A stretch of 64,000 nucleotides of DNA from Candidatus Abyssobacteria bacterium SURF_5 (GTDB taxonomy: Bacteria > Abyssobacteria > SURF-5), in contig QZKU01000068.1 in assembly GCA_003598085.1 (NCBI GenBank), positions 60,173-124,172 of the forward strand, read 5' to 3'. Below the pieces are notes generated by a model. That model searched no databases and was not told the DNA's origin. It worked only from the letters and a program-made list of their open reading frames with translations. Both the position numbers and the translations under genes were made by a program. Shown here one piece after another: positions 1 to 64,000 of this stretch. The number at the start of each line of letters is the position of its first letter. Position 1 is the first letter of the stretch.

Positions 1-297
1 CCTCAATCCACCCGTTATATCATCGAGCAGGCGCTGCGAAAGGCTCTTCCTTTCATGGGCCCGCACAGAGGCTTCGCCCGCGCCGGCGCTCTCGTTGCGC
101 TTACCCCCGATTATAAGGCAAATGGACGACAGGCAGGCGAAATAGCAATCCGCGTATTAAAGGGAGCGAACCCATCATCAATTCCTGTGGCGACTCCGCG
201 AGATATCGAATTGGCGATCAATCAACGCGTCGCCAACCACATCAGGCTCAGTATCCCTCCTTCCGTCCTTGAGGAATCGGATCAGGTTTTTGAGTAA
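1..297 (+). CDS. ABC-type substrate-binding protein (COG2984/PF04392-like), C-terminal fragment
   Basis: Only the last 98 codons are present; the reading frame is open from the first base of the window, so the start lies to the left. The fragment carries the pattern typical of the C-terminus of ABC_sub_bind proteins: a GP-rich turn followed by GFARAGALVAL, a PDY turn, GRQAGEIAIRVLKGANP and a closing IPPSVL segment. In the family this is a periplasmic substrate receptor for an ABC importer whose ligand is poorly defined (aromatic amino acids or similar small molecules in studied cases). The permease and ATPase partners are not in the window. Its last 50 bases overlap, tail to tail, the end of the YfhO-like gene on the opposite strand. 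Confidence 0.75.
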   Translation, partial: PQSTRYIIEQALRKALPFMGPHRGFARAGALVALTPDYKANGRQAGEIAIRVLKGANPSSIPVATPRDIELAINQRVANHIRLSIPPSVLEESDQVFE

Positions 298-2536
298 GCC
301 CAGGGCCGCTTCGCAGAAGCATAAGCGCCAAACCTAACCAGCATGCGCCTCCAACACAGGAAACAACGGCGCCGGCAACCAGACTCTTCGGCTCGAAGTT
401 GATCTCGACGGTATGCCTGCCTCCGGGGACGGCAACTGCCTGAAAAATATAATTCGCCCGAAGTATTCTTGCTTTCCGCCCGTCGATCATCGCCTGCCAG
501 CCGGGATAGTAACTGTTCGTTACAACCAGCAAAGCATCAGCCTGTGCTTCCGTCTCAATAAGAACCCGGCTTTCCGTACTCTCAAGAATCCTCGCCCCCT
601 CATCCACGCCGATCTCGCCCGCAAGGGCGGCAAGACCCGGGTCTTCTTCGAGTATCACCTCGGAAGCAGGCTCAAAATCATCTTGTAATGCCGAGAGCAC
701 TGCATCCGGCGGTATGGTTCTAAAACGGCGAACGAGAAATGCACGAGCCAGGGGCTTGAGCGGCATCAGGTTGATCGATACGCCTGTGCGGTCGCTCAAC
801 GGCGGATTGAACGGACGCCCATGCTGATCCCGCTGATAAATAACACTGTACTTAACGCCACACAGCGAAGCAATTTCCGGCTTCTCCAGCAGCGGAAGAA
901 ATTCCACATGTTGCAGCAGGGGAAATGGATGATGCCCGCCAGCCGATTCCAGTCCAAACAAAGCAAAATAATTCGTATGTGCCGTGTTGTAAACCATGAT
1001 CCTGGCATCGCGTGCCTTTTCTTCCAGGAGACGGGCCGCCTCATCTTTGACAAACAAATCGTCCACCCGAGCAGCAGAAAAGCTCCCTCCGTAATGCAGC
1101 CCGAGATCGAGCGCAAGCAGCACAATAAGAAACCAGGCGGAGTAACGGCTCAGGCGCCGGGAAAAAAACAGGAAATAGGCGAGGAAGATCGATGCCGCGG
1201 CGCTCGCGAGTGAAAACCATATTTTGTAATCGACGTCCGCCCACCGCAAGTCAGAGGCTCTTGCTGCCGCGGCGAGTCCGACAACCAAAACAATGGTTAC
1301 CACTCCGAAAAGCAGAATGGCTTTTTTGCCGGCCGATTTGATGGAAACGGCGAATGCGCCGCCCGCCAATGCGAAGACAGAGAGGTTAAAGAGAATCGCG
1401 GCCCGGAACGGCCCGCGGAATTCGCGAACTAACGGCAGATCGGCCAGAAGGATCGAAATCCGGGTGTTCCCTCCCAGAGAATACGTGATTGAGAGCACTC
1501 CCAGCGCTACGAAAAAATACTTGCGGCTATCTTTCCAGAAAACGGTTGAAAAAGAAGCAAGAATAATTGGAATGATCCCAAAATAGCACAAGCCCTCTCC
1601 CGAAGGTATAAGATAATTAAGCAACTGTTCAGGTTGCGCCCCCCAAACACGGAACCAGTCGAAATCGGAAGAACGCAGGCTGAGACGGCTGTATTCCCAT
1701 TGGGGCGCCAGTTGGATGCCGGCAAGAGCAAGCCCGATTGCGACGGCAGATGCGAATCCGAGGGACAACAGCAGGCGCTGCTTGATCGATTGCGGATAGA
1801 GAAGCAGGAAACCGGCGTACGCCGCTGCGGCCGCCATCGTATAGAAGGCAAATTGTACGCCCCCGGAAAGCGACTGGAGCGAAAAGACGATCGGAAGAAA
1901 CAGGAGGTAAGCCGGCCTCAATCCGGACGCGAAAGCGGCCTCAACAAAATAAAAGACGACCGGCGTCAGAAGCATTGCCCGTATGTTCAGAGCATCTCCG
2001 ATCAGCACCGAATTGAGGAAAAAGATGTTCCAGAACCAGAGCGAACCGAACGTCGCGCCCAACCGGCTGCCGACCAGGCGCCTGAAAAAGAGAAATGAGA
2101 ACACCTGCGCGAGAATCAGGTGGATCAGCAAATCCCAGTTGAACGCCGTCGGCAACGGCAGGTTGGCCGCCGCGAATAATAGATCCGGCGGATAGAAAGG
2201 CGTAGCCAAAAAGGAACCGAGCAGGGGCATTCCGCAGTATATGTACGGCATCCACAGCGGAAGGTGTCCCCTGTGCAGGAGATCATAGGATACCTTCCTG
2301 AAGAGGTACACACTTCGACGGATGTCCAATTCGCCGTATATAAGGCTGTCGGTCCACAGCAGTGATCGAAAGTAAAACAGGAGCACCGCGACAAACACCA
2401 GGATTATGCACCAGTCGATTCTGCCGAGACGGCGGGTGTTCGCGCGAGAATCCTCCTCATGCGGAATTCCTTCCCGGAGAGGAGGCGTGCCCTCAGGAAG
2501 CGCAGAAACAGAAGGAAGTTGATCCGGTTCTTTCAT
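248..2536 (-). CDS. YfhO-family polytopic membrane protein
   Basis: A 762-residue integral membrane protein. After a hydrophilic N-terminal tail of about 40 residues comes a first helix (about 40-58) and then a loop with the LPLWMPYIYCGMPLLG pattern characteristic of YfhO and related GT-C-like membrane proteins. At least ten further hydrophobic segments follow, then a soluble C-terminal region of about 200 residues containing YPGWQAMIDG, also a family hallmark, and a last helix. YfhO proteins are linked to glycosylation of lipoteichoic acid in Gram-positives; here the role is presumably envelope glycan transfer but the donor is unknown. It is the last gene of a four-gene operon, 27 bases after the M28 peptidase gene. 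Confidence 0.8.
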   Translation of the reverse strand: MKEPDQLPSVSALPEGTPPLREGIPHEEDSRANTRRLGRIDWCIILVFVAVLLFYFRSLLWTDSLIYGELDIRRSVYLFRKVSYDLLHRGHLPLWMPYIYCGMPLLGSFLATPFYPPDLLFAAANLPLPTAFNWDLLIHLILAQVFSFLFFRRLVGSRLGATFGSLWFWNIFFLNSVLIGDALNIRAMLLTPVVFYFVEAAFASGLRPAYLLFLPIVFSLQSLSGGVQFAFYTMAAAAAYAGFLLLYPQSIKQRLLLSLGFASAVAIGLALAGIQLAPQWEYSRLSLRSSDFDWFRVWGAQPEQLLNYLIPSGEGLCYFGIIPIILASFSTVFWKDSRKYFFVALGVLSITYSLGGNTRISILLADLPLVREFRGPFRAAILFNLSVFALAGGAFAVSIKSAGKKAILLFGVVTIVLVVGLAAAARASDLRWADVDYKIWFSLASAAASIFLAYFLFFSRRLSRYSAWFLIVLLALDLGLHYGGSFSAARVDDLFVKDEAARLLEEKARDARIMVYNTAHTNYFALFGLESAGGHHPFPLLQHVEFLPLLEKPEIASLCGVKYSVIYQRDQHGRPFNPPLSDRTGVSINLMPLKPLARAFLVRRFRTIPPDAVLSALQDDFEPASEVILEEDPGLAALAGEIGVDEGARILESTESRVLIETEAQADALLVVTNSYYPGWQAMIDGRKARILRANYIFQAVAVPGGRHTVEINFEPKSLVAGAVVSCVGGACWLGLALMLLRSGPGLTQKPDPIPQGRKEGY

Positions 2537-2563
2537 GCATCTTAGGCGACAGCCATATTCCTC

Positions 2564-3796
2564 TTATAAGGATTCAGCGGCTTTCGTGGAGAGATATTTT
2601 CTTTCTTCAGAATCAGGAGGTTCATGCCCGGCATCGAGTTCTCGCGCAAGCGCCACCAAAAAATCCATGGCTTTGGAGAGATTCTGCGGTCCTATGTTCT
2701 CAATACGATCGGTTATTTGATGCCAGTGAGGCACTTCATCGCTCCCATGAGGGAACGCCATAACAGTGATTCCTTTATACCCCCTTCCCGCCACGATAGC
2801 CGTTTCGGTATACCCTCGCGTCAATCGGATAGCCTCGATACCGCCGCCTACGACCTCGGCGGCTGCGGCGGCAGCCCGAAGAATGCCGGGATCGCTGTAA
2901 TATTTCTTCAGCATTCCCTCGCACGTTACGTACCGCAATTCTCCGATGCCGAGGCATTCCAAATCAACGAAATAGGCGTTCCTCAACCGCTCGCCATGTC
3001 TGTTAAGGAACGCCCTGATTCCGGTGAGCGTCGCTTCCTCGCAGCCGGTGCAAACGATCCACACCTCTGTCAGCTCGAGCGGGTCGCGCGCAAAAAACTC
3101 GCCCAGGCTCAAAGCAAGCGCTGCTCCCGTAGCGTTATCATTCGCCCCTTCTGTAAACGGCGAGAAAAAATCTCCGTGAATCATGACAACCAGGAGAATG
3201 AGAACAGGCAGATCCAGCAAAAACGCAGCACTCGCTCCGGCTGCGAAAGCTCCTCCAACAGAACCGAATATGAAAACCAAAATCTTTAACACGACGCATA
3301 CAAACACAAAGACAAGGATTCCCGGAAGGTGTCTGACTATTCTCGGGTGAAAAAGCTTTGGGGTCCGATTGGTATCGAGATGACCGATCACCACAAGCTG
3401 ATTGCGCGCGTCCCTTTTGGGAGACACTTTCGCGTACACGTTTTGCGAAATTCGCTTGCAGAGAAGGTTGCTGAGCGAATATTTCCAGAAACTGAATTCA
3501 CCGATGATGACGGCCAGGGCAATCAGGCAGATGAGGACACACCAAGGCCAAAATCTTCCATGTGCCGGCAGGTAAACAAGCGTTGCCACAAGAACGAGGA
3601 TGCAAGCTATCTCCAGCGCGCGCCAGAGCGACGGCACACTGCGAAAGGTTTCAATCGCAACTTCACGTGCACCGCATTGCTCCAGTTCCGAGGCGGCGTA
3701 GGCTGCAGCGCGAGCCTCCGCCTCGGTCGTCGGCCCCCGAGGACCTATTTCCGCGCTGAAGAACTTCACACGTTCGAACGGGTGCTTTGACAACAT
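2564..3796 (-). CDS. Membrane-embedded M28-family metallopeptidase
   Basis: A 410-residue protein. The start is placed at the ATG at 3796 because longer versions run into the epimerase gene upstream. The M28 zinc ligands are recognisable: H139-x-D141 (GHLDT), D220 (ANDNATG), E253-E254 (CTGCEEA), D278 (VDLECLG) and a C-terminal His in the PHGSDE segment. Four hydrophobic helices are visible: about 61-78 and 84-101 before the catalytic core, and about 158-178 and 183-206 lying between D141 and D220. In soluble M28 enzymes these ligands are separated by only about 10-20 residues, so the catalytic domain is interrupted by a membrane hairpin. Substrate unknown; an aminopeptidase or amidohydrolase activity at the membrane is the likely role. 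Confidence 0.8.
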   Translation of the reverse strand: MLSKHPFERVKFFSAEIGPRGPTTEAEARAAAYAASELEQCGAREVAIETFRSVPSLWRALEIACILVLVATLVYLPAHGRFWPWCVLICLIALAVIIGEFSFWKYSLSNLLCKRISQNVYAKVSPKRDARNQLVVIGHLDTNRTPKLFHPRIVRHLPGILVFVFVCVVLKILVFIFGSVGGAFAAGASAAFLLDLPVLILLVVMIHGDFFSPFTEGANDNATGAALALSLGEFFARDPLELTEVWIVCTGCEEATLTGIRAFLNRHGERLRNAYFVDLECLGIGELRYVTCEGMLKKYYSDPGILRAAAAAAEVVGGGIEAIRLTRGYTETAIVAGRGYKGITVMAFPHGSDEVPHWHQITDRIENIGPQNLSKAMDFLVALARELDAGHEPPDSEERKYLSTKAAESL

Positions 3797-3815
3797 TACG
3801 TTCTTTCGAGAAGCC

Positions 3816-4211
3816 TCAATCACGCTGGCATATTTCGAGAAGCACCCCCTTGGTGCTTTTCGGATGGAAAAAGGCGATGCGCGCGCCACCGGCGCCTGGT
3901 CTCGGTTTTTGATCGATAACTTGCAGGCCTTTCGCCTTCAATTCCTCAAGCGATTTCTCGACATCGTCCACCTGTACGGCGATATGCTGTATGCCCTCCC
4001 CGCGCTTCTCGAGAAATTTCGCCAAAGCGCCTTGCGGGTCGGTCGGCTGCAAAAGCTCAAATTCGGTGTCTCCAATCGGAATGAATGCGATCTTCATTCC
4101 TTCAAAGTCTTCAACATGCTCTACATTAAGTCCCAGCATGTCGCGGTACAGCTTCAGAGCGTCCTCGAGATTCGAAACGGCTATGCCAATGTGGTCCAAT
4201 TTCCGTATCAT
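3816..4211 (-). CDS. mce: Methylmalonyl-CoA epimerase (VOC superfamily)
   Basis: A 131-residue protein of the two-beta-alpha-beta-beta-beta-module VOC fold, the normal length for this epimerase. It opens with the family pattern KLDHIGIAV, has FELLQP and QHIAVQVDD in the middle, and ends GVLLEICQ; the two His and the C-terminal Glu are the expected metal ligands. The enzyme interconverts the (R) and (S) epimers of methylmalonyl-CoA on the way between propionyl-CoA and succinyl-CoA. The mutase and carboxylase partners are not in this window. It sits 27 bases after the TIM-barrel gene and 19 bases before the peptidase gene, so it is cotranscribed with them. Another VOC epimerase is possible but less likely. 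Confidence 0.85.
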   Translation of the reverse strand: MIRKLDHIGIAVSNLEDALKLYRDMLGLNVEHVEDFEGMKIAFIPIGDTEFELLQPTDPQGALAKFLEKRGEGIQHIAVQVDDVEKSLEELKAKGLQVIDQKPRPGAGGARIAFFHPKSTKGVLLEICQRD

Positions 4212-4238
4212 GTCTCTTCCTTCCTTTCTCCTCCCCCG

Positions 4239-5090
4239 CTATCGCTGCATTGCTTTCTTCAAAATGCGGACAGATTCGATGGGGTCGACCGAGTGTACTT
4301 CAAGAACCACCGGGCCTGTAAACGAGATTGCTCGAAGCAATCCGATTACCGCGTCCACGTCGATGATTCCGGAACCCAATCCCTGGTGGTCGTCCATGAC
4401 CGTCACCCGTTTGTCAAACAGCTTCTTTGTGACTCCGTGAAGGTGAACCTGTCCGAGGCGTTTTCCGTACGTCGTCGCGAACTTGTCGATCGACTCGTTT
4501 CGGAGTTTGATGTGCCCCACATCCATGCAGATCTTCGTGTCGAACTGTTCGACCAGTGGATTGATTTTCTCGAACGATATGTATTCCAGATTTTCCAGAC
4601 ACAGCTTTTTCGGTGGAATGATCTTCACGATTTTCGAAAGGCTGTCGGCGGCGCATGAAAGATATGTTTCTACTACCGCGTCATCCTTCAAGCCGACGCC
4701 CATGAGGTCTTCCAGCAGGCCGGCAATGTGCAGGACATACGTCAGCGGTTCGAGCGGAGCGCATTGTTCGGCGATCTCTTTGACCACCTGAAATGATGCC
4801 TCGCGGATCGCCTCGATGCTGGTGGTGAAATTGACGCCGCCCATGAACGGCAGATGAACCGAAAAGGTTATTCCGTCCCTCTCATGCAGCTCGCGCAATC
4901 CGGTGGAAGCTTCGTTTCGGAACTTGTCCCCCAAGACGGCGGGCAGCGCTGCAACGGCTTCGCCGCTGATCTCAATATGATTCGCTCCGGCCTCAATCAG
5001 TGCGCGCGCCTCGCGAGCCAGCGAATATTCGGGGCCGCCCAAAAAGGCGCGGGCAATTTTCTTCGGTTCGATCATGGTGCCGATTCTCAT
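4239..5090 (-). CDS. Sugar phosphate isomerase/epimerase-like TIM-barrel protein (AP endonuclease 2 family)
   Basis: A 283-residue protein of the xylose-isomerase-like TIM-barrel family (PF01261). The barrel metal site is visible as ENLEY (Glu), CMDVGH (Asp, His), QVHLHG (His) and a C-terminal VVLEVHS (Glu). Family members isomerise sugars or polyols, cleave abasic DNA, or remodel cobamides, so the substrate cannot be read from sequence; the N-terminus does not look like that of the cobamide-remodelling enzyme CbiR. It is the first gene of an operon with methylmalonyl-CoA epimerase, the M28 peptidase and the YfhO-like protein, and is preceded by a good promoter. Confidence 0.75.
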   Translation of the reverse strand: MRIGTMIEPKKIARAFLGGPEYSLAREARALIEAGANHIEISGEAVAALPAVLGDKFRNEASTGLRELHERDGITFSVHLPFMGGVNFTTSIEAIREASFQVVKEIAEQCAPLEPLTYVLHIAGLLEDLMGVGLKDDAVVETYLSCAADSLSKIVKIIPPKKLCLENLEYISFEKINPLVEQFDTKICMDVGHIKLRNESIDKFATTYGKRLGQVHLHGVTKKLFDKRVTVMDDHQGLGSGIIDVDAVIGLLRAISFTGPVVLEVHSVDPIESVRILKKAMQR

Positions 5091-5191
5091 ACTAATTTCC
5101 CTTCAATCTGATTTGAACGGTCAGCAACACCGGTTGCCCATGCACGGACGCCCGGACAGAATTCGAGCCGAACGGAAGGCGCAGTACCGGC

Positions 5192-5221
5192 ATTATATCA
5201 TTTGGGCGGAATGGCGCTCAA
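5192..5221 (-). promoter_or_regulatory. Sigma70-type promoter of the isomerase-epimerase-peptidase operon
   Basis: Read on the minus strand: TTGAGC, 18-base spacer, TATAAT. The -10 box is at 5197-5192 and the -35 box at 5221-5216. The predicted start near 5185 gives a leader of about 95 bases before the ATG at 5090. No gene on either strand occupies this stretch. Confidence 0.6.
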
Positions 5222-5261
5222 GCCGGTTTACTTCGAGTGGAGGAAATGATTTATTGTAACA

Positions 5262-7370
5262 TTAGGACGCGCCCAATCCGAGGGGCTCGCTCGAATAAAG
5301 ACCCCGGTAAATCGCGTAGGTTCTGAAGACCTTCTTTATGTACCTGCGCGTCTCATCGGCGGGGATGCTCTCAACGAAGGCATCGAAATCCTGTTTCGGC
5401 GCGCCCTCCATCCAGTTCCTGAGGTTGGTCTCCCCCCAGTTATACGCAGCAGCCGTCAGCATCAGGTTGTCCCCGAATTTGTTGAGCAGGTAGCGCAGGT
5501 AGTAACTGCCAAGCTCGATATTGACGGACGGCAGAAACAGGTCCGATCGCTCGAAAGAGGGCAATCCTAAATGATCCTGCGCCAGCCATTTGCCTGTCCG
5601 CGGCAAAATCTGCATCAGACCGCAGGCGTCCGAGGATGAGACCGTGGTCTCTCGAAAATGGCTTTCCTCTCGCATGACCGCAAGCGCAAACAGGGGGTCG
5701 ATTCGGTATCGCGAAGCGCTTGCACCCAGGATATGGGGATACGCAACCGGGTACAAGAAGTGCCTGATACGATCGGTTCGAGGGGAATCGGTAAAAACCG
5801 TACTGAGCGTGGATGCAATGCGGAGCGAATCGTTGTAAGCCTGTAACTGATACAGGACAAGCGCCAGGGCGTACTGAGTTTCGGAGTCCTGTTCGGCGCT
5901 GGAAGCAAACTCAAGCTCCAGCTTCGCCTCCGGAAGCTCATTGACCACTAGAAATTGAAGACGCTGCATTGCCTTCTCATCCAGCCCTTCAATCAAGGGT
6001 TTGACGGCATCGATAATGGTTTCGCCAGCCGCATCGACAAAGCGTATTTGCGTCTCGTCAACTGCAAACAGGGAGTTCCAGTCGGCAGAATAGGGCTGCT
6101 CGTAGACCAAGGCGCCCGCTTCAAGCAATCGCAGAATCGCGCGCGCGCGAAAAGCTTGATACGAATCGCCGTACCTGGCAATGACCGTAGCAAAGGCCGA
6201 TCTCGCGCCGTCAGAATCTCCGGCGCCCAGCAAACACTTTGCCCGCCAGAAAAGGGCGGCGGCATTGGCATCGGCGCTCTGGTTAAGCCGCAGCAACCGG
6301 TCGAAAACAGCCTGTGCTTTCTCAAAATCTTTCGCGAGGTAAAGATCCACCCCCCAGTGCTCCGCTGCAAAAAAGGCCGCCGCCGAACGAGGATAATCTC
6401 GAAGAATCCTCTCGTACTCCGCATATTCGCGAGGATCAGCCAGTTTCTCAAAAATCCGTGCGCGCTGTCGCAGCGCCTGTGATGAGAGAGAGTGCGAAGG
6501 AAAGCCCATAACTACCCGCTCGTATTCGGAGAGCGCATCATCCAACGATCCATTGACTCGAAAAATCTCCGCCCGGCTGTATAATGCGGTCGGCACAAAA
6601 CGGTGGGCCGGGTGTTCATCGATTATCCGCTGATATATCTCTGCGGCCTGCCGCTTTTGTCCGTTCAGCGATACCGCCTGCGCCAGGTAAAGGAGTGCAT
6701 CGGGCTTCAGGTGCGGCGCATCAGGATTATTCACCAGAGCGTCCAGGAGAGCAAACGCTTCGCTTCCCCTCTTGTTCTGCAGATATACTTTAGCCACAGC
6801 TATTTGTTTTTCCGGGGTGTCCACGCGCCGCACCATGCCGACCGCCTCAAGCGCTTCCGCCGTTGCCGGTCGGCCATGGATCAACTGCCAGCAGATGCTG
6901 TCGCTCATGTCCGGATCATCCTTCTCCAGGAAAATTTTTGCCAGCACCAGCTTCAACGCAGTCGCCTCGCCCGAAGAACTGACCTTGGAAAGCGCGGCTT
7001 TTATGACGGGGAGAGCTCGAGCAAACTCGCCTGCTTCGAAATAAGCAAGTCCAAGCTGTACCTGAGCGGAATTCCGGACGGGTGACGCCGGATGCCTGTC
7101 GATGAGGTTTTCAAGAGCCGAAACTGCCAAAGTATTGTCCTGCAGCTTCACCGCACATTGCGCCATTCGATACAGAGCATAATCGGCGACAACTGAATAA
7201 ATATCCGAAGCGGCGCGGTATTGCTCGATCGAGGCAGTATATTCTCCCGCCTCCTGCAGCTTCACTCCTTCCAGAAACTCGCGTCCTCCCGGAATGATTT
7301 CGTCTGCGGCATAAGATGGCTGGATGAAAATGAGAACATTCAGCAGGGATATGAGAAGAAGTGTGCGCAT
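5262..7370 (-). CDS. Soluble lytic murein transglycosylase with TPR superhelix (Slt70-like)
   Basis: A 702-residue exported protein. I start it at the ATG at 7370, which gives a clean signal peptide (MRTLLLISLLNVLIFIQPSYA) and lies 13 bases after the DUF523 gene; upstream in-frame codons overlap that gene. Residues about 25-450 are repeated helix pairs of TPR type. The C-terminus is an SLT domain: REESHF with catalytic Glu at about 569, then SSSDACGLMQILP, then AAAYNWGETN. Such enzymes cleave the MurNAc-GlcNAc bond of peptidoglycan non-hydrolytically in the periplasm, for recycling or to open the wall for machines. Length and order match Slt70-type proteins. Confidence 0.9.
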   Translation of the reverse strand: MRTLLLISLLNVLIFIQPSYAADEIIPGGREFLEGVKLQEAGEYTASIEQYRAASDIYSVVADYALYRMAQCAVKLQDNTLAVSALENLIDRHPASPVRNSAQVQLGLAYFEAGEFARALPVIKAALSKVSSSGEATALKLVLAKIFLEKDDPDMSDSICWQLIHGRPATAEALEAVGMVRRVDTPEKQIAVAKVYLQNKRGSEAFALLDALVNNPDAPHLKPDALLYLAQAVSLNGQKRQAAEIYQRIIDEHPAHRFVPTALYSRAEIFRVNGSLDDALSEYERVVMGFPSHSLSSQALRQRARIFEKLADPREYAEYERILRDYPRSAAAFFAAEHWGVDLYLAKDFEKAQAVFDRLLRLNQSADANAAALFWRAKCLLGAGDSDGARSAFATVIARYGDSYQAFRARAILRLLEAGALVYEQPYSADWNSLFAVDETQIRFVDAAGETIIDAVKPLIEGLDEKAMQRLQFLVVNELPEAKLELEFASSAEQDSETQYALALVLYQLQAYNDSLRIASTLSTVFTDSPRTDRIRHFLYPVAYPHILGASASRYRIDPLFALAVMREESHFRETTVSSSDACGLMQILPRTGKWLAQDHLGLPSFERSDLFLPSVNIELGSYYLRYLLNKFGDNLMLTAAAYNWGETNLRNWMEGAPKQDFDAFVESIPADETRRYIKKVFRTYAIYRGLYSSEPLGLGAS

Positions 7371-7383
7371 GCCGAAGCGTATC

Positions 7384-7809
7384 TCAGATACATATGACGT
7401 CGATGCCGGCCCGAACCAGCGCCGCCGCACATACACCGTTTCCTTCAGTGAGTTCTCCCCCAATATGAATGCGGCCGAATCCGCACGAGGGGCTATTGCT
7501 CTTAACGTAAAATACTTTTATTCCGAGCTCCCCCGCCACTCGTACCACCTCGCCGGCTCCACGAAGATATTGAAGCGTAACATCCGTCCCGTCCTCCGAC
7601 AGAACCGCTGACTTGCCATCGATCACATCCTCGCCCGTTCCGGCCGCAATCTCCGCTCGCAAACGCGGCGTGCTGAGCCCGCCCAATTGCTCCGGACAAA
7701 ACGGAATGACTTTTCCCTGAAGAAACAGCTCATGGACGCGGCGATCGGTCGCCGAAGTTCCGTCATATCGGGTCTTCAAGCCGACAAGGCATGCGCTTGC
7801 CCCAATCAC
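7384..7809 (-). CDS. DUF523 family protein (COG1683)
   Basis: A 141-residue protein with the DUF523 layout: N-terminal SACLVGLKTRYDG, central FCPEQLGGLSTPR, and C-terminal SNSPSCG. The three conserved Cys positions suggest a metal or Fe-S site, but no function is established for the family. The start must be the GTG at 7809: the frame is closed by a TAG five codons upstream, and GGAGGT ends three bases before the GTG. The GTG overlaps the TGA of a 15-codon ORF (GTGA), so translation is probably coupled. The lytic transglycosylase gene follows after 13 bases. Confidence 0.85.
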   Translation of the reverse strand: MIGASACLVGLKTRYDGTSATDRRVHELFLQGKVIPFCPEQLGGLSTPRLRAEIAAGTGEDVIDGKSAVLSEDGTDVTLQYLRGAGEVVRVAGELGIKVFYVKSNSPSCGFGRIHIGGELTEGNGVCAAALVRAGIDVICI

Positions 7810-7853
7810 TTTACCTCCGTCCCGCTAAGTATGCGCAATTTGATTACATCCAT
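7806..7853 (-). CDS. 15-codon leader peptide overlapping the DUF523 gene
   Basis: A short ORF encoding MDVIKLRILSGTEVK. It begins with ATG at 7853 behind a strong AGGAGG about ten bases upstream, and ends in TGA that overlaps the GTG start of the DUF523 gene by the GTGA arrangement. The Shine-Dalgarno sequence of DUF523 (GGAGGT) lies inside the last codons of this ORF, so ribosomes finishing the peptide would be delivered to the GTG. No Trp, His or Phe runs suggest classical attenuation. A real translated leader is my inference. Confidence 0.45.
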   Translation of the reverse strand: MDVIKLRILSGTEVK

Positions 7854-7990
7854 TATACTTATCCCCTCCTGCTTCCGCAAGAAGAAAGAGCCGTCTTCGC
7901 AGTATTTTCTGAGGTTCCGTTTGTGTCGAAGATGAGAGCCCCCATCAACCGCCCATCCGTTCCTCCAGCAGTTAACCAAAACGCAAATCA

Positions 7991-8019
7991 TTGACAAATA
8001 TCTCATGAAAAGATAAACT
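7991..8019 (+). promoter_or_regulatory. Sigma70-type promoter of the secreted-protein gene
   Basis: TTGACA at 7991-7996, 17-base spacer, TAAACT at 8014-8019. Transcription would start near 8026, about 260 bases before the ATG at 8287. Confidence 0.5.
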
Positions 8020-8025
8020 TTTTCG

Positions 8026-8286
8026 GAGGGAAACGGCTGTCGCCGTTCCGCTGTTGCAGTTTCTCTCCATGAAATAGAGGGTAGAACCCGCTTTGGACTC
8101 ATAGGATTCTTCATACCGTCAAATGCGACGCGGCCGTTAATACCGAAGTTGGAGAAACGCGAACGGAAACTCCAGGTACACCATGATCGCGAACCCGTAG
8201 GGGCTAGCGAAAGCCGTTGCAGGCGCGGCGACTGTATGGGTGGCGGTTTAGGTGAAGGGAGAAAATCTATTCCTTGGGGGGGAACA
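8026..8286 (+). other. Long untranslated leader of the secreted-protein gene
   Basis: About 260 bases with no convincing ORF. It contains a perfect hairpin at 8032-8047 (AACGGC, loop TGTC, GCCGTT) and a short one at 8202-8215 (GGCT, six-base loop, AGCC). I compared it by eye with cobalamin, c-di-GMP-I, TPP, SAM and glycine riboswitch cores and could not make it fit any of them. The length and GC-rich pairing leave a structured 5' UTR possible. Confidence 0.35.
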
Positions 8287-9012
8287 ATGAGAACGAAATT
8301 AATTATCGTCGTGGTGTCAGTATCCGTATGCTTTGCGTTGATGCCGCAGAAAGCTGCAGGCGACCTGATCAAGTTCAGGCACGGCGCGAAAAAACAGTGT
8401 GTCGTTCTGGAGGAGACCGAAGATTGGGTAGTCTTCCTGACTGCGTATGGCGAGATGAAGATGCCGATGAGCCGTATCGAGTCGATTGAGCGCGAGTCGG
8501 AGGAGACAAATAAGTCGCTCAAGGAGCAATGGAACCGGCAACCAAAAACGCAAAAGGAAGAGCCGGAGAAACAAGAGACCGTGAAAGAAGAAAAACCACA
8601 GGTAAAACGCACCTACAAGGTTGAAGCCAAGAGACGGAGGGTAATGGTAGGAGCCCGTAGTTCCGGATTAAGCTCCAAAGAATTGGAGTCTTCTTTCACT
8701 ATAAAAGACATGGGAATGGTGCAGGGCAGCCGCCTTTTCCACGTTTCCGTCATGTCTTACAAGAACGCGTCGATAAGAATTTCTCCGCCTGATTTCTATG
8801 CATTTTCAGTCAACAACATGAGAATCAATCCCCACCCTCTGGACGGGTACCCCGATCTGGACGCTAAAGTCTCCTTCAATCAATCGGCGTCCGGACACAT
8901 AAGTTTTCCCACAGCCGTGAAAATTGAGAAACTTGTTCATAAGTCGGAATTGGCCGAATTTGAATTGAATCTGGAAACCGGCGAGGCTGTCGCCAAAGAA
9001 ACCGGTCTGTAA
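8287..9012 (+). CDS. Secreted protein of unknown function with lysine-rich linker
   Basis: A 241-residue protein. The ATG at 8287 follows a GGGGGG tract by four bases and gives a signal peptide of about 24 residues ending near KAAG-D. The first 60 mature residues (DLIKFRHGAKKQCVVLEETEDWVVFLTAYGEMKMPMSR is the core, split across two beta-rich stretches) resemble the small beta-barrel modules that sense or bind in secreted proteins. A charged, Lys/Glu-rich linker at about 75-115 follows. The C-terminal 120 residues form a second, beta-rich domain with no motif I recognise. It is monocistronic or heads a short unit with endonuclease III 59 bases downstream. Confidence 0.65.
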   Translation: MRTKLIIVVVSVSVCFALMPQKAAGDLIKFRHGAKKQCVVLEETEDWVVFLTAYGEMKMPMSRIESIERESEETNKSLKEQWNRQPKTQKEEPEKQETVKEEKPQVKRTYKVEAKRRRVMVGARSSGLSSKELESSFTIKDMGMVQGSRLFHVSVMSYKNASIRISPPDFYAFSVNNMRINPHPLDGYPDLDAKVSFNQSASGHISFPTAVKIEKLVHKSELAEFELNLETGEAVAKETGL

Positions 9013-9071
9013 CCGAATGGCGCGCTCGCCATAGCTGGACCGTTATAGTGTATGGAAAGGCGCTCTCCGAA

Positions 9072-9725
9072 ATGTCCCCCATCGAATCGCTGAATGAAAA
9101 GAAGAAGCGGGCGCGAAAAATATTCTCGCTCCTGAGAAAAGAATATCCGGACGCGCGCCCGGAACTCGAGTACTCGAATCCGCTGGAACTGCTGGTAGCC
9201 ACCATTCTCTCCGCACAATGCACGGATGAGCGCGTGAATCAGGTGACAAGAATCCTCTTCAAGAAATATCGTTCTCCTCAGGATTACGTGAGGGTGCCGG
9301 ACGAAGAACTGGAGCGTGAAATCCGCTCGACCGGCTTTTTCAGAAGCAAAACCAAAAGCATTAAAGGATCGTGCCGGATGCTCATCGAGAAATTCCGTGG
9401 TGAAGTTCCCCGCACCATGGATGAGATACTCGAGTTGCCCGGCGTGGCGAGGAAGACCGGCAACATTGTCCTCTCGCACGCGTATGGTGTTATCGCCGGA
9501 ATAGCGGTGGACACGCACGTCAAGCGGCTCTCTCAGCGGCTGGGTCTCACCGAGCACACGGAGCCCGGCAAGATCGAAATCGACCTGTGCGCGCTCCTGC
9601 CGAAGAAAGACTGGCCCATGTTCTCCGACGTGCTGATCTTCCATGGCAGGCGCGTGTGCTACGCCCGCAAGCCGGCTCACGATCGTTGCGTCGTGCGGGA
9701 TTTATGTCCGTCTCGCGACATCTGA
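9072..9725 (+). CDS. nth: Endonuclease III (DNA glycosylase/AP lyase) with altered Fe-S ligand set
   Basis: A 217-residue HhH-GPD glycosylase. The start at 9072 follows a GGAAAGG 11 bases upstream; an ATG at 9048 lacks a ribosome site. The helix-hairpin-helix reads LPGVARKTGN with catalytic Lys128, followed by VDTHVKR with catalytic Asp147. It removes oxidised pyrimidines and nicks the abasic site in base excision repair. The C-terminal [4Fe-4S] loop normally reads C-x6-C-x2-C-x5-C; here it is C196-x6-H203-x2-C206-x5-C212, so the second ligand is His. Either the cluster is 3Cys-1His or it is lost. The rest of the protein is canonical. Confidence 0.93.
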   Translation: MSPIESLNEKKKRARKIFSLLRKEYPDARPELEYSNPLELLVATILSAQCTDERVNQVTRILFKKYRSPQDYVRVPDEELEREIRSTGFFRSKTKSIKGSCRMLIEKFRGEVPRTMDEILELPGVARKTGNIVLSHAYGVIAGIAVDTHVKRLSQRLGLTEHTEPGKIEIDLCALLPKKDWPMFSDVLIFHGRRVCYARKPAHDRCVVRDLCPSRDI

Positions 9726-9794
9726 CTCCTTTTTCACCCCACGAGTTCGTCTTACAACAGCCCATCGCAATCGCTCATCCGGCGTTTGCCGATG

Positions 9795-9823
9795 TTGACA
9801 CGGTCCCAGCCATCTGGTATTCT
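9795..9823 (+). promoter_or_regulatory. Promoter of tRNA-Ser
   Basis: TTGACA at 9795-9800, 17-base spacer, TATTCT at 9818-9823, ending 19 bases before the mature 5' end of the tRNA. Confidence 0.6.
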
Positions 9824-9842
9824 AACATACTGTGGAGCGTCC

Positions 9843-10277
<435 letters not shown>

Positions 10278-11474
10278 ATGGTTGATACTCGTCAGGTACA
10301 AGTGGCGGAAGGTGTCTACTGGGTCGGAGCCGTCGATTGGAATGTCCGCACTTTCCATGGATTCACATACACCACTCCGCGCGGAACAACGTATAATGCA
10401 TACTTGATCCTGGACGACAAGATCGCTCTCGTGGATACTGTCTATGCGCCTTTTACCAATGAGATGATGAGCAGGATCGGCACGTACGTAGACCCTTCGA
10501 AGATCGATTACGTCATCGCTAACCACGTCGAGACCGATCATTCCGGCGCGCTGGCGGCCATACTTTCGGTCGCAAAAAACGCCAAGCTGGTCTGCGATGC
10601 CCGCTGCAAGGATGGCCTCGAGAAAAATTATTTCGGCAACTGGGATTACCAGATCGTCAAGACCGGCGACACTATCAGCCTGGGGAAGAAAACCCTCAGC
10701 TTCATTGAGGCGCCGATGCTGCACTGGCCGGACAGCATGTTCACTTACATACCTCAGGAGGAACTTCTGCTCCCGAACGACGCGTTCGGCCAACATCTTG
10801 CCTCGACGGAACGCTTTGCCGAGGATTACGACCGGGCGGTACTGATGGAGGAGGCGGCAAAATATTATGCCAACATCCTCATGCCGCTCTCGCCCCTTGT
10901 TCTCAAAAAAATCGAAGAGATCGGCAAGCTGAAATTGAGCATCAAGACTATCGCCCCCAGCCACGGCCTCATCTGGCGCAATCCCGAGACCATTATTACG
11001 GCCTATACTCGCTGGGCGAGCGGCGAATCCGAAAAGGCCGTGCTGGTTGTGTACGACACGATGTGGGGCGCCACGGAGAAGATGGCGAAGGCCATTGTGG
11101 AAGGTATTGTATCCGAAGACGTGTCGGCAAAGCTTGTTCGCATCGCCGTCTCCGACCGCAGCGAAGCCGTAAGGGATTGCCTGTTGATGAAGGGGCTGGT
11201 GGTCGGCTCTTCCACAATCAATGCCGGAATGCTGCCCACGCTGTCGCCTTTCCTGGAAGATCTGCGGGGGCTCAAGCCGCGGAAAAAGATCGGCGCTGCA
11301 TTCGGCTCGCATGGCTGGGGCGGCGGAGGCGCAAAGGCCGTTGATAAGATACTGCGGGAAATGGGAGTCGATGTCGCCGCAGATCCTGTTACCGTCAAGT
11401 ACATGCCGGACCAGGATGAACTGCGCAAGTGCTTTGAACTGGGCGCATCGGTCGCTCGCAGAGTCAAGTCCTGA
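10278..11474 (+). CDS. fprA: A-type flavo-diiron protein (oxygen/NO reductase)
   Basis: A 398-residue two-domain protein. Residues 1-250 are a metallo-beta-lactamase fold with the complete diiron ligand set: H83-x-E85-x-D87-H88, H149, D168 and H229. Residues about 254-395 are a flavodoxin domain beginning VVYDTMWGATEKMA, the FMN phosphate loop. Such proteins take electrons from rubredoxin and reduce O2 to water and/or NO to N2O in the cytoplasm, protecting anaerobes. No rubredoxin domain is fused and none is adjacent. The ATG follows GGGAGGAAAT. tadA follows after nine bases and is probably cotranscribed. Confidence 0.95.
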   Translation: MVDTRQVQVAEGVYWVGAVDWNVRTFHGFTYTTPRGTTYNAYLILDDKIALVDTVYAPFTNEMMSRIGTYVDPSKIDYVIANHVETDHSGALAAILSVAKNAKLVCDARCKDGLEKNYFGNWDYQIVKTGDTISLGKKTLSFIEAPMLHWPDSMFTYIPQEELLLPNDAFGQHLASTERFAEDYDRAVLMEEAAKYYANILMPLSPLVLKKIEEIGKLKLSIKTIAPSHGLIWRNPETIITAYTRWASGESEKAVLVVYDTMWGATEKMAKAIVEGIVSEDVSAKLVRIAVSDRSEAVRDCLLMKGLVVGSSTINAGMLPTLSPFLEDLRGLKPRKKIGAAFGSHGWGGGGAKAVDKILREMGVDVAADPVTVKYMPDQDELRKCFELGASVARRVKS

Positions 11475-11483
11475 TTACTTCAG

Positions 11484-11945
11484 ATGATGAAGCACGAAGA
11501 TTACATGCAGGTAGCGCTGAGAGAGGCGCAGAAGGCTCTCGATATCGAGGAAGTGCCGGTTGGTGCGGTCATCGTCCATGAGGGCCAAATAATCGCCAAG
11601 GCGCACAATCAGCGGGAGTTGTTGCGCGATCCGACAGCCCACGCGGAAATGATCGCGATCACTCAGGCGGCCGAGCATTTGAAGAGTTGGCGCCTCGAAA
11701 AAACGGTGATGTATATAACGCTGGAGCCCTGCCCCATGTGCGCGGGCGCGATCGTGCTTGCAAGGATTCCTCAAGTGGTCTTCGGCGCGAGTGATCCGAA
11801 AACCGGGGCGGCCGGCTCATTGATGAACATCCTGCAAGACGCTCGCCTCAACCACCAGGTGACGTTGGTGAAGGGCGTTCTGGAGGAGCAGTGCGGTTTG
11901 ATCCTTCGTGATTTTTTCATTCGGCTTCGCGGGCGGGGCTATTGA
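11484..11945 (+). CDS. tadA: tRNA-specific adenosine deaminase
   Basis: A 153-residue zinc cytidine/adenosine deaminase-fold protein. The catalytic HAEM (His ligand and proton-shuttle Glu) and PCPMCAGAI (two Cys ligands) motifs are intact, and the length fits TadA. It converts A34 to inosine in the anticodon of tRNA-Arg(ACG). A second in-frame ATG lies one codon in, so the exact start could be either. Its last 29 bases overlap the end of the TPR lipoprotein gene on the other strand. Confidence 0.95.
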   Translation: MMKHEDYMQVALREAQKALDIEEVPVGAVIVHEGQIIAKAHNQRELLRDPTAHAEMIAITQAAEHLKSWRLEKTVMYITLEPCPMCAGAIVLARIPQVVFGASDPKTGAAGSLMNILQDARLNHQVTLVKGVLEEQCGLILRDFFIRLRGRGY

Positions 11946-13674
11946 GGACAGACGGCGGGTGCGAAGGCATTTCCTCTATCTTTTTGAGCAGTGAATCGTT
12001 TTCGGGATCGAGTTCTCGAGCGCGCTCCCACTGTTCCTTCGCCTTCTCCGGCTGGTTCAACTTCAGGTAGATATCGCCGAGATGTTCGCGGACGATCGGG
12101 TCGTCTTCCTCAACGTTTTCCACTGCCTTCTCAAGAATCTCCAGCGCCCTCTGATAATCGCTGCGTTGATAGTATATCCAGCCGAGGCTGTCAAGGAAAT
12201 AACCATTATCGGGCTGGATCTCGAGTGCGCGGTTGACTAAAGATTCGGCCTCCTCGAGGTGGATTCCCTTTTCCGCAAACATGTACCCGAGGTAATTCAG
12301 CGCCTCGGCGTTTTCCGGGTTGAGTTCAATTGTTTTCCTCAACTCTTCGACCGACTCATCAAACCGATCCGTTTCTTCATACACAATGGCAAGGCGGAAA
12401 TGTCCAACCTCGCTCTCGGGCCGTATCGAAACCGCTTCCTTGAACGCCGCGATCGCTTGCTCGTAATCCTGCCGTTGATGATATGCGGCGCCAAGCATCA
12501 GATAAACCGGCTCGTTTTTTGCCCCGAGCTCGATTGCTTTGGTGAATGCCTTTATCACCATATCGGGCATGTCCTTTGCCCCGTAAAGAGTCCCGAGCCG
12601 CAGATACGCGCGCAGCGCGTCTTCATCCAGTTCGGTCACCTGCGCATAATGGTTCAGCGCTTCATCCAGTTTTCCCTGCTCTTGATAAACCGTCCCCAGC
12701 AGGTAGTGCGAAGTGGCGTCACTGGAATCCTTTTCAATCGTCTCTTCAAACTGCAGGCGCGCCTTTTCAAGTTGTCCCGTCCGCATATAAAGGAGACCGA
12801 GCGCTTTCTTGAAATTAAGCATGAACGGCCGCATTTCTACGAGGGCTTCATACTGTTGAATGGCTTTGTCCCAGTCTTCTCTGCCTGAATACAAGAGGCC
12901 GAGTTTCTTTCGCGCCTCGGTGTTGTCCGGCGAGAGGGATATAAGCGTTTCGTATTGCGCTATGGCCTCATCGACATCTCCCTGCATCTCATAGACGACT
13001 CCGAGATTGTAGATGAGGTTGGGGTTCTGCGGGAACATCTCCAGCCCCTTCTGAAGTTCTGCGGTCGCCTTATCGGGATGCCCGAGTTTCAGATAGGTAA
13101 GGGCCAATTTATTGTACGCCCACTCGAGGTCCGGTCTGATTTCGATGACTTTTCGGTATATCTCGATCAAGTTATAGAAGTCGCGGTTTGCTTCGAAGAC
13201 CTCCGCAATCGAAGTGATGGCGGTAATATCATTCGGTCGAATGCGAACGACTTCCTGAAAATGTTCGTTTGCCTCGTCGTACCGCGCCTGGTGCGCATAA
13301 AGAGCGCCGAGTAGCATGTGGGCGTTGTAATCGTCCGGGTCAAGATTGATTGCGCGCAACGCCTCTATGACCGACATCTCATTCATGCCTTTTGCCAGAT
13401 ATGCCCTCGACAGGTGCACGTGGATGCGCGCGGCTTCAGGATCGATCTCGGCCGCCTTCTTGAGAGACTCGATCGCCCCGTCAAAATCTTTCGCCTGCAG
13501 TTGAAGCAGGCCGTGCAGATAATGGGAATAGGCCTTGGAGATAGGAGCCGGCGTCGCCCCCCCGGAAAACTGCACGGACGATGCGCCCGCGCCTCCCGCA
13601 CGCGCTCCCGTCGCACACCCGGCGGATATCAAGACCAGCATGAATATTTGAGCGAGCAGATATATCTTCTTCAT
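11917..13674 (-). CDS. TPR-repeat lipoprotein
   Basis: A 585-residue lipoprotein. The signal peptide ends with the lipobox LISAGC (Cys20), so it should be lipid-anchored in the envelope. From about residue 45 it is almost entirely tandem 34-residue TPR units, roughly 14 of them, with the usual W/L-G-Y-A-P spacing (YNLGVVYEMQGDVDEAIAQY is one). Such proteins act as protein-binding scaffolds, for example in outer-membrane assembly or secretion. The partner is unknown. The ATG overlaps the stop of rnhB by four bases (ATGA), making it the last gene of the ffh-rnhB operon. Confidence 0.85.
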   Translation of the reverse strand: MKKIYLLAQIFMLVLISAGCATGARAGGAGASSVQFSGGATPAPISKAYSHYLHGLLQLQAKDFDGAIESLKKAAEIDPEAARIHVHLSRAYLAKGMNEMSVIEALRAINLDPDDYNAHMLLGALYAHQARYDEANEHFQEVVRIRPNDITAITSIAEVFEANRDFYNLIEIYRKVIEIRPDLEWAYNKLALTYLKLGHPDKATAELQKGLEMFPQNPNLIYNLGVVYEMQGDVDEAIAQYETLISLSPDNTEARKKLGLLYSGREDWDKAIQQYEALVEMRPFMLNFKKALGLLYMRTGQLEKARLQFEETIEKDSSDATSHYLLGTVYQEQGKLDEALNHYAQVTELDEDALRAYLRLGTLYGAKDMPDMVIKAFTKAIELGAKNEPVYLMLGAAYHQRQDYEQAIAAFKEAVSIRPESEVGHFRLAIVYEETDRFDESVEELRKTIELNPENAEALNYLGYMFAEKGIHLEEAESLVNRALEIQPDNGYFLDSLGWIYYQRSDYQRALEILEKAVENVEEDDPIVREHLGDIYLKLNQPEKAKEQWERARELDPENDSLLKKIEEMPSHPPSVLNSPAREAE

Positions 13675-14504
13675 AGCAATAAGGGATTCAAAAATTCCTT
13701 TACCGGCGCAAAGCTCCGGCGGTGAATGGCGGATATTCCATGCTCCTTGAGGGCGGCCAGGTGATCGGAGGTCCCATATCCTTTATTGTGCGCGAAACCA
13801 TACACCGGATGCTTCCTATCGAATTCAAGCATCATCTCGTCTCTGGTCACTTTCGCGACAATGGAAGCAGCCGCCACCGACATGGAAAGACGGTCGCCCT
13901 TGATTATCGTCCGCTGTGGGATACCGAGCGTGCTCCGGTGGCGCCCATCGATAAGCACTAGATCCGGGGCGGCATCAAGATCCTCGATTGCCAGCCGGAA
14001 GGCGAGAATGCTTGCATTATGGATATTGATGCGATCGATCTGCTCGACACTGACCACGCCCACTCCCATGTCAGCCGCTCCGGCTATTAAAGCAAGAGCC
14101 TCACGCCGCTGCGCATCAGTGAGTAACTTCGAGTCATTTATGGCGGGCAACCGCTCGAGAGACGATGTCAGGATAACGGCGGCCGCTACTACGGGTCCGG
14201 CAAGGCACCCGCGTCCCACCTCGTCGACTCCGGCCACTACCGCAAAACCTTCCGCTTTCGCCTGCGCCTCGTGCTGCAACATATGCTGCACGCGCCGCCT
14301 GACCTGCGCGTCGGCGTTCTGTTTTGCCTTCAATTCCCTCCACAGCTTGACGGCGCCGGCTCGCGAATCGCTCTCCAGGGCATCGAGGAGCTTCCTCGGG
14401 TAGGGCGGGCTCAACGATGCCAGAATTTCCTTGATCTCACAAAGATTTTTGCCGGCAAGATCTTCAATGAAGGCCGCCATTTGTCGCCTCGTCCAGCGGC
14501 TCAT
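13671..14504 (-). CDS. rnhB: Ribonuclease HII with N-terminal extension
   Basis: A 277-residue protein. The catalytic core starts at about residue 88 with GVDEVGRG (Asp94, Glu95) and continues through LIDGRH and SIVAKVTRD, the other acidic active-site positions. RNase HII removes single ribonucleotides and RNA-DNA hybrids. About 85 residues precede the core (helical, with PPYPRKLLDALESD), an extension also seen in Firmicutes RnhB. It lies 23 bases after rplS in the usual rplS-rnhB order, and overlaps the TPR gene by four bases. Confidence 0.94.
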   Translation of the reverse strand: MSRWTRRQMAAFIEDLAGKNLCEIKEILASLSPPYPRKLLDALESDSRAGAVKLWRELKAKQNADAQVRRRVQHMLQHEAQAKAEGFAVVAGVDEVGRGCLAGPVVAAAVILTSSLERLPAINDSKLLTDAQRREALALIAGAADMGVGVVSVEQIDRINIHNASILAFRLAIEDLDAAPDLVLIDGRHRSTLGIPQRTIIKGDRLSMSVAAASIVAKVTRDEMMLEFDRKHPVYGFAHNKGYGTSDHLAALKEHGISAIHRRSFAPVKEFLNPLLL

Positions 14505-14527
14505 GGAATACTCCGATCGATAATGCG

Positions 14528-14896
14528 CTACTCGGGAGTTTTCCCGGCGAAACGCGCCCGTTTGGTGCGCACGCGCGCTTTCTTCCCGACGCGCTCCCTG
14601 AGATAATAAAGCTTCGCCCGTCTCACTCTCCCGCGAGTCACAACTTCAACTTCCTGAATTTTTGGAGAATGCAAAGGAAAAACGCGCTCGACACCGATAC
14701 CGAATGTGACCTTCCTGACGGTAAACGTTTCACGCAACCCGGTTCCTTTGCGCCCGATCACAGCTCCCTCAAAGACCTGAACGCGCTCTCGCCCCGCTTC
14801 AAGCACTTTCAGATGGACGCGGACGGTATCACCTATCGTAAATTCGGGGATGTCCTTCCGAAGCTGTTCCTGTTCGATTGTGTCAATAATGTTCAT
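14528..14896 (-). CDS. rplS: 50S ribosomal protein L19
   Basis: A 122-residue protein with the standard L19 landmarks: an N-terminal [36 protein letters not shown]-like loop, [18 protein letters not shown], and a basic C-terminus after [17 protein letters not shown]19 sits at the interface of the 30S and 50S subunits. It lies between trmD and rnhB, the conserved order. Confidence 0.98.
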
Positions 14897-14945
14897 GTCG
14901 CTGACTCCTCCACCCGATTCACCGATCCCTGCGGGTCTCGGGCAT

Positions 14946-15680
14946 TCACCTTTCCGCTCGCTTAAGCTCCTCGATAAATTGCTTTTCCTCTTCTGACAGC
15001 GAAGTCCTCTCGAGCAACTCTCTCCGGTTTTGAAATGTCTTCCGTATTGCCTCGCGTCGGCGCCATTTTGTTATCTCGGCGTGATGGCCCGAAAGCAGGA
15101 CATCCGGCACTCGCATACCGCGAATGTCCGGGGGCCGCGTATACTGTGGGTATCCGAGCAGCCCTTCACTGAAAGAATCCTGTTCGAGCGACTCGGGCGA
15201 GCCGATCACTCCGGGAATCAGCCTGCATATGGCGTCGATCATCACGAGTGCCGGGACTTCGCCTCCCGTCAGAACATAATCTCCGATCGAGAGTTCATCG
15301 GTCGCCAGTCCGGCGACCACCCGCTCGTCCACTCCTTCATACCTGCCGCAAATGATGACCAGGTCGCGCTCGAGGGCCAGCTCGCGCGCCTTCTGCTGAT
15401 TGAACAATTTGCCCTGCGCACTGGTCAAAATTATGCGGGTGCGTGTCACATCCAGCGGGAGTGACTCAACAGCTTTGAAGATGGGCTCGGGCATCAGAAC
15501 CATCCCCGAGCTGCCGCCATACGGCTTATCGTCCGCCTGGCGATGCTTTCCCCCGCAATAATCCCTCAAATCAACAAGTGTAACGGAAATGATCGCTCGT
15601 TCGACAGCGCGCCCGATGATGCTTTCCGAGAGCGGCCCTGCAAGCATGCCGGGGAAAAGCGTCAAAACGAAAATATTCAT
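14946..15680 (-). CDS. trmD: tRNA (guanine-N1)-methyltransferase TrmD
   Basis: A 244-residue SPOUT methyltransferase that makes m1G37 and prevents +1 frameshifting. Visible landmarks are the N-terminal [16 protein letters not shown]-type loop as [21 protein letters not shown], and [11 protein letters not shown] at the trefoil knot. Length is normal. The ATG lies 13 bases after rimM. Confidence 0.98.
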
Positions 15681-15693
15681 GCTGCGGCAACCC

Positions 15694-16239
15694 CTACTCG
15701 AGAACAGATACGTCCGCTATGAGTTCGCCGCGCTCGATGTCGACCTCAACGATCACATCTTCAATCGCCGGCAACAGCGTCTCCCTGCCCCGGTCGTCGA
15801 GCACCCGGTAGATATCGTTTGCCGGTGTGCGCCATACGTCGGTAACCCGGCCGACGATTTGCCCGCCCGTGTCCTTCACAACAAGGCCGACCAGATCGTC
15901 AATATAATACTCATTCTTGGGAAGAGGAAAGCGCTCCGCGCGCAAAACATATACTAGCGCTCCCCGTGCCGCCGCTATCTCATCAGCGCTCAGGTTGTTC
16001 ACCTGTACGATTACCCGGTTTTCAATCACCCGCACCGAGGCGACGGGGAAAACGAGGGTTTGATTCTCCCTGGTCTTGAGGCGGAGCTGGCGCAGTAAAT
16101 GGAAACGTTCAGGATGGCTTGTGTCGGGCGCGATTCGCAACTCGCGCCGCGGGACATTGACCGAAATTACCTTGCCAATAATGACGTCGTCTTTGTCAGG
16201 GCTGCGACTGCCATGGCCCTTTCCTCGGCTACTCGACAA
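15694..16239 (-). CDS. rimM: 16S rRNA processing protein RimM, start region anomalous
   Basis: RimM helps mature the 30S head. The N-terminal beta-barrel starts at VIIGKVISV, and the PRC-barrel domain has [13 protein letters not shown] and TPANDIYRV. There is no ATG or GTG near the expected start in this frame; the nearest usable codons are TTG at 16239 or 16245, inside khpA. An ATG at 16214 with a good GAGGAAAGG site is present but is one base out of frame and closes after 15 codons. If one A were added to the AAA run at 16194-16192, the ATG would read [16 protein letters not shown] straight into RimM. So either a one-base error or lesion, a frameshift, or a TTG start explains the layout. 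Confidence 0.85.
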
Positions 16240-16459
16240 TCTCAAGCACCACTCGAATATTATCTTTGGTCGCGGCCGCATTGAGCAACGTGCGCATCGA
16301 TTTTGCCGTGCGCCCGTGCTTCCCGATAACCTGCCCCATGTCATCCGGATGAACTCTCAACTCGAGCACTTTGGTTTTCCCGCCCTCGACTACATTGACT
16401 TGAACGGCTTCGGGGTGGTCAACGAGCGCCTTCGCGATGTACTCCACCAGCTCTTTCAT
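16229..16459 (-). CDS. khpA: KH-domain RNA-binding protein KhpA
   Basis: A 76-residue single KH domain with the RNA-binding loop [10 protein letters not shown] (GxxG). Family members (YlqC/KhpA) sit between rpsP and rimM in many genomes and partner with KhpB in cell-wall growth and RNA binding in Firmicutes. Here it lies 77 bases after rpsP. Its 3' end is overlapped by the possible TTG starts of rimM. Confidence 0.93.
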
Positions 16460-16536
16460 GGCTGTGCCTCCGCTGTGACGTTGCTGCCCCTTGAGGGTCA
16501 GCCCGGCCCCGCAAATTGAACGTCAAACCTACGATT

Positions 16537-16815
16537 TCACTCTGCTTTCGTCGATTTTGGCGAGGAAACCTTGCTGAGGATACCTTGCTTCTTCAGCAGG
16601 CTATGCACCTTCTCCGAGGGAATTGCTCCCTTGTCAAGCCAGTAAAGAGCGCGTTCTTCATCAATCACCACTTTCGACGGCTCTTGCTGGGGATGATAGT
16701 ATCCAATGTTTTCCAGAAATCGCCCGTCGCGCGGACTTCTCGAATCTGAAACAACCAGACGATACTGATCCACCTTTTTCCTTCCGACTCGCATCAGTCG
16801 GATCTTCACCGGCAT
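16537..16815 (-). CDS. rpsP: 30S ribosomal protein S16
   Basis: A 92-residue S16 with the hallmark N-terminus MPVKIRLMRVGRKK and YRLVVSDSRSPRDGRFLENIG. It binds 16S rRNA early in 30S assembly. The ATG follows a GGGAGGAATACG ribosome site. It lies 80 bases after ffh, in the conserved ffh-rpsP order. Confidence 0.98.
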   Translation of the reverse strand: MPVKIRLMRVGRKKVDQYRLVVSDSRSPRDGRFLENIGYYHPQQEPSKVVIDEERALYWLDKGAIPSEKVHSLLKKQGILSKVSSPKSTKAE

Positions 16816-16895
16816 CGTATTCCTCCCATTCTTGAAGACTTCAATTATTTTCTAGTTTAACAAAAAGAAAAACTTTGGTAAATAGCGCAGATCCA

Positions 16896-18221
16896 CTAAA
16901 TCTTAAAGTTCATACCCCCCATGCCCTTCAGCAGACCTGAACGGCGCACCTGTTTCATCATTTTCTGCATTTGCTGAAACTGTTTGAGCAGTCTGTTGAC
17001 GTCCGCCACGCTGGTTCCGCTGCCCTTCGCGATCCTGCGCTTCCGGCTGCCGTCTATGATGCCCGGCAGTTGCCGTTCTTTTCTGGTCATCGAGTTGATC
17101 ATGGCTTCAACCTTCACCAGGTCCTTTTCCTGCGGTTGCAACCCTTTGAACCGGGACATCCCGGGCATCATGGCCATAAGTTCGTCAAGCGGCCCCATCT
17201 TCTTTACCTGCTGGAGCTGCTGCTGGAAATCTTCAAAGGTGAACTGCGCTTTCAGAAGTTTTTCCTGCAGTTCCATCGCCCGTTTCTCGTCGATTGTTTC
17301 CTGCGCCTTCTCAACGAGCGACAAAACGTCCCCCATCCCCAGAATGCGGGAAGCGATTCTATCCGGATGAAAAACGTCGAACGCATCCAGTTTCTCGCCA
17401 AGGCCCGCGAATTTAATCGGCTTCCCGGTGACCGATCGAATGGAGAGTGCGGCCCCGCCACGTGCGTCTCCGTCCAACTTCGTCAGGATCACTCCCGAAA
17501 TGCCGACCCTTACATGAAAATTCTCCGCCACATTGACCGCATCCTGCCCGGTCATCGCATCGGCCACCAGCAGGGTCTCAGTCGGTTGTACGACATCCCG
17601 GATTTGCTGCAACTCCTGAATTAATTCGTCATTAATATGGAGGCGTCCGGCTGTATCCAGAATAATTACATCACACCCCTGTTGCCGCGCATATTGAAGT
17701 GACGCTTTGCAGATTCTTACGGGATCCGTTGAGGCATCCTCGCTGTAAGCCGGCAATCCCACCTGCTCCGCTAATATTTCAAGCTGCCGGACTGCGGCGG
17801 GTCTGTAGACATCCGCTGCAACCAGCAAAGGACGATGGCCCCGGCTGCGCAGAAAGCGGGCGAGCTTCGCCGCTGTAGTCGTTTTGCCTGAACCCTGCAG
17901 CCCAATGAGCATTATGACGGTCGGTGGCGACGAGGAAAACTCAAGGGACTCGGCGGTTGTTCCCATTAGAGCAACCAACTCGTCGTGAACAACCTTGACT
18001 AGTTGCTGTCCAGGAGTGATGCTCTGAAGCACTTCCCGGCCGACCGCCTTCTCTTGAACCTGATTGATGAAATCTTTGACAACCCGATAATTAACGTCGG
18101 CCTCCAGCAACGCGAGGCGGACCTCCCGCAGTCCCTCTTTCATATTCTTCTCGGAAAGCTTCCCAAGTCCGCGGAGGTCCCGAAAAGTCTTCTGCAGTTT
18201 TTCGCTCAGGCTCTCAAACAT
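16896..18221 (-). CDS. ffh: Signal recognition particle GTPase Ffh
   Basis: A 441-residue SRP54 protein. The N-domain (about 1-90) is followed by the G-domain with P-loop GLQGSGKTTTAAKLA, DTAGRL and TKLDGDARGG. The M-domain from about residue 300 is Met-rich and ends in KGMGGMNF. It binds signal sequences of nascent membrane proteins together with 4.5S RNA and delivers them to FtsY. No 4.5S RNA gene is seen nearby. First gene of the operon through rnhB and the TPR lipoprotein. Confidence 0.98.
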   Translation of the reverse strand: MFESLSEKLQKTFRDLRGLGKLSEKNMKEGLREVRLALLEADVNYRVVKDFINQVQEKAVGREVLQSITPGQQLVKVVHDELVALMGTTAESLEFSSSPPTVIMLIGLQGSGKTTTAAKLARFLRSRGHRPLLVAADVYRPAAVRQLEILAEQVGLPAYSEDASTDPVRICKASLQYARQQGCDVIILDTAGRLHINDELIQELQQIRDVVQPTETLLVADAMTGQDAVNVAENFHVRVGISGVILTKLDGDARGGAALSIRSVTGKPIKFAGLGEKLDAFDVFHPDRIASRILGMGDVLSLVEKAQETIDEKRAMELQEKLLKAQFTFEDFQQQLQQVKKMGPLDELMAMMPGMSRFKGLQPQEKDLVKVEAMINSMTRKERQLPGIIDGSRKRRIAKGSGTSVADVNRLLKQFQQMQKMMKQVRRSGLLKGMGGMNFKI

Positions 18222-18247
18222 TGATATAACTCACCCACTATAAAATA

Positions 18248-18266
18248 GCCGGGAAAAATTCCCGGC
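18248..18266 (-). other. Hairpin at the 5' end of the ffh transcript
   Basis: A perfect 8-bp stem (GCCGGGAA / TTCCCGGC) with a three-base loop. With the promoter at 18275-18303 the transcript would start at about 18268, two bases before the stem. A 5'-terminal stem protects mRNAs from RNase E-type decay. In the transcribed direction it is followed by TATTTTAT, so weak attenuation is also possible. Confidence 0.5.
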
Positions 18267-18274
18267 CTCAAATC

Positions 18275-18303
18275 AGTATAGTACAGAACTGCTTAAATGT
18301 CAA
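18275..18303 (-). promoter_or_regulatory. Promoter of the ffh-rpsP-trmD operon
   Basis: On the minus strand: TTGACA (18303-18298), 17-base spacer, TATACT (18280-18275). The predicted leader is about 47 bases. Confidence 0.7.
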
Positions 18304-18355
18304 TGAAGTTGATCCTCTATTGGAGGGATTTCAGGCGACGAAGGCGAGAAGCCGC

Positions 18356-18381
18356 TGCGGGGGAGATTTCTCTCCCCCGCA
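18356..18381 (-). other. Strong GC-rich hairpin after the small ORF
   Basis: An 11-bp perfect stem TGCGGGGGAGA / TCTCCCCCGCA with a TTTC loop. It lies 24 bases after the stop of the small minus-strand ORF. Neither side has a T-tract, so it is more likely a transcript 3'-end stabiliser or Rho-linked terminator than a classical intrinsic one. Confidence 0.5.
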
Positions 18382-18405
18382 AAGAAAACTGAGAATGAAG
18401 TCCTG

Positions 18406-18540
18406 CTACTCTGCAGCGGCGACTACTGATTGTTGTCCGGAAATGAGCTGGCTGACATAACACTTGAGCGTGTTATCCCAGTGGATGATGTACCATAACC
18501 CAGTTTTCTGGTCATAGTAGCGCATGCTTTCTTTTTCCAA
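18406..18540 (-). CDS. Small ORF of unknown function
   Basis: A possible 44-residue protein rich in aromatic residues (RYYDQKTGLWYIIHWDNTL). I place the start at TTG 18540, which follows AAAGGAG by 11 bases. An ATG at 18525 is also possible. A longer GTG version from 18588 is unlikely because a TATAAT box lies at 18582-18577 inside it. No relatives are recognised. It stands alone between nrdR and ffh, with its own -10 box and a strong hairpin downstream, which favours a real short transcript. Confidence 0.4.
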   Translation of the reverse strand: MEKESMRYYDQKTGLWYIIHWDNTLKCYVSQLISGQQSVVAAAE

Positions 18541-18720
18541 GCTCTTTACATCTCCTTTCCTGATGACAATCGATCCATTATAAAGCACTCAAGAGCTGAG
18601 GCCTTTGCCTGTCGAACAGGATACTGCGTCGCAAGAAGTAAAGCCGCTCGAATGAACCTAAAAAACGACCACGGAGAGGGCTGAAATGTAGATCTTCTCC
18701 CGTTTCCGCTGCTTCTCCCG

Positions 18721-18779
18721 GGATCGCAAAACCTGATTCAAATCTGATTGAAGTCCCACGAGAGATGCGTTTGCGATCC
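18721..18779. repeat. Ten-base inverted repeat between nrdR and the small ORF
   Basis: GGATCGCAAA at 18721-18730 and its exact complement TTTGCGATCC at 18770-18779 flank 39 bases. The interior holds a near direct repeat, CTGATTCAA and CTGATTGAA. This could be a small structured RNA or a regulator site; nothing in it codes for protein. Confidence 0.45.
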
Positions 18780-18809
18780 GCTCTGCCCTCCCCGTAGTCA
18801 ATCCTCCCG

Positions 18810-19271
18810 TCATACCCTCTCCTGCCGGTAAAGTGTCTTCAGAACATCCATGAACTCGTCGATGTCCTTGAATTGACGGTAAACGGAGGCAAATCGGACA
18901 TAGGCCACTTCGTCAAGATTGCGCAGCTCCTCCATCACCATTGCGCCTACTTTTTCCGAAGACACCTCTTTTTCCATTGAACTGTTAATGCTTTTTTCGA
19001 TCCGGTCTACCAAATCCTCGATCTGCTCGATTCCGACCGGTCTTTTTTCACACGCTTTCAAAATACCGATAACGATTTTGCTACGGTCAAAAGGCTCGCG
19101 CCGGCCGTCCTTCTTTGCAACCATGAGCGGGATTTCTTCTATTCTCTCGTAGGTGGTGAATCGCTTCGTGCAGGAGAGACATTCGCGGCGGCGGCGGATA
19201 AGCTCGCCTTCTTTAATGGTACGCGAATCGACTACCTTATCCTCGGGGTGACCGCAATAGGGACATTTCAT
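18810..19271 (-). CDS. nrdR: Transcriptional repressor NrdR
   Basis: A 153-residue NrdR of standard length. The zinc ribbon has C3-x2-C6 and C31-x2-C34, followed by FTTYERIEE. The ATP-cone domain starts around [16 protein letters not shown]. NrdR senses ATP/dATP and represses ribonucleotide reductase genes by binding paired NrdR boxes. No nrd gene is in the window. It is driven by a perfect-consensus promoter with a set of heptamers at the predicted start point. Confidence 0.97.
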
Positions 19272-19300
19272 TCAAAAAAAACCCTCAAAAATTCAGGTGG

Positions 19301-19321
19301 GGTATCCGGTATTTGGTATCC
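19301..19321 (-). promoter_or_regulatory. Three tandem heptamers at the nrdR transcription start
   Basis: Minus-strand sequence GGATACC-AAATACC-GGATACC, in register with no gap. The predicted transcript start (about 19320) falls at the first unit, so a bound protein would block initiation. The sequence is not the usual NrdR box (ACA-x-ATAT-type). Confidence 0.5.
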
Positions 19322-19326
19322 GCGCG

Positions 19327-19355
19327 ATTATACCACGCTACATATAGGGTGTCAA
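19327..19355 (-). promoter_or_regulatory. Perfect sigma70 promoter of nrdR
   Basis: TTGACA (19355-19350), 17-base spacer, TATAAT (19332-19327) on the minus strand; both hexamers match consensus exactly. Confidence 0.8.
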
Positions 19356-19390
19356 GCAAAATTTTTTTGAATCTTTGGCAAAAAACCCGA

Positions 19391-19942
19391 TCACGAGCTT
19401 CTGTAATACGTGATCGCGGTCTGCCCATAATATCGCGTTTCCGCTGTAGTTATGCCAGCCAGAGAGTCGGGGGCGGTTGTTTTTTTGAAATGCTCTAAAA
19501 CAAGGATTCCGCCCTGCGCCACGATTGGATTGGCGGCGAGTGTTGCGGCGACTCCAGTCAGGATGTCGCTTGCATACGGCGGATCTAAAAGGATCAAACG
19601 AAAGGTTTCCCCATGGCGGCTCAGCATTTTAACGGCGTCGCGGAAATCAGATCGGACGATCCGGCTTTTGTCCTGCATTCCTGCCCGTGCGATATTGTCA
19701 GCAATTACGCGAACAGCTGATCGATCTTTTTCGACGAAAACACAGAAGTCGGCGCCTCGACTGATAGCTTCGATTCCCAGAGCCCCGCTTCCGGCAAAGA
19801 GGTCCAGTACCCGGGTTCCTGATACCAGTCCGCCCAGTGTCTGAAAAACCGCCTCCCTTACCTTATCCGAAGTCGGCCTTGTTTCAAGGCCTCTGGGAGC
19901 TCTCAGCACAATACCTTTCATTTGGCCGCCGGTAATTCTCAT
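19391..19942 (-). CDS. rsmD: 16S rRNA (guanine966-N2)-methyltransferase RsmD
   Basis: A 183-residue class I methyltransferase. It opens MRITGGQMKG, has ETRPTSDKVREAVF, the SAM loop VLDLFAGSGALGIEA, and the catalytic DPPY motif. It methylates G966 of 16S rRNA. Length is typical. It starts nine bases after the recG stop, and the recG-rsmD pair is common. Confidence 0.95.
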   Translation of the reverse strand: MRITGGQMKGIVLRAPRGLETRPTSDKVREAVFQTLGGLVSGTRVLDLFAGSGALGIEAISRGADFCVFVEKDRSAVRVIADNIARAGMQDKSRIVRSDFRDAVKMLSRHGETFRLILLDPPYASDILTGVAATLAANPIVAQGGILVLEHFKKTTAPDSLAGITTAETRYYGQTAITYYRSS

Positions 19943-19951
19943 GATTTTTCC

Positions 19952-22042
19952 CTACAGAGGAACCTTCTTCGATCGGCTGGTTAACATTGATTTAAGCACT
20001 TCGTTCTGGGGCAACTCAAGGAATGGGTCGGCTTCGAGAATAGCCATCATCTGCTGGCGCGCCTCCCGGAGCAGATCCATATCTCGCACGAGGTGTCCGA
20101 CGCGAAGCCTTAACCTGCCGCTTTGAGCTGTGCCGAGAAACTCTCCGGGGCCTCGCATCTGGAGATCACGTTCGGCTATCTGAAACCCGTTGGTTGATGA
20201 TTCCAGGAAATGAAGCCTCTGCCGCGCTTGCTCAGTTGCAGCATCGGCAATCAGGAAACAATAGGATTTATGCATTGAACGCCCAACCCGGCCGCGAAGC
20301 TGGTGTAATTGGGTAAGTCCAAACTTATCCGCCCCTTCAATAATTATTACAGAAGCATTTGGTATGTCCACGCCGACTTCAATGATGGTAGTAGTCACAA
20401 GAATCTGAATTTGACCGCTTCTGAATCGATCGAGAATTCTCATACGTTCCTCAAGATCCATTTTACCGTGCAGCGGCGCAAGAACATAATCTGGAAACGC
20501 TTTTGTATAGAGGGCAAGCGCTCCCTTAATGTTTGCCGCCTCCACGTCTACTCCCGAAGCCGCACCGATATGAGGACACACGACAAAGGCCTGCCTGCCT
20601 TCTTGTAGCTGTTTCTGAAGGAACTTGAGCATTGGTCGGCGGTTCTCTTCTGCAACGAGAACTGTCTTGACGAAGGATCTTCCCGCGGGAACCTCATCAA
20701 GCAGGATTGTTTCGAATTCCGAATACAATGTCAGGGCAAGTGTTCGAGGAATGGGTGTTGCAGTCATCACGATCAAATCCGGCGAGACCCCTTTATCCGC
20801 GAGGGCGATCCGCTGGTTTACGCCGAAACGGTGCTGCTCATCCACGATTGCCAGACCCAAATCAGCCAGGGGCACATTGTGGCCAATAAGGGCATGGGTG
20901 CCAATCACGAGGCAGGGCTTTCCGGACGAGATGAAAGCCACCGCCTCCTTCTTTTCAAGGGCCGGTCTTCCCGCTGAAAGGAGAAAGACAGGCACGTCGA
21001 ATCCCTCAACCAAACGTTGCACCTGTGTGAAGTGCTGTTCGGCCAAAATCTCGGTGGGCGCCATAAGAGCTGCCTGCCGGGAATTCTCCACTGCTTTGAG
21101 CATCGCATATATCGCCACCGCCGTCTTCCCCGAACCCACATCCCCCTGGAGCAGGACATTCATCTGCCGGGAGGATTCCATCCTCCGGAATATTTTATCC
21201 ACTGCGTCCGCCTGGGCGGCCGTCAGCGAAAAAGGGAGCCGGTCCTTAAGGAGCCCTGTCAGCAGAGGGCGTGCGCAGAAGGAAATTCCATGACTGGCGG
21301 CTTGATTGATTTTATATAGAAGGTTTACCTGCAGTGCGGCGAATTCCTCAAAAGCAATTCGTTTTCTCGCTTGCTTCAACTCGTCCTCATCATGGGGAAA
21401 ATGAATGGAGCGAAATGCATCCTTCCTCGGCGGTAGAGATTGCCATTGAAGCAAGCCATGCGGCAGCGTCTCTGGAATGTCTTCAAGAAAATCGTCGAGG
21501 GCCGACCGAACCAGTCGCCGCAACGTCTTCTGACCAATCCCTTCGGTCAGCGGGTAAACCGGGATAATGCCGAGCGTGTGCAGGAAATCTCGTCCGCCGC
21601 CCTTCAGAATCTCGATATCGGGATTCTCGATCTGAATCTTGTTTCGGCAGCCAACCGTTCCGGAGAGAATCGCTTTGCTCCCCCTCAAAAGCTTCTTGAG
21701 CAGATACGGCTGATTGAACCAGACAGCCTTGATGCTGCCGGTGTCGTCGTGAACCGTGCATTCAATTATGTGTAGCCGCCGCGCCCGCAATGCACGCACT
21801 CTTCCTATCTCTCCAATGATTACGGCCGCGGATAATGTTTCCACTGACGAGATAGGAATGACGTTTCGTCGATCAAGGTACGATCGCGGAAAATGAGACA
21901 GGAGATCCTCTATGCTCCTTATTTCGAGTTTCGAAAGCAGGAAGGCTATTCTTGGACCGATTCCCCTGCACTCGCTGACGGGTGACGCGAGGCTACGAGC
22001 GGCGGGTCGGCGACGTATCGGTTTCCTGGTCGGGCTTGCCAT
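19952..22042 (-). CDS. recG: ATP-dependent DNA helicase RecG
   Basis: A 696-residue RecG. The N-terminal wedge/OB domain is visible around CRGIGPRIAFLLSKL to DIEIL. Helicase motifs follow: LLQGDVGSGKTAVA (Walker A), IVDEQHRFG (DExH), MTATPIPRTLALT, and QLRGRVGRS (motif VI). RecG regresses stalled forks and processes Holliday-type junctions. I prefer the ATG at 22042; a further ATG at 22075 is possible. Either start lies inside the methyltransferase gene, an overlap of at least 50 bases. Confidence 0.95.
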   Translation of the reverse strand: MASPTRKPIRRRPAARSLASPVSECRGIGPRIAFLLSKLEIRSIEDLLSHFPRSYLDRRNVIPISSVETLSAAVIIGEIGRVRALRARRLHIIECTVHDDTGSIKAVWFNQPYLLKKLLRGSKAILSGTVGCRNKIQIENPDIEILKGGGRDFLHTLGIIPVYPLTEGIGQKTLRRLVRSALDDFLEDIPETLPHGLLQWQSLPPRKDAFRSIHFPHDEDELKQARKRIAFEEFAALQVNLLYKINQAASHGISFCARPLLTGLLKDRLPFSLTAAQADAVDKIFRRMESSRQMNVLLQGDVGSGKTAVAIYAMLKAVENSRQAALMAPTEILAEQHFTQVQRLVEGFDVPVFLLSAGRPALEKKEAVAFISSGKPCLVIGTHALIGHNVPLADLGLAIVDEQHRFGVNQRIALADKGVSPDLIVMTATPIPRTLALTLYSEFETILLDEVPAGRSFVKTVLVAEENRRPMLKFLQKQLQEGRQAFVVCPHIGAASGVDVEAANIKGALALYTKAFPDYVLAPLHGKMDLEERMRILDRFRSGQIQILVTTTIIEVGVDIPNASVIIIEGADKFGLTQLHQLRGRVGRSMHKSYCFLIADAATEQARQRLHFLESSTNGFQIAERDLQMRGPGEFLGTAQSGRLRLRVGHLVRDMDLLREARQQMMAILEADPFLELPQNEVLKSMLTSRSKKVPL

Positions 22043-22952
22043 TGTTTCCGGGCTCGGCTGTTTTCTTTCGTGCAATTACCAGCATGTCAATGAACTTGAA
22101 CTTGATCACAGATCGCTCAAGACCCAGCGCCCGGACAACTCGCTGCGCTGCATTTGAAATTCGAACACTGTAGGGGGCCAGTTTCGTTGCCAGAAACGAC
22201 ATGCTGCACGGCCACACGCCCCGCCGGACATCAATCATTTGAAAGCCGGTTTGCGACAGAATAGTGTTTAAAGTATCCCTCGAAAAAAAGTAGTTGTGTT
22301 CGGCTGCCTTTTTGAAGCCGAACCAATGCGGTCCGAACACCCGCGCGATCAAGCTTCCTGCATCGGGCAACGTCAGAAACAGGTAGCCGTTTGGCTTGAG
22401 TATCCGATTCACCTCGGCCAATTCCGTCGCCGGACTAAACGAGTGCTCGAGCACGTCCCACATGGTGACGATTTCAAATGAGGACGGGGCAAATCCGGCG
22501 CCGGACACAGTGCCGGTATGAACCTGCGCCCGCGCCTGTGCCCGAGCGATATGTGCGGCATGCGCGGAAACCTCCACCCCCTGCACGCTCCATCCCCGGG
22601 AGGCGGCCAACTCAAGGAAATAGCCGTATGCACATCCCACATCCAGCAAAGAAGCAGGCGGTCGAATGAACCGCTGGATGAGGTCGAGGTGATCCGAGAA
22701 GACTTCGCGAAGTCCCGCTGCATGACCGGCATAATCATCATACCCCAGAACCGATGGATTGCTGCTGACGAAATAATCCTCCGAATAAATAGCTGATTGC
22801 TCACCGGCGGGCCGCCGCGGGTTCGTGTAGATCAGTCCACACCGCTGGCAACGCACGATTTGAAACTCGCCGACTCTGCAGTACAGCGTTTCGTTAGCGG
22901 CTCCACAAAGGTTGCATGGGACGTGTTCCAAAACGGAAACTCCTGCAAACAC
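21993..22952 (-). CDS. SAM-dependent methyltransferase with N-terminal zinc ribbon
   Basis: A 319-residue protein. Residues 13-38 hold C13-x2-C16 and C35-x2-C38, a zinc ribbon of the kind found before sugar or lipid-linked methyltransferases. The Rossmann domain has LLDVGCAYGYFLELA (motif I), VQGVEVS, and TMWDVLEHSFSP. The C-terminus is basic. The substrate is unknown; related proteins modify O-antigen or sugar precursors. It is translated ahead of recG with an overlap, and follows an intrinsic terminator at 22953-22992. Confidence 0.85.
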   Translation of the reverse strand: MFAGVSVLEHVPCNLCGAANETLYCRVGEFQIVRCQRCGLIYTNPRRPAGEQSAIYSEDYFVSSNPSVLGYDDYAGHAAGLREVFSDHLDLIQRFIRPPASLLDVGCAYGYFLELAASRGWSVQGVEVSAHAAHIARAQARAQVHTGTVSGAGFAPSSFEIVTMWDVLEHSFSPATELAEVNRILKPNGYLFLTLPDAGSLIARVFGPHWFGFKKAAEHNYFFSRDTLNTILSQTGFQMIDVRRGVWPCSMSFLATKLAPYSVRISNAAQRVVRALGLERSVIKFKFIDMLVIARKKTAEPGNNGKPDQETDTSPTRRS

Positions 22953-22992
22953 TGAAAAAACAAAGTCCGGAGAGCAATAGGCCTTCCGGACT
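22953..22992 (-). terminator. Intrinsic terminator of the coiled-coil membrane-protein pair
   Basis: Stem AGTCCGGA (22992-22985 on the minus strand) pairs perfectly with TCCGGACT (22971-22964), and is followed by TTTGTTTTTTC. It lies 25 bases after the stop of the second gene of the pair. Confidence 0.8.
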
Positions 22993-23017
22993 CATCTCCT
23001 CTTGACTTGCCTGAACC

Positions 23018-23980
23018 TCAGGATGATGAAAGCGCCTCCAGGGCTGTTTCGTTCAGATTCTTTTGGATGGAGTAGTGGTATTGGGCTGCAGCTTCGGATC
23101 CTTCGTAAATCTCCTGGTTCAGCCGTTCTTTCAGCAGATTTGCCCGTGCTCGACTGCTTTCAATGAGATCGAGACTCTGCTGGGCCGATGTTATCAGATA
23201 GTTGTTGCGGGCTTCAACCTGTTTCACGGCTTTCTCAACATTGGCGAGCGCCCCTTTTTGGATAACCAATTCCCGCTTCGTCTTATCCAGTTGCAAAGCC
23301 ACATTTTCAAGGCGCGTCTCGACTGAAGGACGGTCTGCGATTTTTCCTTCAATTTGGGATGTCTGATCCAGCAGGTCCGAGCGCTTCTTCAGTTCATCGC
23401 GTATCGCCGTTATGGCCTCAATATTGCCGACCGCGCGGTAACTCGCCAACTTGCTCTCGAATTGTGCGTTCTCAGCCTGTGTCGCGGCAAGTTGTTCCGC
23501 CGGAGTCGGTCCCTTTGACAGCATTTTCTGAGCTACTTGACCGACCGGCCGAACACCAAAGAAACCCGCAAGCAAACAGACAACGACTATCGCAGCCATT
23601 ACCAGGAGGCTCTTGATCCCGCCTTTCTTGCTGGAAGGAACATATTCCTCGACATCGGGTGGCGGAGAAAGCGGTCCTTCAGGTTCAAAAGTCCCTTCCT
23701 CACCGCCGGCAGTGTCCCCAAGATCCAGCCCCATGCCCTGATCTTCATCAAGTCCGGCTCCGGCAGCCTCGATCCCGACATCTGTTCCGGCTGCCCCTCC
23801 TGAATCGGAGAAACCGCTGTCGCCGGATGCACCGGTTTCGAGGCTAATCGTATCGGCGTCAAAATCCTCCTCAAATCCGGTGTCAGCTCCGAAACTATCC
23901 TCTCCTAAATCTCCGGGAATTTCCTGCGAGACATCCGTCTGCTTCCGTTTTCTGAAAACGCCGAAGATCTTCTCGAACAT
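23018..23980 (-). CDS. Single-pass membrane protein with acidic tail and coiled coil (pair member 2)
   Basis: A 320-residue protein with no family I recognise. The N-terminus MFEKIFGVFRKRK is short, amphipathic and basic. Residues about 14-118 are acidic, Gly/Asp/Glu-rich and low complexity. One transmembrane helix lies at about 124-143. Residues about 155-310 are strongly helical with heptad-like leucines and Glu/Lys alternation, a coiled coil on the far side of the membrane. It is a paralogue by layout of the gene 17 bases upstream, which begins MFEKFSGFFKRF. The two form a bicistronic unit with its own promoter and terminator. Confidence 0.75.
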   Translation of the reverse strand: MFEKIFGVFRKRKQTDVSQEIPGDLGEDSFGADTGFEEDFDADTISLETGASGDSGFSDSGGAAGTDVGIEAAGAGLDEDQGMGLDLGDTAGGEEGTFEPEGPLSPPPDVEEYVPSSKKGGIKSLLVMAAIVVVCLLAGFFGVRPVGQVAQKMLSKGPTPAEQLAATQAENAQFESKLASYRAVGNIEAITAIRDELKKRSDLLDQTSQIEGKIADRPSVETRLENVALQLDKTKRELVIQKGALANVEKAVKQVEARNNYLITSAQQSLDLIESSRARANLLKERLNQEIYEGSEAAAQYHYSIQKNLNETALEALSSS

Positions 23981-23997
23981 AATTCCTCCAACTGGAA

Positions 23998-25086
23998 TCA
24001 GCTTCCTAAGATGTTTGAATCAGATGCCACTGCGCCGGCTGATGGAGCGGGGGCCGTCTGGTCCGGATTCAAATGGGACAGATAGTCCTCGAGGTTTCGA
24101 AGTTCCTCCTGGAACTTTCGATGGTCTTCACCCTCCAGCTCAATGAGGAGGCGCTGAGCTATTTCCGCACGCCCCATTTCGTTTCGGAAACGGGCATATT
24201 CCTGTTCGGTTTGCTGTCGTAATGCTATGACTCGCAGCCTGGCATCTTCTATTCTGGATCTTACGCGGCTGATTTCGCCCCGCGTATCCCCCATTTCCGC
24301 CTCCAAATCGCTGATCTGTTTCAACAGCTCATCATAAGCGGCTTCTCGTTCTCTTGCTTCATTGTAACTCTGCTCCAATTCCTCCACCGGGCCCTGCGAA
24401 TCTCTCGCCTGCGCGATCTGCTGCTGCAAATTCTTCACTTCGGCCGGACTCCCCATTTTCGTAAACTCATCGACTTCGGCTTTCAACTTTACATTTTTTC
24501 GCCTCTCATCAGCCAACTGAGTTTCGACATCAACCGTCGGCTGCTCCGCGCTGGAAAGACCAACCAGTTTCCCCACGTAAGGCCAACCAAAGAACTGGAA
24601 GACTCCTCCCACAATAAGCGCGATAATGCCGGCGGCAATGGTAATTATAAACCTCCGCTTCGGTGAGGCGGGCTTGGCCCCGGCGGCAAATTCTTCTAAC
24701 GGGACCCCTTCTCCTTCCTCGCCGAATGTCGGCTGTTCGGGTTCTTGCGGCAGGCCTTCTTCATATCCTGTCGAGATTCTATCTCCTGAAACCTCATCGC
24801 TCAGCGTCCCTTCGTCGAAGTCGCTTGCGCCTGTGGAAAAATCCATTTCAGCCGAATCCAAGCCGGCGTCGGCGAAAGAGGCGTCCCTCTTTACTGAAAC
24901 TTCGGAATCGACAGGCGCCGTACCAATCTTATCTATTGATTGTTCTAAATCGCTCAGGTCTCCAAAGCTGTCGCCGAGCCCGATGTCCTCGTCAAATCCC
25001 TTGGCGTCCATGATAGTTGTTTCGCCGCTCTGTTTTTTCTGACGCCTGGTGAATCGTTTAAAGAAGCCGGAAAATTTCTCGAACAT
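23998..25086 (-). CDS. Single-pass membrane protein with acidic tail and coiled coil (pair member 1)
   Basis: A 362-residue protein. The start is the ATG at 25086, giving MFEKFSGFFKRFTRRQKK, which matches the N-terminus of its neighbour. The acidic, Asp/Glu/Gly-rich region (about 20-140) contains repeats of the DxGLD and DSFGD type. The transmembrane helix is at about 144-166. Residues about 180-345 form an extended coiled coil (Glu, Lys, Gln, Leu rich). No domain of known function is visible. Such designs occur in membrane scaffolds and in secretion or cell-division accessory proteins; none of these can be assigned. Confidence 0.75.
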   Translation of the reverse strand: MFEKFSGFFKRFTRRQKKQSGETTIMDAKGFDEDIGLGDSFGDLSDLEQSIDKIGTAPVDSEVSVKRDASFADAGLDSAEMDFSTGASDFDEGTLSDEVSGDRISTGYEEGLPQEPEQPTFGEEGEGVPLEEFAAGAKPASPKRRFIITIAAGIIALIVGGVFQFFGWPYVGKLVGLSSAEQPTVDVETQLADERRKNVKLKAEVDEFTKMGSPAEVKNLQQQIAQARDSQGPVEELEQSYNEAREREAAYDELLKQISDLEAEMGDTRGEISRVRSRIEDARLRVIALRQQTEQEYARFRNEMGRAEIAQRLLIELEGEDHRKFQEELRNLEDYLSHLNPDQTAPAPSAGAVASDSNILGS

Positions 25087-25144
25087 GCTCCGTCCCCTTT
25101 TCAAAAATCACTGTATAGTTGGTCGATGCCTGCCTTTAGGGGGG

Positions 25145-25173
25145 ATTATACAGCAAAAAGGATTGCTTGTCAA
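25145..25173 (-). promoter_or_regulatory. Perfect sigma70 promoter of the coiled-coil pair
   Basis: TTGACA (25173-25168), 17-base spacer, TATAAT (25150-25145) on the minus strand. Both hexamers match consensus. The predicted leader is about 50 bases. Confidence 0.8.
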
Positions 25174-25412
25174 AAGGTTGCCGCCTCCCTGTTCCCGACG
25201 AAGGCCCTAACTCCGAGGTAAATCCTCGGCAAAACCTGACTCCGCTCCCTATTGGTTCTTTCACAATTCGACATGAGCACTATGAGCAAGCATTATGCCA
25301 ACCAGAGCAAAGAAAAACAAAAACAACCTTGAGGGGAGAAAAAGACGGGCTAACACCCACCGGGGGAAAAAGTTATGTCGGCTTCGCAAGCGTCGGCTCG
25401 AAAGCCCCTGCA
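25174..25412. other. Intergenic stretch between the LysE gene and the coiled-coil pair promoter
   Basis: No supported gene. It contains a perfect hairpin at 25213-25229 (CCGAGG, five-base loop, CCTCGG) and the LysE-side terminator-like hairpins at 25366-25407. Confidence 0.4.
25366..25407 (-). terminator. Possible terminator of the LysE-type gene
   Basis: On the minus strand, a TTCG-tetraloop hairpin (GGCT-TTCG-AGCC), then a second short hairpin (GCTT-GCG-AAGC), then ACATAACTTTTTCCC. The stems are short, so this is a weak call. Confidence 0.35.
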
Positions 25413-26069
25413 TTAATGCAGAAGGAAGGCGCCTATTATTTTGCCTCCATATCCTATGAAATAAATCCCGAAAAGGAGCAAAAAGACTCCGCAAACCTGA
25501 ATTGCCAGCTTATAGCCTCGTCCCGTCAGAAAGCGCCGGCCGGAACCGATTGCAAATCCGACGGATCCAAACCACAAGAAATCGGACAGAATGTGGCCGA
25601 TGTAGAATGTGATGATTCCCGCGATTCCGGCCTCCCCGGCAGCCCATATCAAAAGCGCCGGGGCTACCAGGAACCACCATATGGACCAGTAGGGGTTGCT
25701 GATCGTAACAGCCGAACCGTTCAGGATAAGATTGTGGGGGGGCCGGGGGTTGTTTGAGGAAATCGCGCCTTCATCATAAGAAGGACTTCTGAGCGCGCCG
25801 ACGCCCATCCAGATAAGGATTACGCCGCCAACAAGTCCGATAAAGCCGGACACGCTGCTATTGAAGACAAATCGATTAAGACCTGCGGCAAGTACGATAA
25901 CGAGTGCAAGCTCGCAAAGCGCATGACCGGTTGAGAGCCATAAGGCCGACCACTTGCTGCGGCTGATCGATTCCTTCACTGTGACAGCAAGCAAAGGCCC
26001 CGGCATTACGGCCCCGGTGAACCCGATGCCGAGTGAGGTCAGGAAAATTATGAGGAGTTGATGAGCCAT
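25413..26069 (-). CDS. LysE/RhtB-family exporter
   Basis: A 218-residue integral membrane protein with about six helices. The N-terminal helix contains GFTGAVMPGPLLAVTV, the GPxxA-type signature of LysE/RhtB amino-acid exporters, and the second part has NGSAVTISNPYWSIWWFLV, also typical. It probably exports a small amino acid or derivative. It lies after a hairpin and the EF-G-like gene, and may be expressed separately. Confidence 0.85.
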   Translation of the reverse strand: MAHQLLIIFLTSLGIGFTGAVMPGPLLAVTVKESISRSKWSALWLSTGHALCELALVIVLAAGLNRFVFNSSVSGFIGLVGGVILIWMGVGALRSPSYDEGAISSNNPRPPHNLILNGSAVTISNPYWSIWWFLVAPALLIWAAGEAGIAGIITFYIGHILSDFLWFGSVGFAIGSGRRFLTGRGYKLAIQVCGVFLLLFGIYFIGYGGKIIGAFLLH

Positions 26070-26086
26070 CCTCGATGACGAATAGG

Positions 26087-26109
26087 GCGGGAAGCTTCGA
26101 GCTTCCCGC
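26087..26109. other. Perfect 10-bp hairpin between the EF-G-like and LysE-type genes
   Basis: GCGGGAAGCT, loop TCG, AGCTTCCCGC. On the plus strand it is followed by TGGTTTTTC, on the minus strand (direction of the genes) by CCTATTCG, so it is not a good terminator for the EF-G-like gene. Confidence 0.5.
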
Positions 26110-26135
26110 TGGTTTTTCTCGAAGCCGATCAGCTT

Positions 26136-28190
26136 CTATTTTTCGGCTTCTTCCTTTTCCTTTTTCGCCTGATCAATAATACGTTGCGTTATATGGGCAG
26201 GCACTTCTTCATAGTGAGAGAACTTCATCGTATACGAGCCCCGCCCGCCGGTGATCGACCGAAGCTCGGTGGAAAAATTCAGGATTTCGGCCTCGGGAAC
26301 TGTTACCCGGATGATCTGTCCGTGTGGAGTGGCTTCCATGCCGAGAACCCGGCCGCGCTTCGAGTTGAAAATGCCCGTGATGTCGCCCATGAACTCCTCG
26401 GGCACGAGCACTTCCACTTCCATGAGCGGCTCGAGCAACGCCATTTGCGTTTGTGAAGCCGCCTTTTGAACCGCCTGAGAACCCGCGATCTTAAAGGCCA
26501 ATTCAGACGAATCAACCGAATGCATCATGCCGTCATATAGCCGCACCTTGACGTCTACAACCGGAAATCCGGCCATTATGCCCCGTTCCAGCGCCTCAAC
26601 CACTCCCTTTTCAACGGCGGGCACGTAGTTCTTTGAGATTGATCCTCCAAAAATATCGTCCTCAAATTCAAAGCCTTCTCCGCGTTGCTTCGGAGTGAGT
26701 TCCAACTCGACTTCACCGAATTGACCGCGCCCCCCAGACTGCTTCTTGTGGCGATACCGTGCGGATGCCTTCCCTTTGATCGTTTCCTTGTAAGGAACAC
26801 GAGGAAGCGAAGTTTCGGCCGAAACATTAAACTTGCTTTTCAGCCGGTCCATGATGACGTTCAAATGAAGGTCTCCCATACCCGCGATGATTTCTTCCTT
26901 GGTCTCCTGATTTCGATACACTTTGAAAGTCGGATCCTCATTGGCAATCCGGTTGAGAGCCTGCATGATCCTGTCTTCATCGGCACGGGACTGCGGCTTT
27001 ACCGACAGGCGCACCATCGGTTCCGGGAAATCGATCGGATCGAAGAGAAGGAAGCGGTTGCTGTCGCACATGGTATCGCCCGCTTCCGTAACTTTCAATT
27101 TGGGAATGGCGGCGATTTCACCCGGGCCGACTGAATCAACGGATGTCTGTTCTTTTCCTTGCATGACGAACATGTTTCCGATGCGCTCCTGCACCTGCTT
27201 GTTCGCGTTATAAAAGCCGGTTTCGACGCGAACGGTGCCGGAGAACACCCGGAAGTAAGTCAATTGACCGATATACGGGTCGGTCATGGTCTTAAACACG
27301 CGAGCGGCCAACGGTGCGGACGGGTCCGGCTGAATCTCCTCGTACTCTTGTTTCTTGTTCTTCGCTTTCCTTCGAGGAACGTCAAGCGGCGAGGGGAGGC
27401 AATCCATCGCAAAATCAAGCAATTCCTTTACCCCGATACCCTTCTCGCCGGCTCCGCAGAGAACGGGAACAATAGCGCCCGAAGCGATGCCTTTTTTCAA
27501 GCCTGCTGCGGTCTCTTCCTCGGAGAGAGCGCCTTCCTCAAGATATTTTTCGGTAAGCGCGTCGTCCGTCTCGGCGGCGGCTTCAAGCAGTTTTTCCCGA
27601 TATTCCGAAAATTTTCCCCGGATATCATCCGGCACCTGCGACTCATCCGCCGTCTTCCAGAGACTCACCACTGCCTTCAAGCCCGCCTCCTTGCCGATCG
27701 GTATCGTAAACGGAATACAGGCATCCCCCAAGCTCTCCCGAAGGGAAGCAAGAATCCTGTAGAAGTCGCTGTGCTCCTTGTCGAGCTTGTTCACGAAGAT
27801 GGCGCGAGAGAGATGGTATTTATCGCAGTACCGCCAACTGGTGATCGTGCCCACTTCGATTCCTGCCGTCCCATCCACGAGCATGAGTGCGCTATCGAGT
27901 GCTGCCAGAGAGGCGGCCATTTCACCGACAAAATCCGCGTAACCCGGATTGTCGATGATGTAGATCCGGCCTTTTTGCCAGTCGGTATGCGTCAACTTCA
28001 AGGCAATGGTAAATTTCCTCGTCACTTCCTCATCGAGATAATCTCCAACCGTATTTCCGACATCAACGGACCCCATGCGGCTGGTTTTGCCTGTTTCATT
28101 CAGAATGCGCTCCACGAGGGAAGTCTTGCCTGTTCCCCCGTGGCCGACTAGGCCCACATTGCGGATATCCTTTACATCAAACTTAGCCAT
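26136..28190 (-). CDS. Elongation factor G-like GTPase (EF-G2 type)
   Basis: A 684-residue translational GTPase of the EF-G2 family rather than the housekeeping FusA. G1 is GHGGTGKTS (16-24; canonical EF-G has AHIDAGKTT), G3 is DNPGYADF (canonical DTPGH) and G4 is NKLD. Domains II to V follow, with GMGDLHLNVIMDRL in domain III and SGGRGQFGEVELE in domain IV. EF-G2 proteins bind ribosomes but their role differs from translocation, and it is not settled. Here it is cotranscribed behind a Nudix hydrolase gene by 20 bases. Single-copy status of true EF-G cannot be seen from this window. Confidence 0.92.
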   Translation of the reverse strand: MAKFDVKDIRNVGLVGHGGTGKTSLVERILNETGKTSRMGSVDVGNTVGDYLDEEVTRKFTIALKLTHTDWQKGRIYIIDNPGYADFVGEMAASLAALDSALMLVDGTAGIEVGTITSWRYCDKYHLSRAIFVNKLDKEHSDFYRILASLRESLGDACIPFTIPIGKEAGLKAVVSLWKTADESQVPDDIRGKFSEYREKLLEAAAETDDALTEKYLEEGALSEEETAAGLKKGIASGAIVPVLCGAGEKGIGVKELLDFAMDCLPSPLDVPRRKAKNKKQEYEEIQPDPSAPLAARVFKTMTDPYIGQLTYFRVFSGTVRVETGFYNANKQVQERIGNMFVMQGKEQTSVDSVGPGEIAAIPKLKVTEAGDTMCDSNRFLLFDPIDFPEPMVRLSVKPQSRADEDRIMQALNRIANEDPTFKVYRNQETKEEIIAGMGDLHLNVIMDRLKSKFNVSAETSLPRVPYKETIKGKASARYRHKKQSGGRGQFGEVELELTPKQRGEGFEFEDDIFGGSISKNYVPAVEKGVVEALERGIMAGFPVVDVKVRLYDGMMHSVDSSELAFKIAGSQAVQKAASQTQMALLEPLMEVEVLVPEEFMGDITGIFNSKRGRVLGMEATPHGQIIRVTVPEAEILNFSTELRSITGGRGSYTMKFSHYEEVPAHITQRIIDQAKKEKEEAEK

Positions 28191-28210
28191 TTTCTCCTCC
28201 CTGTGTTGGC

Positions 28211-28756
28211 TTATGTAGTTTCTTGCAGTCTCTGTCGTATCTTCAAGAGGCCGATGATCGTCTTCGCGTCGACGATCTCGCCTGCGTCTATTTTCCGAAA
28301 CGCCTCGGATAAAGCTACAGGATGCGCCTCGATTTGCTCGTCTTTATCAAGTTCCGCCTTCGCGGGCTCCAGGTTACGGGCCGCAAAGACATGAAGAAAT
28401 TCGTTGCAGAAGCCGGGCGACGTATAAAAGGCGCACAAGCGCTCCATCTCGCGTGCGCGATAGCCCACTTCCTCGATGAGTTCTCTGTGGGCGCATTCTG
28501 TGGGATCTTCCCCCCGCTCCAGCGTGCCGGCCGGGATCTCCCAGAGAACTGCTCCCGCACAATAGCGAAATTGCCGGATCAGGATGACTTCGTGCGGCGA
28601 GAGCAATGGCACAACGGCTACTGCCCCCGGATGCCGAACAACCTCACGTTTCGCTCCGCTACCATCCGGATATTGTATGGTTTCGACTGAAAGATCGACC
28701 ACCCTGCCGCAATATATTTTTTCCACATTTGTTATGACAAAATCTTTCACGAGCAC
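28211..28756 (-). CDS. Nudix hydrolase, ADP-ribose pyrophosphatase type
   Basis: A 181-residue protein with a complete Nudix box, G-x5-E-x7-REL-x-EE-x-G, reading from GTLERGEDP to IEEVGY. The upstream IPAGTLE and the following YTSPGFCNEF are typical of ADP-ribose pyrophosphatases (NudF/YjhB-like). It would hydrolyse ADP-ribose or a related nucleoside diphosphate sugar. First gene of a unit with the EF-G-like GTPase. Confidence 0.88.
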   Translation of the reverse strand: MLVKDFVITNVEKIYCGRVVDLSVETIQYPDGSGAKREVVRHPGAVAVVPLLSPHEVILIRQFRYCAGAVLWEIPAGTLERGEDPTECAHRELIEEVGYRAREMERLCAFYTSPGFCNEFLHVFAARNLEPAKAELDKDEQIEAHPVALSEAFRKIDAGEIVDAKTIIGLLKIRQRLQETT

Positions 28757-28809
28757 TCTCTCGTAGCAACAAATCCCGCTTTTCTCGGAGCTGCCGGGAA
28801 ATTCCGCAT

Positions 28810-28815
28810 ATTATA
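28810..28815 (-). promoter_or_regulatory. -10 box before the Nudix gene
   Basis: TATAAT on the minus strand, 54 bases before the ATG at 28756. No convincing -35 hexamer lies 16-18 bases further upstream, so an activator or an extended -10 may be involved. Confidence 0.35.
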
Positions 28816-28874
28816 ACATAGTGGGGGCTGCGATGACGGCAACGCCGGCGGAGAGGCTGAAGACAAGCGCGCGG

Positions 28875-29396
28875 TCAGACAATTTCAGTTCCGTATGTCT
28901 TCTCCATGCGCGTGAGGGCAAACCTGTGCATTTGCTGATCGAAGTCAGCGACTCCCTTCTTGGGGACCGTGACTGAATAACCCCTGTCCCGGAGACCACC
29001 GACCGTGTCCATCACGCAAATCGAGGTGCAAACGCCGGTGACGGTAACGTGTTTTACCTTATTTTCTTTAAGAACTCGTTCAAGCCTGGTGCCGTACAAA
29101 CCGGAGAACCTCCGTTTCGGGACGACCTTGTCGCCGCGCTCTGGCTTCAATTCCGAAATAATCTGTGCGCCCGCAGAACCTTTTACCGCATGCTTCGGGA
29201 ACAATTGGAATTCTTTATCATTCGGCGTGTGGTCATCAGTGAGATAGATAACCAGGTCGCCACGTCCCCTGGCTTCCCGTATTTTATCCCGAACGAAGGG
29301 CACAATCCGGTCGACTGTCGGCCCAACATATAACGCCCCTCTCTTATCAACAAAATCTTTCAACATATCGATGACTATCAATGCTCTTTTCGGCAT
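28875..29396 (-). CDS. Isochorismatase-family cysteine hydrolase (nicotinamidase-like)
   Basis: A 173-residue protein. The catalytic triad of the nicotinamidase/isochorismatase fold is visible: Asp10 in VIDMLKDF, Lys in PKRRFSGLYGT, and Cys in GVCTSICVM, with the cis-peptide region before it. Nicotinamidases convert nicotinamide to nicotinate for NAD salvage. Other amides are possible. It is the third gene after the JAMM-helicase and the zinc-ribbon protein. Confidence 0.85.
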   Translation of the reverse strand: MPKRALIVIDMLKDFVDKRGALYVGPTVDRIVPFVRDKIREARGRGDLVIYLTDDHTPNDKEFQLFPKHAVKGSAGAQIISELKPERGDKVVPKRRFSGLYGTRLERVLKENKVKHVTVTGVCTSICVMDTVGGLRDRGYSVTVPKKGVADFDQQMHRFALTRMEKTYGTEIV

Positions 29397-29453
29397 CTTT
29401 TCCTACTCCCTAAGATATCCAAGGGGCGGCGGCCCAGGATCAACATTTTGCAG

Positions 29454-29801
29454 CTAATTATCATCGAGCCGCCGAAGAAAGTCATCAACGTCGAAGGGCG
29501 GAAATTCGTTTTCGCCGGCAGCTCTTTCGGGAGCCCCGAGTGGGCTCCGCAGAAACTTCTGCTGACAGGAGCGGCAGAGATCAAATGTAAAGTGTTTAAA
29601 TACATCCTCTTCCAGCTCCTTCGGGTTCATCGCTTCCATCTTCTCGACCAGCCTTTGAATCTCCTCTTCATAATCTCGTTCGAGATCGGACGGCTCTATC
29701 TTCATTGTATCATACGCTGCAAAGATATTCATTTTGAGCACGTACCGCAGCTCGGTCAGTTCGATCCTGACGCCGCACATGTCACACACGTAATACTTCA
29801 T
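29454..29801 (-). CDS. Small zinc-ribbon protein of unknown function
   Basis: A 115-residue protein starting MKYYVCDMCG at 29801; a start at 29834 is possible but has no better support. Two CxxC pairs (CDMC near residues 6-9 and CRSC near 82-85) make a zinc ribbon, separated by an acidic helical stretch with EEEIQRLVEKME. The C-terminus is acidic. No named family is recognised. It lies between the helicase fusion and the nicotinamidase-like gene and is probably cotranscribed. Confidence 0.7.
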   Translation of the reverse strand: MKYYVCDMCGVRIELTELRYVLKMNIFAAYDTMKIEPSDLERDYEEEIQRLVEKMEAMNPKELEEDVFKHFTFDLCRSCQQKFLRSPLGAPERAAGENEFPPFDVDDFLRRLDDN

Positions 29802-29904
29802 GTGGACCTCTTTACTTGCACAAGATGAACCCAATCATTTAAATTTACCACAAAATTCAGGCTTTTTCAAAGTTTGGCCGCTTCCCGCTCTGAACTTTCC
29901 ACCG

Positions 29905-32490
29905 TTAATCGCCCTTCTCCGTCTCTGCAACATCCGAGACGATTTGCTCTCGCCGCAACATGGTGAAGAGGGTTTGAAACTCCTCAAATACCTCATCGCA
30001 GGTTCCGCGCACCACGCGGCAAGGCGGAAGTGAATTCAAGAAAATTCGCCCGTAATATTTTGCGGCTACTCGCTTATCGAGAATGAGGACGGCGCCGTGG
30101 TCGGTGCGATTGCGGATCAGCCGGCCGAATCCCTGTTTGAATTTGATGACTGCCAGGGGGACTGAAAACTCGATGAACGGATTGCCTCCGCGCCGCTCGA
30201 TATCTTCGGCGCGCGCCTGCACGATGGGGTCGTCGGGCACTCTGAATGGCAGCTTGGCAAGGACCACGCACTCAAGGGATTCGCCCTCCACGTCGACACC
30301 CTCCCAAAAGCTGAGCGTGGCGAAAAGAACCGATGTCGTGTCGCGCCGGAACCGCTCGAGCAATGCTGTCCGGTTATCGTCCCCCTGCCGGAGCGCATTG
30401 ACGCCGAGTTCCTGCTCGAGCCTGGGCGCAAGCTCGCGGTAGGCCCATCCCAGCATCGAAAAAGAGGTGAATAGTAAAAAAGCGCGGCCCTGCGTGATGC
30501 TGAGGCAGCGAAAGATCGTTGACACCAGGACATCGCGAAATCCTGAATCGCCGGGATTGGGTACATCGGTGGGAATGCCCAGCACAGCCTGTTCGGCAAA
30601 ATTGAAAGGCGAAGGCAGGCTAAGGAACCGAATCCTTTCTTCGTCAATCTTATCCAACCCGATGCGTGAAAAAAGAAAATCGAATCGACCCTCGACCGTC
30701 AATGTCGCCGACGTGAGCACAACCGTTGGAAAACATACATACACCTGCTCCGCGAGGGCGGGCCCCACGTCCAGCGGGACAGAATAAAGCCGGACGGCCG
30801 GATTTTTGGCGCGTACTTGGGCTTCAATCCATCGGACATGGTCGATACCCTCACCAAAGATGACATCCTCTACGGTGGAGGCGGCGGAGTCGATGCGGTT
30901 CGCGATCGCATTTATTTCGATCCGGTCATCCGAGAAATCGGTGTCGGAGCCTTTTTCCCGTTCGATTTCCTCGAGCTTTTTGAGCACCAGCGCCAGCCGC
31001 GATACGAATACGCGGAGCTCGCTCAGGAGCTTCTCGACCGCCGGCAGGCAGTCGTGTGACCAGCGCTCATTATCCCGGAGCGACGTCCCGATTCGCATCT
31101 TCAGCTCGCCGTCCGCCCGCTGAGTCAAGTTGTAATTATGAAGGAATTCGAGAAGAGTATCGAACGCGCCATTAATGTAATGCTCAAGATCGTTTTTCCG
31201 GGGAATGATTTCTTCCTGAATGTTGAGGATCAGATCCTCGACGCGCTCCTTTCCGGCTGGCGCACGCATCAGCTTTGCTCTGAGAGCGGAAATCAATCCG
31301 CCTTCCTGCCTGCGCGACTGCGCATGATGGATGCGCCCGAGCAGGCGGAGAAGGCCGAGGCGTGTTATGTGGGAGCCGAAGTATGAGGTCGCCGAATCCT
31401 CGATGTTGTGCGCCTCATCGAGAATCACGCGGCGGTATCCCGGCAGAATAGCCATATCCGAATAACTTTGGGTGGCATTGCGGACGGAAAGATCGGCAAA
31501 CAGCAGATGATGATTGACCACCAGAAGGTCGGCACAAGCCGCTTCGCGGCGGGCGCGATTAACAAAGCAGTCGGCGAAATGGGCACAGTTGACCCGGGCG
31601 CACGAATCGCTCTCGGAATTCACCTTATCCCAGAGATCGGCCTTCGGGACAAAGTTGAGGTCCGACCGGCTGCCGTCGCGCGTCTGTTTCGACCATGCCA
31701 GAATATGCTGGAGCGTCTCGCGCTCATCCGCCGCCGCCAGCAGATCGAACTCGCGTTCGAGCATCGCCGCCTTGCGCAGACAGATGTAGTTACCCCGGCC
31801 CTTCACCAGAGCCGCCTTGCACTCGATATTGAGCGCCGACAAAAGCGCCGGGATGTCTTTCCTCATCAACTGCTCCTGCAAGTTGATCGTGTTGGTGGAA
31901 AGAACGACGCGTTCCTTGTTCCGAACAGCCCAACAGATTGCCGGAATAAGATACGCGAACGTTTTTCCCGTGCCCGTTCCCGCCTCGATCGCGGCGATCC
32001 CGTTCCGGTTGAATGCATCCGCGACCGCGCGCATCATCTCGATCTGCTGCTGCCGGTGCTCATAATTTTTCAGTTTGCGCGCGATCGGACCGCCCGGCCG
32101 GAGCATGTCGGCAAGAGAATCCTCTTGCAGTAACTCCAGCTTCTCGCGCGCAAACGCGGCGACTACTTCATATACCTTGGTAGCGGAATTATTGATGATA
32201 TAAAAGCCGACACCGGCCTGGCCGAGATTGCTTGCAATCGAGATGTCGGCGGACGATGGCGTCAGCCCCCCGCCGGGATGGTTGTGAATAACCACGTCGC
32301 CAGGACGCGCATGCTGAGTGATTGCAGGAACCGCATCCTGATTCCCATGCGCAAGCGGAATGACTTTCACCACCATTCGCTTCTCATTGGTGGCGCCGAT
32401 AAAGAACACTTCATTCCCGCCGGCGGATTCGATCTCGGTCCGGAGAGCTGTAATCGCGTTTTGCGCTATGAGCCTTTTAGCTGACAACAT
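29905..32490 (-). CDS. DinG-like superfamily 2 helicase with N-terminal JAMM/JAB domain
   Basis: An 861-residue fusion. Residues 1-115 are a JAB/MPN fold: Glu27, then H69-N-H71-P72 followed by S79-x2-D82, an intact JAMM zinc-peptidase motif like that of RadC. The rest is a DinG/XPD-type helicase: Walker A GTGTGKT (171-177), four Cys for the Fe-S domain (one at YICLRK, three in CARVNC...DCF), DEAH in ILDEAHNIED, and C-terminal motifs FWEGVDVEGE and QGFGRLIRN. DinG unwinds DNA and R-loops 5' to 3'. The JAMM domain may process a bound protein. First gene of a unit with a zinc-ribbon protein and a nicotinamidase-like hydrolase. Confidence 0.93.
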   Translation of the reverse strand: MLSAKRLIAQNAITALRTEIESAGGNEVFFIGATNEKRMVVKVIPLAHGNQDAVPAITQHARPGDVVIHNHPGGGLTPSSADISIASNLGQAGVGFYIINNSATKVYEVVAAFAREKLELLQEDSLADMLRPGGPIARKLKNYEHRQQQIEMMRAVADAFNRNGIAAIEAGTGTGKTFAYLIPAICWAVRNKERVVLSTNTINLQEQLMRKDIPALLSALNIECKAALVKGRGNYICLRKAAMLEREFDLLAAADERETLQHILAWSKQTRDGSRSDLNFVPKADLWDKVNSESDSCARVNCAHFADCFVNRARREAACADLLVVNHHLLFADLSVRNATQSYSDMAILPGYRRVILDEAHNIEDSATSYFGSHITRLGLLRLLGRIHHAQSRRQEGGLISALRAKLMRAPAGKERVEDLILNIQEEIIPRKNDLEHYINGAFDTLLEFLHNYNLTQRADGELKMRIGTSLRDNERWSHDCLPAVEKLLSELRVFVSRLALVLKKLEEIEREKGSDTDFSDDRIEINAIANRIDSAASTVEDVIFGEGIDHVRWIEAQVRAKNPAVRLYSVPLDVGPALAEQVYVCFPTVVLTSATLTVEGRFDFLFSRIGLDKIDEERIRFLSLPSPFNFAEQAVLGIPTDVPNPGDSGFRDVLVSTIFRCLSITQGRAFLLFTSFSMLGWAYRELAPRLEQELGVNALRQGDDNRTALLERFRRDTTSVLFATLSFWEGVDVEGESLECVVLAKLPFRVPDDPIVQARAEDIERRGGNPFIEFSVPLAVIKFKQGFGRLIRNRTDHGAVLILDKRVAAKYYGRIFLNSLPPCRVVRGTCDEVFEEFQTLFTMLRREQIVSDVAETEKGD

Positions 32491-32511
32491 TTATCCATTT
32501 CTCCAAACTTT

Positions 32512-32541
32512 ATTATACGCGCATACTCACAAGGGAGACAA
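32512..32541 (-). promoter_or_regulatory. Promoter of the JAMM-helicase operon
   Basis: TTGTCT (32541-32536), 18-base spacer, TATAAT (32517-32512) on the minus strand. The leader is about 15 bases, with GGAG before the ATG. Confidence 0.55.
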
Positions 32542-32589
32542 CAACGGCAGGACCGAAAGAAGAGAAGAGAAACCCTGGACCCGTCACGC

Positions 32590-32618
32590 TTGATCTTTAT
32601 TTATTATCTGCATATAAT
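32590..32618 (+). promoter_or_regulatory. Promoter of the dehydrogenase-CoA ligase operon
   Basis: TTGATC (32590-32595), 17-base spacer, TATAAT (32613-32618). It is divergent from the helicase promoter about 50 bases to the left. The leader is about 90 bases. Confidence 0.65.
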
Positions 32619-32714
32619 TTTGAATCTGACCTTTCAAAGGAGTCATTCTCACGGGAGTAAAAAGACGAAGACAGCTCTCTTGTTGATCCAGTCGCTGTCG
32701 TCCAGGAGAGAATA

Positions 32715-33725
32715 ATGAAAGCCTTAATGTTGAAGGGGCCGCGTGATGTGTCATTGGAAGAGGTCCCGATTGCTCCGGCAGGGTCCTCCGGCGTGAAGAT
32801 ACGGGTAAAAAGAGGACTTATCTGTGGGACCGACCACTCGATGTTCACCGGTTCGTTTCCGGTGCCGGGCGATTATCCGTTTTTCATTGGGCATGAATTG
32901 GCGGGAGTCGTCGAGGAAGTCGGCCCGAACGTGCGTGATATTGCCCCGGGACAAATCGCCGTGACGAATCCAGTGCTCTTCTGTGGTGAATGCTACCGCT
33001 GCCGCAATGGGCAGCAGCATTACTGCGAGCGGCTTACTGAATTGTGGAAACCGAACGGCGGGTTTTCAGAGTATATCGTGGTCGACGCGCAACAAACCTT
33101 CACGGTGCCCGAAGGCATCAGCCTGGATCAGGCCGCTTTTGCCGAGCCCGTGTCCGTGTGCGTCCATTGCATCGATATGGCGGATATCAAACCGGGCATG
33201 AGCGTAGCGATAACGGGGGCCGGTCCGATAGGGCTGATCCTTCTGCAGTTGGCGATCCGATCGGGAGCGGCTTTCACATTCGTGTCGGAACCGGTGGCCT
33301 CGAAGCGAGAGATGGCGCGAAGACTTGGAGCCGATGCAGTTGTAGATCCCTCGGTTGAAGATGTTCAGGAGAAGGCTTTCGCGGCAACCGGCAACAAGGG
33401 GTTCGACGTTGTCATAGAAGCATCGGGCAACGCGCAGGCCGTTCAGGACGCCTACAATATCACGGGCAGCAAAGCATCGCTCTTTTACTTCGCCGTTTAC
33501 CCGATGGACCTGACCTTGTCGCTGAGCCTGTTCATGCTCTACTTCAAAGAGCTGACGATTAAAGGCGTCTTTTTTTCTCCCTATACATTCCCGCGCGCGA
33601 TCAACATATTGCCAAAACTGCAGCTTTCAGACCTGATCACTCACCGGCTTCCGCTGGAGAGAGCTGCCGAGGCGTTTGCTTTATACGAGACGGGCCAGCC
33701 GATAAAGATAGCGATCGAGTGCTGA
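32715..33725 (+). CDS. Zinc-dependent alcohol dehydrogenase (MDR family)
   Basis: A 336-residue medium-chain dehydrogenase. Catalytic zinc residues are in CGTDHSMF and GHELAG. The structural zinc loop reads CGECYRCRNGQQHYC with four Cys. The Rossmann loop is ITGAGPIGLI. It oxidises an alcohol or reduces a ketone with NAD(P). It is followed by a second MDR gene after 30 bases, then a CoA ligase and an SDR. The AGGAGAG ribosome site precedes the ATG by five bases. Confidence 0.88.
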   Translation: MKALMLKGPRDVSLEEVPIAPAGSSGVKIRVKRGLICGTDHSMFTGSFPVPGDYPFFIGHELAGVVEEVGPNVRDIAPGQIAVTNPVLFCGECYRCRNGQQHYCERLTELWKPNGGFSEYIVVDAQQTFTVPEGISLDQAAFAEPVSVCVHCIDMADIKPGMSVAITGAGPIGLILLQLAIRSGAAFTFVSEPVASKREMARRLGADAVVDPSVEDVQEKAFAATGNKGFDVVIEASGNAQAVQDAYNITGSKASLFYFAVYPMDLTLSLSLFMLYFKELTIKGVFFSPYTFPRAINILPKLQLSDLITHRLPLERAAEAFALYETGQPIKIAIEC

Positions 33726-33755
33726 GAAAAAAATCGGCGAAAACATTCTGATTTC

Positions 33756-34955
33756 ATGAAATCACTCTACTTTGACGTGAGTGTCCCGAAGATTCTGGCG
33801 ACACAGTTTCTGTCGAGAATCTTCTCAGCCGTTTATTATTCGTCGCTCTCCCCCGTTCGATATGGCGATATACCCGAGCGGGAGCTTCCTGGTCCAAACT
33901 GGGTCAGAGTCAAAACGCTGCTTTCCAGCATCTGCGGCGCCGACCTCTCGCTGTTCTTCGTCCAGACCAGCCCCTCAATTTCAATAGCTGCCCTTTCCGG
34001 GGTGCCCCGAGTCTTTCTGGGACATGAACTGGTCGGGCGCGTACTGGAAGTCGGGCCGGCCGTGCGCGATCTGATGCCGGGCGATCGGGTGACGCTTCAA
34101 AAATATCTGCCATGCTGCTCCATAAAGGAAATCGAGCCGCCATGCTCTTCTTGCCGAAACGGCAACTACACGCTCTGCGACAATTTTTCTGAAGGAGCGT
34201 CGTTTGAGAATCTCGGCGCCGGGTTCAGCGAACAATTCCTCGCCCACAGGTCTCAGCTTGTGGAGGCGCCCGATACCATAAAAGATGAAGAAGCTGTCCT
34301 TATCGAGCCGGCAGCGGTCTCCCTCCATGCTGTCCTGAAGCGGCCTCCGCTCGATGGAGAAAAGATTCTTGTCATCGGCGCAGGAACAATTGGACTGAAT
34401 GTCATCCAGTTCGCAAAGGCGCTCAACCCGCACTGCAAAATCCATCTCCTGGAGAAGATCGATTTCAAGCGGCGGCTCGCTCTTGCGCTTGGAGCGCATC
34501 ATATACTCTCCGGTGATCCGTATCAGGCTGTCGCCTCTTCGACCGGCGCCAAAATGTACCGCGGTCCCCTGAAGAATACCATTCTCCTGGGCGGTTTCGA
34601 CGCAGTATACGACTGCGTCGGCTATTCTCAAACGATCCATCATTCTCTTCGCTGGCTCAGAGCCGGGGGCGACTATGTGATGATCGGAAACCAATTATCA
34701 CCGGTTACTTTTGATCAGACGCCTGTATGGCATCAGGAATTGAGGCTGATCGGAGTTAACGCCCACGGCTGCGAGACCTTTAACGGCGAGCGGATCAGCA
34801 GCTTCGCACTGGCCATGAAGATGATTCAGAAAAAACATGTCAGGCTTGACGGTTTCATCACGCACCGATTCCGCTTGCACGAGTACAAACAGGCGTTCAA
34901 GATTTTCAGGCAGAAATCGGAGCCGGTAATCAAGGTGGCTTTTGATTTCAAATAA
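33756..34955 (+). CDS. Second zinc-binding MDR dehydrogenase
   Basis: A 399-residue MDR protein, longer than its neighbour. Zinc ligands are in SSICGADLS and GHELVG; the structural loop has Cys residues around PCCSIKEIEPPCSSCRNG and CDNF, more spread out than usual. The cofactor loop is VIGAGTIGLNV. The extra length comes mainly from an N-terminal extension (about 30 residues). It may act on a bulkier or CoA-linked alcohol; this is inference from the context with the CoA ligase. Confidence 0.83.
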   Translation: MKSLYFDVSVPKILATQFLSRIFSAVYYSSLSPVRYGDIPERELPGPNWVRVKTLLSSICGADLSLFFVQTSPSISIAALSGVPRVFLGHELVGRVLEVGPAVRDLMPGDRVTLQKYLPCCSIKEIEPPCSSCRNGNYTLCDNFSEGASFENLGAGFSEQFLAHRSQLVEAPDTIKDEEAVLIEPAAVSLHAVLKRPPLDGEKILVIGAGTIGLNVIQFAKALNPHCKIHLLEKIDFKRRLALALGAHHILSGDPYQAVASSTGAKMYRGPLKNTILLGGFDAVYDCVGYSQTIHHSLRWLRAGGDYVMIGNQLSPVTFDQTPVWHQELRLIGVNAHGCETFNGERISSFALAMKMIQKKHVRLDGFITHRFRLHEYKQAFKIFRQKSEPVIKVAFDFK

Positions 34956-35049
34956 GAAAAGACATCGAGCGGCTCCCAGAAGCCAAAGAAAGAATCGATT
35001 CCGAAAAAACCGAAAAAAAGATATTCTGCCGGAACACTGAAAGGAGAGG

Positions 35050-36666
35050 ATGAAGGTGCCCGAACGAAAGAATTTTCCTCCAAAAGCATACGAAGGCATT
35101 GTTCGCGAAAACTATGAGGGCATCGAGATGAGCCATTACCGCGATCGGCCCAATAACCTGGTCGAACTACTTGCCCGCTCGGTTGGCAGTTTCCCGAACC
35201 GCGAGGCGGTGGTCGATGATAACGCGCGGCTCACCTACAAGGATTTCGACAACCTGGCGAACAACCTGGCGTACTACCTGCAGGAGCTGGGCGTGAAGAA
35301 AGGCGACCGCATCGCAATCCTCATGCCCAATTCGTGGGAATTCGCGGTGGCATACTACGGCATCATCCGAATCGGCGCGATCGCTGTCCTTCTCAACTGG
35401 CGATGCTCCTCTTCCGAAATCGAATACATGCTGAACGATTCCGGCGCATCTTATCTCCTCATGAATTCAGAATACTGGGATAAAATCAAACCCGTTCAGA
35501 AACAGCTCCGCCTGAAAGGCATTCACTGTTGCGGAGAGGCGGCTCCCGCCGCCACAAAACCTTTCGGCGACCTTTTGAAGCAGGCGCCGAAATCGGTGAA
35601 AGCTGATCCGCCGGTCATCCAATCTGACGGAGCGGCGATACTCTATACTTCAGGAACAACGGGCAGACCAAAAGGCGCCCTGCAAACCCACCGCAATTGT
35701 GTCTCCAACGCGATCATCGCTTCCCGACTCGCCGAAGGAAGCGAAACCGACCGGACCCTCATCATCGCTCCCATGTTCCATGCCACTGGCATCAATTCCC
35801 AGTTGACTGCCTTCCTCTCGATCGGCGGCTGCTGCGTCATCCGTCCCTTCTTCCTCCCGAACGACACGCTCGCAAAAATTCAGGAGGAGAAGATAACCTT
35901 CGGAGCCGGTGTCGCGGCGATGTTCTATTTCCTTTTGAACCTGCCCGATTGGGCGGATTATGACCTGAGCTCGCTCAAGTATTTCTTCATGGGAGGCTCG
36001 CCGGTGCCCGTCGAACTTTTCAATCAACTTGCCAAAGCGCTTCCCCATGTCAAATTCGGCAATGTATGGGGACTCACCGAATCCACCTCCATCGTGACCT
36101 ATAATCCGCATGTCGATATCCTGCGCATACCCGAGGCGGTTGGTCCGCCCGTGCCTGTCCTGGAGGTGAAAGTGCTCGATCCGGACGCGAAGGAACAGGA
36201 GCGCGGCGCCGTCGGCGAGTTGTGCGTCAAAGGGCCGAGCGTGGTAAGAGGCTACTGGAACAATCCCGAAGCCAGCCGCAATACCATCATTGATGGCTGG
36301 CTCCGCACCGGCGACCTCGGCTACATGGATGAAGATGGATACGTCTATATCGTCGACCGGATCAAGGACATGATCGTATCCGGCGGCGAAAACATATACT
36401 GCATCGAGGTCGAGAATGCGCTCATGCAGCATCCCGCCGTGCTTGATGCCGCCGTGGTTGGCGTGCCGGATCCGGTGATGCAGGAAGCGGTGAAAGCGGT
36501 CATTTGTTTGAAGCCGGGTATGACCGCAACCGAAAATGAAATCAAGGAGCACTGCAAGAAGCTCATCGCAAGCTACAAAAAACCGAAACATGTTGTCTTC
36601 AGCGACTCGATGCTCCCGCGGAATCCCGGGGGAAAGGTTTTGAAAAGCGCGCTGAAAGACATGTAG
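35050..36666 (+). CDS. Acyl-CoA synthetase (ANL superfamily)
   Basis: A 538-residue AMP-forming ligase. The phosphate loop is YTSGTTGRPKGALQTH, with WGLTES and GWLRTGDLGYMDE downstream, and the C-terminal catalytic Lys lies in PGGKVLKSAL. It activates a carboxylic acid with ATP to the acyl-AMP and then the CoA thioester. The substrate (fatty, aromatic or branched acid) cannot be read. The ATG follows AAAGGAGAGG. It is flanked by dehydrogenases, consistent with channelling of the CoA ester into oxidation. Confidence 0.9.
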   Translation: MKVPERKNFPPKAYEGIVRENYEGIEMSHYRDRPNNLVELLARSVGSFPNREAVVDDNARLTYKDFDNLANNLAYYLQELGVKKGDRIAILMPNSWEFAVAYYGIIRIGAIAVLLNWRCSSSEIEYMLNDSGASYLLMNSEYWDKIKPVQKQLRLKGIHCCGEAAPAATKPFGDLLKQAPKSVKADPPVIQSDGAAILYTSGTTGRPKGALQTHRNCVSNAIIASRLAEGSETDRTLIIAPMFHATGINSQLTAFLSIGGCCVIRPFFLPNDTLAKIQEEKITFGAGVAAMFYFLLNLPDWADYDLSSLKYFFMGGSPVPVELFNQLAKALPHVKFGNVWGLTESTSIVTYNPHVDILRIPEAVGPPVPVLEVKVLDPDAKEQERGAVGELCVKGPSVVRGYWNNPEASRNTIIDGWLRTGDLGYMDEDGYVYIVDRIKDMIVSGGENIYCIEVENALMQHPAVLDAAVVGVPDPVMQEAVKAVICLKPGMTATENEIKEHCKKLIASYKKPKHVVFSDSMLPRNPGGKVLKSALKDM

Positions 36667-36696
36667 AAGAATCACAATCAAAAGAAAGGGTGAGGT

Positions 36697-37464
36697 ATGG
36701 ATATTCAAGGAAAAACTGCTCTTGTTACCGGCGGCGCTTCCGGTCTTGGCGAAGCGACCGTGAGAACTTTGGTCGGGGCGGGCGCGAATGCCGTCGTTCT
36801 GGACGTCAACGAAGACCTGGGAAAAAAATTGGCTTCCGACCTGTCCGGAAAGGCCACTTTTGTGAAGACAGATGTGACCAGCGAGGCCGACGCCAATCAG
36901 GCAATCGAACGGGCGAGGCACGAATATGGCGGGGTTCATTTTTGTATTAACTGCGCCGGAACGGGACTGGCAAGGCGGACCGTTTCAAAAAGCGGATATC
37001 ATGAACTCAATTCGTTCGAATGGCTGATCAAGTTGAACCTCATTGGAACGTTCAATGTCGCCAGTAAAGCGGCCTTCGCAATGACCTTCAATGAGCCGAA
37101 CAAGAACGGCGAGCGAGGCGTAATAGTGAATGTCGCCAGCATCGCCGCGTTTGACGGCCAGATAGGGCAGGCGGCTTATTCCGCATCCAAGGGCGGAGTC
37201 GTCGGAATGACTCTTCCAATGGCGCGTGATCTGGCGGGAGTTGGTATTCGAGTGGTCACCATTGCACCGGGCCTGTTCGACACGCCGTTGATGGCCATGC
37301 TGCCCGAGGAGAACCGCCAGGCGCTTCACGCCTCGGTCCCGTTTCCGCGGCGGCTGGGGCTGCCGCAGGAATTCGCCATGCTGGTCGAGCAGATTATCCG
37401 CAACCCCTATATCAACGGAGAGACCATCCGTCTCGACGGCGCGCTCCGCATGGCGCCGAAATAA
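36697..37464 (+). CDS. Short-chain dehydrogenase, 3-hydroxyacyl-CoA dehydrogenase type II-like
   Basis: A 255-residue classical SDR. The NAD loop is TGGASGLG (12-19), with NCAG in the middle and catalytic Y-x3-K in [10 protein letters not shown]. The overall sequence closely follows HSD17B10-type 3-hydroxyacyl-CoA/hydroxysteroid dehydrogenases ([15 protein letters not shown] near the C-terminus). It would oxidise a 3-hydroxyacyl-CoA or hydroxy-methylbutyryl-CoA. It is the last gene of the plus-strand catabolic operon. Confidence 0.88.
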
Positions 37465-37467
37465 TAC

Positions 37468-37522
37468 CGGGCCGAGAATGGCCTTAAATCATAAGGTTTT
37501 GTCCTGCCGTCGGCCTGGCCCG
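37468..37522 (+). terminator. Possible terminator after the SDR gene
   Basis: An inner hairpin CCTTA-AATCA-TAAGG followed by TTTT lies at 37482-37500. Outer arms CGGGCC and GGCCCG could close it. The stem is short. It separates the SDR gene from the convergent pseudopilin gene. Confidence 0.35.
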
Positions 37523-37523
37523 T

Positions 37524-38435
37524 TCACGGACAATAATTCAAAGATTTGGCCTCTATCCCTCCGTTCATGGCTGCGTAGATGGGAGACACAGGAAACTGAT
37601 CTGTCGTCTTGTCGTATCGCCTGAATTCAACATGCCCGTCTAGATACAACACGTTCATTCCCGCCGGGACATGGCTGAACTCGCTTATGTTCGTCGATAC
37701 CTGGTCCCACATAAGCGGAAGTAAAGCCCCGAGACCGGGAGAGCCGCCGGAAGATAATACCTGATTGATGTCTCTCAGCATATACCGGTCGACATCATAG
37801 GACAGCCGCATGATGTAGCTGCTTCCCCCATTGCCCGAACCGCTGAATCCGAACGAAGCAATATTGATGTCGCGCCCTCGCCACCCGTCCGAATTGGAGA
37901 CGCTGATTGGCATAACCGAATCCAGCCAGCTATAAATCGCAAGGCCCGCCAGCGACTCACTATCGTTTGTCAGCAGCCAACCGGCGTACACGTAGCTGAG
38001 CGGACCGATACAATCCGGATGAACGACTCCGCTGTGGAACGCCTGACCGGTCGAATTGAAGGAGCCGTCGCTGAGTGTCGTATCCACAACCAAGCGGAAA
38101 TTGGTCTTCGGGTCATACTCGGGATCCGAGGGACAGGCCATAATGGCTGCATCAGTCAGGTACTCAGGATACAGCGCATTCGGCTCAAACATGAACGTCG
38201 CGCTCTGGTTCTGACAAGGCGGATAATCGCCGGAATTCTCGTTCGCGTAGAGAACGAAAATCATTCCTAATTGCTTCAGGTTATTTACACAGGCCGTCCG
38301 CCTGGCGGATTCCCGCGCTTTCGCCAAAGCAGGCAGCAGGATTGCAGCCAGTATCCCGATGATGGCTATAACGACCAGAAGTTCGACAAGCGTAAACCCT
38401 TGCCGCGGACGAAAGAAACGCTTCATCTTTTTCAC
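37524..38435 (-). CDS. Orphan type II/IV pseudopilin-like protein
   Basis: A 303-residue protein. It begins with a basic leader, then [21 protein letters not shown], the prepilin peptidase site and first hydrophobic helix (about 14-34). Near the C-terminus H-x10-DG ([13 protein letters not shown]) occurs, one residue longer than the H-x9-DG spacing named for this group. Such proteins are abundant in Planctomycetota, Lentisphaerota and relatives and may form short surface fibres or bind polymers. No secretion-system genes lie nearby. Confidence 0.88.
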
Positions 38436-38568
38436 CCCCTTTCGCGTCAGAAAATAAATGAGCTTCTTCGCTACACAGGATCAGGTGAAACAGAAAAAGG
38501 ATCGTGGGAGGGTGAGGAGTCCCCCTTTGATGAAAAACCGTGCCAGTTCTTCAAGGATATGCGAGGTC

Positions 38569-38597
38569 ATCATATCGCACATATCCCGATTTGTCAA
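38569..38597 (-). promoter_or_regulatory. Promoter of the pseudopilin gene
   Basis: TTGACA (38597-38592), 17-base spacer, TATGAT (38574-38569) on the minus strand. The -35 box overlaps the stop codon of the zinc-ribbon gene upstream. The leader would be about 127 bases. Confidence 0.65.
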
Positions 38598-38869
38598 GAC
38601 TCGGAAACGATTTTCCATCTACCATTGCCATGGTAGGTATCAGCGAAAAGATTGAACTTGCGCCTGCACGATACACACTGAAAATCGTGCTCGAGGATAT
38701 CTGCCGGCCACAGCGCTCCTCTCGTGATCTCTTTCAGGCTGCATGTCCCCTTGAGCAGTCGGATGCTGCCTGCAGCAAGAAGCCTGACAATCTCGTCTTT
38801 CAGGCAATGATATTGTTCAGGAGCGGTGATCTCGACCGGCATGCCAATATCATCGCAATGTTCGCACAT
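38594..38869 (-). CDS. Small zinc-ribbon protein of unknown function
   Basis: A 91-residue protein. The start is the ATG at 38869, which lies 11 bases after the amidase stop and behind GAAGG; a longer start would overlap the amidase. It has CEHC at residues 2-5 and CVSC near 69-72, then RKFNLFADTYHGNGRW. The C-terminal segment looks like a conserved small family, but I cannot name it. Last gene of the DUF169-amidase unit. Confidence 0.7.
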   Translation of the reverse strand: MCEHCDDIGMPVEITAPEQYHCLKDEIVRLLAAGSIRLLKGTCSLKEITRGALWPADILEHDFQCVSCRRKFNLFADTYHGNGRWKIVSES

Positions 38870-38880
38870 AAGAACGCCTT

Positions 38881-40314
38881 CTAAGCAGACAAAGGCGGCC
38901 GCCTCTCCGCCCACGGCCGCGCCTGTTCGAGTTGGGCAGCCAGGCGAAACAGAGTCGCCTCGTCTCCGAAGCGAGCCACGAAATGCGTCCCAATCGGAAG
39001 ACCTTCCTTATTCCAGTATAACGGCACCGACATCGCCGGCTGGCCGGTAAAATTGCAGATCGGCGTATAGGGCACATACGCGCCCGAGCGCATGAGCCCG
39101 TATAAAGGATCATCGGGCGGAGAATCGAGAGTCCCCAACGGTAACGGCGGCTCGGCCAGCGTTGCGTTCAGCCAAATGTCATAGTCAACCATGAATCTCG
39201 CCACCTGCCGGGAAATCTGTTGCAGGCCGGCTACCGCCATCAGGTAATCGGACGCGGAGACCTGTTTGCCCATCTGGTAAAGAGCCCATGTCAGCGGTTC
39301 GAAATGTTCCTCAGAGGGCGTTCTCCCTGACAGCATTGAGAAAGCGCTAATCGCCCACGAGTGGCCGGCGGCATACAGCGTCATGAACATCTGGCTGACT
39401 AATTCGCCTGCGACCGCAGGCGCCGCCTCAGTGACACGGTGCCCGAGCTTCTCGCACAATTTAGCGGCGTCGCGAACCGCGTCAATGCAGTCCTGGCTCA
39501 TCGGAGTTCCCGTTCCCGTTTCCGTTGTGAACGCGATCCGCAAGCGCCCGGGATCCGTCTTTGCTTCTTCCAAATAAGGCCGCTCCTGCGGCGGCGCCCA
39601 ATATGGGTCGCCCGGAACCGGACCGGCAGTCGCATCCAGCAGCGCCGCGCTATCACGCACCGAGCGCGTTACCGCGTGTTCAGCAACTAATCCGCCTATC
39701 ATATCGCCCAAATCGGGCCCGAGAGAATTGCGCGCGCGCGTCGGCTTGAGTCCAAAGAGCCCGCAGCAGGAAGCGGGAATTCTGATCGAACCGCCGCCGT
39801 CATTGGCATGCGCGAAAGGAACAATCCCGGCGGCCACCGCCGCCGCCGAGCCGCCGCTCGAGCCGCCCGTGCTTCTCTCGGTGTTCCAGGGGTTGCGAGC
39901 GGGCCCAAAGAAATGAGGCTCGGTGGTCGGCACGATTCCAAATTCAGGCGTATTCGTCTTTCCGATCACCACGAGCCCCGCCTTCTTGTGGCGCGCCACC
40001 AGTTCGCTGTCGTGGTCGGGAATAAAATCCTTCAGAAACGCCGAACCCGCCGTCTGGCGCACGCCGCCGTACGTGGCTCCCAGATCCTTGAGAAGAAAAG
40101 GCACGCCGGTAAACGGGCCATTCGGCAATGCGCCTTTGGCCGCTTCCCGTGCCTGCTCATACATGGGCGTGACGATCGCATTCAGCTTCGGGTTCAGCCG
40201 CTCGGCTCGCTGGATCGCCGCCTCAACCATCTCGATCGGTTTGAGCTCTTTCCGCCGCACCAACTCGGCCTGCGCGGTTGCATCCAAAAAAGTCAATTCA
40301 TCTGCTGATCCCAT
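38881..40314 (-). CDS. Amidase-signature enzyme, NylA-like
   Basis: A 477-residue amidase. The Ser-cisSer-Lys triad is visible as Lys76 (FLLKDLG), Ser152 ([11 protein letters not shown]) and Ser176 ([11 protein letters not shown]). These positions are within a few residues of those in 6-aminohexanoate cyclic-dimer hydrolase (K72, S150, S174), and the length agrees. Cyclic amides, aryl amides or short acyl amides are possible substrates. It is cotranscribed with a DUF169 protein 23 bases upstream. Confidence 0.88.
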
Positions 40315-40337
40315 GACAAGCTCCTCCCTCTGCTTCG

Positions 40338-41099
40338 TTAGCGGTGCATGGTGTAGATCTGCGAAAGAATAGGAATGACGTCGGCAAGACCTCCAATATA
40401 AGAAACGGGATAGCTCAACCGCACTTTCGCGAGTTTCCGGATTCCGGAAAGTGCAGGCGCCAGTTTATCCGGAGGCAATGCGATGACTATCTCATCGTCG
40501 GCCACCTGGCCCAGCGCCCTTTCTCCGTAGCACGGTATTGCCAGCGCCGGTTTCCGGTCCACATAACATTGCCCCAATGAGTCGGCACAGGCGCCCTCCC
40601 CTATGAACGAGAATTGAAATTTCTCATACTTCTCTTTTTGAAGCCCGCACATGATCATCATGATCTGCGCAGGATTGCCATATATTAGAACCACATCGGG
40701 CTCGAATTTTCCGTCAGTCAGTGGAGCAGCCGCTATCGCGCCTCCGGCCGGTATCCTCTTATAATCCTTCTGCTGTTCCATCGCTTCTTCGGCCGAGCCA
40801 AACCATGTCGTCGAAAGCATCGCCGATTCCCTGGCCATACTGTCGGCATCAGGGTTCTTCAAGCCGTGCAGCCGCATGCATCGATCCAGCATCGGACTAT
40901 TCTCAGTGGCGCCGACCGTCATGCCAAGTGCGCGCACCATGAACGGAACCTGACAAAAGGTGAAAGTACGCTCGGGAATATGAACATTTGGAATAGCAGA
41001 GAGTTCTTCGGCTTTCTCGAGCTTCCTGTAAGCTACCACTTTCCCCTTCAACCGCAAGAGATCTTCGAGTTCCTTTCCTTCGTCAATCAATCGGCCCAT
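40338..41099 (-). CDS. DUF169 family protein
   Basis: A 253-residue protein. I choose the ATG at 41099 because AAAGGAGG lies just upstream and because longer forms would run through the promoter at 41163-41192. Its pattern ([11 protein letters not shown] near the N-terminus; [58 protein letters not shown]) is that of DUF169 (PF02596), found mostly in anaerobes; function unknown. Several Cys could hold a metal or cluster. First gene of the unit with the amidase and a zinc-ribbon protein. Confidence 0.85.
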
Positions 41100-41162
41100 T
41101 TCTTCTTCCTCCTTTGTTGTCAGTAAGGGGAAAAGTGCTAATTCACCGACCCGCGATTCCAC

Positions 41163-41192
41163 ACTATACTGCAACATCTTTCTCAATGTCAA
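41163..41192 (-). promoter_or_regulatory. Promoter of the DUF169-amidase operon
   Basis: TTGACA (41192-41187), 18-base spacer, TATAGT (41168-41163) on the minus strand. The leader is about 57 bases. Confidence 0.65.
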
Positions 41193-41309
41193 AGGCTGGC
41201 GGAGCCGCTTTTCCGCCTATATCTGACTCGAATCATCGTTGTTGCGGCATCAGGTGAACATGAACATATTTGATAAAAGAGATGGGGCTTTACTGAAAAA
41301 AACATTCAT

Positions 41310-41326
41310 GTGAAATATATTTTCAC
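41310..41326. promoter_or_regulatory. Palindromic site before the lipoprotein gene
   Basis: A perfect inverted repeat GTGAAA-TATAT-TTTCAC, 12 bases before the ATG of the glycine-zipper lipoprotein. It could be an operator or overlap the core promoter. No clear -35/-10 pair is seen. Confidence 0.4.
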
Positions 41327-41338
41327 CGAAGGCTATCC

Positions 41339-41950
41339 ATGAACATGAAAATAAAATCTGCAGCGCTCCTTATATGTTTGTCGTTGGTCTTTCCGTTCAG
41401 CGGCTGCGCTTCGGTTTCTCAGGATCATCGAGGGGCGGCCGTTGGAGCGGGCGTGGGCGCAGGCGCCGGCGCCGTAACAGGCGCGATAGTTGACGAAGGC
41501 CTCGGCGGGGCGGTTGTCGGCGGGCTTGTCGGTGCGCTCATTGGCGGGGCCATCGGCCATTACGCATATGATGAAGCGAGGTCCCGGCCAGAGACCGCGC
41601 ACAGATACAGCTATGAAACATGGAAACAACCGCTGCTGGAAATAGAGGAAGTATCCGCTTCCCCGCGCACGGTGCGAGCAGGCGAAACTGTGAATATCAA
41701 CATGACCTATGCGCTGCTCACGCCATATCCGAACACGTCTACTCCGGTAACCGAGCTGAGAGAAATAACGTACTACGGCCAACTGGTGGGAAATCCCGAG
41801 GTCCGTGTCGAGCATTTTGACGGGACCTATAGTTCAAGCGTTCCGCTTCATCTTCCACCGGATGCCGGCCGAGGCGAGTACCGCGTGAGAGTGACGATAT
41901 TTACGAATTTCGAACGTGAGGTGCGCGAAACCAGCTTCTCTGTCCGCTAA
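41339..41950 (+). CDS. Glycine-zipper lipoprotein
   Basis: A 203-residue lipoprotein. The signal peptide ends with FPFSGC (lipobox, Cys23). Residues about 33-76 are a glycine zipper (repeated GxxxG: GAAVGAGVGAGAGAVTG, then VVGGLVGALIGGAIG), typical of outer-membrane and stress-related lipoproteins. The C-terminal 120 residues are beta-rich. Its role may be envelope stability. Only eight bases separate it from the convergent radical-SAM gene. Confidence 0.85.
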   Translation: MNMKIKSAALLICLSLVFPFSGCASVSQDHRGAAVGAGVGAGAGAVTGAIVDEGLGGAVVGGLVGALIGGAIGHYAYDEARSRPETAHRYSYETWKQPLLEIEEVSASPRTVRAGETVNINMTYALLTPYPNTSTPVTELREITYYGQLVGNPEVRVEHFDGTYSSSVPLHLPPDAGRGEYRVRVTIFTNFEREVRETSFSVR

Positions 41951-41958
41951 GCTGGAGA

Positions 41959-42906
41959 TCAGTGGGATGATCCGGTGCGGATTCCCTGCCGGGAATTGCG
42001 CCGAATGAATTCGGCGTCGATGGCTGCGAGGGTCCTGCCTTTTTCAGTCGCCCAGGCCGGCGCAAGCAGGATCGTGCGCGGGCCATCGGCGGTGAGGCGC
42101 TGAATCGAGACCGTCGGCGGGATACACTCCAGGAAGTCGCACACTAATTTGATGTACTCGTCGAACTCGAGCGCCTTGAAAAGCCCTTCTCGATAGTCCT
42201 TCTCGATCGGCGTATCCTTCAATACGTGCATCAGGTGGATTTTCAGACTGTGGATATTCATTTCACCCACGGCGCATGCGGTCGCCATCATGTCGTCGCG
42301 GGACTCTCCCGGCAATCCCAGAATAACATGCACGCAAATCTTAATGTCGCGCTGCTTCGTCCGATCGAGCGCATCGAGAAAAACCGCATAATCATGCCCG
42401 CGATTAATAAGCCGTAGTGTCTTGTCGTGAATTGTCTGCAGCCCGTATTCGATCCAGACTTCATGACTCGAGCGGTAACTCTCGATCAGATCGAGAACCG
42501 ACTCGGGAACGCAATCGGGACGGGTTCCAACGGAAAGAGCCACCATGTCTTCAAAAGCAAGCGCCTCATCATAGTATGCTCGCAGGATCTCGATCGGAGC
42601 ATATGTATTTGTGTACGCCTGGAAATAGGCGATGAATTTCTCCGCCTTGTAGCGCCGGCGCATGAACTCCATTCCCTGCCTGACCTGCTCGGCGATCGGG
42701 CCCGGTGCTTTCCTCGTGTTCGCGCTGAATCCCTTATTGTTGCAGTAGGTACACCCGCCCCATCCCAATTTCCCGTCGCGATTCGGGCAAGTGAAACCTG
42801 CATCTATGGTCACTTTATATACCTTGCAACCAAAGCGTTCTTTCAGATATTCACTGAATTGATAGTATCGCTTTGCATGCAGTGCGATGTGTTGCATCCA
42901 TACCAC
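41959..42906 (-). CDS. TIGR01212-family radical SAM protein (YhcC-like)
   Basis: A 315-residue radical-SAM enzyme. The Fe-S motif is in TCPNRDGKLGWGGCTYCNN, with the insertion between the first two Cys that is characteristic of TIGR01212/YhcC. A second start (42897) directly follows AGGTGG and may be the real one. The substrate is unknown. It is the third gene after uvrA and the NTPase gene. A TATAAT sits at 42915-42920, too close to the ATG to be sure of. Confidence 0.9.
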   Translation of the reverse strand: MVWMQHIALHAKRYYQFSEYLKERFGCKVYKVTIDAGFTCPNRDGKLGWGGCTYCNNKGFSANTRKAPGPIAEQVRQGMEFMRRRYKAEKFIAYFQAYTNTYAPIEILRAYYDEALAFEDMVALSVGTRPDCVPESVLDLIESYRSSHEVWIEYGLQTIHDKTLRLINRGHDYAVFLDALDRTKQRDIKICVHVILGLPGESRDDMMATACAVGEMNIHSLKIHLMHVLKDTPIEKDYREGLFKALEFDEYIKLVCDFLECIPPTVSIQRLTADGPRTILLAPAWATEKGRTLAAIDAEFIRRNSRQGIRTGSSH

Positions 42907-42962
42907 CTGAGCCCATTATAATCAAAGCCCATGTCGATTTCCAGAGAAACTGGAATGTGGTC

Positions 42963-43493
42963 TCAAGGCTTGCGCAGAAAAAAAAGAATATCTTCGATGA
43001 TTTTCGCCGGAACCGAATCTCGATTCGAATGCGTCAGTTCGATGAGGTCTGCATCGTCTCTTTCTTTTAAGGAATCGGCGAACGGATTCGGCTTGGCCAT
43101 GATAACCGCCACCACCGGGCTGGAGGAGCCGAACGCTTTCAGAACCACCTGACGAAATCTGTGACTGAACAACTCCATTTTGCCGATCTCGTCGATAATG
43201 ACGATATGCCCTTCCTCGATCGCCCGCTTGATGGCGGGAACGGCTACCGAATCCATCGATTCCGTATCCACTCCATATCGTCCGACTCGCTGCTTACCGG
43301 GAATCCCGATGTGGGAAAGCGGAGCGCGCCGCCCGTCGAGCGTTACTATCTCAAATCCGACTCTGCGGCCGCCTTCTCTCATTTCCTCCGTATAAAATCC
43401 TGAAGCGCGCGCTCCGAGCCCTTCCGCTACTTTTCTTATGGCAGTCGTTTTCCCGATCCCGGGAGCGCCTGTTAAAAGAATTTTGGAAGACAT
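42963..43493 (-). CDS. THEP1-type nucleoside-triphosphatase (DUF265)
   Basis: A 176-residue P-loop protein. Walker A is GAPGIGKTT (8-16) and Walker B is VIIDEIGKMEL. The pattern GFYTEEMREGGRRVGFEI matches the NTPase/THEP1 family, which hydrolyses NTPs or phosphorylates vitamin-like nucleosides in known cases. It lies 10 bases after uvrA. Confidence 0.88.
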   Translation of the reverse strand: MSSKILLTGAPGIGKTTAIRKVAEGLGARASGFYTEEMREGGRRVGFEIVTLDGRRAPLSHIGIPGKQRVGRYGVDTESMDSVAVPAIKRAIEEGHIVIIDEIGKMELFSHRFRQVVLKAFGSSSPVVAVIMAKPNPFADSLKERDDADLIELTHSNRDSVPAKIIEDILFFLRKP

Positions 43494-43503
43494 AGACGCC
43501 TTC

Positions 43504-46278
43504 TTAATTCTTCAGCGGCCTTCCACTGAGATGTTTCTTCAAGTACTGACCCGTGTGTGAAGCGATCGTCGCCGCTATCTTCTCGGGAGGACCAAACGCC
43601 ACAACTCGGCCTCCCTCATCCCCGCCGCCGGGCCCCAGATCAATTACGTAATCCGCGCACTTGATCACTTCCATATTGTGTTCGATCACGACAACAGTGT
43701 TGCCCATATCAACGAGCGCATTGAAGCAGTCGATCAACTTGCCGATATCATGGAAATGCAGGCCTGTCGTCGGTTCATCAAAAATGAACAGGGTCCTCGT
43801 GGATTTTCCTTCGGCGATATGCGCGGCCAATTTCAAGCGCTGGGCCTCGCCCGCCGAAAGCACATTCGATGGTTGTCCGAGTGTGAGATATCCCAGCCCG
43901 GTATTCATGAGCACCTTCAGACGGCTTCTTAGCGATGGGATATCCCCGAAAAAGGTGCAGGCCTCCGACACGGTCATCTGAAGGACATCGTGAATGGTCT
44001 TGTCCTTATACCGGACATCCAGAATTGACGATTTGTACCGTCTGCCGTCGCACGCATCGCACGTAATATATACGTCGGCCAAAAACTGCATCTCTATCTT
44101 GAGCGTGCCGTCGCCGCCGCATTTTTGGCACCGCCCTCTTCCCACGTTGAACGAGAAGTCGCTCGCGGTGAACTGGCGCAACTGCGCGGAAATAGTCGAA
44201 GCGAAAAGGGTGCGGATCTCGGAGAAGGCATGCATGTACGTGATCGGGTTCGAGCGCGGCGTCCGCCCAATCGGAGATTGATCCACCATGATCGCCTGCT
44301 CGATCTCGTCTACCCCTACCAGCGCCTCATGAGCGCCCGGCCGGTCGCACGAATAGCCTTGCTGGCGCAGAATGCCCCGATACAACGTCTCATCCACGAG
44401 AGTGCTTTTTCCCGAACCAGACACGCCGGTCACACACGTGAGCACTCCCAGCGGAAAATCAACGTCGATATCCTTCAGATTGTGCTCGCGCGCACCCAGC
44501 ACCCTCAGATAGCCATGCGGAAGTCGCCGGGCGCGCCCATTGCCTATCGTCCGTTTCCCGCTGAGATACTGCCCCGTCAGCGATTTGCGCGAGCGCTTCA
44601 GCTCCTGAACGTCCCCCTGAAAAATGATCGAGCCGCCGCTGGCGCCGGCGCCCGGCCCCAAGTCTACCACCTCATCAGCCGCAGATATGATATCTGCATC
44701 ATGTTCGACAACGAGAACCGTATTGTGCGTATCGCGAAGTTTCTTCAGAATGTTGATCAATCTGTCGTTATCTTTTGGATGCATCCCGATGCTGGGTTCG
44801 TCCAGAATGTAGAGGGTGTCTGTGAGACCCGAGCCTAAACACGAGGCGAGATTGATCCTCTGCGATTCGCCACCCGAGAGGGTGCGGGTGAGACGGTCAA
44901 GCGTAACATAATCCAGTCCGACGTCCACAAGATACCGCAAACGCCGTATAATCTCCTTCAAGAGCAGGTCGGCAATTTCACGCTTCTGCTTCGGAAGCTC
45001 CAGGCTTTCCAGAAAACTTATCGACGAGGTGACTCGGCTGCGGCAGAGATCGGCGACTGAATTTCCCGCTATCTTGACTGCAAGCGCTTCAGGTCGCAGG
45101 CGATCGCCATTGCATTTCGGACAAGTGACGTAACTGCGGAACCTGCTGAGAAGCACGCGGATGTGAAGCTTGTACTTCTTCTTTTCGAGCATCTCGAAGA
45201 ATTTGATGATGCCGGGGAAGAAGCGCTTGCCTTCCATCAGCAAGCGTACATTCTTCTCCGACAGCCGCTCGAACGGGACATCAAGCGGAATCCTCTCTTT
45301 TTCCGCGATCTGCCTCAACTCCGCCATCGGCCACTCGTAGTTCGGAAATGTCCATGGCTTGATCGCGCCTTCATTCAACGTCTTCTGCTTGTTCGGAACC
45401 ACGAGATCCATATCGAGCCTGATGATGTTTCCGAATCCATTGCATTCCTGGCAGGCGCCCAGCGGGCTGTTGAAAGAGAACAGTTGAGGAAATGGGTCTT
45501 CGTATTCAAGATCGCATTCGGGACAGAGATGGCGGCTGGTAAATTTCAGCTTCGGCCCATCCACGATGTGAACTTCCAGCCTTCGATCGCCTTCGCCATA
45601 AGCCAATTCGAGCGAATCCGCCAGCCGAGAGCGCGATTGCGGACTTATCTGCATCCGGTCAATAACCAGCCCCCATTCCGCTCCGGCCGGCAACGCTTCT
45701 GAAACCGCCTCTTCCAGCTCGCGAATCCTTTTCTCAACTATTATTCGCGCAAATCCGCGCTTGCTGAATTCCGCCAGTTGAGCCGGTGTGCTGTCCGTGA
45801 CAATTCCTTTTGGGGCAATGATGAAGGCCCTCTTCCCCGAGAAAGCAACAAGCGCCTCCAATATGTCCTCGACCGTGTGCCTTCGGACCTGCTTGCCGCA
45901 GGAGCGGCAATGGACATTTCCGATGCGGGCAAACAAAAGCCTCAAATAATCATAGATCTCCGTTGCTGTGCCTACCGTCGAGCGTGAACTTTTCGAAGGC
46001 GGTTTCTGCTGAATGGCGATTGCAGGCGGGATACCCTCAACATTGTCGAGGTCCGGCTTATCCATCTTTTCCAGGAACTGGCGGGCGTATGCCGACAGAG
46101 ACTCGACGTAGCGGCGCTGCCCCTCGGCATAGATTGTGTCGAAAGCAAGACTCGACTTGCCCGAGCCGCTCACTCCGGTTACTACCGTAAGCCTGTTGCG
46201 CTCCAGATACAGATCGAGGTTCTTTAAATTGTGAACACGAATGCCCTTGAATCTGATTTTCGGATTTGCCCCCGACAT
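43504..46278 (-). CDS. uvrA: Excinuclease ABC subunit A
   Basis: A 924-residue UvrA, complete. There are two ABC modules: Walker A GVSGSGKSSLAFDT near the N-terminus and GVSGSGKSTLVDET in the middle, each followed by a signature (LSGGESQRINLA and LSAGEAQRLKLA) and Walker B (DEPSIGMHP, DEPTTGLHF). The zinc-binding CxxC pairs are present (CRSC/CPEC/CPKC/CQKC). UvrA recognises bulky DNA damage with UvrB. First gene of a three-gene unit with the THEP1-like NTPase and a radical-SAM protein. Confidence 0.97.
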   Translation of the reverse strand: MSGANPKIRFKGIRVHNLKNLDLYLERNRLTVVTGVSGSGKSSLAFDTIYAEGQRRYVESLSAYARQFLEKMDKPDLDNVEGIPPAIAIQQKPPSKSSRSTVGTATEIYDYLRLLFARIGNVHCRSCGKQVRRHTVEDILEALVAFSGKRAFIIAPKGIVTDSTPAQLAEFSKRGFARIIVEKRIRELEEAVSEALPAGAEWGLVIDRMQISPQSRSRLADSLELAYGEGDRRLEVHIVDGPKLKFTSRHLCPECDLEYEDPFPQLFSFNSPLGACQECNGFGNIIRLDMDLVVPNKQKTLNEGAIKPWTFPNYEWPMAELRQIAEKERIPLDVPFERLSEKNVRLLMEGKRFFPGIIKFFEMLEKKKYKLHIRVLLSRFRSYVTCPKCNGDRLRPEALAVKIAGNSVADLCRSRVTSSISFLESLELPKQKREIADLLLKEIIRRLRYLVDVGLDYVTLDRLTRTLSGGESQRINLASCLGSGLTDTLYILDEPSIGMHPKDNDRLINILKKLRDTHNTVLVVEHDADIISAADEVVDLGPGAGASGGSIIFQGDVQELKRSRKSLTGQYLSGKRTIGNGRARRLPHGYLRVLGAREHNLKDIDVDFPLGVLTCVTGVSGSGKSTLVDETLYRGILRQQGYSCDRPGAHEALVGVDEIEQAIMVDQSPIGRTPRSNPITYMHAFSEIRTLFASTISAQLRQFTASDFSFNVGRGRCQKCGGDGTLKIEMQFLADVYITCDACDGRRYKSSILDVRYKDKTIHDVLQMTVSEACTFFGDIPSLRSRLKVLMNTGLGYLTLGQPSNVLSAGEAQRLKLAAHIAEGKSTRTLFIFDEPTTGLHFHDIGKLIDCFNALVDMGNTVVVIEHNMEVIKCADYVIDLGPGGGDEGGRVVAFGPPEKIAATIASHTGQYLKKHLSGRPLKN

Positions 46279-46329
46279 ACTAAAGGAAGAAACCTCTATG
46301 CTACATATTTAATCACAACCAAACATTTC

Positions 46330-46359
46330 ATTTTATCACTAATCCTCGAAACGTGTCAA
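46330..46359 (-). promoter_or_regulatory. Promoter of the uvrA operon
   Basis: TTGACA (46359-46354), 18-base spacer, TAAAAT (46335-46330) on the minus strand. The leader is about 45 bases. No LexA-type box is apparent next to it. Confidence 0.65.
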
Positions 46360-46453
46360 AGACAGGGAGCCTCCAATGATTCATATTCAGGAGCCATGGC
46401 GGGTGCGCAGCAGGATAGAAGTCCGGATACGCTTTCTCAGACAAACTGAAAAA

Positions 46454-47950
46454 CTACGGGGACTGTTGCGCTGGTTGCAGGATCGGCGCTTCGGGAAGAA
46501 CGGATTGAGGCATGGTGATTCCGGAAACCGGCGGAAGAGTGATGATGAACGAGCAGCCATTCCCATTTCCCGGGTCCACCCGCAGTGAGCCGCCATGGGC
46601 ACGGATGATCCTTTCAGCCGAAGTGAGACCGACACCAATGCCCTTGGTCATTCTCGCGCCTGATGAACGATGAAATAGTTTGAAAATGTGCTCCCTCTCT
46701 TCGTCTGACACACCCGGCCCATCGTCGCTCACTTGAATCTCCACGCAATCTTGGTTTTTCTTCACAACCATTTCAATCCGGTTTCGCGAAAATTTGATTG
46801 CGTTGGTGAGAAGGTTTTCAACGGCTCTCTGAAAGTATTTCTCATCCACGACGGCCGGCACGGACTCTCCCTCGGCATGAAGACGATAAGACAACTGTTT
46901 TTGTTTGGCCCGCGCCTCAGACTGATAGGTAAGAACGATCTCCTTAACCAGAGGCGCCAGATCCGTGGGCCGAACATCCAAAACCGCAAGCCCGCGCTCA
47001 AATTTCTTGACCTCGAGAAAGTCCTCGACCAGCATGTTCACTCCATTGCACGCTCGTTCCATTTTCTCGTAATATTCGGGATATTTGGGTGGAGAAATCG
47101 TGCCGTCCCGCATCATATAAATAATGAACAGAATCGCTGATATCGGGTTCTTGATGTCGTGCGTCAGCATGTACAGGAATTCTTCGCGCTCAGATTCCAG
47201 CGCCAGTTGCGCCGTGATGTCGCGAGCCAAACCTTCAGTGCCCAAAAAGACATTCGCCAAGTCGTAGATCCCGCGCGAATTGATCTCAAAGTCGCGGTAC
47301 TCGCCCGCCTTCGTCTTGAGCCGGATATGCAAGCCCCGTGTTAACCGCCGCTCATCCGACCTGCGCTCTTTCAAAACAGGCTCGTACTTGCGGTAATCAT
47401 CGGGATGCACAATCGTCGAAAATTCCTGGCCGACCAGTTCCGCTTCCGTGTATCCCAACAGCTCCCCTACCTCATGATTTATTGAAGAAATAAGGCCGCT
47501 CGGTTCGAGATAGTATAGCAAGTCAGGAATATTATTCAGCAGGTGGCGCACTTTTTCCTCAGACGCCTGCACATCCTTCACCTTCTGCTCCAGTTGAGCC
47601 GTAATTCTGTTGAACGAGTCCACAAGCGTATTGATCTCGGCGCGCTCGTTGCGAATCTCCAACCGCCTCGATAGATTCCCGTCGGCGATCTCCTTGGCGG
47701 CCTCCGACGTCTTCAGTATCGTCCGCACTATTGTCCTGGACAGAAAATACCCGAGCAGCGATATCAGAAGACTGCAACCAAGAAGCAGACCTACCCTCGC
47801 CCAAACCTGCAAGCCCGGCAGCCAGATGGCCCCGATCAGATACGTGCTCAGGAGCAAAGGAATGACGCCCGTCAGCGCAAATGAGAGGGTGAGCCTGTAA
47901 CCGATTCGTTCGTCATAGATGCTGGGGGATAAATATTTCGTGCCCATCAT
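46454..47950 (-). CDS. Sensor histidine kinase with PAS domain
   Basis: A 498-residue kinase. Two helices (about 20-42 and 52-74) bracket only a short loop, so there is no large external sensor. HAMP (74-124), PAS (about 130-245), then HisKA with phospho-acceptor His264 in LTHDIKNPIS. The HATPase domain has LLTNAIKFS (N-box), VSDDGPGV (G1) and GIGVGLTSAERII (G2). No response regulator is adjacent, so it is an orphan. It senses something in the membrane or cytoplasm through PAS. Confidence 0.93.
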   Translation of the reverse strand: MMGTKYLSPSIYDERIGYRLTLSFALTGVIPLLLSTYLIGAIWLPGLQVWARVGLLLGCSLLISLLGYFLSRTIVRTILKTSEAAKEIADGNLSRRLEIRNERAEINTLVDSFNRITAQLEQKVKDVQASEEKVRHLLNNIPDLLYYLEPSGLISSINHEVGELLGYTEAELVGQEFSTIVHPDDYRKYEPVLKERRSDERRLTRGLHIRLKTKAGEYRDFEINSRGIYDLANVFLGTEGLARDITAQLALESEREEFLYMLTHDIKNPISAILFIIYMMRDGTISPPKYPEYYEKMERACNGVNMLVEDFLEVKKFERGLAVLDVRPTDLAPLVKEIVLTYQSEARAKQKQLSYRLHAEGESVPAVVDEKYFQRAVENLLTNAIKFSRNRIEMVVKKNQDCVEIQVSDDGPGVSDEEREHIFKLFHRSSGARMTKGIGVGLTSAERIIRAHGGSLRVDPGNGNGCSFIITLPPVSGITMPQSVLPEAPILQPAQQSP

Positions 47951-48025
47951 TCTCCCTTGGCCCGGTAGATATAGGCTATCGGTTAACTATGGCCGGAGCC
48001 AGTGCCCGGCAACTTGGCAAATCAA

Positions 48026-48038
48026 GCACAAATTGTGC
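48026..48038. repeat. Thirteen-base palindrome upstream of the kinase gene
   Basis: GCACAAATTGTGC, a perfect inverted repeat about 75 bases before the kinase ATG, in a 259-base gap with no gene. It may be an operator; nothing else in the gap is recognisable. Confidence 0.35.
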
Positions 48039-48209
48039 CATGACAAGACGTGACACCGATGGATCAGATGCAAAACTGAACAAAGAGGATTGCCAAAGAG
48101 TGGGATTATGGCATCATCCGGTTTAAAAAGAAGAGTAAGAGAACAGACAGAGCCGAGGATTTTATTGCTTTTCAGACCGACGGTATCGATAAAAGAGATT
48201 AACTACTGG

Positions 48210-49778
48210 TTAGTGCAGCCCTTGCCAGCATCCCGCCAGCCGCGGATCCGTGGCGCCGGTCAAACTCCCGTCTTCCTCGATGCGGATACACTGGGATCCG
48301 CCGAAGAAATCGATTTCGTCGGTCAGCGGGTGTCCCCGTTGGGACAGCGACTGCACAACATTCTCCCCTATCGCCGCTTCAAGGACAAGTCTGCCGTTTT
48401 CGTAGCTGCGCCATCGTGGCGCGTTGATCGCTTCCTGCGGCGACATGTCGAGATCGATAATGTTCGTGAGGATTTGCAACAGCCCCTGGGTTTGTTGATC
48501 TCCTCCAATGCATCCAAGGACCAGATAAGGTCTGGATTCGCGCAGAACCATACAGGGAACAAGAGTGTGCATCGGGCGCTTGTGCGGCTCCAGCGCGTTG
48601 CAATGGCCGGGATCGAGTGAAAAACTTTTTCCCCTGTTCTGGAGGATGATCCCGGTATCGCCCGCGACCATTCCCGACCCGAAGAGGTCGAAGAGGCTGT
48701 TGATGAAGGAGACGGCATTGCCCTCGGCGTCGACAATTGAGAAATATGTCGTGTCTCCGCTCATGCCTGCGGTCGCGCTTCCAGCTTCGGCCGCCCGCCC
48801 GGGATCAATGCTGCTCCTGTACTTGCGAGCACATTCCTCGCTCAGCAGGTGCTCCACCGGAACATCGTGAAACTCTGGATCACAATAATATCGGGCTCGG
48901 TCGCGGAAAACGATTTTCTTGGCTTCGATTTGGTAATGCAGCAGGTCGACGGGATTAAGACTCAGCGACTTCACGTCAAGTTTTTCAAAGATGTTGAGCA
49001 TCTGGAGCAGAGCCAGCCCCTGCGAATTCGGCGGGATGGTAACGACTTCATATCCGCGATACGTCGTGCTGATGGGCTCGACCCAGTTCGGGCGATGTTC
49101 GACAAAATCGCGTTCAGATAAGACTCCGCCCGACTGCCGAACGAATTCGGATATTCGGCGGCCCAGCGGGCCCTTATAGAAGGAGTCGACTCCTTCCTTT
49201 GCCACCTGTTCGAGACTCTTCGCGAGGTTTTCCTGAACCATTCGCTCACCCGGCCCCGGCATTCCGCCAAACGGTTTCAAATAGATTTCTTCGGTAGTCG
49301 GATATCCGCAGATGACGCCGGAACTGATTCCGATAAAGATGGCGATGGCGGCATTGATCTCGAAGCCGTTCCTCGCCAGATCGATTGCGGGCTGAAGAAG
49401 GCTTCCAAAAGGAAGGACGCCGTAACGCTCATGTAGCATCGCCCATCCGCTCAGCGCGCCGGGTGTGGTGATTGAGAGAGGCCCTCGTTCGGGCACTGCG
49501 GCATGCCCGCGCTTCCGATACTCTTCTATCGTGGCCGCAAAAGGCGACCTGCCGCTTGCGTTCAATCCAACGACTTTGCCTTCTTTTTTGAAATACACCA
49601 GGGCAAAAGCATCTCCCCCGATGCCCGTATTCGCCATGTCCACAACATTCAGCGCTGCCGCGACCGCAACCGCCGCGTCGACGCAATTGCCCCCCTTTTC
49701 GAGCACTGAAATGCCCACGCCGGTTGCAAGCGGGTGTGCGGTGGCCACCATGGCTTTATATTTCTCCGCTTTGGCCAC
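48210..49778 (-). CDS. Gamma-glutamyltransferase-family enzyme, apparently cytoplasmic
   Basis: A 522-residue Ntn-hydrolase. The autocatalytic Thr lies in GDTTYFSIVDAEGNAVSF, and ECARKYRS, GSGMVAGDTG and LNNRG-like loop are present, as is a large-subunit N-terminus (GGNCVDAAVAVAAAL). No signal peptide precedes it, unlike classical periplasmic Ggt; YwrD-type and cephalosporin-acylase-like relatives share this. It would hydrolyse or transfer gamma-glutamyl groups or another amide. It ends a unit with the MBL and alpha/beta hydrolases. Confidence 0.88.
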   Translation of the reverse strand: MAKAEKYKAMVATAHPLATGVGISVLEKGGNCVDAAVAVAAALNVVDMANTGIGGDAFALVYFKKEGKVVGLNASGRSPFAATIEEYRKRGHAAVPERGPLSITTPGALSGWAMLHERYGVLPFGSLLQPAIDLARNGFEINAAIAIFIGISSGVICGYPTTEEIYLKPFGGMPGPGERMVQENLAKSLEQVAKEGVDSFYKGPLGRRISEFVRQSGGVLSERDFVEHRPNWVEPISTTYRGYEVVTIPPNSQGLALLQMLNIFEKLDVKSLSLNPVDLLHYQIEAKKIVFRDRARYYCDPEFHDVPVEHLLSEECARKYRSSIDPGRAAEAGSATAGMSGDTTYFSIVDAEGNAVSFINSLFDLFGSGMVAGDTGIILQNRGKSFSLDPGHCNALEPHKRPMHTLVPCMVLRESRPYLVLGCIGGDQQTQGLLQILTNIIDLDMSPQEAINAPRWRSYENGRLVLEAAIGENVVQSLSQRGHPLTDEIDFFGGSQCIRIEEDGSLTGATDPRLAGCWQGLH

Positions 49779-49792
49779 AGAACCTCCTTTGG

Positions 49793-50782
49793 TTATATTA
49801 TTTCGTAAAGGAAATGACGCCCGTCACGTCGTTGTCGCACCTTGCCTTCGTCATGGAGGATGCCAACATTGCCCAGCACGTCGCTGAGGGCGAGGTATAG
49901 GTCTTCGTCCGAATTGAAAAGGAAAACCGACCGGCAAATCTGGTAGAGAGTCTTCGGCCCATGCCTGAGCGCCCGGAGAATATGGGTTCGCCTCTTCCGA
50001 TGGCGCTCGCGGACTTCGCCATTGATAATGCTGCAACCGTGGAAAGGATCGCCGTGACCGGGGAGCACCTGCTTCGGTCCGAGCATTTCGAGGCGCTCAA
50101 GACTTTCCAGGTGCAGATTGAGCGGATTGTAGTCGGCATTCTGTACCGATACTTCGAGTTCAATGAATGCGGTTATCCTGGAGGTCGGCAGCAAGGTGTC
50201 GCCGGTGAAAAGGAGGTCATGCTCATTGTCCAGAAAACAGATCGAGCCGCCGGAGTGACCGGGAGTATGGATTACGTTGAGCGCCATCGCATCGAAAAGA
50301 AATTCCTCGCCGCCGCTCAAGGCAATTGCGGAAGGCGCTCGCGGCTTGATTGCGGGGTCCTCCGGTCCATCCACCAGCCTGACCGCCAAATCATGAGGAA
50401 CTCCCAGCGAATGAAAAAACTCGATCTCTTTGCCCGGATCTTTTCCGCTGCTCGGAGCACCCGTCACCCGGCTGCGCTCCGCATGATGATAATAAATCTC
50501 CGCACCCGATTCAGCCTGGATGCGCGGCGCCAGCGCCCGATGATCGGCGTGGCCGTGCGTCAGAAGAATCCGCTTTATATCCGCCACCGAGCGTCGGTGC
50601 TCGGACAACGCCGCGCTGAGAGCCTCGTATGCCTCGCTGCTTGCGATTCCCGTATCAATCAGTGTCGGCACCGAATCGTTGATGAAGTAGCAGTTCGTCT
50701 CAATGTTGGAAGAGGAGTTGGGAGTACATATCTGGTGGATGGCCAAACGCTCTAGCAGATGCTGCGCCGGATTGCTCATCAC
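49793..50782 (-). CDS. Metallo-beta-lactamase-fold hydrolase
   Basis: A 329-residue protein. The zinc motif is THGHADHRA; further ligands sit in HTPGHSGGS, FTGDTLLP and LPGHGDPF. The C-terminal third looks like the winged-helix seen in LACTB2-type hydrolases. It probably hydrolyses a thioester or other ester. The ATG overlaps the end of the alpha/beta-hydrolase gene by four bases. Confidence 0.87.
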   Translation of the reverse strand: MMSNPAQHLLERLAIHQICTPNSSSNIETNCYFINDSVPTLIDTGIASSEAYEALSAALSEHRRSVADIKRILLTHGHADHRALAPRIQAESGAEIYYHHAERSRVTGAPSSGKDPGKEIEFFHSLGVPHDLAVRLVDGPEDPAIKPRAPSAIALSGGEEFLFDAMALNVIHTPGHSGGSICFLDNEHDLLFTGDTLLPTSRITAFIELEVSVQNADYNPLNLHLESLERLEMLGPKQVLPGHGDPFHGCSIINGEVRERHRKRRTHILRALRHGPKTLYQICRSVFLFNSDEDLYLALSDVLGNVGILHDEGKVRQRRDGRHFLYEII

Positions 50783-51546
50783 AGCTTTGCGACCCGTCGA
50801 ATAAACTCGTAGGTCTTCTCCTTGACGATATCCTTATCGTAGTCGACCGTGATCACATGATATGACCGATTTACTTCAATCACGGTCTTGTCGGAGCTGC
50901 CGAGCAGCTTATGAACGAGCCACACGTTCGGAGGATGTACCGTGTTGTCCTTCGTGCTCTGGATCAGCAGAGCCGGCACGGTGATGTCCTGAAGGTCGTT
51001 CCTCACGTGCGAGAGAAGTTCAAGCAGAGAAGATATGCACTCGAGCGGCGTGCGGTCGTAACTCTCCTGCGCTTCCTTGGCGGCAGGATCAGCGACATCG
51101 CTTTCGGATGGCGGCTTGAATGTAAGAACCTTCTTCGCCAGCGGAAGGATCGGCAGAAGGATGTTTTTCAGGTAAATGGGCGCGCCGTAGGCCGCCACTC
51201 CGGCAACCTTGTACCGTCGCGCATAATGGGCGGCCATGTGAAGGCTCAATGTGCCCCCCATCGACATGCCGCACAAGAAAACTTTCTCGCAGCTCTTACT
51301 CAGTTCCGCAAGATTGTCCACCGCCCCCCGGTACCAGTTGTGCCAGTTCGTCTTCAGCATGTCGCGAGCGCTCGTCCCATGTCCCGGCAGCGGCCGGCAC
51401 AACACCGTCAGCCCTTTGCCCGCGAGATACTCACCAAGCTCGCGCATTTCAAATGGGGAACCGGTGAACCCGTGAGTGAGAAGGCAGCCCACCGGGCCGT
51501 TTGCGAATTTGAATGCCGCAACTTTATCCGGATTTAATGTTCGCAC
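50779..51546 (-). CDS. Alpha/beta-fold carboxylesterase
   Basis: A 255-residue serine hydrolase. The oxyanion region is LLTHGFTGSPFEMREL, the nucleophile elbow is GMSMGGTLS, and the Asp and His are in QSTKDNTV and SYHVITVD. The layout follows thermostable carboxylesterase Est30/monoacylglycerol lipase. It could cleave a CoA or ester intermediate. It is followed by the MBL gene through a four-base overlap. Confidence 0.88.
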   Translation of the reverse strand: MRTLNPDKVAAFKFANGPVGCLLTHGFTGSPFEMRELGEYLAGKGLTVLCRPLPGHGTSARDMLKTNWHNWYRGAVDNLAELSKSCEKVFLCGMSMGGTLSLHMAAHYARRYKVAGVAAYGAPIYLKNILLPILPLAKKVLTFKPPSESDVADPAAKEAQESYDRTPLECISSLLELLSHVRNDLQDITVPALLIQSTKDNTVHPPNVWLVHKLLGSSDKTVIEVNRSYHVITVDYDKDIVKEKTYEFIRRVAKL

Positions 51547-51581
51547 TGTAATGTCTGAGTAAATGGCGCGCGACTACGGTT

Positions 51582-52121
51582 TTAGTATTTATCGTAATGG
51601 ACGAATTCCTCGATCGCGCGCCGCTTCGGAGCGCGGCTGTCGGCCGCCGGCACGCCCACCGGCGTCATCGCTACCACCGTAACACCCTCGGGCACTCCCA
51701 GCGCTTTCTCCGCTTCCTCTATGTTAAAGGCGCCTATATGAACGGTGCCGAGCCCCATTGACTGCGCCGCCAGCACCAGGTTCTCCATCGCGAGCCCCAT
51801 GTCATACATCAGCCAGTCGCCCTTGCTGGTGAGCGCCTGCCCCTTATAGTAGCCGGACTGTCCCTTCTTCGCGCATCCCACGATGACAACGGGCGCTGTC
51901 TTCACGGCTTCCGTAGATGGATTACCGGGCGACAATGTGGCGGCAAGCTTCTCTTTCACGGATGCATCCTTCACCACAATTATCTCCCAACACTGCACAT
52001 TCGCCCATGACGGCGCCCACTGAACGGCCTCGAGCAGCGTCCGCAATTGCTCATCCGTGATGGATGTATCCTTATACTTCCTGATGCTGCGCCGCGATTT
52101 GATCGCATCAATTGTGTCCAT
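51582..52121 (-). CDS. Nitroreductase-family FMN oxidoreductase
   Basis: A 179-residue protein with RRSIRKYKD at the N-terminus (FMN phosphate contact), APSWANVQCWEIIVV, and GLGTVHIGAF, which identify the nitroreductase fold. Members reduce nitro groups, quinones or flavins with NAD(P)H. The substrate here is unknown. It sits between the sirtuin and esterase genes. Confidence 0.88.
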   Translation of the reverse strand: MDTIDAIKSRRSIRKYKDTSITDEQLRTLLEAVQWAPSWANVQCWEIIVVKDASVKEKLAATLSPGNPSTEAVKTAPVVIVGCAKKGQSGYYKGQALTSKGDWLMYDMGLAMENLVLAAQSMGLGTVHIGAFNIEEAEKALGVPEGVTVVAMTPVGVPAADSRAPKRRAIEEFVHYDKY

Positions 52122-52173
52122 GCGCTTCCTCCTGATCCTTCTTCCCTGTATCCCTTGAACGAGCTTTCTCTTT

Positions 52174-52932
52174 TTACACGTGCAGTAATTCTCTCACCAT
52201 TTTTACGATCGCCGGCATCACCGCAGAAGCGTTTTCGTGGATGGCGATATCGGAAAGATGTCGTGTCAAACCCGTCGGCTCCGGATTGACTTCAATGACT
52301 TTCGCTCCTCGCGCCTTGGCCGCAAACGGCAGGCTGGCAGCCGGCTCAACCTGCGCAGACGTCCCGACCACCAGCATGACATCGCAATCGCGCACTTCCG
52401 ACTGGGCCGCGAGCAGTGCATGCATCGGAATCATTTCACCAAAGAAAACGACGTCGGGCTTCAAGATGTTCAGGCACGCGCACATCGGCGGAAACATTTC
52501 CGGCGGGATCTCTTCGCGCGAATAGCGGCGACGGCACGAGAGACACACGAGGTTGCGGCCGTTCCCGTGAAACTCGATAACGGATGTGCTTCCGGCTGCC
52601 TGATGAAGTCCGTCGACATTCTGCGTCACGATGCTGCTCAGTTTGCCGATGATCTCGAGCTCCGCAAGTCCCGTATGGCCCGGATTGGGCTTGGCGCCGA
52701 TCACGAGGTCGCTCAACTCGCGAAGCATGGTCCATATCTTGAAAGGATTTGACCGAAAGGCTTCGATGGTGGCGTACTCCATCGGGTCGTACTTGTCCCA
52801 CAGGCCCTGGGTGCCTCGAAAAGCGGGAATCCCACTCTCCACCGAAATTCCCGCTCCTGTGAGCGCGATCACTTTCGTTGCGCCGGCTATCTGCTCGGCC
52901 GCCTCTCGAATCAACCTATCCACGATTCTCAA
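52174..52932 (-). CDS. NAD-dependent protein deacylase (sirtuin)
   Basis: A 252-residue class III (SIRT5/CobB-like) sirtuin. NAD loop GAGISVESGIPAFRG, TQNVDGLHQAAG with catalytic His in EFHGN, and a zinc site with CLSC and CAC. It removes acyl groups from lysine. It follows the acyl-CoA dehydrogenase gene by six bases, which suggests it counteracts non-enzymatic acylation by this pathway's reactive CoA esters (inference). The residues that select acetyl or longer acyl chains cannot be assigned with confidence. Confidence 0.92.
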   Translation of the reverse strand: MRIVDRLIREAAEQIAGATKVIALTGAGISVESGIPAFRGTQGLWDKYDPMEYATIEAFRSNPFKIWTMLRELSDLVIGAKPNPGHTGLAELEIIGKLSSIVTQNVDGLHQAAGSTSVIEFHGNGRNLVCLSCRRRYSREEIPPEMFPPMCACLNILKPDVVFFGEMIPMHALLAAQSEVRDCDVMLVVGTSAQVEPAASLPFAAKARGAKVIEVNPEPTGLTRHLSDIAIHENASAVMPAIVKMVRELLHV

Positions 52933-52938
52933 TCCCTG

Positions 52939-54075
52939 TCATTTCAGCAAATGGCGCGCGATCACGATGCGCTGTATCTGGTTGGTCCCTTCGACAATCT
53001 GCGTGACTTTGGCCGATCGCATCAAACGCTCGACGGGATAATCCTGCATGTAGCCGTATCCCCCGAAGATTTGCACCGCGTCGGTGGTAACCTTCATCGC
53101 GGTGTCGGTCGCAAAAAGCTTCGCCATCGCGGCCACGTGCGAGAACGGTTTTCCCGTGTCTTTGAGCCAGGCGGCCTCCCTGACAAGGTTGCGCGCCGCC
53201 CGAACCGAGGTGGCCATATCGGCAAGCATGAATTGTATTCCCTGGAATGCCGAGATCGGCTGATTGAACTGCTCTCGCTGTTTCGCGTATTTGATCGATT
53301 CGTCAAGAGCCGCTTGCGCCAGGCCGACCGCGGCTGCGCCAATCGTGATACGCCCCGAATCCAGCGCCGTCATCGCTATCTTGAATCCGTCGCCTTCTTT
53401 GCCGACCAGGTTACTCCGGGGAATCCGGCAGTTATCGAAAATGATTTCTCGCGTCGGCGAGGAGCGAAGCCCCATCTTTTTTTCCAGTTTCCCCGAATGA
53501 AAGCCGGGCGCCCCATTCTCGACAATGAAGGAACTGATTCCACGCGGACCTTTTGAATGGTCCGTTTTTGCCATCACCAGGTAAACGTCCGCTACGCCGC
53601 CGTGGGTAATGAATACTTTCGTGCCATTCAGGAGATAGTGGTCGCCGTCGAGAGTCGCCGACGTCTTCAAAGAGGCGGCGTCCGAACCGGCATTCGGTTC
53701 AGTCAGCGCGAACGCGCCAAGCTTCTCGCCCGAGGCCAGCGGCGCCAGATATGTTTTCTTCTGGGTTTCGTTTCCGAATAACCCGATCATTATCTGGGGA
53801 AGCCCCTGAACGGCCAGTCCGACCGCGGTCGACAGGCACTGCTTTGCGATCTCCTCAATAACTATAACATATGTCGAATAGTCCAAGCCCGCGCCGCCGT
53901 ATTCCTCCGGGCACGGAATTCCAAGCAGCCCGAGCTCGGCCAGCCTGCTGTATATCTCCCGATGGAATTCCCCTTTCTCGTCCGCCTCGGCCGCGATTGG
54001 AGCCAATTCCTTCTCGGCAAATTTCTGAACCGTCCGCTGGAGTTGCGCCTGCTCTTCCGTCAATTCAAAGCCCAT
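52939..54075 (-). CDS. Acyl-CoA dehydrogenase
   Basis: A 378-residue FAD enzyme. LGAFALTEPNAGSDA, FITHGGVADVY, GFKIAMTALDSGRI and GGYGYMQDYPVER mark it as an ACAD. The catalytic Glu is in IVEGTNQIQ, the position used by short-chain dehydrogenases. It introduces a double bond alpha,beta to the CoA thioester, passing electrons to ETF. ETF genes are not in the window. Its start overlaps the end of dehydratase subunit A by 15 bases. Confidence 0.94.
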   Translation of the reverse strand: MGFELTEEQAQLQRTVQKFAEKELAPIAAEADEKGEFHREIYSRLAELGLLGIPCPEEYGGAGLDYSTYVIVIEEIAKQCLSTAVGLAVQGLPQIMIGLFGNETQKKTYLAPLASGEKLGAFALTEPNAGSDAASLKTSATLDGDHYLLNGTKVFITHGGVADVYLVMAKTDHSKGPRGISSFIVENGAPGFHSGKLEKKMGLRSSPTREIIFDNCRIPRSNLVGKEGDGFKIAMTALDSGRITIGAAAVGLAQAALDESIKYAKQREQFNQPISAFQGIQFMLADMATSVRAARNLVREAAWLKDTGKPFSHVAAMAKLFATDTAMKVTTDAVQIFGGYGYMQDYPVERLMRSAKVTQIVEGTNQIQRIVIARHLLK

Positions 54076-55313
54076 CGCCTGCTCCTGTTCCCCCTCGTCG
54101 ATTCCGGATGTAACGTCTCAAGAAAAGCCTCGATACGGGTAAGAGCGGGCCCTTCGGCGTATGCCCGCTCGTCGTTCATGTCGCCCTCGATAACGATGCC
54201 GGGCACACCGCCCGCTCCTGACAGAATTTCTTTGATGACATATTGCCCAAGCGAGTAAGGCTTGCAGCTTCGGTTGGAATGAAAGATCACTCCGTCGACA
54301 GAGTATTGCTCAATGATGTCACGCATCATTTCCGCCCGGTTCCGCAAGTTGATATTCACAAATGCAGTCGCATAAGCACGTCCTAAAGCCTCGATCGGAT
54401 TACCGGCATCCAGTTCATATGAAACCCAGCCGTTTAAATAGGTCGATGCCGCCACGCATGCCTTCAGCTCTGCAAATTTGCGCGAGAGGTCGCGCAGCTT
54501 GAACCATATCGGCAGGTTATCCCATAAGAGACGATACCGCTCGCCCGGGACTGCCGCAACTCCTTCATCCACCCTCTTTTGAATCTCGCCGAGCAGCTCC
54601 TCATAGAATTCGACCACCAGTTGCGTGCCCCGCAAAGTCACGATCGGCGCCATCAGGATGAACCCGTCGAACGCGGTTATGGGCGAAGGAGCCATCTTAC
54701 ATGCTCCGAGTATTTCTCCCCACAGACGAATCGCCCTACCCGAAAGCTCAACAACCTGCTCCAACTTGGTCACGCTGCAACCGTTTCCGGTTATCGATTC
54801 CATTTCAGCGATCGCACGTTCGATCTGGCAGGTCATATAGGTAAGGCTGTGCTCGGTAAGCTCCTCGTGGATGTAAGGAGTATCGAACAGGACCAGTGGA
54901 ACTTGAAAATATCGCGCCAGCACTTCATACCATTTCATGACGGTCCCACACGTATTCGTGCAGCAAAGAAGGAAATCGGGGCGGGGAAGCCCTGAAATGG
55001 GACTTCTGCCGGATTCGATCGAGCCGATATCGCAGCGGAAATAGGAACAGGTATCGCGGGAATATCCTCGAGTTTCTGCGATTTCACATAACTCGGCGCC
55101 CATCTTGGAAGCCCCGCACATCGCCGCATGGTTCTCCGGATACACCGGGATCACATCCATCGCGATCAGGAGTTCAACGGGTCCGCCGCCGGTCACCCAT
55201 GCCACTTTTCTCTTATTATCCGCAGCATTTTTCGCTTCCAGGAAGTAAAGAGACATCAGCTCTCTCATTCGAGCGGCGGCACGGATGGGCGGAACGGAAG
55301 ATTGCGTGCTCAT
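54060..55313 (-). CDS. 2-Hydroxyacyl-CoA dehydratase/benzoyl-CoA reductase-type subunit A
   Basis: A 417-residue protein of the HgdA/HgdB-BcrB/C superfamily. Cys-rich motifs: CSYFRCDIG, LLCCTNTCGT and SNRSCKPYSLGQ, which form an Fe-S site in this fold. It is about 60 percent identical by eye to the next gene, a clear tandem duplicate (shared KNAADN, VAW, SGGPVELLIAMDVIPVYPEN). In studied members a 4Fe-4S enzyme reduces an aromatic or unsaturated CoA ester or dehydrates a 2-hydroxyacyl-CoA, with an ATP-driven activator not found in this window. Substrate unknown. Confidence 0.85.
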   Translation of the reverse strand: MSTQSSVPPIRAAARMRELMSLYFLEAKNAADNKRKVAWVTGGGPVELLIAMDVIPVYPENHAAMCGASKMGAELCEIAETRGYSRDTCSYFRCDIGSIESGRSPISGLPRPDFLLCCTNTCGTVMKWYEVLARYFQVPLVLFDTPYIHEELTEHSLTYMTCQIERAIAEMESITGNGCSVTKLEQVVELSGRAIRLWGEILGACKMAPSPITAFDGFILMAPIVTLRGTQLVVEFYEELLGEIQKRVDEGVAAVPGERYRLLWDNLPIWFKLRDLSRKFAELKACVAASTYLNGWVSYELDAGNPIEALGRAYATAFVNINLRNRAEMMRDIIEQYSVDGVIFHSNRSCKPYSLGQYVIKEILSGAGGVPGIVIEGDMNDERAYAEGPALTRIEAFLETLHPESTRGNRSRRWALN

Positions 55314-55376
55314 GAAGCTCCAATATGATTCATCTCTTGGGGGACATCTTCTGCCGGGCCTGGAAAGTTCCTGTTT

Positions 55377-56603
55377 TCATACGCGTGCCTCCCGCCTCGG
55401 CTTGAGCGTTTCAATAAATGCTTCAATTCGCGTCATCACCGGGCCTTCCGAATAAACGCGTTCATCATTCATATCCGCTTCAACAATAAGGCCCGGCACT
55501 CCCGTCCATTCAGTCAGCATTTCCTTGATATCATACTGGCCTAATGAGTAGGGTCTGCAGCTTCGATTTGAATGGAAAATGACGCCGTCGACCGAATACC
55601 CCTCGACAATATCCCGCATCAGCTTCGCGCGATGCAGAATGCTCTCATTAACAAACGCCGAGGCGTAAGCGCGCGCAATGGCGTCAACCGGGTCGCTCCC
55701 GCTCAAGTCATACCGCGCCCACGCGTTCAGGTACGTGGAGGCAACCATACAGGCGCTCAGATCGATGAACTTTTCCGAAAGATCGCGCATCTTGAACCAG
55801 ATGGGAAGATTATCCCACAGGAGACGATATTTTTCTCCCGGGACCGCTGCCACCCCCTCCCGGACACGTTCTTTCAGCTCCTTCTGCAATGTCTCGTAGA
55901 AATCGAGGACTTCCCGCGTTCCTCGCAGGGTGACGATGGGGGCCATCAGGATGAATCCGTCAAATGCGCTCATGGGTGCCGGGATGTTCTTGCACAAAGC
56001 CAGGGTTTCACCCCACATACTCGAGGCTTCGCCCGAAAGCATTGCGACTTCCGAAAATCGATCCATATCGAATTTCTTTCCAAGGATCGACTCCATCTGC
56101 TTGATTCCGCGACGCAACTGACTTTTGACATACTCGACGCTGCCCTCGGTCATCTCGTCATGAATGAAGGGAGCGTCAATAAACACCAGCGGAACGTCAA
56201 ACAAGCGAGCAAGAACTTCGTACCATTTCGTCACCGTTCCGCAGATATTGTTGCAGCAAAGGAGAAAGTCCGGCTTCGGCAACCCCATGATCGGACTCTT
56301 TCCGGTCACTGCCGACCCGATATCGCACCGCGCGTAAGAGCAGAGGTCGCGCGAGTAGCCCATATTCTCGGCGATCTCACAGAGTTCGGGACCCATCCTC
56401 GTCACACCGCACATCGCGCCGTGATTTTCAGGATAGACCGGGATCACATCCATCGCTATCAGTAACTCGACCGGTCCGCCACTGGTGATCCACGCCACCT
56501 TCTGATTATTGTCCGCAGCATTTTTCGCGCCGAGGTAGTAGGTGGACATCATTTCCTTCATTCTGGATCCGGCATGGATTCTCGGAGAGCGACGTTCACC
56601 CAT
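55377..56603 (-). CDS. 2-Hydroxyacyl-CoA dehydratase/benzoyl-CoA reductase-type subunit B (duplicate of A)
   Basis: A 408-residue paralogue of the previous protein, with the same landmarks: CSYARCDIG, LLCCNNICGT and SNRSCRPYSLGQ. All Fe-S candidates are kept, so both copies may be active. It might form a heteromer (like the alpha and beta subunits of Hgd or BcrB/C), or be a specificity variant. It overlaps subunit C by eight bases and precedes subunit A by 63 bases. Confidence 0.84.
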   Translation of the reverse strand: MGERRSPRIHAGSRMKEMMSTYYLGAKNAADNNQKVAWITSGGPVELLIAMDVIPVYPENHGAMCGVTRMGPELCEIAENMGYSRDLCSYARCDIGSAVTGKSPIMGLPKPDFLLCCNNICGTVTKWYEVLARLFDVPLVFIDAPFIHDEMTEGSVEYVKSQLRRGIKQMESILGKKFDMDRFSEVAMLSGEASSMWGETLALCKNIPAPMSAFDGFILMAPIVTLRGTREVLDFYETLQKELKERVREGVAAVPGEKYRLLWDNLPIWFKMRDLSEKFIDLSACMVASTYLNAWARYDLSGSDPVDAIARAYASAFVNESILHRAKLMRDIVEGYSVDGVIFHSNRSCRPYSLGQYDIKEMLTEWTGVPGLIVEADMNDERVYSEGPVMTRIEAFIETLKPRREARV

Positions 56604-57711
56604 TCTTCTTCTCCTTCAGCATCTCCACAAACGCCTGCAGTCTCGTGCGAGTCTGCTCGATGGAGGCGGGTTGGATTTCCGTTTCTATCAGCAGATGCGG
56701 GATTTGATCTTCCGTGAGCCGTTTCGAGATATCGGGATAGTCAAAGGCATGCGGATCGCAGAACTTCAGCAACAGTATCACAACGCCGTCAGCCTTGCTT
56801 TGCCTCACCATATTCACCAGATACGTGCGCCGGTCGAAGTCGGAGCTGTGCTTCGAGGGGCAGGGTATTTTCCTCAGGTACCGCTGGGCGAGCCTGCGAA
56901 TCGGGTCGCCGTCTGAAGGCTCGATGTGCAGAAAATATCGGGAGCCGGTGCAGAGGTCGTCATCCACCACGACCGCCTCGAGCTCTTCAAACAGATGCAT
57001 AATGCCGGGATCATCGCACACATTGCCGTAAAGCACCAGCCTCACGCTTTGATCGTCGTCCCGCGGAACGGATCGCAGCTCCTCAAGAGCCTCTTGCAGG
57101 AGCGCCGTATGATCCTCTTTGCGCATATACATCGAAGCTTTCACTATGTCGAGCACCGTTTGCCCGCTGATAGCGTTCGGCTTATCGCGCCTCAAAGCAT
57201 ACAGTGCGGCGAGTGCGCTTCTGTTTTCGTTGTAGATATCGAGAGATTTCGATAATTCCGCCCCCGCTATCTGGCGTCCCAGATGCCGCTCGAATTTCGA
57301 CTTGAATCGGGAAATCTCCTGCGCCAGATACTGCTCGGCTTCCGGCACGTCCACCCAAACCGGGAGCACAACTACGTCGGAAAACTGCTCCGGAAAATTG
57401 TATCGCCAGATGTCGGCCAAGTTCTGAATAGAATCGCAGGAGTGGGGGAAAACCACCCCGTCAAGAAATTCCAGCTTCTTTTTTAACGCGGCATCCAGAC
57501 TCGTGCGAACCAGAGAACAGATGAACGCCTGGATGTGGGAATCCGCAAGGGCCACGTTTTCCTTATCGCCAAGAATTCGCATCGGCAGCACCCCCGCCGC
57601 ATGAAGCAACTCTTCGGGAAAGTAACTGCAGAAGTACCCGAAAACCCGGCCGCCGGTCCGCTCCTTCCAGTTCTTCACGTATGTGTAAGGTTGGGCGGCG
57701 ATTGTCGACAT
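56596..57711 (-). CDS. 2-Hydroxyacyl-CoA dehydratase-type subunit C (HgdB/BcrC-like)
   Basis: A 371-residue protein. I start it at the ATG at 57711; a TTG at 57735 behind GGAGAGGAG is a good alternative, and earlier in-frame codons have no support. FGYFCSYFPEELLHAAGVLP opens it, and the three Fe-S ligands are likely Cys65 (FICS), Cys92 (PHSCDS) and Cys318 (LKFCDP). It is the divergent partner of the A/B pair. In the family such partners bind the substrate CoA ester. First of the three subunits, 238 bases after the CoA ligase. Confidence 0.83.
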   Translation of the reverse strand: MSTIAAQPYTYVKNWKERTGGRVFGYFCSYFPEELLHAAGVLPMRILGDKENVALADSHIQAFICSLVRTSLDAALKKKLEFLDGVVFPHSCDSIQNLADIWRYNFPEQFSDVVVLPVWVDVPEAEQYLAQEISRFKSKFERHLGRQIAGAELSKSLDIYNENRSALAALYALRRDKPNAISGQTVLDIVKASMYMRKEDHTALLQEALEELRSVPRDDDQSVRLVLYGNVCDDPGIMHLFEELEAVVVDDDLCTGSRYFLHIEPSDGDPIRRLAQRYLRKIPCPSKHSSDFDRRTYLVNMVRQSKADGVVILLLKFCDPHAFDYPDISKRLTEDQIPHLLIETEIQPASIEQTRTRLQAFVEMLKEKKNG

Positions 57712-57949
57712 TTGTTCCAACGCTGATTTTCTCAAAGCTCTCTCTCCTCTCCCGCCGGAATGATATGAAAACGGATCGACGTCTTTGCTCGCCGATCGCG
57801 CACTGCAAATGTTCGTTGTCGCCGGGCGTGCTACTCCGATTTTCTTTTCTTGCTGGTAGTTTCCGGCGGCGCCACTTGCTCTTCGTACCCTTGCTCTCGC
57901 TTCAAGCCTCAAGGAGTGAGCATCCGGAAAACGGGCGGGGTGCCTCCAC

Positions 57950-59563
57950 TCATGAACCCGTGATTCGTCGCAGCACTCGCTTGTCGATTATCCCTGCAGG
58001 ATTCCGTGGGAGATTTTCAACGATTTTGATAAACTTCGGGACCTTGAAATCAGCGAGATAATCCTCGCAATAATCCAGAATTTCATCGACATCGAGCGAA
58101 GAGCCGGGATTCGGCACGACAAAAGCCGCCACCTGCTCGCCGAACACTTTATCAGGTTCACCGACGACGGCGGCTTCGAATATCGCCGGATGCGATTCAA
58201 GTACGTTTTCTATTTCCACGCAGTAAATATTCTCGCCGCCGCGAATGATCATATCCTTTTTTCGATCGACTATATACAGAAAGCCTTCCTCATCCAAGCG
58301 GCCCACATCACCTGTATGTAGCCAGCCATCTTGAAATGTCTCCTTCGTCGAAGCCGCATCCTGCCAGTAGCCGGCAACAATGTTCGGCCCTTTCAGGAGG
58401 ACCTCGCCGATCTTGCCCGCCGGAAGATCGCGACCCTCATCGTTCACGATACGCACCTGCACCGTTGGAACCGGCGGGCCCACCGAATCCGGTTTTTGCA
58501 TCGTATATTCATCGGGAAGAAAGGTCGCCAGCGCCGAACTCTCGGTTAGACCGTAGCCGTTCCCCATACGGGCGCTCGGGAAAGTCTCGCGCAATCGGCG
58601 AACCAATTCCGGCGAGGCCGGCGCCCCGCCGTAGATAACGTTTTGCAGCGACCTCAAGTCGTAATCCTTCAGCTTCAACTGGGCAAGCAGCAGCCAGTAT
58701 ATCGTCGGGACACCCACGACCGTCGTGACCTTCGCGGACTTCAGCAGAGAGAGCGTCTCATCCGCAACGAACCGCCGCTGGATGATCATGGTTGCGCCAA
58801 GATAGACCCCTGCGATCATCTGGCTGTGACAGCCGAGCGGATGCGAAAGCGGCACGCAAATGAGCTGGCGATCACTCGCCGTTATGCCCGTCGCCATCTC
58901 GACATTGAGCGAGGCCACGGAAAAATTGCGGTGAGTGCAGAGCGCCCCCTTCGGCTGTCCCATCGTGCCGGAGGTGTAGAAGATGCTGGCGAGATCGTCT
59001 TCTACAACATCTACTCCATCCGGCTCCTCTTGCCGATCCTCCAAAAGATCACGGAGAGCGACCCAATCATTTCCACTCTCAGACGCAGCATCTGGAGAGA
59101 CCGCGACTACCAGATGCTCCAGAGCCAATGCCGTCTTCTGCGCCCGCAAACAGTCTTTCTTGTAGCCTCGATTCAGAATACAGACTCGCGCGCCCGAGTC
59201 CTTCAGGATATAAGCGATTTCTTTCGAGACGAAGCGGGTATTAATTGGGACTGACACGGCCCCGATTGTCGCGGCGGCAAAAAAGGCGAGGGGAAACTCT
59301 ATGTCGTTATCAAGCAGCAGTGCGACGCGGTCTCCTTTTTTCACATGCAGCCGCCTCTGCATTCCTGCCGCAAGACTGTAGACATCTCTGGAGAATTGGC
59401 GATAGGATACCTTCCTCGAAAGACATTCAAACACCGGTTTGTCCGGAAACCGTTCGGTGGACGCGTGCAGGATGTTCTGGAGATTCTTGGGCCTGTGCCG
59501 GTAGTTTAACATGTCGACGCCCTTATGAGTCTCCCGGATCAAACGTTCAGAAAGCTTAACCAT
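57950..59563 (-). CDS. Acyl/aryl-CoA synthetase (ANL superfamily)
   Basis: A 537-residue AMP-forming ligase with YTSGTMGQPKGALCTH, GLTESSA, GWLHTGDVGRLDE and PRNPAGIIDKRV motifs. It is a second, distinct member from the one at 35.0 kb. It activates the substrate of this pathway as a CoA thioester, presumably the acid brought in by the symporter 145 bases upstream. Whether it prefers aromatic, alicyclic or fatty acids cannot be told. Confidence 0.9.
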   Translation of the reverse strand: MVKLSERLIRETHKGVDMLNYRHRPKNLQNILHASTERFPDKPVFECLSRKVSYRQFSRDVYSLAAGMQRRLHVKKGDRVALLLDNDIEFPLAFFAAATIGAVSVPINTRFVSKEIAYILKDSGARVCILNRGYKKDCLRAQKTALALEHLVVAVSPDAASESGNDWVALRDLLEDRQEEPDGVDVVEDDLASIFYTSGTMGQPKGALCTHRNFSVASLNVEMATGITASDRQLICVPLSHPLGCHSQMIAGVYLGATMIIQRRFVADETLSLLKSAKVTTVVGVPTIYWLLLAQLKLKDYDLRSLQNVIYGGAPASPELVRRLRETFPSARMGNGYGLTESSALATFLPDEYTMQKPDSVGPPVPTVQVRIVNDEGRDLPAGKIGEVLLKGPNIVAGYWQDAASTKETFQDGWLHTGDVGRLDEEGFLYIVDRKKDMIIRGGENIYCVEIENVLESHPAIFEAAVVGEPDKVFGEQVAAFVVPNPGSSLDVDEILDYCEDYLADFKVPKFIKIVENLPRNPAGIIDKRVLRRITGS

Positions 59564-59708
59564 ACTCCTCTCAAATCCTTACTCCGTGATTCGGCACGGG
59601 CATCCGACCTCAAGTCATACGTTTCCACCCGCGGGCAAAACCAAATTTCCGGTTCAGAATACGCTCTCCGACAGGCGCGAACCAGTTTATCAAAAAGCAA
59701 TGATCGAG

Positions 59709-61514
59709 TCAATATTTCTCCCGCCCCTCTTCCTCTCTCACAGGTGAGACGACGGGCGTTCGCTTTCTGTTCATCAGGATGAGAAGCGGAAAGCCGCTAA
59801 CTCCAGCCGCGAAGGCGTAAGGGAGCCACTGCTTCATTGGGAACCCGAGCAGGATCTTCCCGAGGAGGAACAGCGAGGAGTAGATGAAGGCGGCGCCGCA
59901 AATTGCCCCGAATAGATCAAAGAGGAGATTGTCTTCTGATTTTAGACCGCATGTCGTCTCGACAGGACGCCATCCCGGGCCTCCCGGGCGCACGCGAGAG
60001 TAAAATCTCTTGAGGCTCTCCATGTCTGTGGGCGCGGTCGCCAGAGTTACCGATACCCATACACCCGTGGAAACCGCGATGATTATTAAGAGGCGCACCC
60101 CCTCATATTCCGGTCCAGCCAACGAACGAGAAGAGAAGATGACGATAGCCGTCACCAGCGAGCAAATCATCGCTGAGATTTCCGACCAGGCATTGATGCG
60201 CCACCAATACCACCTGATAAGATTCACCAATCCAATGCCTGCGCCGATCGCGATCAGGAACTTCCACGCCCATTCTATGGAGTTCATGATCAAGCTCGCA
60301 AGCACCGCAAGCAACGCCATTACCAGCATGGCCACGCGAGCGGCTGATACGTAATGTTTCTCATCCGCCCCTGAATGTATGAATCGCTTGTAAATGTCAT
60401 TCGTTAAATAAGATGCCCCCCAATGGAGGTGAGTATCGACCGTCGACATGAATGCGGCCAACAGAGAAGAGACCATCAGCCCTCGAATCCCCACCGGTAA
60501 AAGGTCAATCATCATCTTCGGGTATCCCAATTCCGGGTCCGGCAGCGAGGGATAGATTATCAGGGAAATGAGCGCGACCAGAATCCACGGCCACGGACGA
60601 AGTACGTAATGTGCAAAGCTGTACCAGAGAATCGCGAGCCGCGCATGGCGCTCGTCTTTACACGCCATCGCACGCAGCCCTATATACTCCCCTCCGTCGG
60701 AATTTCGGAAAGCCCACCATTGGACGCCAAGGTAAACCCCAAACGTAATCAAGGCCAACTCACCCGCTCCCCTCTCGGGGGCAAAATGGAGAACGCTTGA
60801 GGGAGCGGCGCCAGAGGCAGTCAGTGCCGGAATGATGTTTGCCACACCGCCGACAGCGCGCACGGCTACGATGGCAAGCGCAATCGACCCGCACATCGCA
60901 ACCGCAAATTGCAGAAAATCTGTCACAACCACCCCCCACAAGCCCGAAAGAACCGAGTATATCAGCGCCAATAATATGATCCCGATCGTCACTGCGGTCT
61001 CGGGAGGTACCTGCAGCCCGCCCGGCAACGCAATTGCCTCTGTCCCGGTCAGCCCAAGAGTCACCAGGGATATCTTCCTCATCGCCAGGATTACCCATCC
61101 CATCACAATGCAGTTGATGAGCACTGACGAATACAGAGCCTTCAGTCCCCGCAGGAAAGCGGCGGGCTTGCCTGAATAGCGTAATTCCAGAAATTCAACG
61201 TCTGTCAGCAGATTCGTCCGCCGCCACAATCGAGCATACAGAAATGCCCACAACATGCTGCTCATCACCAAATTCCACCAGAACCAGTTGCCGGCGATCC
61301 CTTTCGTCCGGATAATGCCGGTGATTGCAAGCGGTGTATCGGCGGCAAACGTGGTTGCAACCATAGACGTGCCGGCCAGCCACCAGGTGAGGTTGCGGCC
61401 GGAAAGAAGAAAATCGCTCATGCTCTTGCCTGCACGGCTGGATAGAAGAAAGCCTATACCCAATGACAACAGGCAATATGCCGCGACAATAAACCAGTCA
61501 ATGAGATGCATCAT
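59709..61514 (-). CDS. Sodium:solute symporter family protein
   Basis: A 601-residue SSS transporter of 12-13 helices. The start is placed at the ATG at 61514 or 61511 (ATG ATG); an earlier one at 61562 would overlap the promoter. LSGRNLTWWLAGTSMVATTFAADTP is the family signature near helix 1. It imports an organic solute with Na+. Its position upstream of a CoA ligase suggests a carboxylate substrate. First gene of the long minus-strand run. Confidence 0.88.
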   Translation of the reverse strand: MMHLIDWFIVAAYCLLSLGIGFLLSSRAGKSMSDFLLSGRNLTWWLAGTSMVATTFAADTPLAITGIIRTKGIAGNWFWWNLVMSSMLWAFLYARLWRRTNLLTDVEFLELRYSGKPAAFLRGLKALYSSVLINCIVMGWVILAMRKISLVTLGLTGTEAIALPGGLQVPPETAVTIGIILLALIYSVLSGLWGVVVTDFLQFAVAMCGSIALAIVAVRAVGGVANIIPALTASGAAPSSVLHFAPERGAGELALITFGVYLGVQWWAFRNSDGGEYIGLRAMACKDERHARLAILWYSFAHYVLRPWPWILVALISLIIYPSLPDPELGYPKMMIDLLPVGIRGLMVSSLLAAFMSTVDTHLHWGASYLTNDIYKRFIHSGADEKHYVSAARVAMLVMALLAVLASLIMNSIEWAWKFLIAIGAGIGLVNLIRWYWWRINAWSEISAMICSLVTAIVIFSSRSLAGPEYEGVRLLIIIAVSTGVWVSVTLATAPTDMESLKRFYSRVRPGGPGWRPVETTCGLKSEDNLLFDLFGAICGAAFIYSSLFLLGKILLGFPMKQWLPYAFAAGVSGFPLLILMNRKRTPVVSPVREEEGREKY

Positions 61515-61560
61515 TCTCCCCATCGATCTCGAGCACGTCCAAAATCCGGGTTGTGCGGGC

Positions 61561-61590
61561 ATATTACAGCAAAGAAAACCGTAAAATCAA
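61561..61590 (-). promoter_or_regulatory. Promoter of the symporter-CoA ligase-dehydratase run
   Basis: TTGATT (61590-61585), 18-base spacer, TAATAT (61566-61561) on the minus strand. The leader is about 40 bases. Confidence 0.55.
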
Positions 61591-61640
61591 TACTGATCCC
61601 CGTTTTCATGTTCATCGGATGCCGCTCGCGGGAATGCGAG

Positions 61641-61670
61641 TTGACTGGCTTGCTCCGAAAGGTTTATCAT
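61641..61670 (+). promoter_or_regulatory. Promoter of the divergent MBL hydrolase
   Basis: TTGACT (61641-61646), 18-base spacer, TATCAT (61665-61670). It is back-to-back with the symporter promoter, so one regulator could act on both. Confidence 0.55.
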
Positions 61671-61743
61671 TGGTTATCACGTAGGTTCTTCCCCCGACAC
61701 CCGGCCCGGCGGCCGCCCCGCCGCCTATTTCGAGGAGAGCGTA

Positions 61744-62706
61744 ATGGTCGAAGAAATCATGAAAAACCTCTACAAGCTGGAAATCCCCCTTCCCGGAAGC
61801 CCACTGAAAAGCATTAATTCATATGTCCTGAAAAACTCCAAGCGAACACTGATAATCGACACCGGCATGAACCGCACCGTCTGTCGCGAAACGATGCAGG
61901 CGGGGTTGAAGGAGCTGGGGGTTGACCTGAGCAAGACGGATTTCTTTGTTACTCATTTGCATGCGGACCATTTCGGGTTGGTCGCAACCCTCGCGACCGA
62001 CGGTTCGACGGTCTACTTCAATGAGCCGGATGCGGAGAGAATGCACTTCAGCGTATGGGAGGAAATGATCTCGTTTGCTGGCAGGAACGGGTTCCCGCAG
62101 GACGAACTCCAGGCGGCACTCCATAACCACCCCGGCTACAAATATGGACCGCAGAAGGAGTTGCCGCTTACTCTACTCAAGGACGGGGACACCCTGTCGA
62201 TCGGGGATTACACCCTTCGTTGCGTCCAAACTCCCGGACACACGCAAGGGCATATGTGCCTCTATGAACCATCAGAGAAAATCTTGTTCTCCGGAGACCA
62301 CATCCTCATCGACATCACGCCCAACATTCAGTTGTGGTCTGACCAGGAGAATCCTCTGAGCGCATACCTCTCCAGCCTCGACAAAGTGCACCAACTCGAT
62401 ATCGGGCTTACCCTTCCCGGACACCGCCGCCTCATCACCGACTGCAAGACAAGAATAGAGGAGCTTAAGCTTCACCATCAGGATCGAGCTGACGAGGCCC
62501 TTGTGATTGTGCAGAAGGCGGCCAGAAACGCATATCAGGTTGCCTCGCAAATGACATGGGATATCGCGTGTGACAATTGGGAGCAGTTCCCGGTTCAGCA
62601 AAAATGGTTTGCCACTGGCGAAGCCCTGGCACACTTGAAATATCTCGAAGAAAAAAGCCTGATACAGAAAGAAATTCGCGATACCGGGACATTTTACTCC
62701 GTCTGA
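61744..62706 (+). CDS. Metallo-beta-lactamase-fold hydrolase
   Basis: A 320-residue MBL protein. The zinc motif is VTHLHADHFG; CVQTPGHTQGH, SGDHI and LPGHRRL carry the other ligands. The C-terminal winged-helix segment follows. The sequence is similar in layout to the MBL gene at 49.8 kb. It may hydrolyse a CoA thioester or lactone in the same pathway. The ATG follows GAGGAGAG. Confidence 0.87.
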   Translation: MVEEIMKNLYKLEIPLPGSPLKSINSYVLKNSKRTLIIDTGMNRTVCRETMQAGLKELGVDLSKTDFFVTHLHADHFGLVATLATDGSTVYFNEPDAERMHFSVWEEMISFAGRNGFPQDELQAALHNHPGYKYGPQKELPLTLLKDGDTLSIGDYTLRCVQTPGHTQGHMCLYEPSEKILFSGDHILIDITPNIQLWSDQENPLSAYLSSLDKVHQLDIGLTLPGHRRLITDCKTRIEELKLHHQDRADEALVIVQKAARNAYQVASQMTWDIACDNWEQFPVQQKWFATGEALAHLKYLEEKSLIQKEIRDTGTFYSV

Positions 62707-62749
62707 TTAACGCCAAAAGCGTTCTGCCCGGCCATATAAAAATTTAGCT

Positions 62750-62778
62750 TTGTGACCTGCCTCCGCATATGCTATAAT
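62750..62778 (+). promoter_or_regulatory. Sigma70 promoter of the zinc-ribbon gene
   Basis: TTGTGA (62750-62755), 17-base spacer, TATAAT (62773-62778). The leader is about 42 bases. Confidence 0.65.
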
Positions 62779-62826
62779 ATTTTTTGTAGTCTTTGCTCGA
62801 GCCAAAGGAGGCGAAGTCTCACGAAT

Positions 62827-63270
62827 ATGATTTTTGTTACCTGCCCGTATTGCAAATCTAGCGGCTATATTACGCCCCCTCCAGCCGATACCATCCTGAT
62901 GGGTCCCTGCCCAATTTGCGGAGAGCCGGTCGCGTTGTATAACAGCAAAGTTATCGGATTGCGCAAGAAGGCGGCCGGTGACGGCAAGTGGGGCGAACAA
63001 ATTCAGTCCCTTGCCAAAATCATTATGGAATATATCAATACCCAAGGGGCTCCCATGGATGAGGGCAGTTTAGAGCGCATCATTCGGGAAGCCGAAGACC
63101 GGGTCTTTGAGACCGAAAAAAGACCGGATAACCTGCCTTCAAGCGCCATCTCGCCGTCTGTGAGATACCCCGGCGCCTCGCCGATAACAATCGAGGAACT
63201 CGAAGATTTTCTGAAAATCGACCTCAACCTGTTGGCCAGAAAAGACTATTTCGACAAATTTTTCGGATAA
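62827..63270 (+). CDS. Zinc-ribbon protein of unknown function
   Basis: A 147-residue protein. The N-terminus MIFVTCPYCKSSGYITPPP and CPICGEP make a two-CxxC zinc ribbon (residues 6-9 and 28-31). The remainder is helical, with ERIIREAEDRVFETEKR and a C-terminal FLKIDLNLLARKDYFDKFFG. No known family is recognised. The AAAGGAGG site is about 14 bases upstream of the ATG, farther than usual, so the true start codon is uncertain. Confidence 0.65.
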   Translation: MIFVTCPYCKSSGYITPPPADTILMGPCPICGEPVALYNSKVIGLRKKAAGDGKWGEQIQSLAKIIMEYINTQGAPMDEGSLERIIREAEDRVFETEKRPDNLPSSAISPSVRYPGASPITIEELEDFLKIDLNLLARKDYFDKFFG

Positions 63271-63429
63271 CATCCTCAGTGTTCTCCCTGCGGCGCCCGT
63301 CTCCGCTACAAGGGGGTGACAGACGGAAAGCCTGCGCTGCAACTGATTTCCCATTCTGCCATAAAGCTTCACCATCATTTGCATAGAAAAGCAATCATTC
63401 GCAGGACCGGCGAGAAAGGGGCTTGCGGA

Positions 63430-63921
63430 ATGTCCGAAAAGGCCGACGCTCCCCCTCCAAGAAAATTCCGAAGAAAAATCCCCTGTAAAAACCATCCATC
63501 TGCTCCAGCCGTGGATTATTGTCAAACCTGCGGCCTGCCAATTTGCAAGGAATGCGCCATCTCCTTTAGCGGCGCCTCCTTTTGCAGTTCTGAATGCTGG
63601 TCCTCAAAGAGCGCAGAAGAATCAAAAGATGCCGTTGCGAATCGAAAAAAAAGGGAGCGAAGAGCCGACTTCGCAGTGACTGCGGGCATGTGGGCTTTCT
63701 GTATGGTCGTTCTGGCTGCAATCGGCATCTTTATCTTTCAAAAAACCTCTGATCATTCCGGTGAAAAACTGTGGGAAATAGACAGTACCGAAGGCTTTTA
63801 TGAATACTTCGCTCAATCGCAGTTAGCTTCTTTCTTTGCGCTCAGGACGAGTGGATATGTCGAGGCACTCGATCTGAGAACCGGTTCAAGCAAATGGAAA
63901 GTAGGTTCTTCTCCGATTTAG
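63430..63921 (+). CDS. B-box-type zinc-finger membrane protein with incomplete PQQ-like repeat
   Basis: A 163-residue reading frame starting MSEKADAPPPRKFRRKIP. Residues about 20-57 have a B-box-like zinc pattern (CKNHP, CQTCGLPICKEC, CSSEC). A basic stretch and one helix (about 83-105) follow. The last 50 residues resemble the beginning of a PQQ/beta-propeller repeat (EALDLRTGSSKW), but the frame stops at once. In another frame DLVVA continues the propeller-like pattern to its own stop. A frameshifted or truncated gene is likely; the window ends before this can be settled. Confidence 0.55.
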   Translation: MSEKADAPPPRKFRRKIPCKNHPSAPAVDYCQTCGLPICKECAISFSGASFCSSECWSSKSAEESKDAVANRKKRERRADFAVTAGMWAFCMVVLAAIGIFIFQKTSDHSGEKLWEIDSTEGFYEYFAQSQLASFFALRTSGYVEALDLRTGSSKWKVGSSPI

Positions 63922-64000
63922 TTGTTGCCTGAGAATGCCTGTATGACTTTAAGAGTAAAATATCGGTTGTCATGGAATCCGAAGGCGCGTTTGGAAATGC

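Follow-up and report, generated by a model that had tools for sequence, protein, structure and literature searches.

Two adjacent genes within the 64 kb window (the whole stretch of Candidatus Abyssobacteria bacterium SURF_5 DNA that was analyzed) make up a real, conserved operon for an orphan protein pair, here called A and B (Table 1). The proteins represent new families with a familiar kind of layout, and their function is one that we infer. In both, a basic N-terminus is followed by about 100-120 acidic, disordered residues, one transmembrane (TM) helix and a long helical region. The preliminary description of this DNA had given the coordinates and this common layout; both were reproduced in the window, and the same layout recurs in the two orthologous A/B pairs of other genera.

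Table 1. Features of the A/B transcription unit, in window coordinates.
Feature	Position	Strand	Details
Sigma-70 promoter	25145-25173	-	TTGACA-17-TATAAT; 12/12 consensus
Gene A	23998-25086	-	362 aa; orthologues 51-52% identical; basic N-terminal helix 3-19, acidic tail ~19-137, TM ~146-164, predicted helices 187-339
Shared tail motif in A	24793-24819	-	FDEGTLSDE, residues 90-98
Gene B	23018-23980	-	320 aa; orthologues 49-51% identical; basic N-terminus, acidic tail ~15-118, TM ~125-143, predicted helices 160-319
Shared tail motif in B	23837-23863	-	FDADTISLE, residues 40-48
Intrinsic terminator after B	22951-22998	-	stem AGTCCGGA...TCCGGACT, then U-rich tail

The two genes are separated by 17 bp on the minus strand, and both are under coding constraint, with third codon positions differing about twice as often as first or second positions. 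The start of A is supported by its orthologues, which open at the same MFE methionine, and by a GGGGA just 5' of it; a TTG 18 bases upstream is a possible alternative. The hydrophobic helices have average Kyte-Doolittle values of 2.36 (A, residues 146-164) and 2.91 (B, residues 125-143). Ahead of them, the tails of both window proteins carry a net charge close to -25, and all six A/B sequences combine one TM helix with a tail charge of -21 to -27. The short MFEK N-terminus had been called amphipathic. Scored over the first 12 residues, this is borne out for A, whose value is reached by 3% of shuffles, whereas for B, at 36%, it finds no support. Of 500 shuffles, 2 reach the heptad periodicity (near 3.5 residues) of A, a strong signal, and 29 reach the weaker one of B.

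By sequence comparison, A and B are homologous to each other and form a duplicated pair, as had been proposed. Profile comparison of A with B gave a probability of 97.3% (E 2.6e-11) and BLASTP gave 2e-7 across most of the length, with the coil adding to both scores; beyond the coil, the proteins agree in the MFEK start, the tail, the TM helix and the helix order. The preliminary description recognized no family, and searches of Pfam, NCBIfam, PHROGs, PADLOC, PDB sequences and Rfam likewise returned only sub-threshold or coiled-coil matches for A and B, with no family match in Pfam, NCBIfam, PHROGs or PDB. No viral relatives were found.

AlphaFold models of A and B were built on three-sequence alignments, and their pTM values of 0.24 and 0.25 are too low for tertiary or quaternary information, so only local helix assignments were used. 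The tails are disordered (pLDDT mostly 30-47), whereas the helices are long and confident. Those after the membrane segment are predicted at residues 187-210, 213-230, 234-319 and 322-339 of A and at 160-184, 187-215 and 220-319 of B, giving a common order of two shorter helices and then one long one. Foldseek found no match to either model at E <= 0.001, and Z scores of up to 8.2 in a further fold comparison of B are within expectation for long helices.

A and B, 49-52% identical, are adjacent and in the same order in two relatives from two further genera of the family, namely Candidatus Abyssobacteria SURF_17 and a groundwater genome whose deposited name is Poribacteria. The family of all three carrier genera is Candidatus Abyssubacteria, and it is by this kinship that the window is placed there. 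The co-occurrence of the pair, which had been named as a check, holds across the family's three genomes, and the N-termini of the homologues proved to be conserved rather than unrelated. N-terminal profiles detected no extra copies within the carrier genomes. Outside the three genera, full profiles found neither protein in 386 whole genomes, and a pattern-based scan found none in about 85,000 species, its pattern being narrower and able to miss distant relatives. The weak profile matches that were inspected (G008, G295 and G106; one in a 986-aa frame of G312 was left out) were rejected as distant relatives; they are other proteins, namely a soluble coil and a LysM-like secreted protein whose neighbor is a coiled-coil lipoprotein. 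Within these searches of 386 genomes and about 85,000 species, the pair is known only from the Candidatus Abyssubacteria lineage. The entry L011 (JACRIR010000198.1), deposited as Candidatus Poribacteria, falls within the family of Abyssobacteria SURF_17 and carries the A/B locus; given this kinship and the common locus, its deposited name is probably wrong.

The pair was originally described as a dedicated transcription unit with a perfect-consensus promoter and an intrinsic terminator, and all three claims hold. The same description called high expression probable, which the consensus promoter would suggest. None of 100 shuffles produced a 12/12 promoter match, and the promoter is kept in the other genera with the same 17-base spacer (11/12 in SURF_17 and 12/12 in G001). 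The terminator hairpin has a folding energy of -18.3 kcal/mol (z -3.2), and a stable hairpin with a U-rich tail follows B in all three genera, with similar hairpins in SURF_17 and G001. Downstream, the order methyltransferase, recG, rsmD, nrdR is kept in all three genomes (these genes were named from sequence, the methyltransferase also by Pfam). On the upstream side, SURF_17 has retained the LysE transporter and EF-G paralogue of the window, but G001 has trpG/trpE-like genes in their place. Because the pair, promoter and terminator stay where the upstream genes differ, the A/B unit is independent of its upstream neighbors. The neighbors are housekeeping genes and give no hint at function.

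Several other features of the region can be recorded here. The only other 12/12 TTGACA-17-TATAAT site in the 64 kb window lies at 19327-19355 (-), upstream of nrdR (18810-19271). The EF-G family paralogue (26136-28190, minus strand), upstream of the pair here and in SURF_17 but not in G001, has GTPase and EF-G domains. An 861-aa DinG-type helicase is encoded at 29905-32490 (-) (Helicase_C_2, E 5.7e-44); its N-terminus contains, by eye, a RadC/JAB-like motif, HNHPGGGLTPSSADISIA, in a part where Pfam gives no match at 1e-5.

The tails had been described as acidic and of low complexity. The acidic character extends over about 100-120 residues, but plain low complexity does not describe tails that contain near-invariant islands. 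Invariant residues cluster in runs of up to 8 in A (P 0.0135) and 11 in B (P 0.00065), compared with shuffled columns. These conserved islands, one of them common to A and B, make the tail more than a charged spacer. This motif, F-D-x-x-T-[IL]-S-x-E, is present in both paralogues in all three genera, its Thr is invariant in six of six proteins, and the +3 position is D in A and L in B. The best ungapped tail-to-tail match, DFDE[GR]T[LI]SDE against [DE]FDADTISLE, is modestly beyond chance (P 0.025). Since the motif is near-invariant and common to both paralogues in all three genera, it suggests a putative docking site for a common cytoplasmic partner. A genome-wide DNA pattern, F-D-x-x-T-[hydrophobic]-S-x-E, matched A and B, as it must by construction, having been designed from them, plus 0-2 others per genome. 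These extra matches are at about the level of a reversed-pattern control, and no clear case of a third protein with the motif emerged.

The explanation that we favor, tentatively, is that A and B are a single-pass inner-membrane pair forming a hetero-oligomeric envelope scaffold, with cytoplasmic tails that recruit a partner. Across the six A/B sequences there are 3-6 K/R residues in the 15 positions before the TM helix and 1-3 after it; five of the six have an excess before the helix, and in the sixth, B of the window, the numbers are equal (3 and 3). The charge of the first 18 residues is +3 to +7. This charge bias, together with the lack of an evident signal peptide, argues for an N-in topology with the rod probably outside the cell. 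Both the layout and the charge bias at the TM helix are consistent with the original proposal of hetero-oligomeric scaffolds that have charged cytoplasmic tails. According to this model, the N-terminus of each protein would be cytoplasmic and the basic helix at its start would lie on the inner leaflet, so that the acidic tail, anchored at either end, would loop out on the cytoplasmic side. This loop would display short conserved motifs, including F-D-x-x-T-[IL]-S-x-E, and dock a common cytoplasmic partner. The membrane helix would come next, and then the C-terminal helices, ending in a single helix of about 90-100 residues; these would be periplasmic coiled-coil rods through which A pairs with B and which extend in the direction of the cell wall.

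Parts of this design are familiar from other bacterial proteins. FtsB/DivIC and FtsL are a heteromeric pair of N-in proteins with a single TM helix and an extracytoplasmic coiled coil; A and B, judged N-in from their charge, would resemble them in all of these respects, but are about three times longer and have large acidic tails. The N-terminal domain of FtsY-type proteins has a basic, membrane-binding start and then an acidic stretch, as A and B are proposed to have; in A and B, however, a TM helix and coil stand in place of an NG GTPase domain (Pfam, NCBIfam). In MapZ (LocZ) of Streptococcus, the N-terminal cytoplasmic domain is disordered, begins with basic residues and has membrane-binding helices, a conserved short FtsZ-binding stretch and phosphorylated Thr residues; the protein also has one TM helix and a C-terminal domain outside the membrane (PMC7055233). 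A and B are like MapZ in the disordered, basic-start N-terminal domain, the conserved short stretch and the single TM helix, a likeness of layout only and one in which their topology is presumed. MapZ differs from A and B in being encoded by one gene, in its extracellular part, which is bi-modular instead of a single long coil, and in having FtsZ as its known partner; the MapZ family was not among the Pfam or NCBIfam matches of A or B.

These likenesses raise the alternative that A and B act, as lineage-specific proteins, in cell division or at the cell pole, being either FtsB/FtsL-like or placement factors of the MapZ type. The N-in, single-TM layout with an extracytoplasmic coil is that of FtsB/FtsL, and among the sub-threshold Pfam matches of A the best is to DivIC/FtsB (PF04977; E 0.0021). 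At 18.3 bits, this match falls below the gathering cut-off of 28.9, and it is confined to one of the six A/B sequences, B and the orthologues being without a match. In addition, all three genomes have elsewhere a proper DivIC/FtsB-type gene (an open frame of 109-120 aa, 63-69 bits) as well as a second DivIC-type match of 26-32 bits. The proper genes rule out A as an FtsB replacement, and a division role seems improbable overall. The reverse topology, with the coil in the cytoplasm and the acidic tail outside, could be argued from the coil's sub-threshold matches, mostly to cytoplasmic SMC/Rad50-type coils, though any coiled coil can give these. It would require the basic N-terminus and the acidic tail of 100 residues to be exported with no evident signal peptide, and it runs against the distribution of K/R residues described above; we consider it very unlikely.

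Two further readings concern what the tails do. If A and B were membrane-surface structural proteins with no specific cytoplasmic partner, the islands would reflect slow divergence, and with about 50% overall identity and three sequences per protein the conservation is indeed of limited resolution. Nevertheless, the islands cluster more than in shuffled columns, and one island is found in A as well as in B, which leaves this reading unlikely, if worth keeping in mind. A phospho-Thr switch is a more specific form of the envelope-scaffold explanation: a Ser/Thr kinase would phosphorylate the motif Thr and an FHA-domain protein would bind it, bringing FHA signaling to the envelope. The abundance of both components makes such a switch possible, with 14-21 FHA and 14-20 protein-kinase matches per genome (G000, G001 and G002) and with FHA domains apparently fused, by eye, to GGDEF, histidine-kinase, sigma-54 activator and cyclase-like domains. 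The D (A) and L (B) at +3 from the invariant Thr resemble the FHA ligand preferences of yeast Rad53. On the other hand, such numbers are a general feature of these genomes, neither an FHA nor a kinase gene was seen next to A/B, and Thr is not enriched among the conserved tail residues (6/14 vs 77/213, p 0.41), so that we give the switch only a slim chance. Slighter still is the chance that A and B are a lineage-specific two-component organizer, in which paired periplasmic rods, twin acidic loops and a duplicated FHA-type adaptor docking motif would make up a kinase-controlled scaffold; if true, such a scaffold would be one not seen in other bacteria.

The importance of the pair is limited for now, because its function is known by inference only. 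A and B nonetheless add two new protein families to a lineage with little-known envelope biology. If the envelope-scaffold explanation is correct, this uncultured deep-subsurface lineage would have a dedicated scaffold with its own docking motif, and the small, bounded operon would offer a system for testing how disordered tails and periplasmic rods cooperate.
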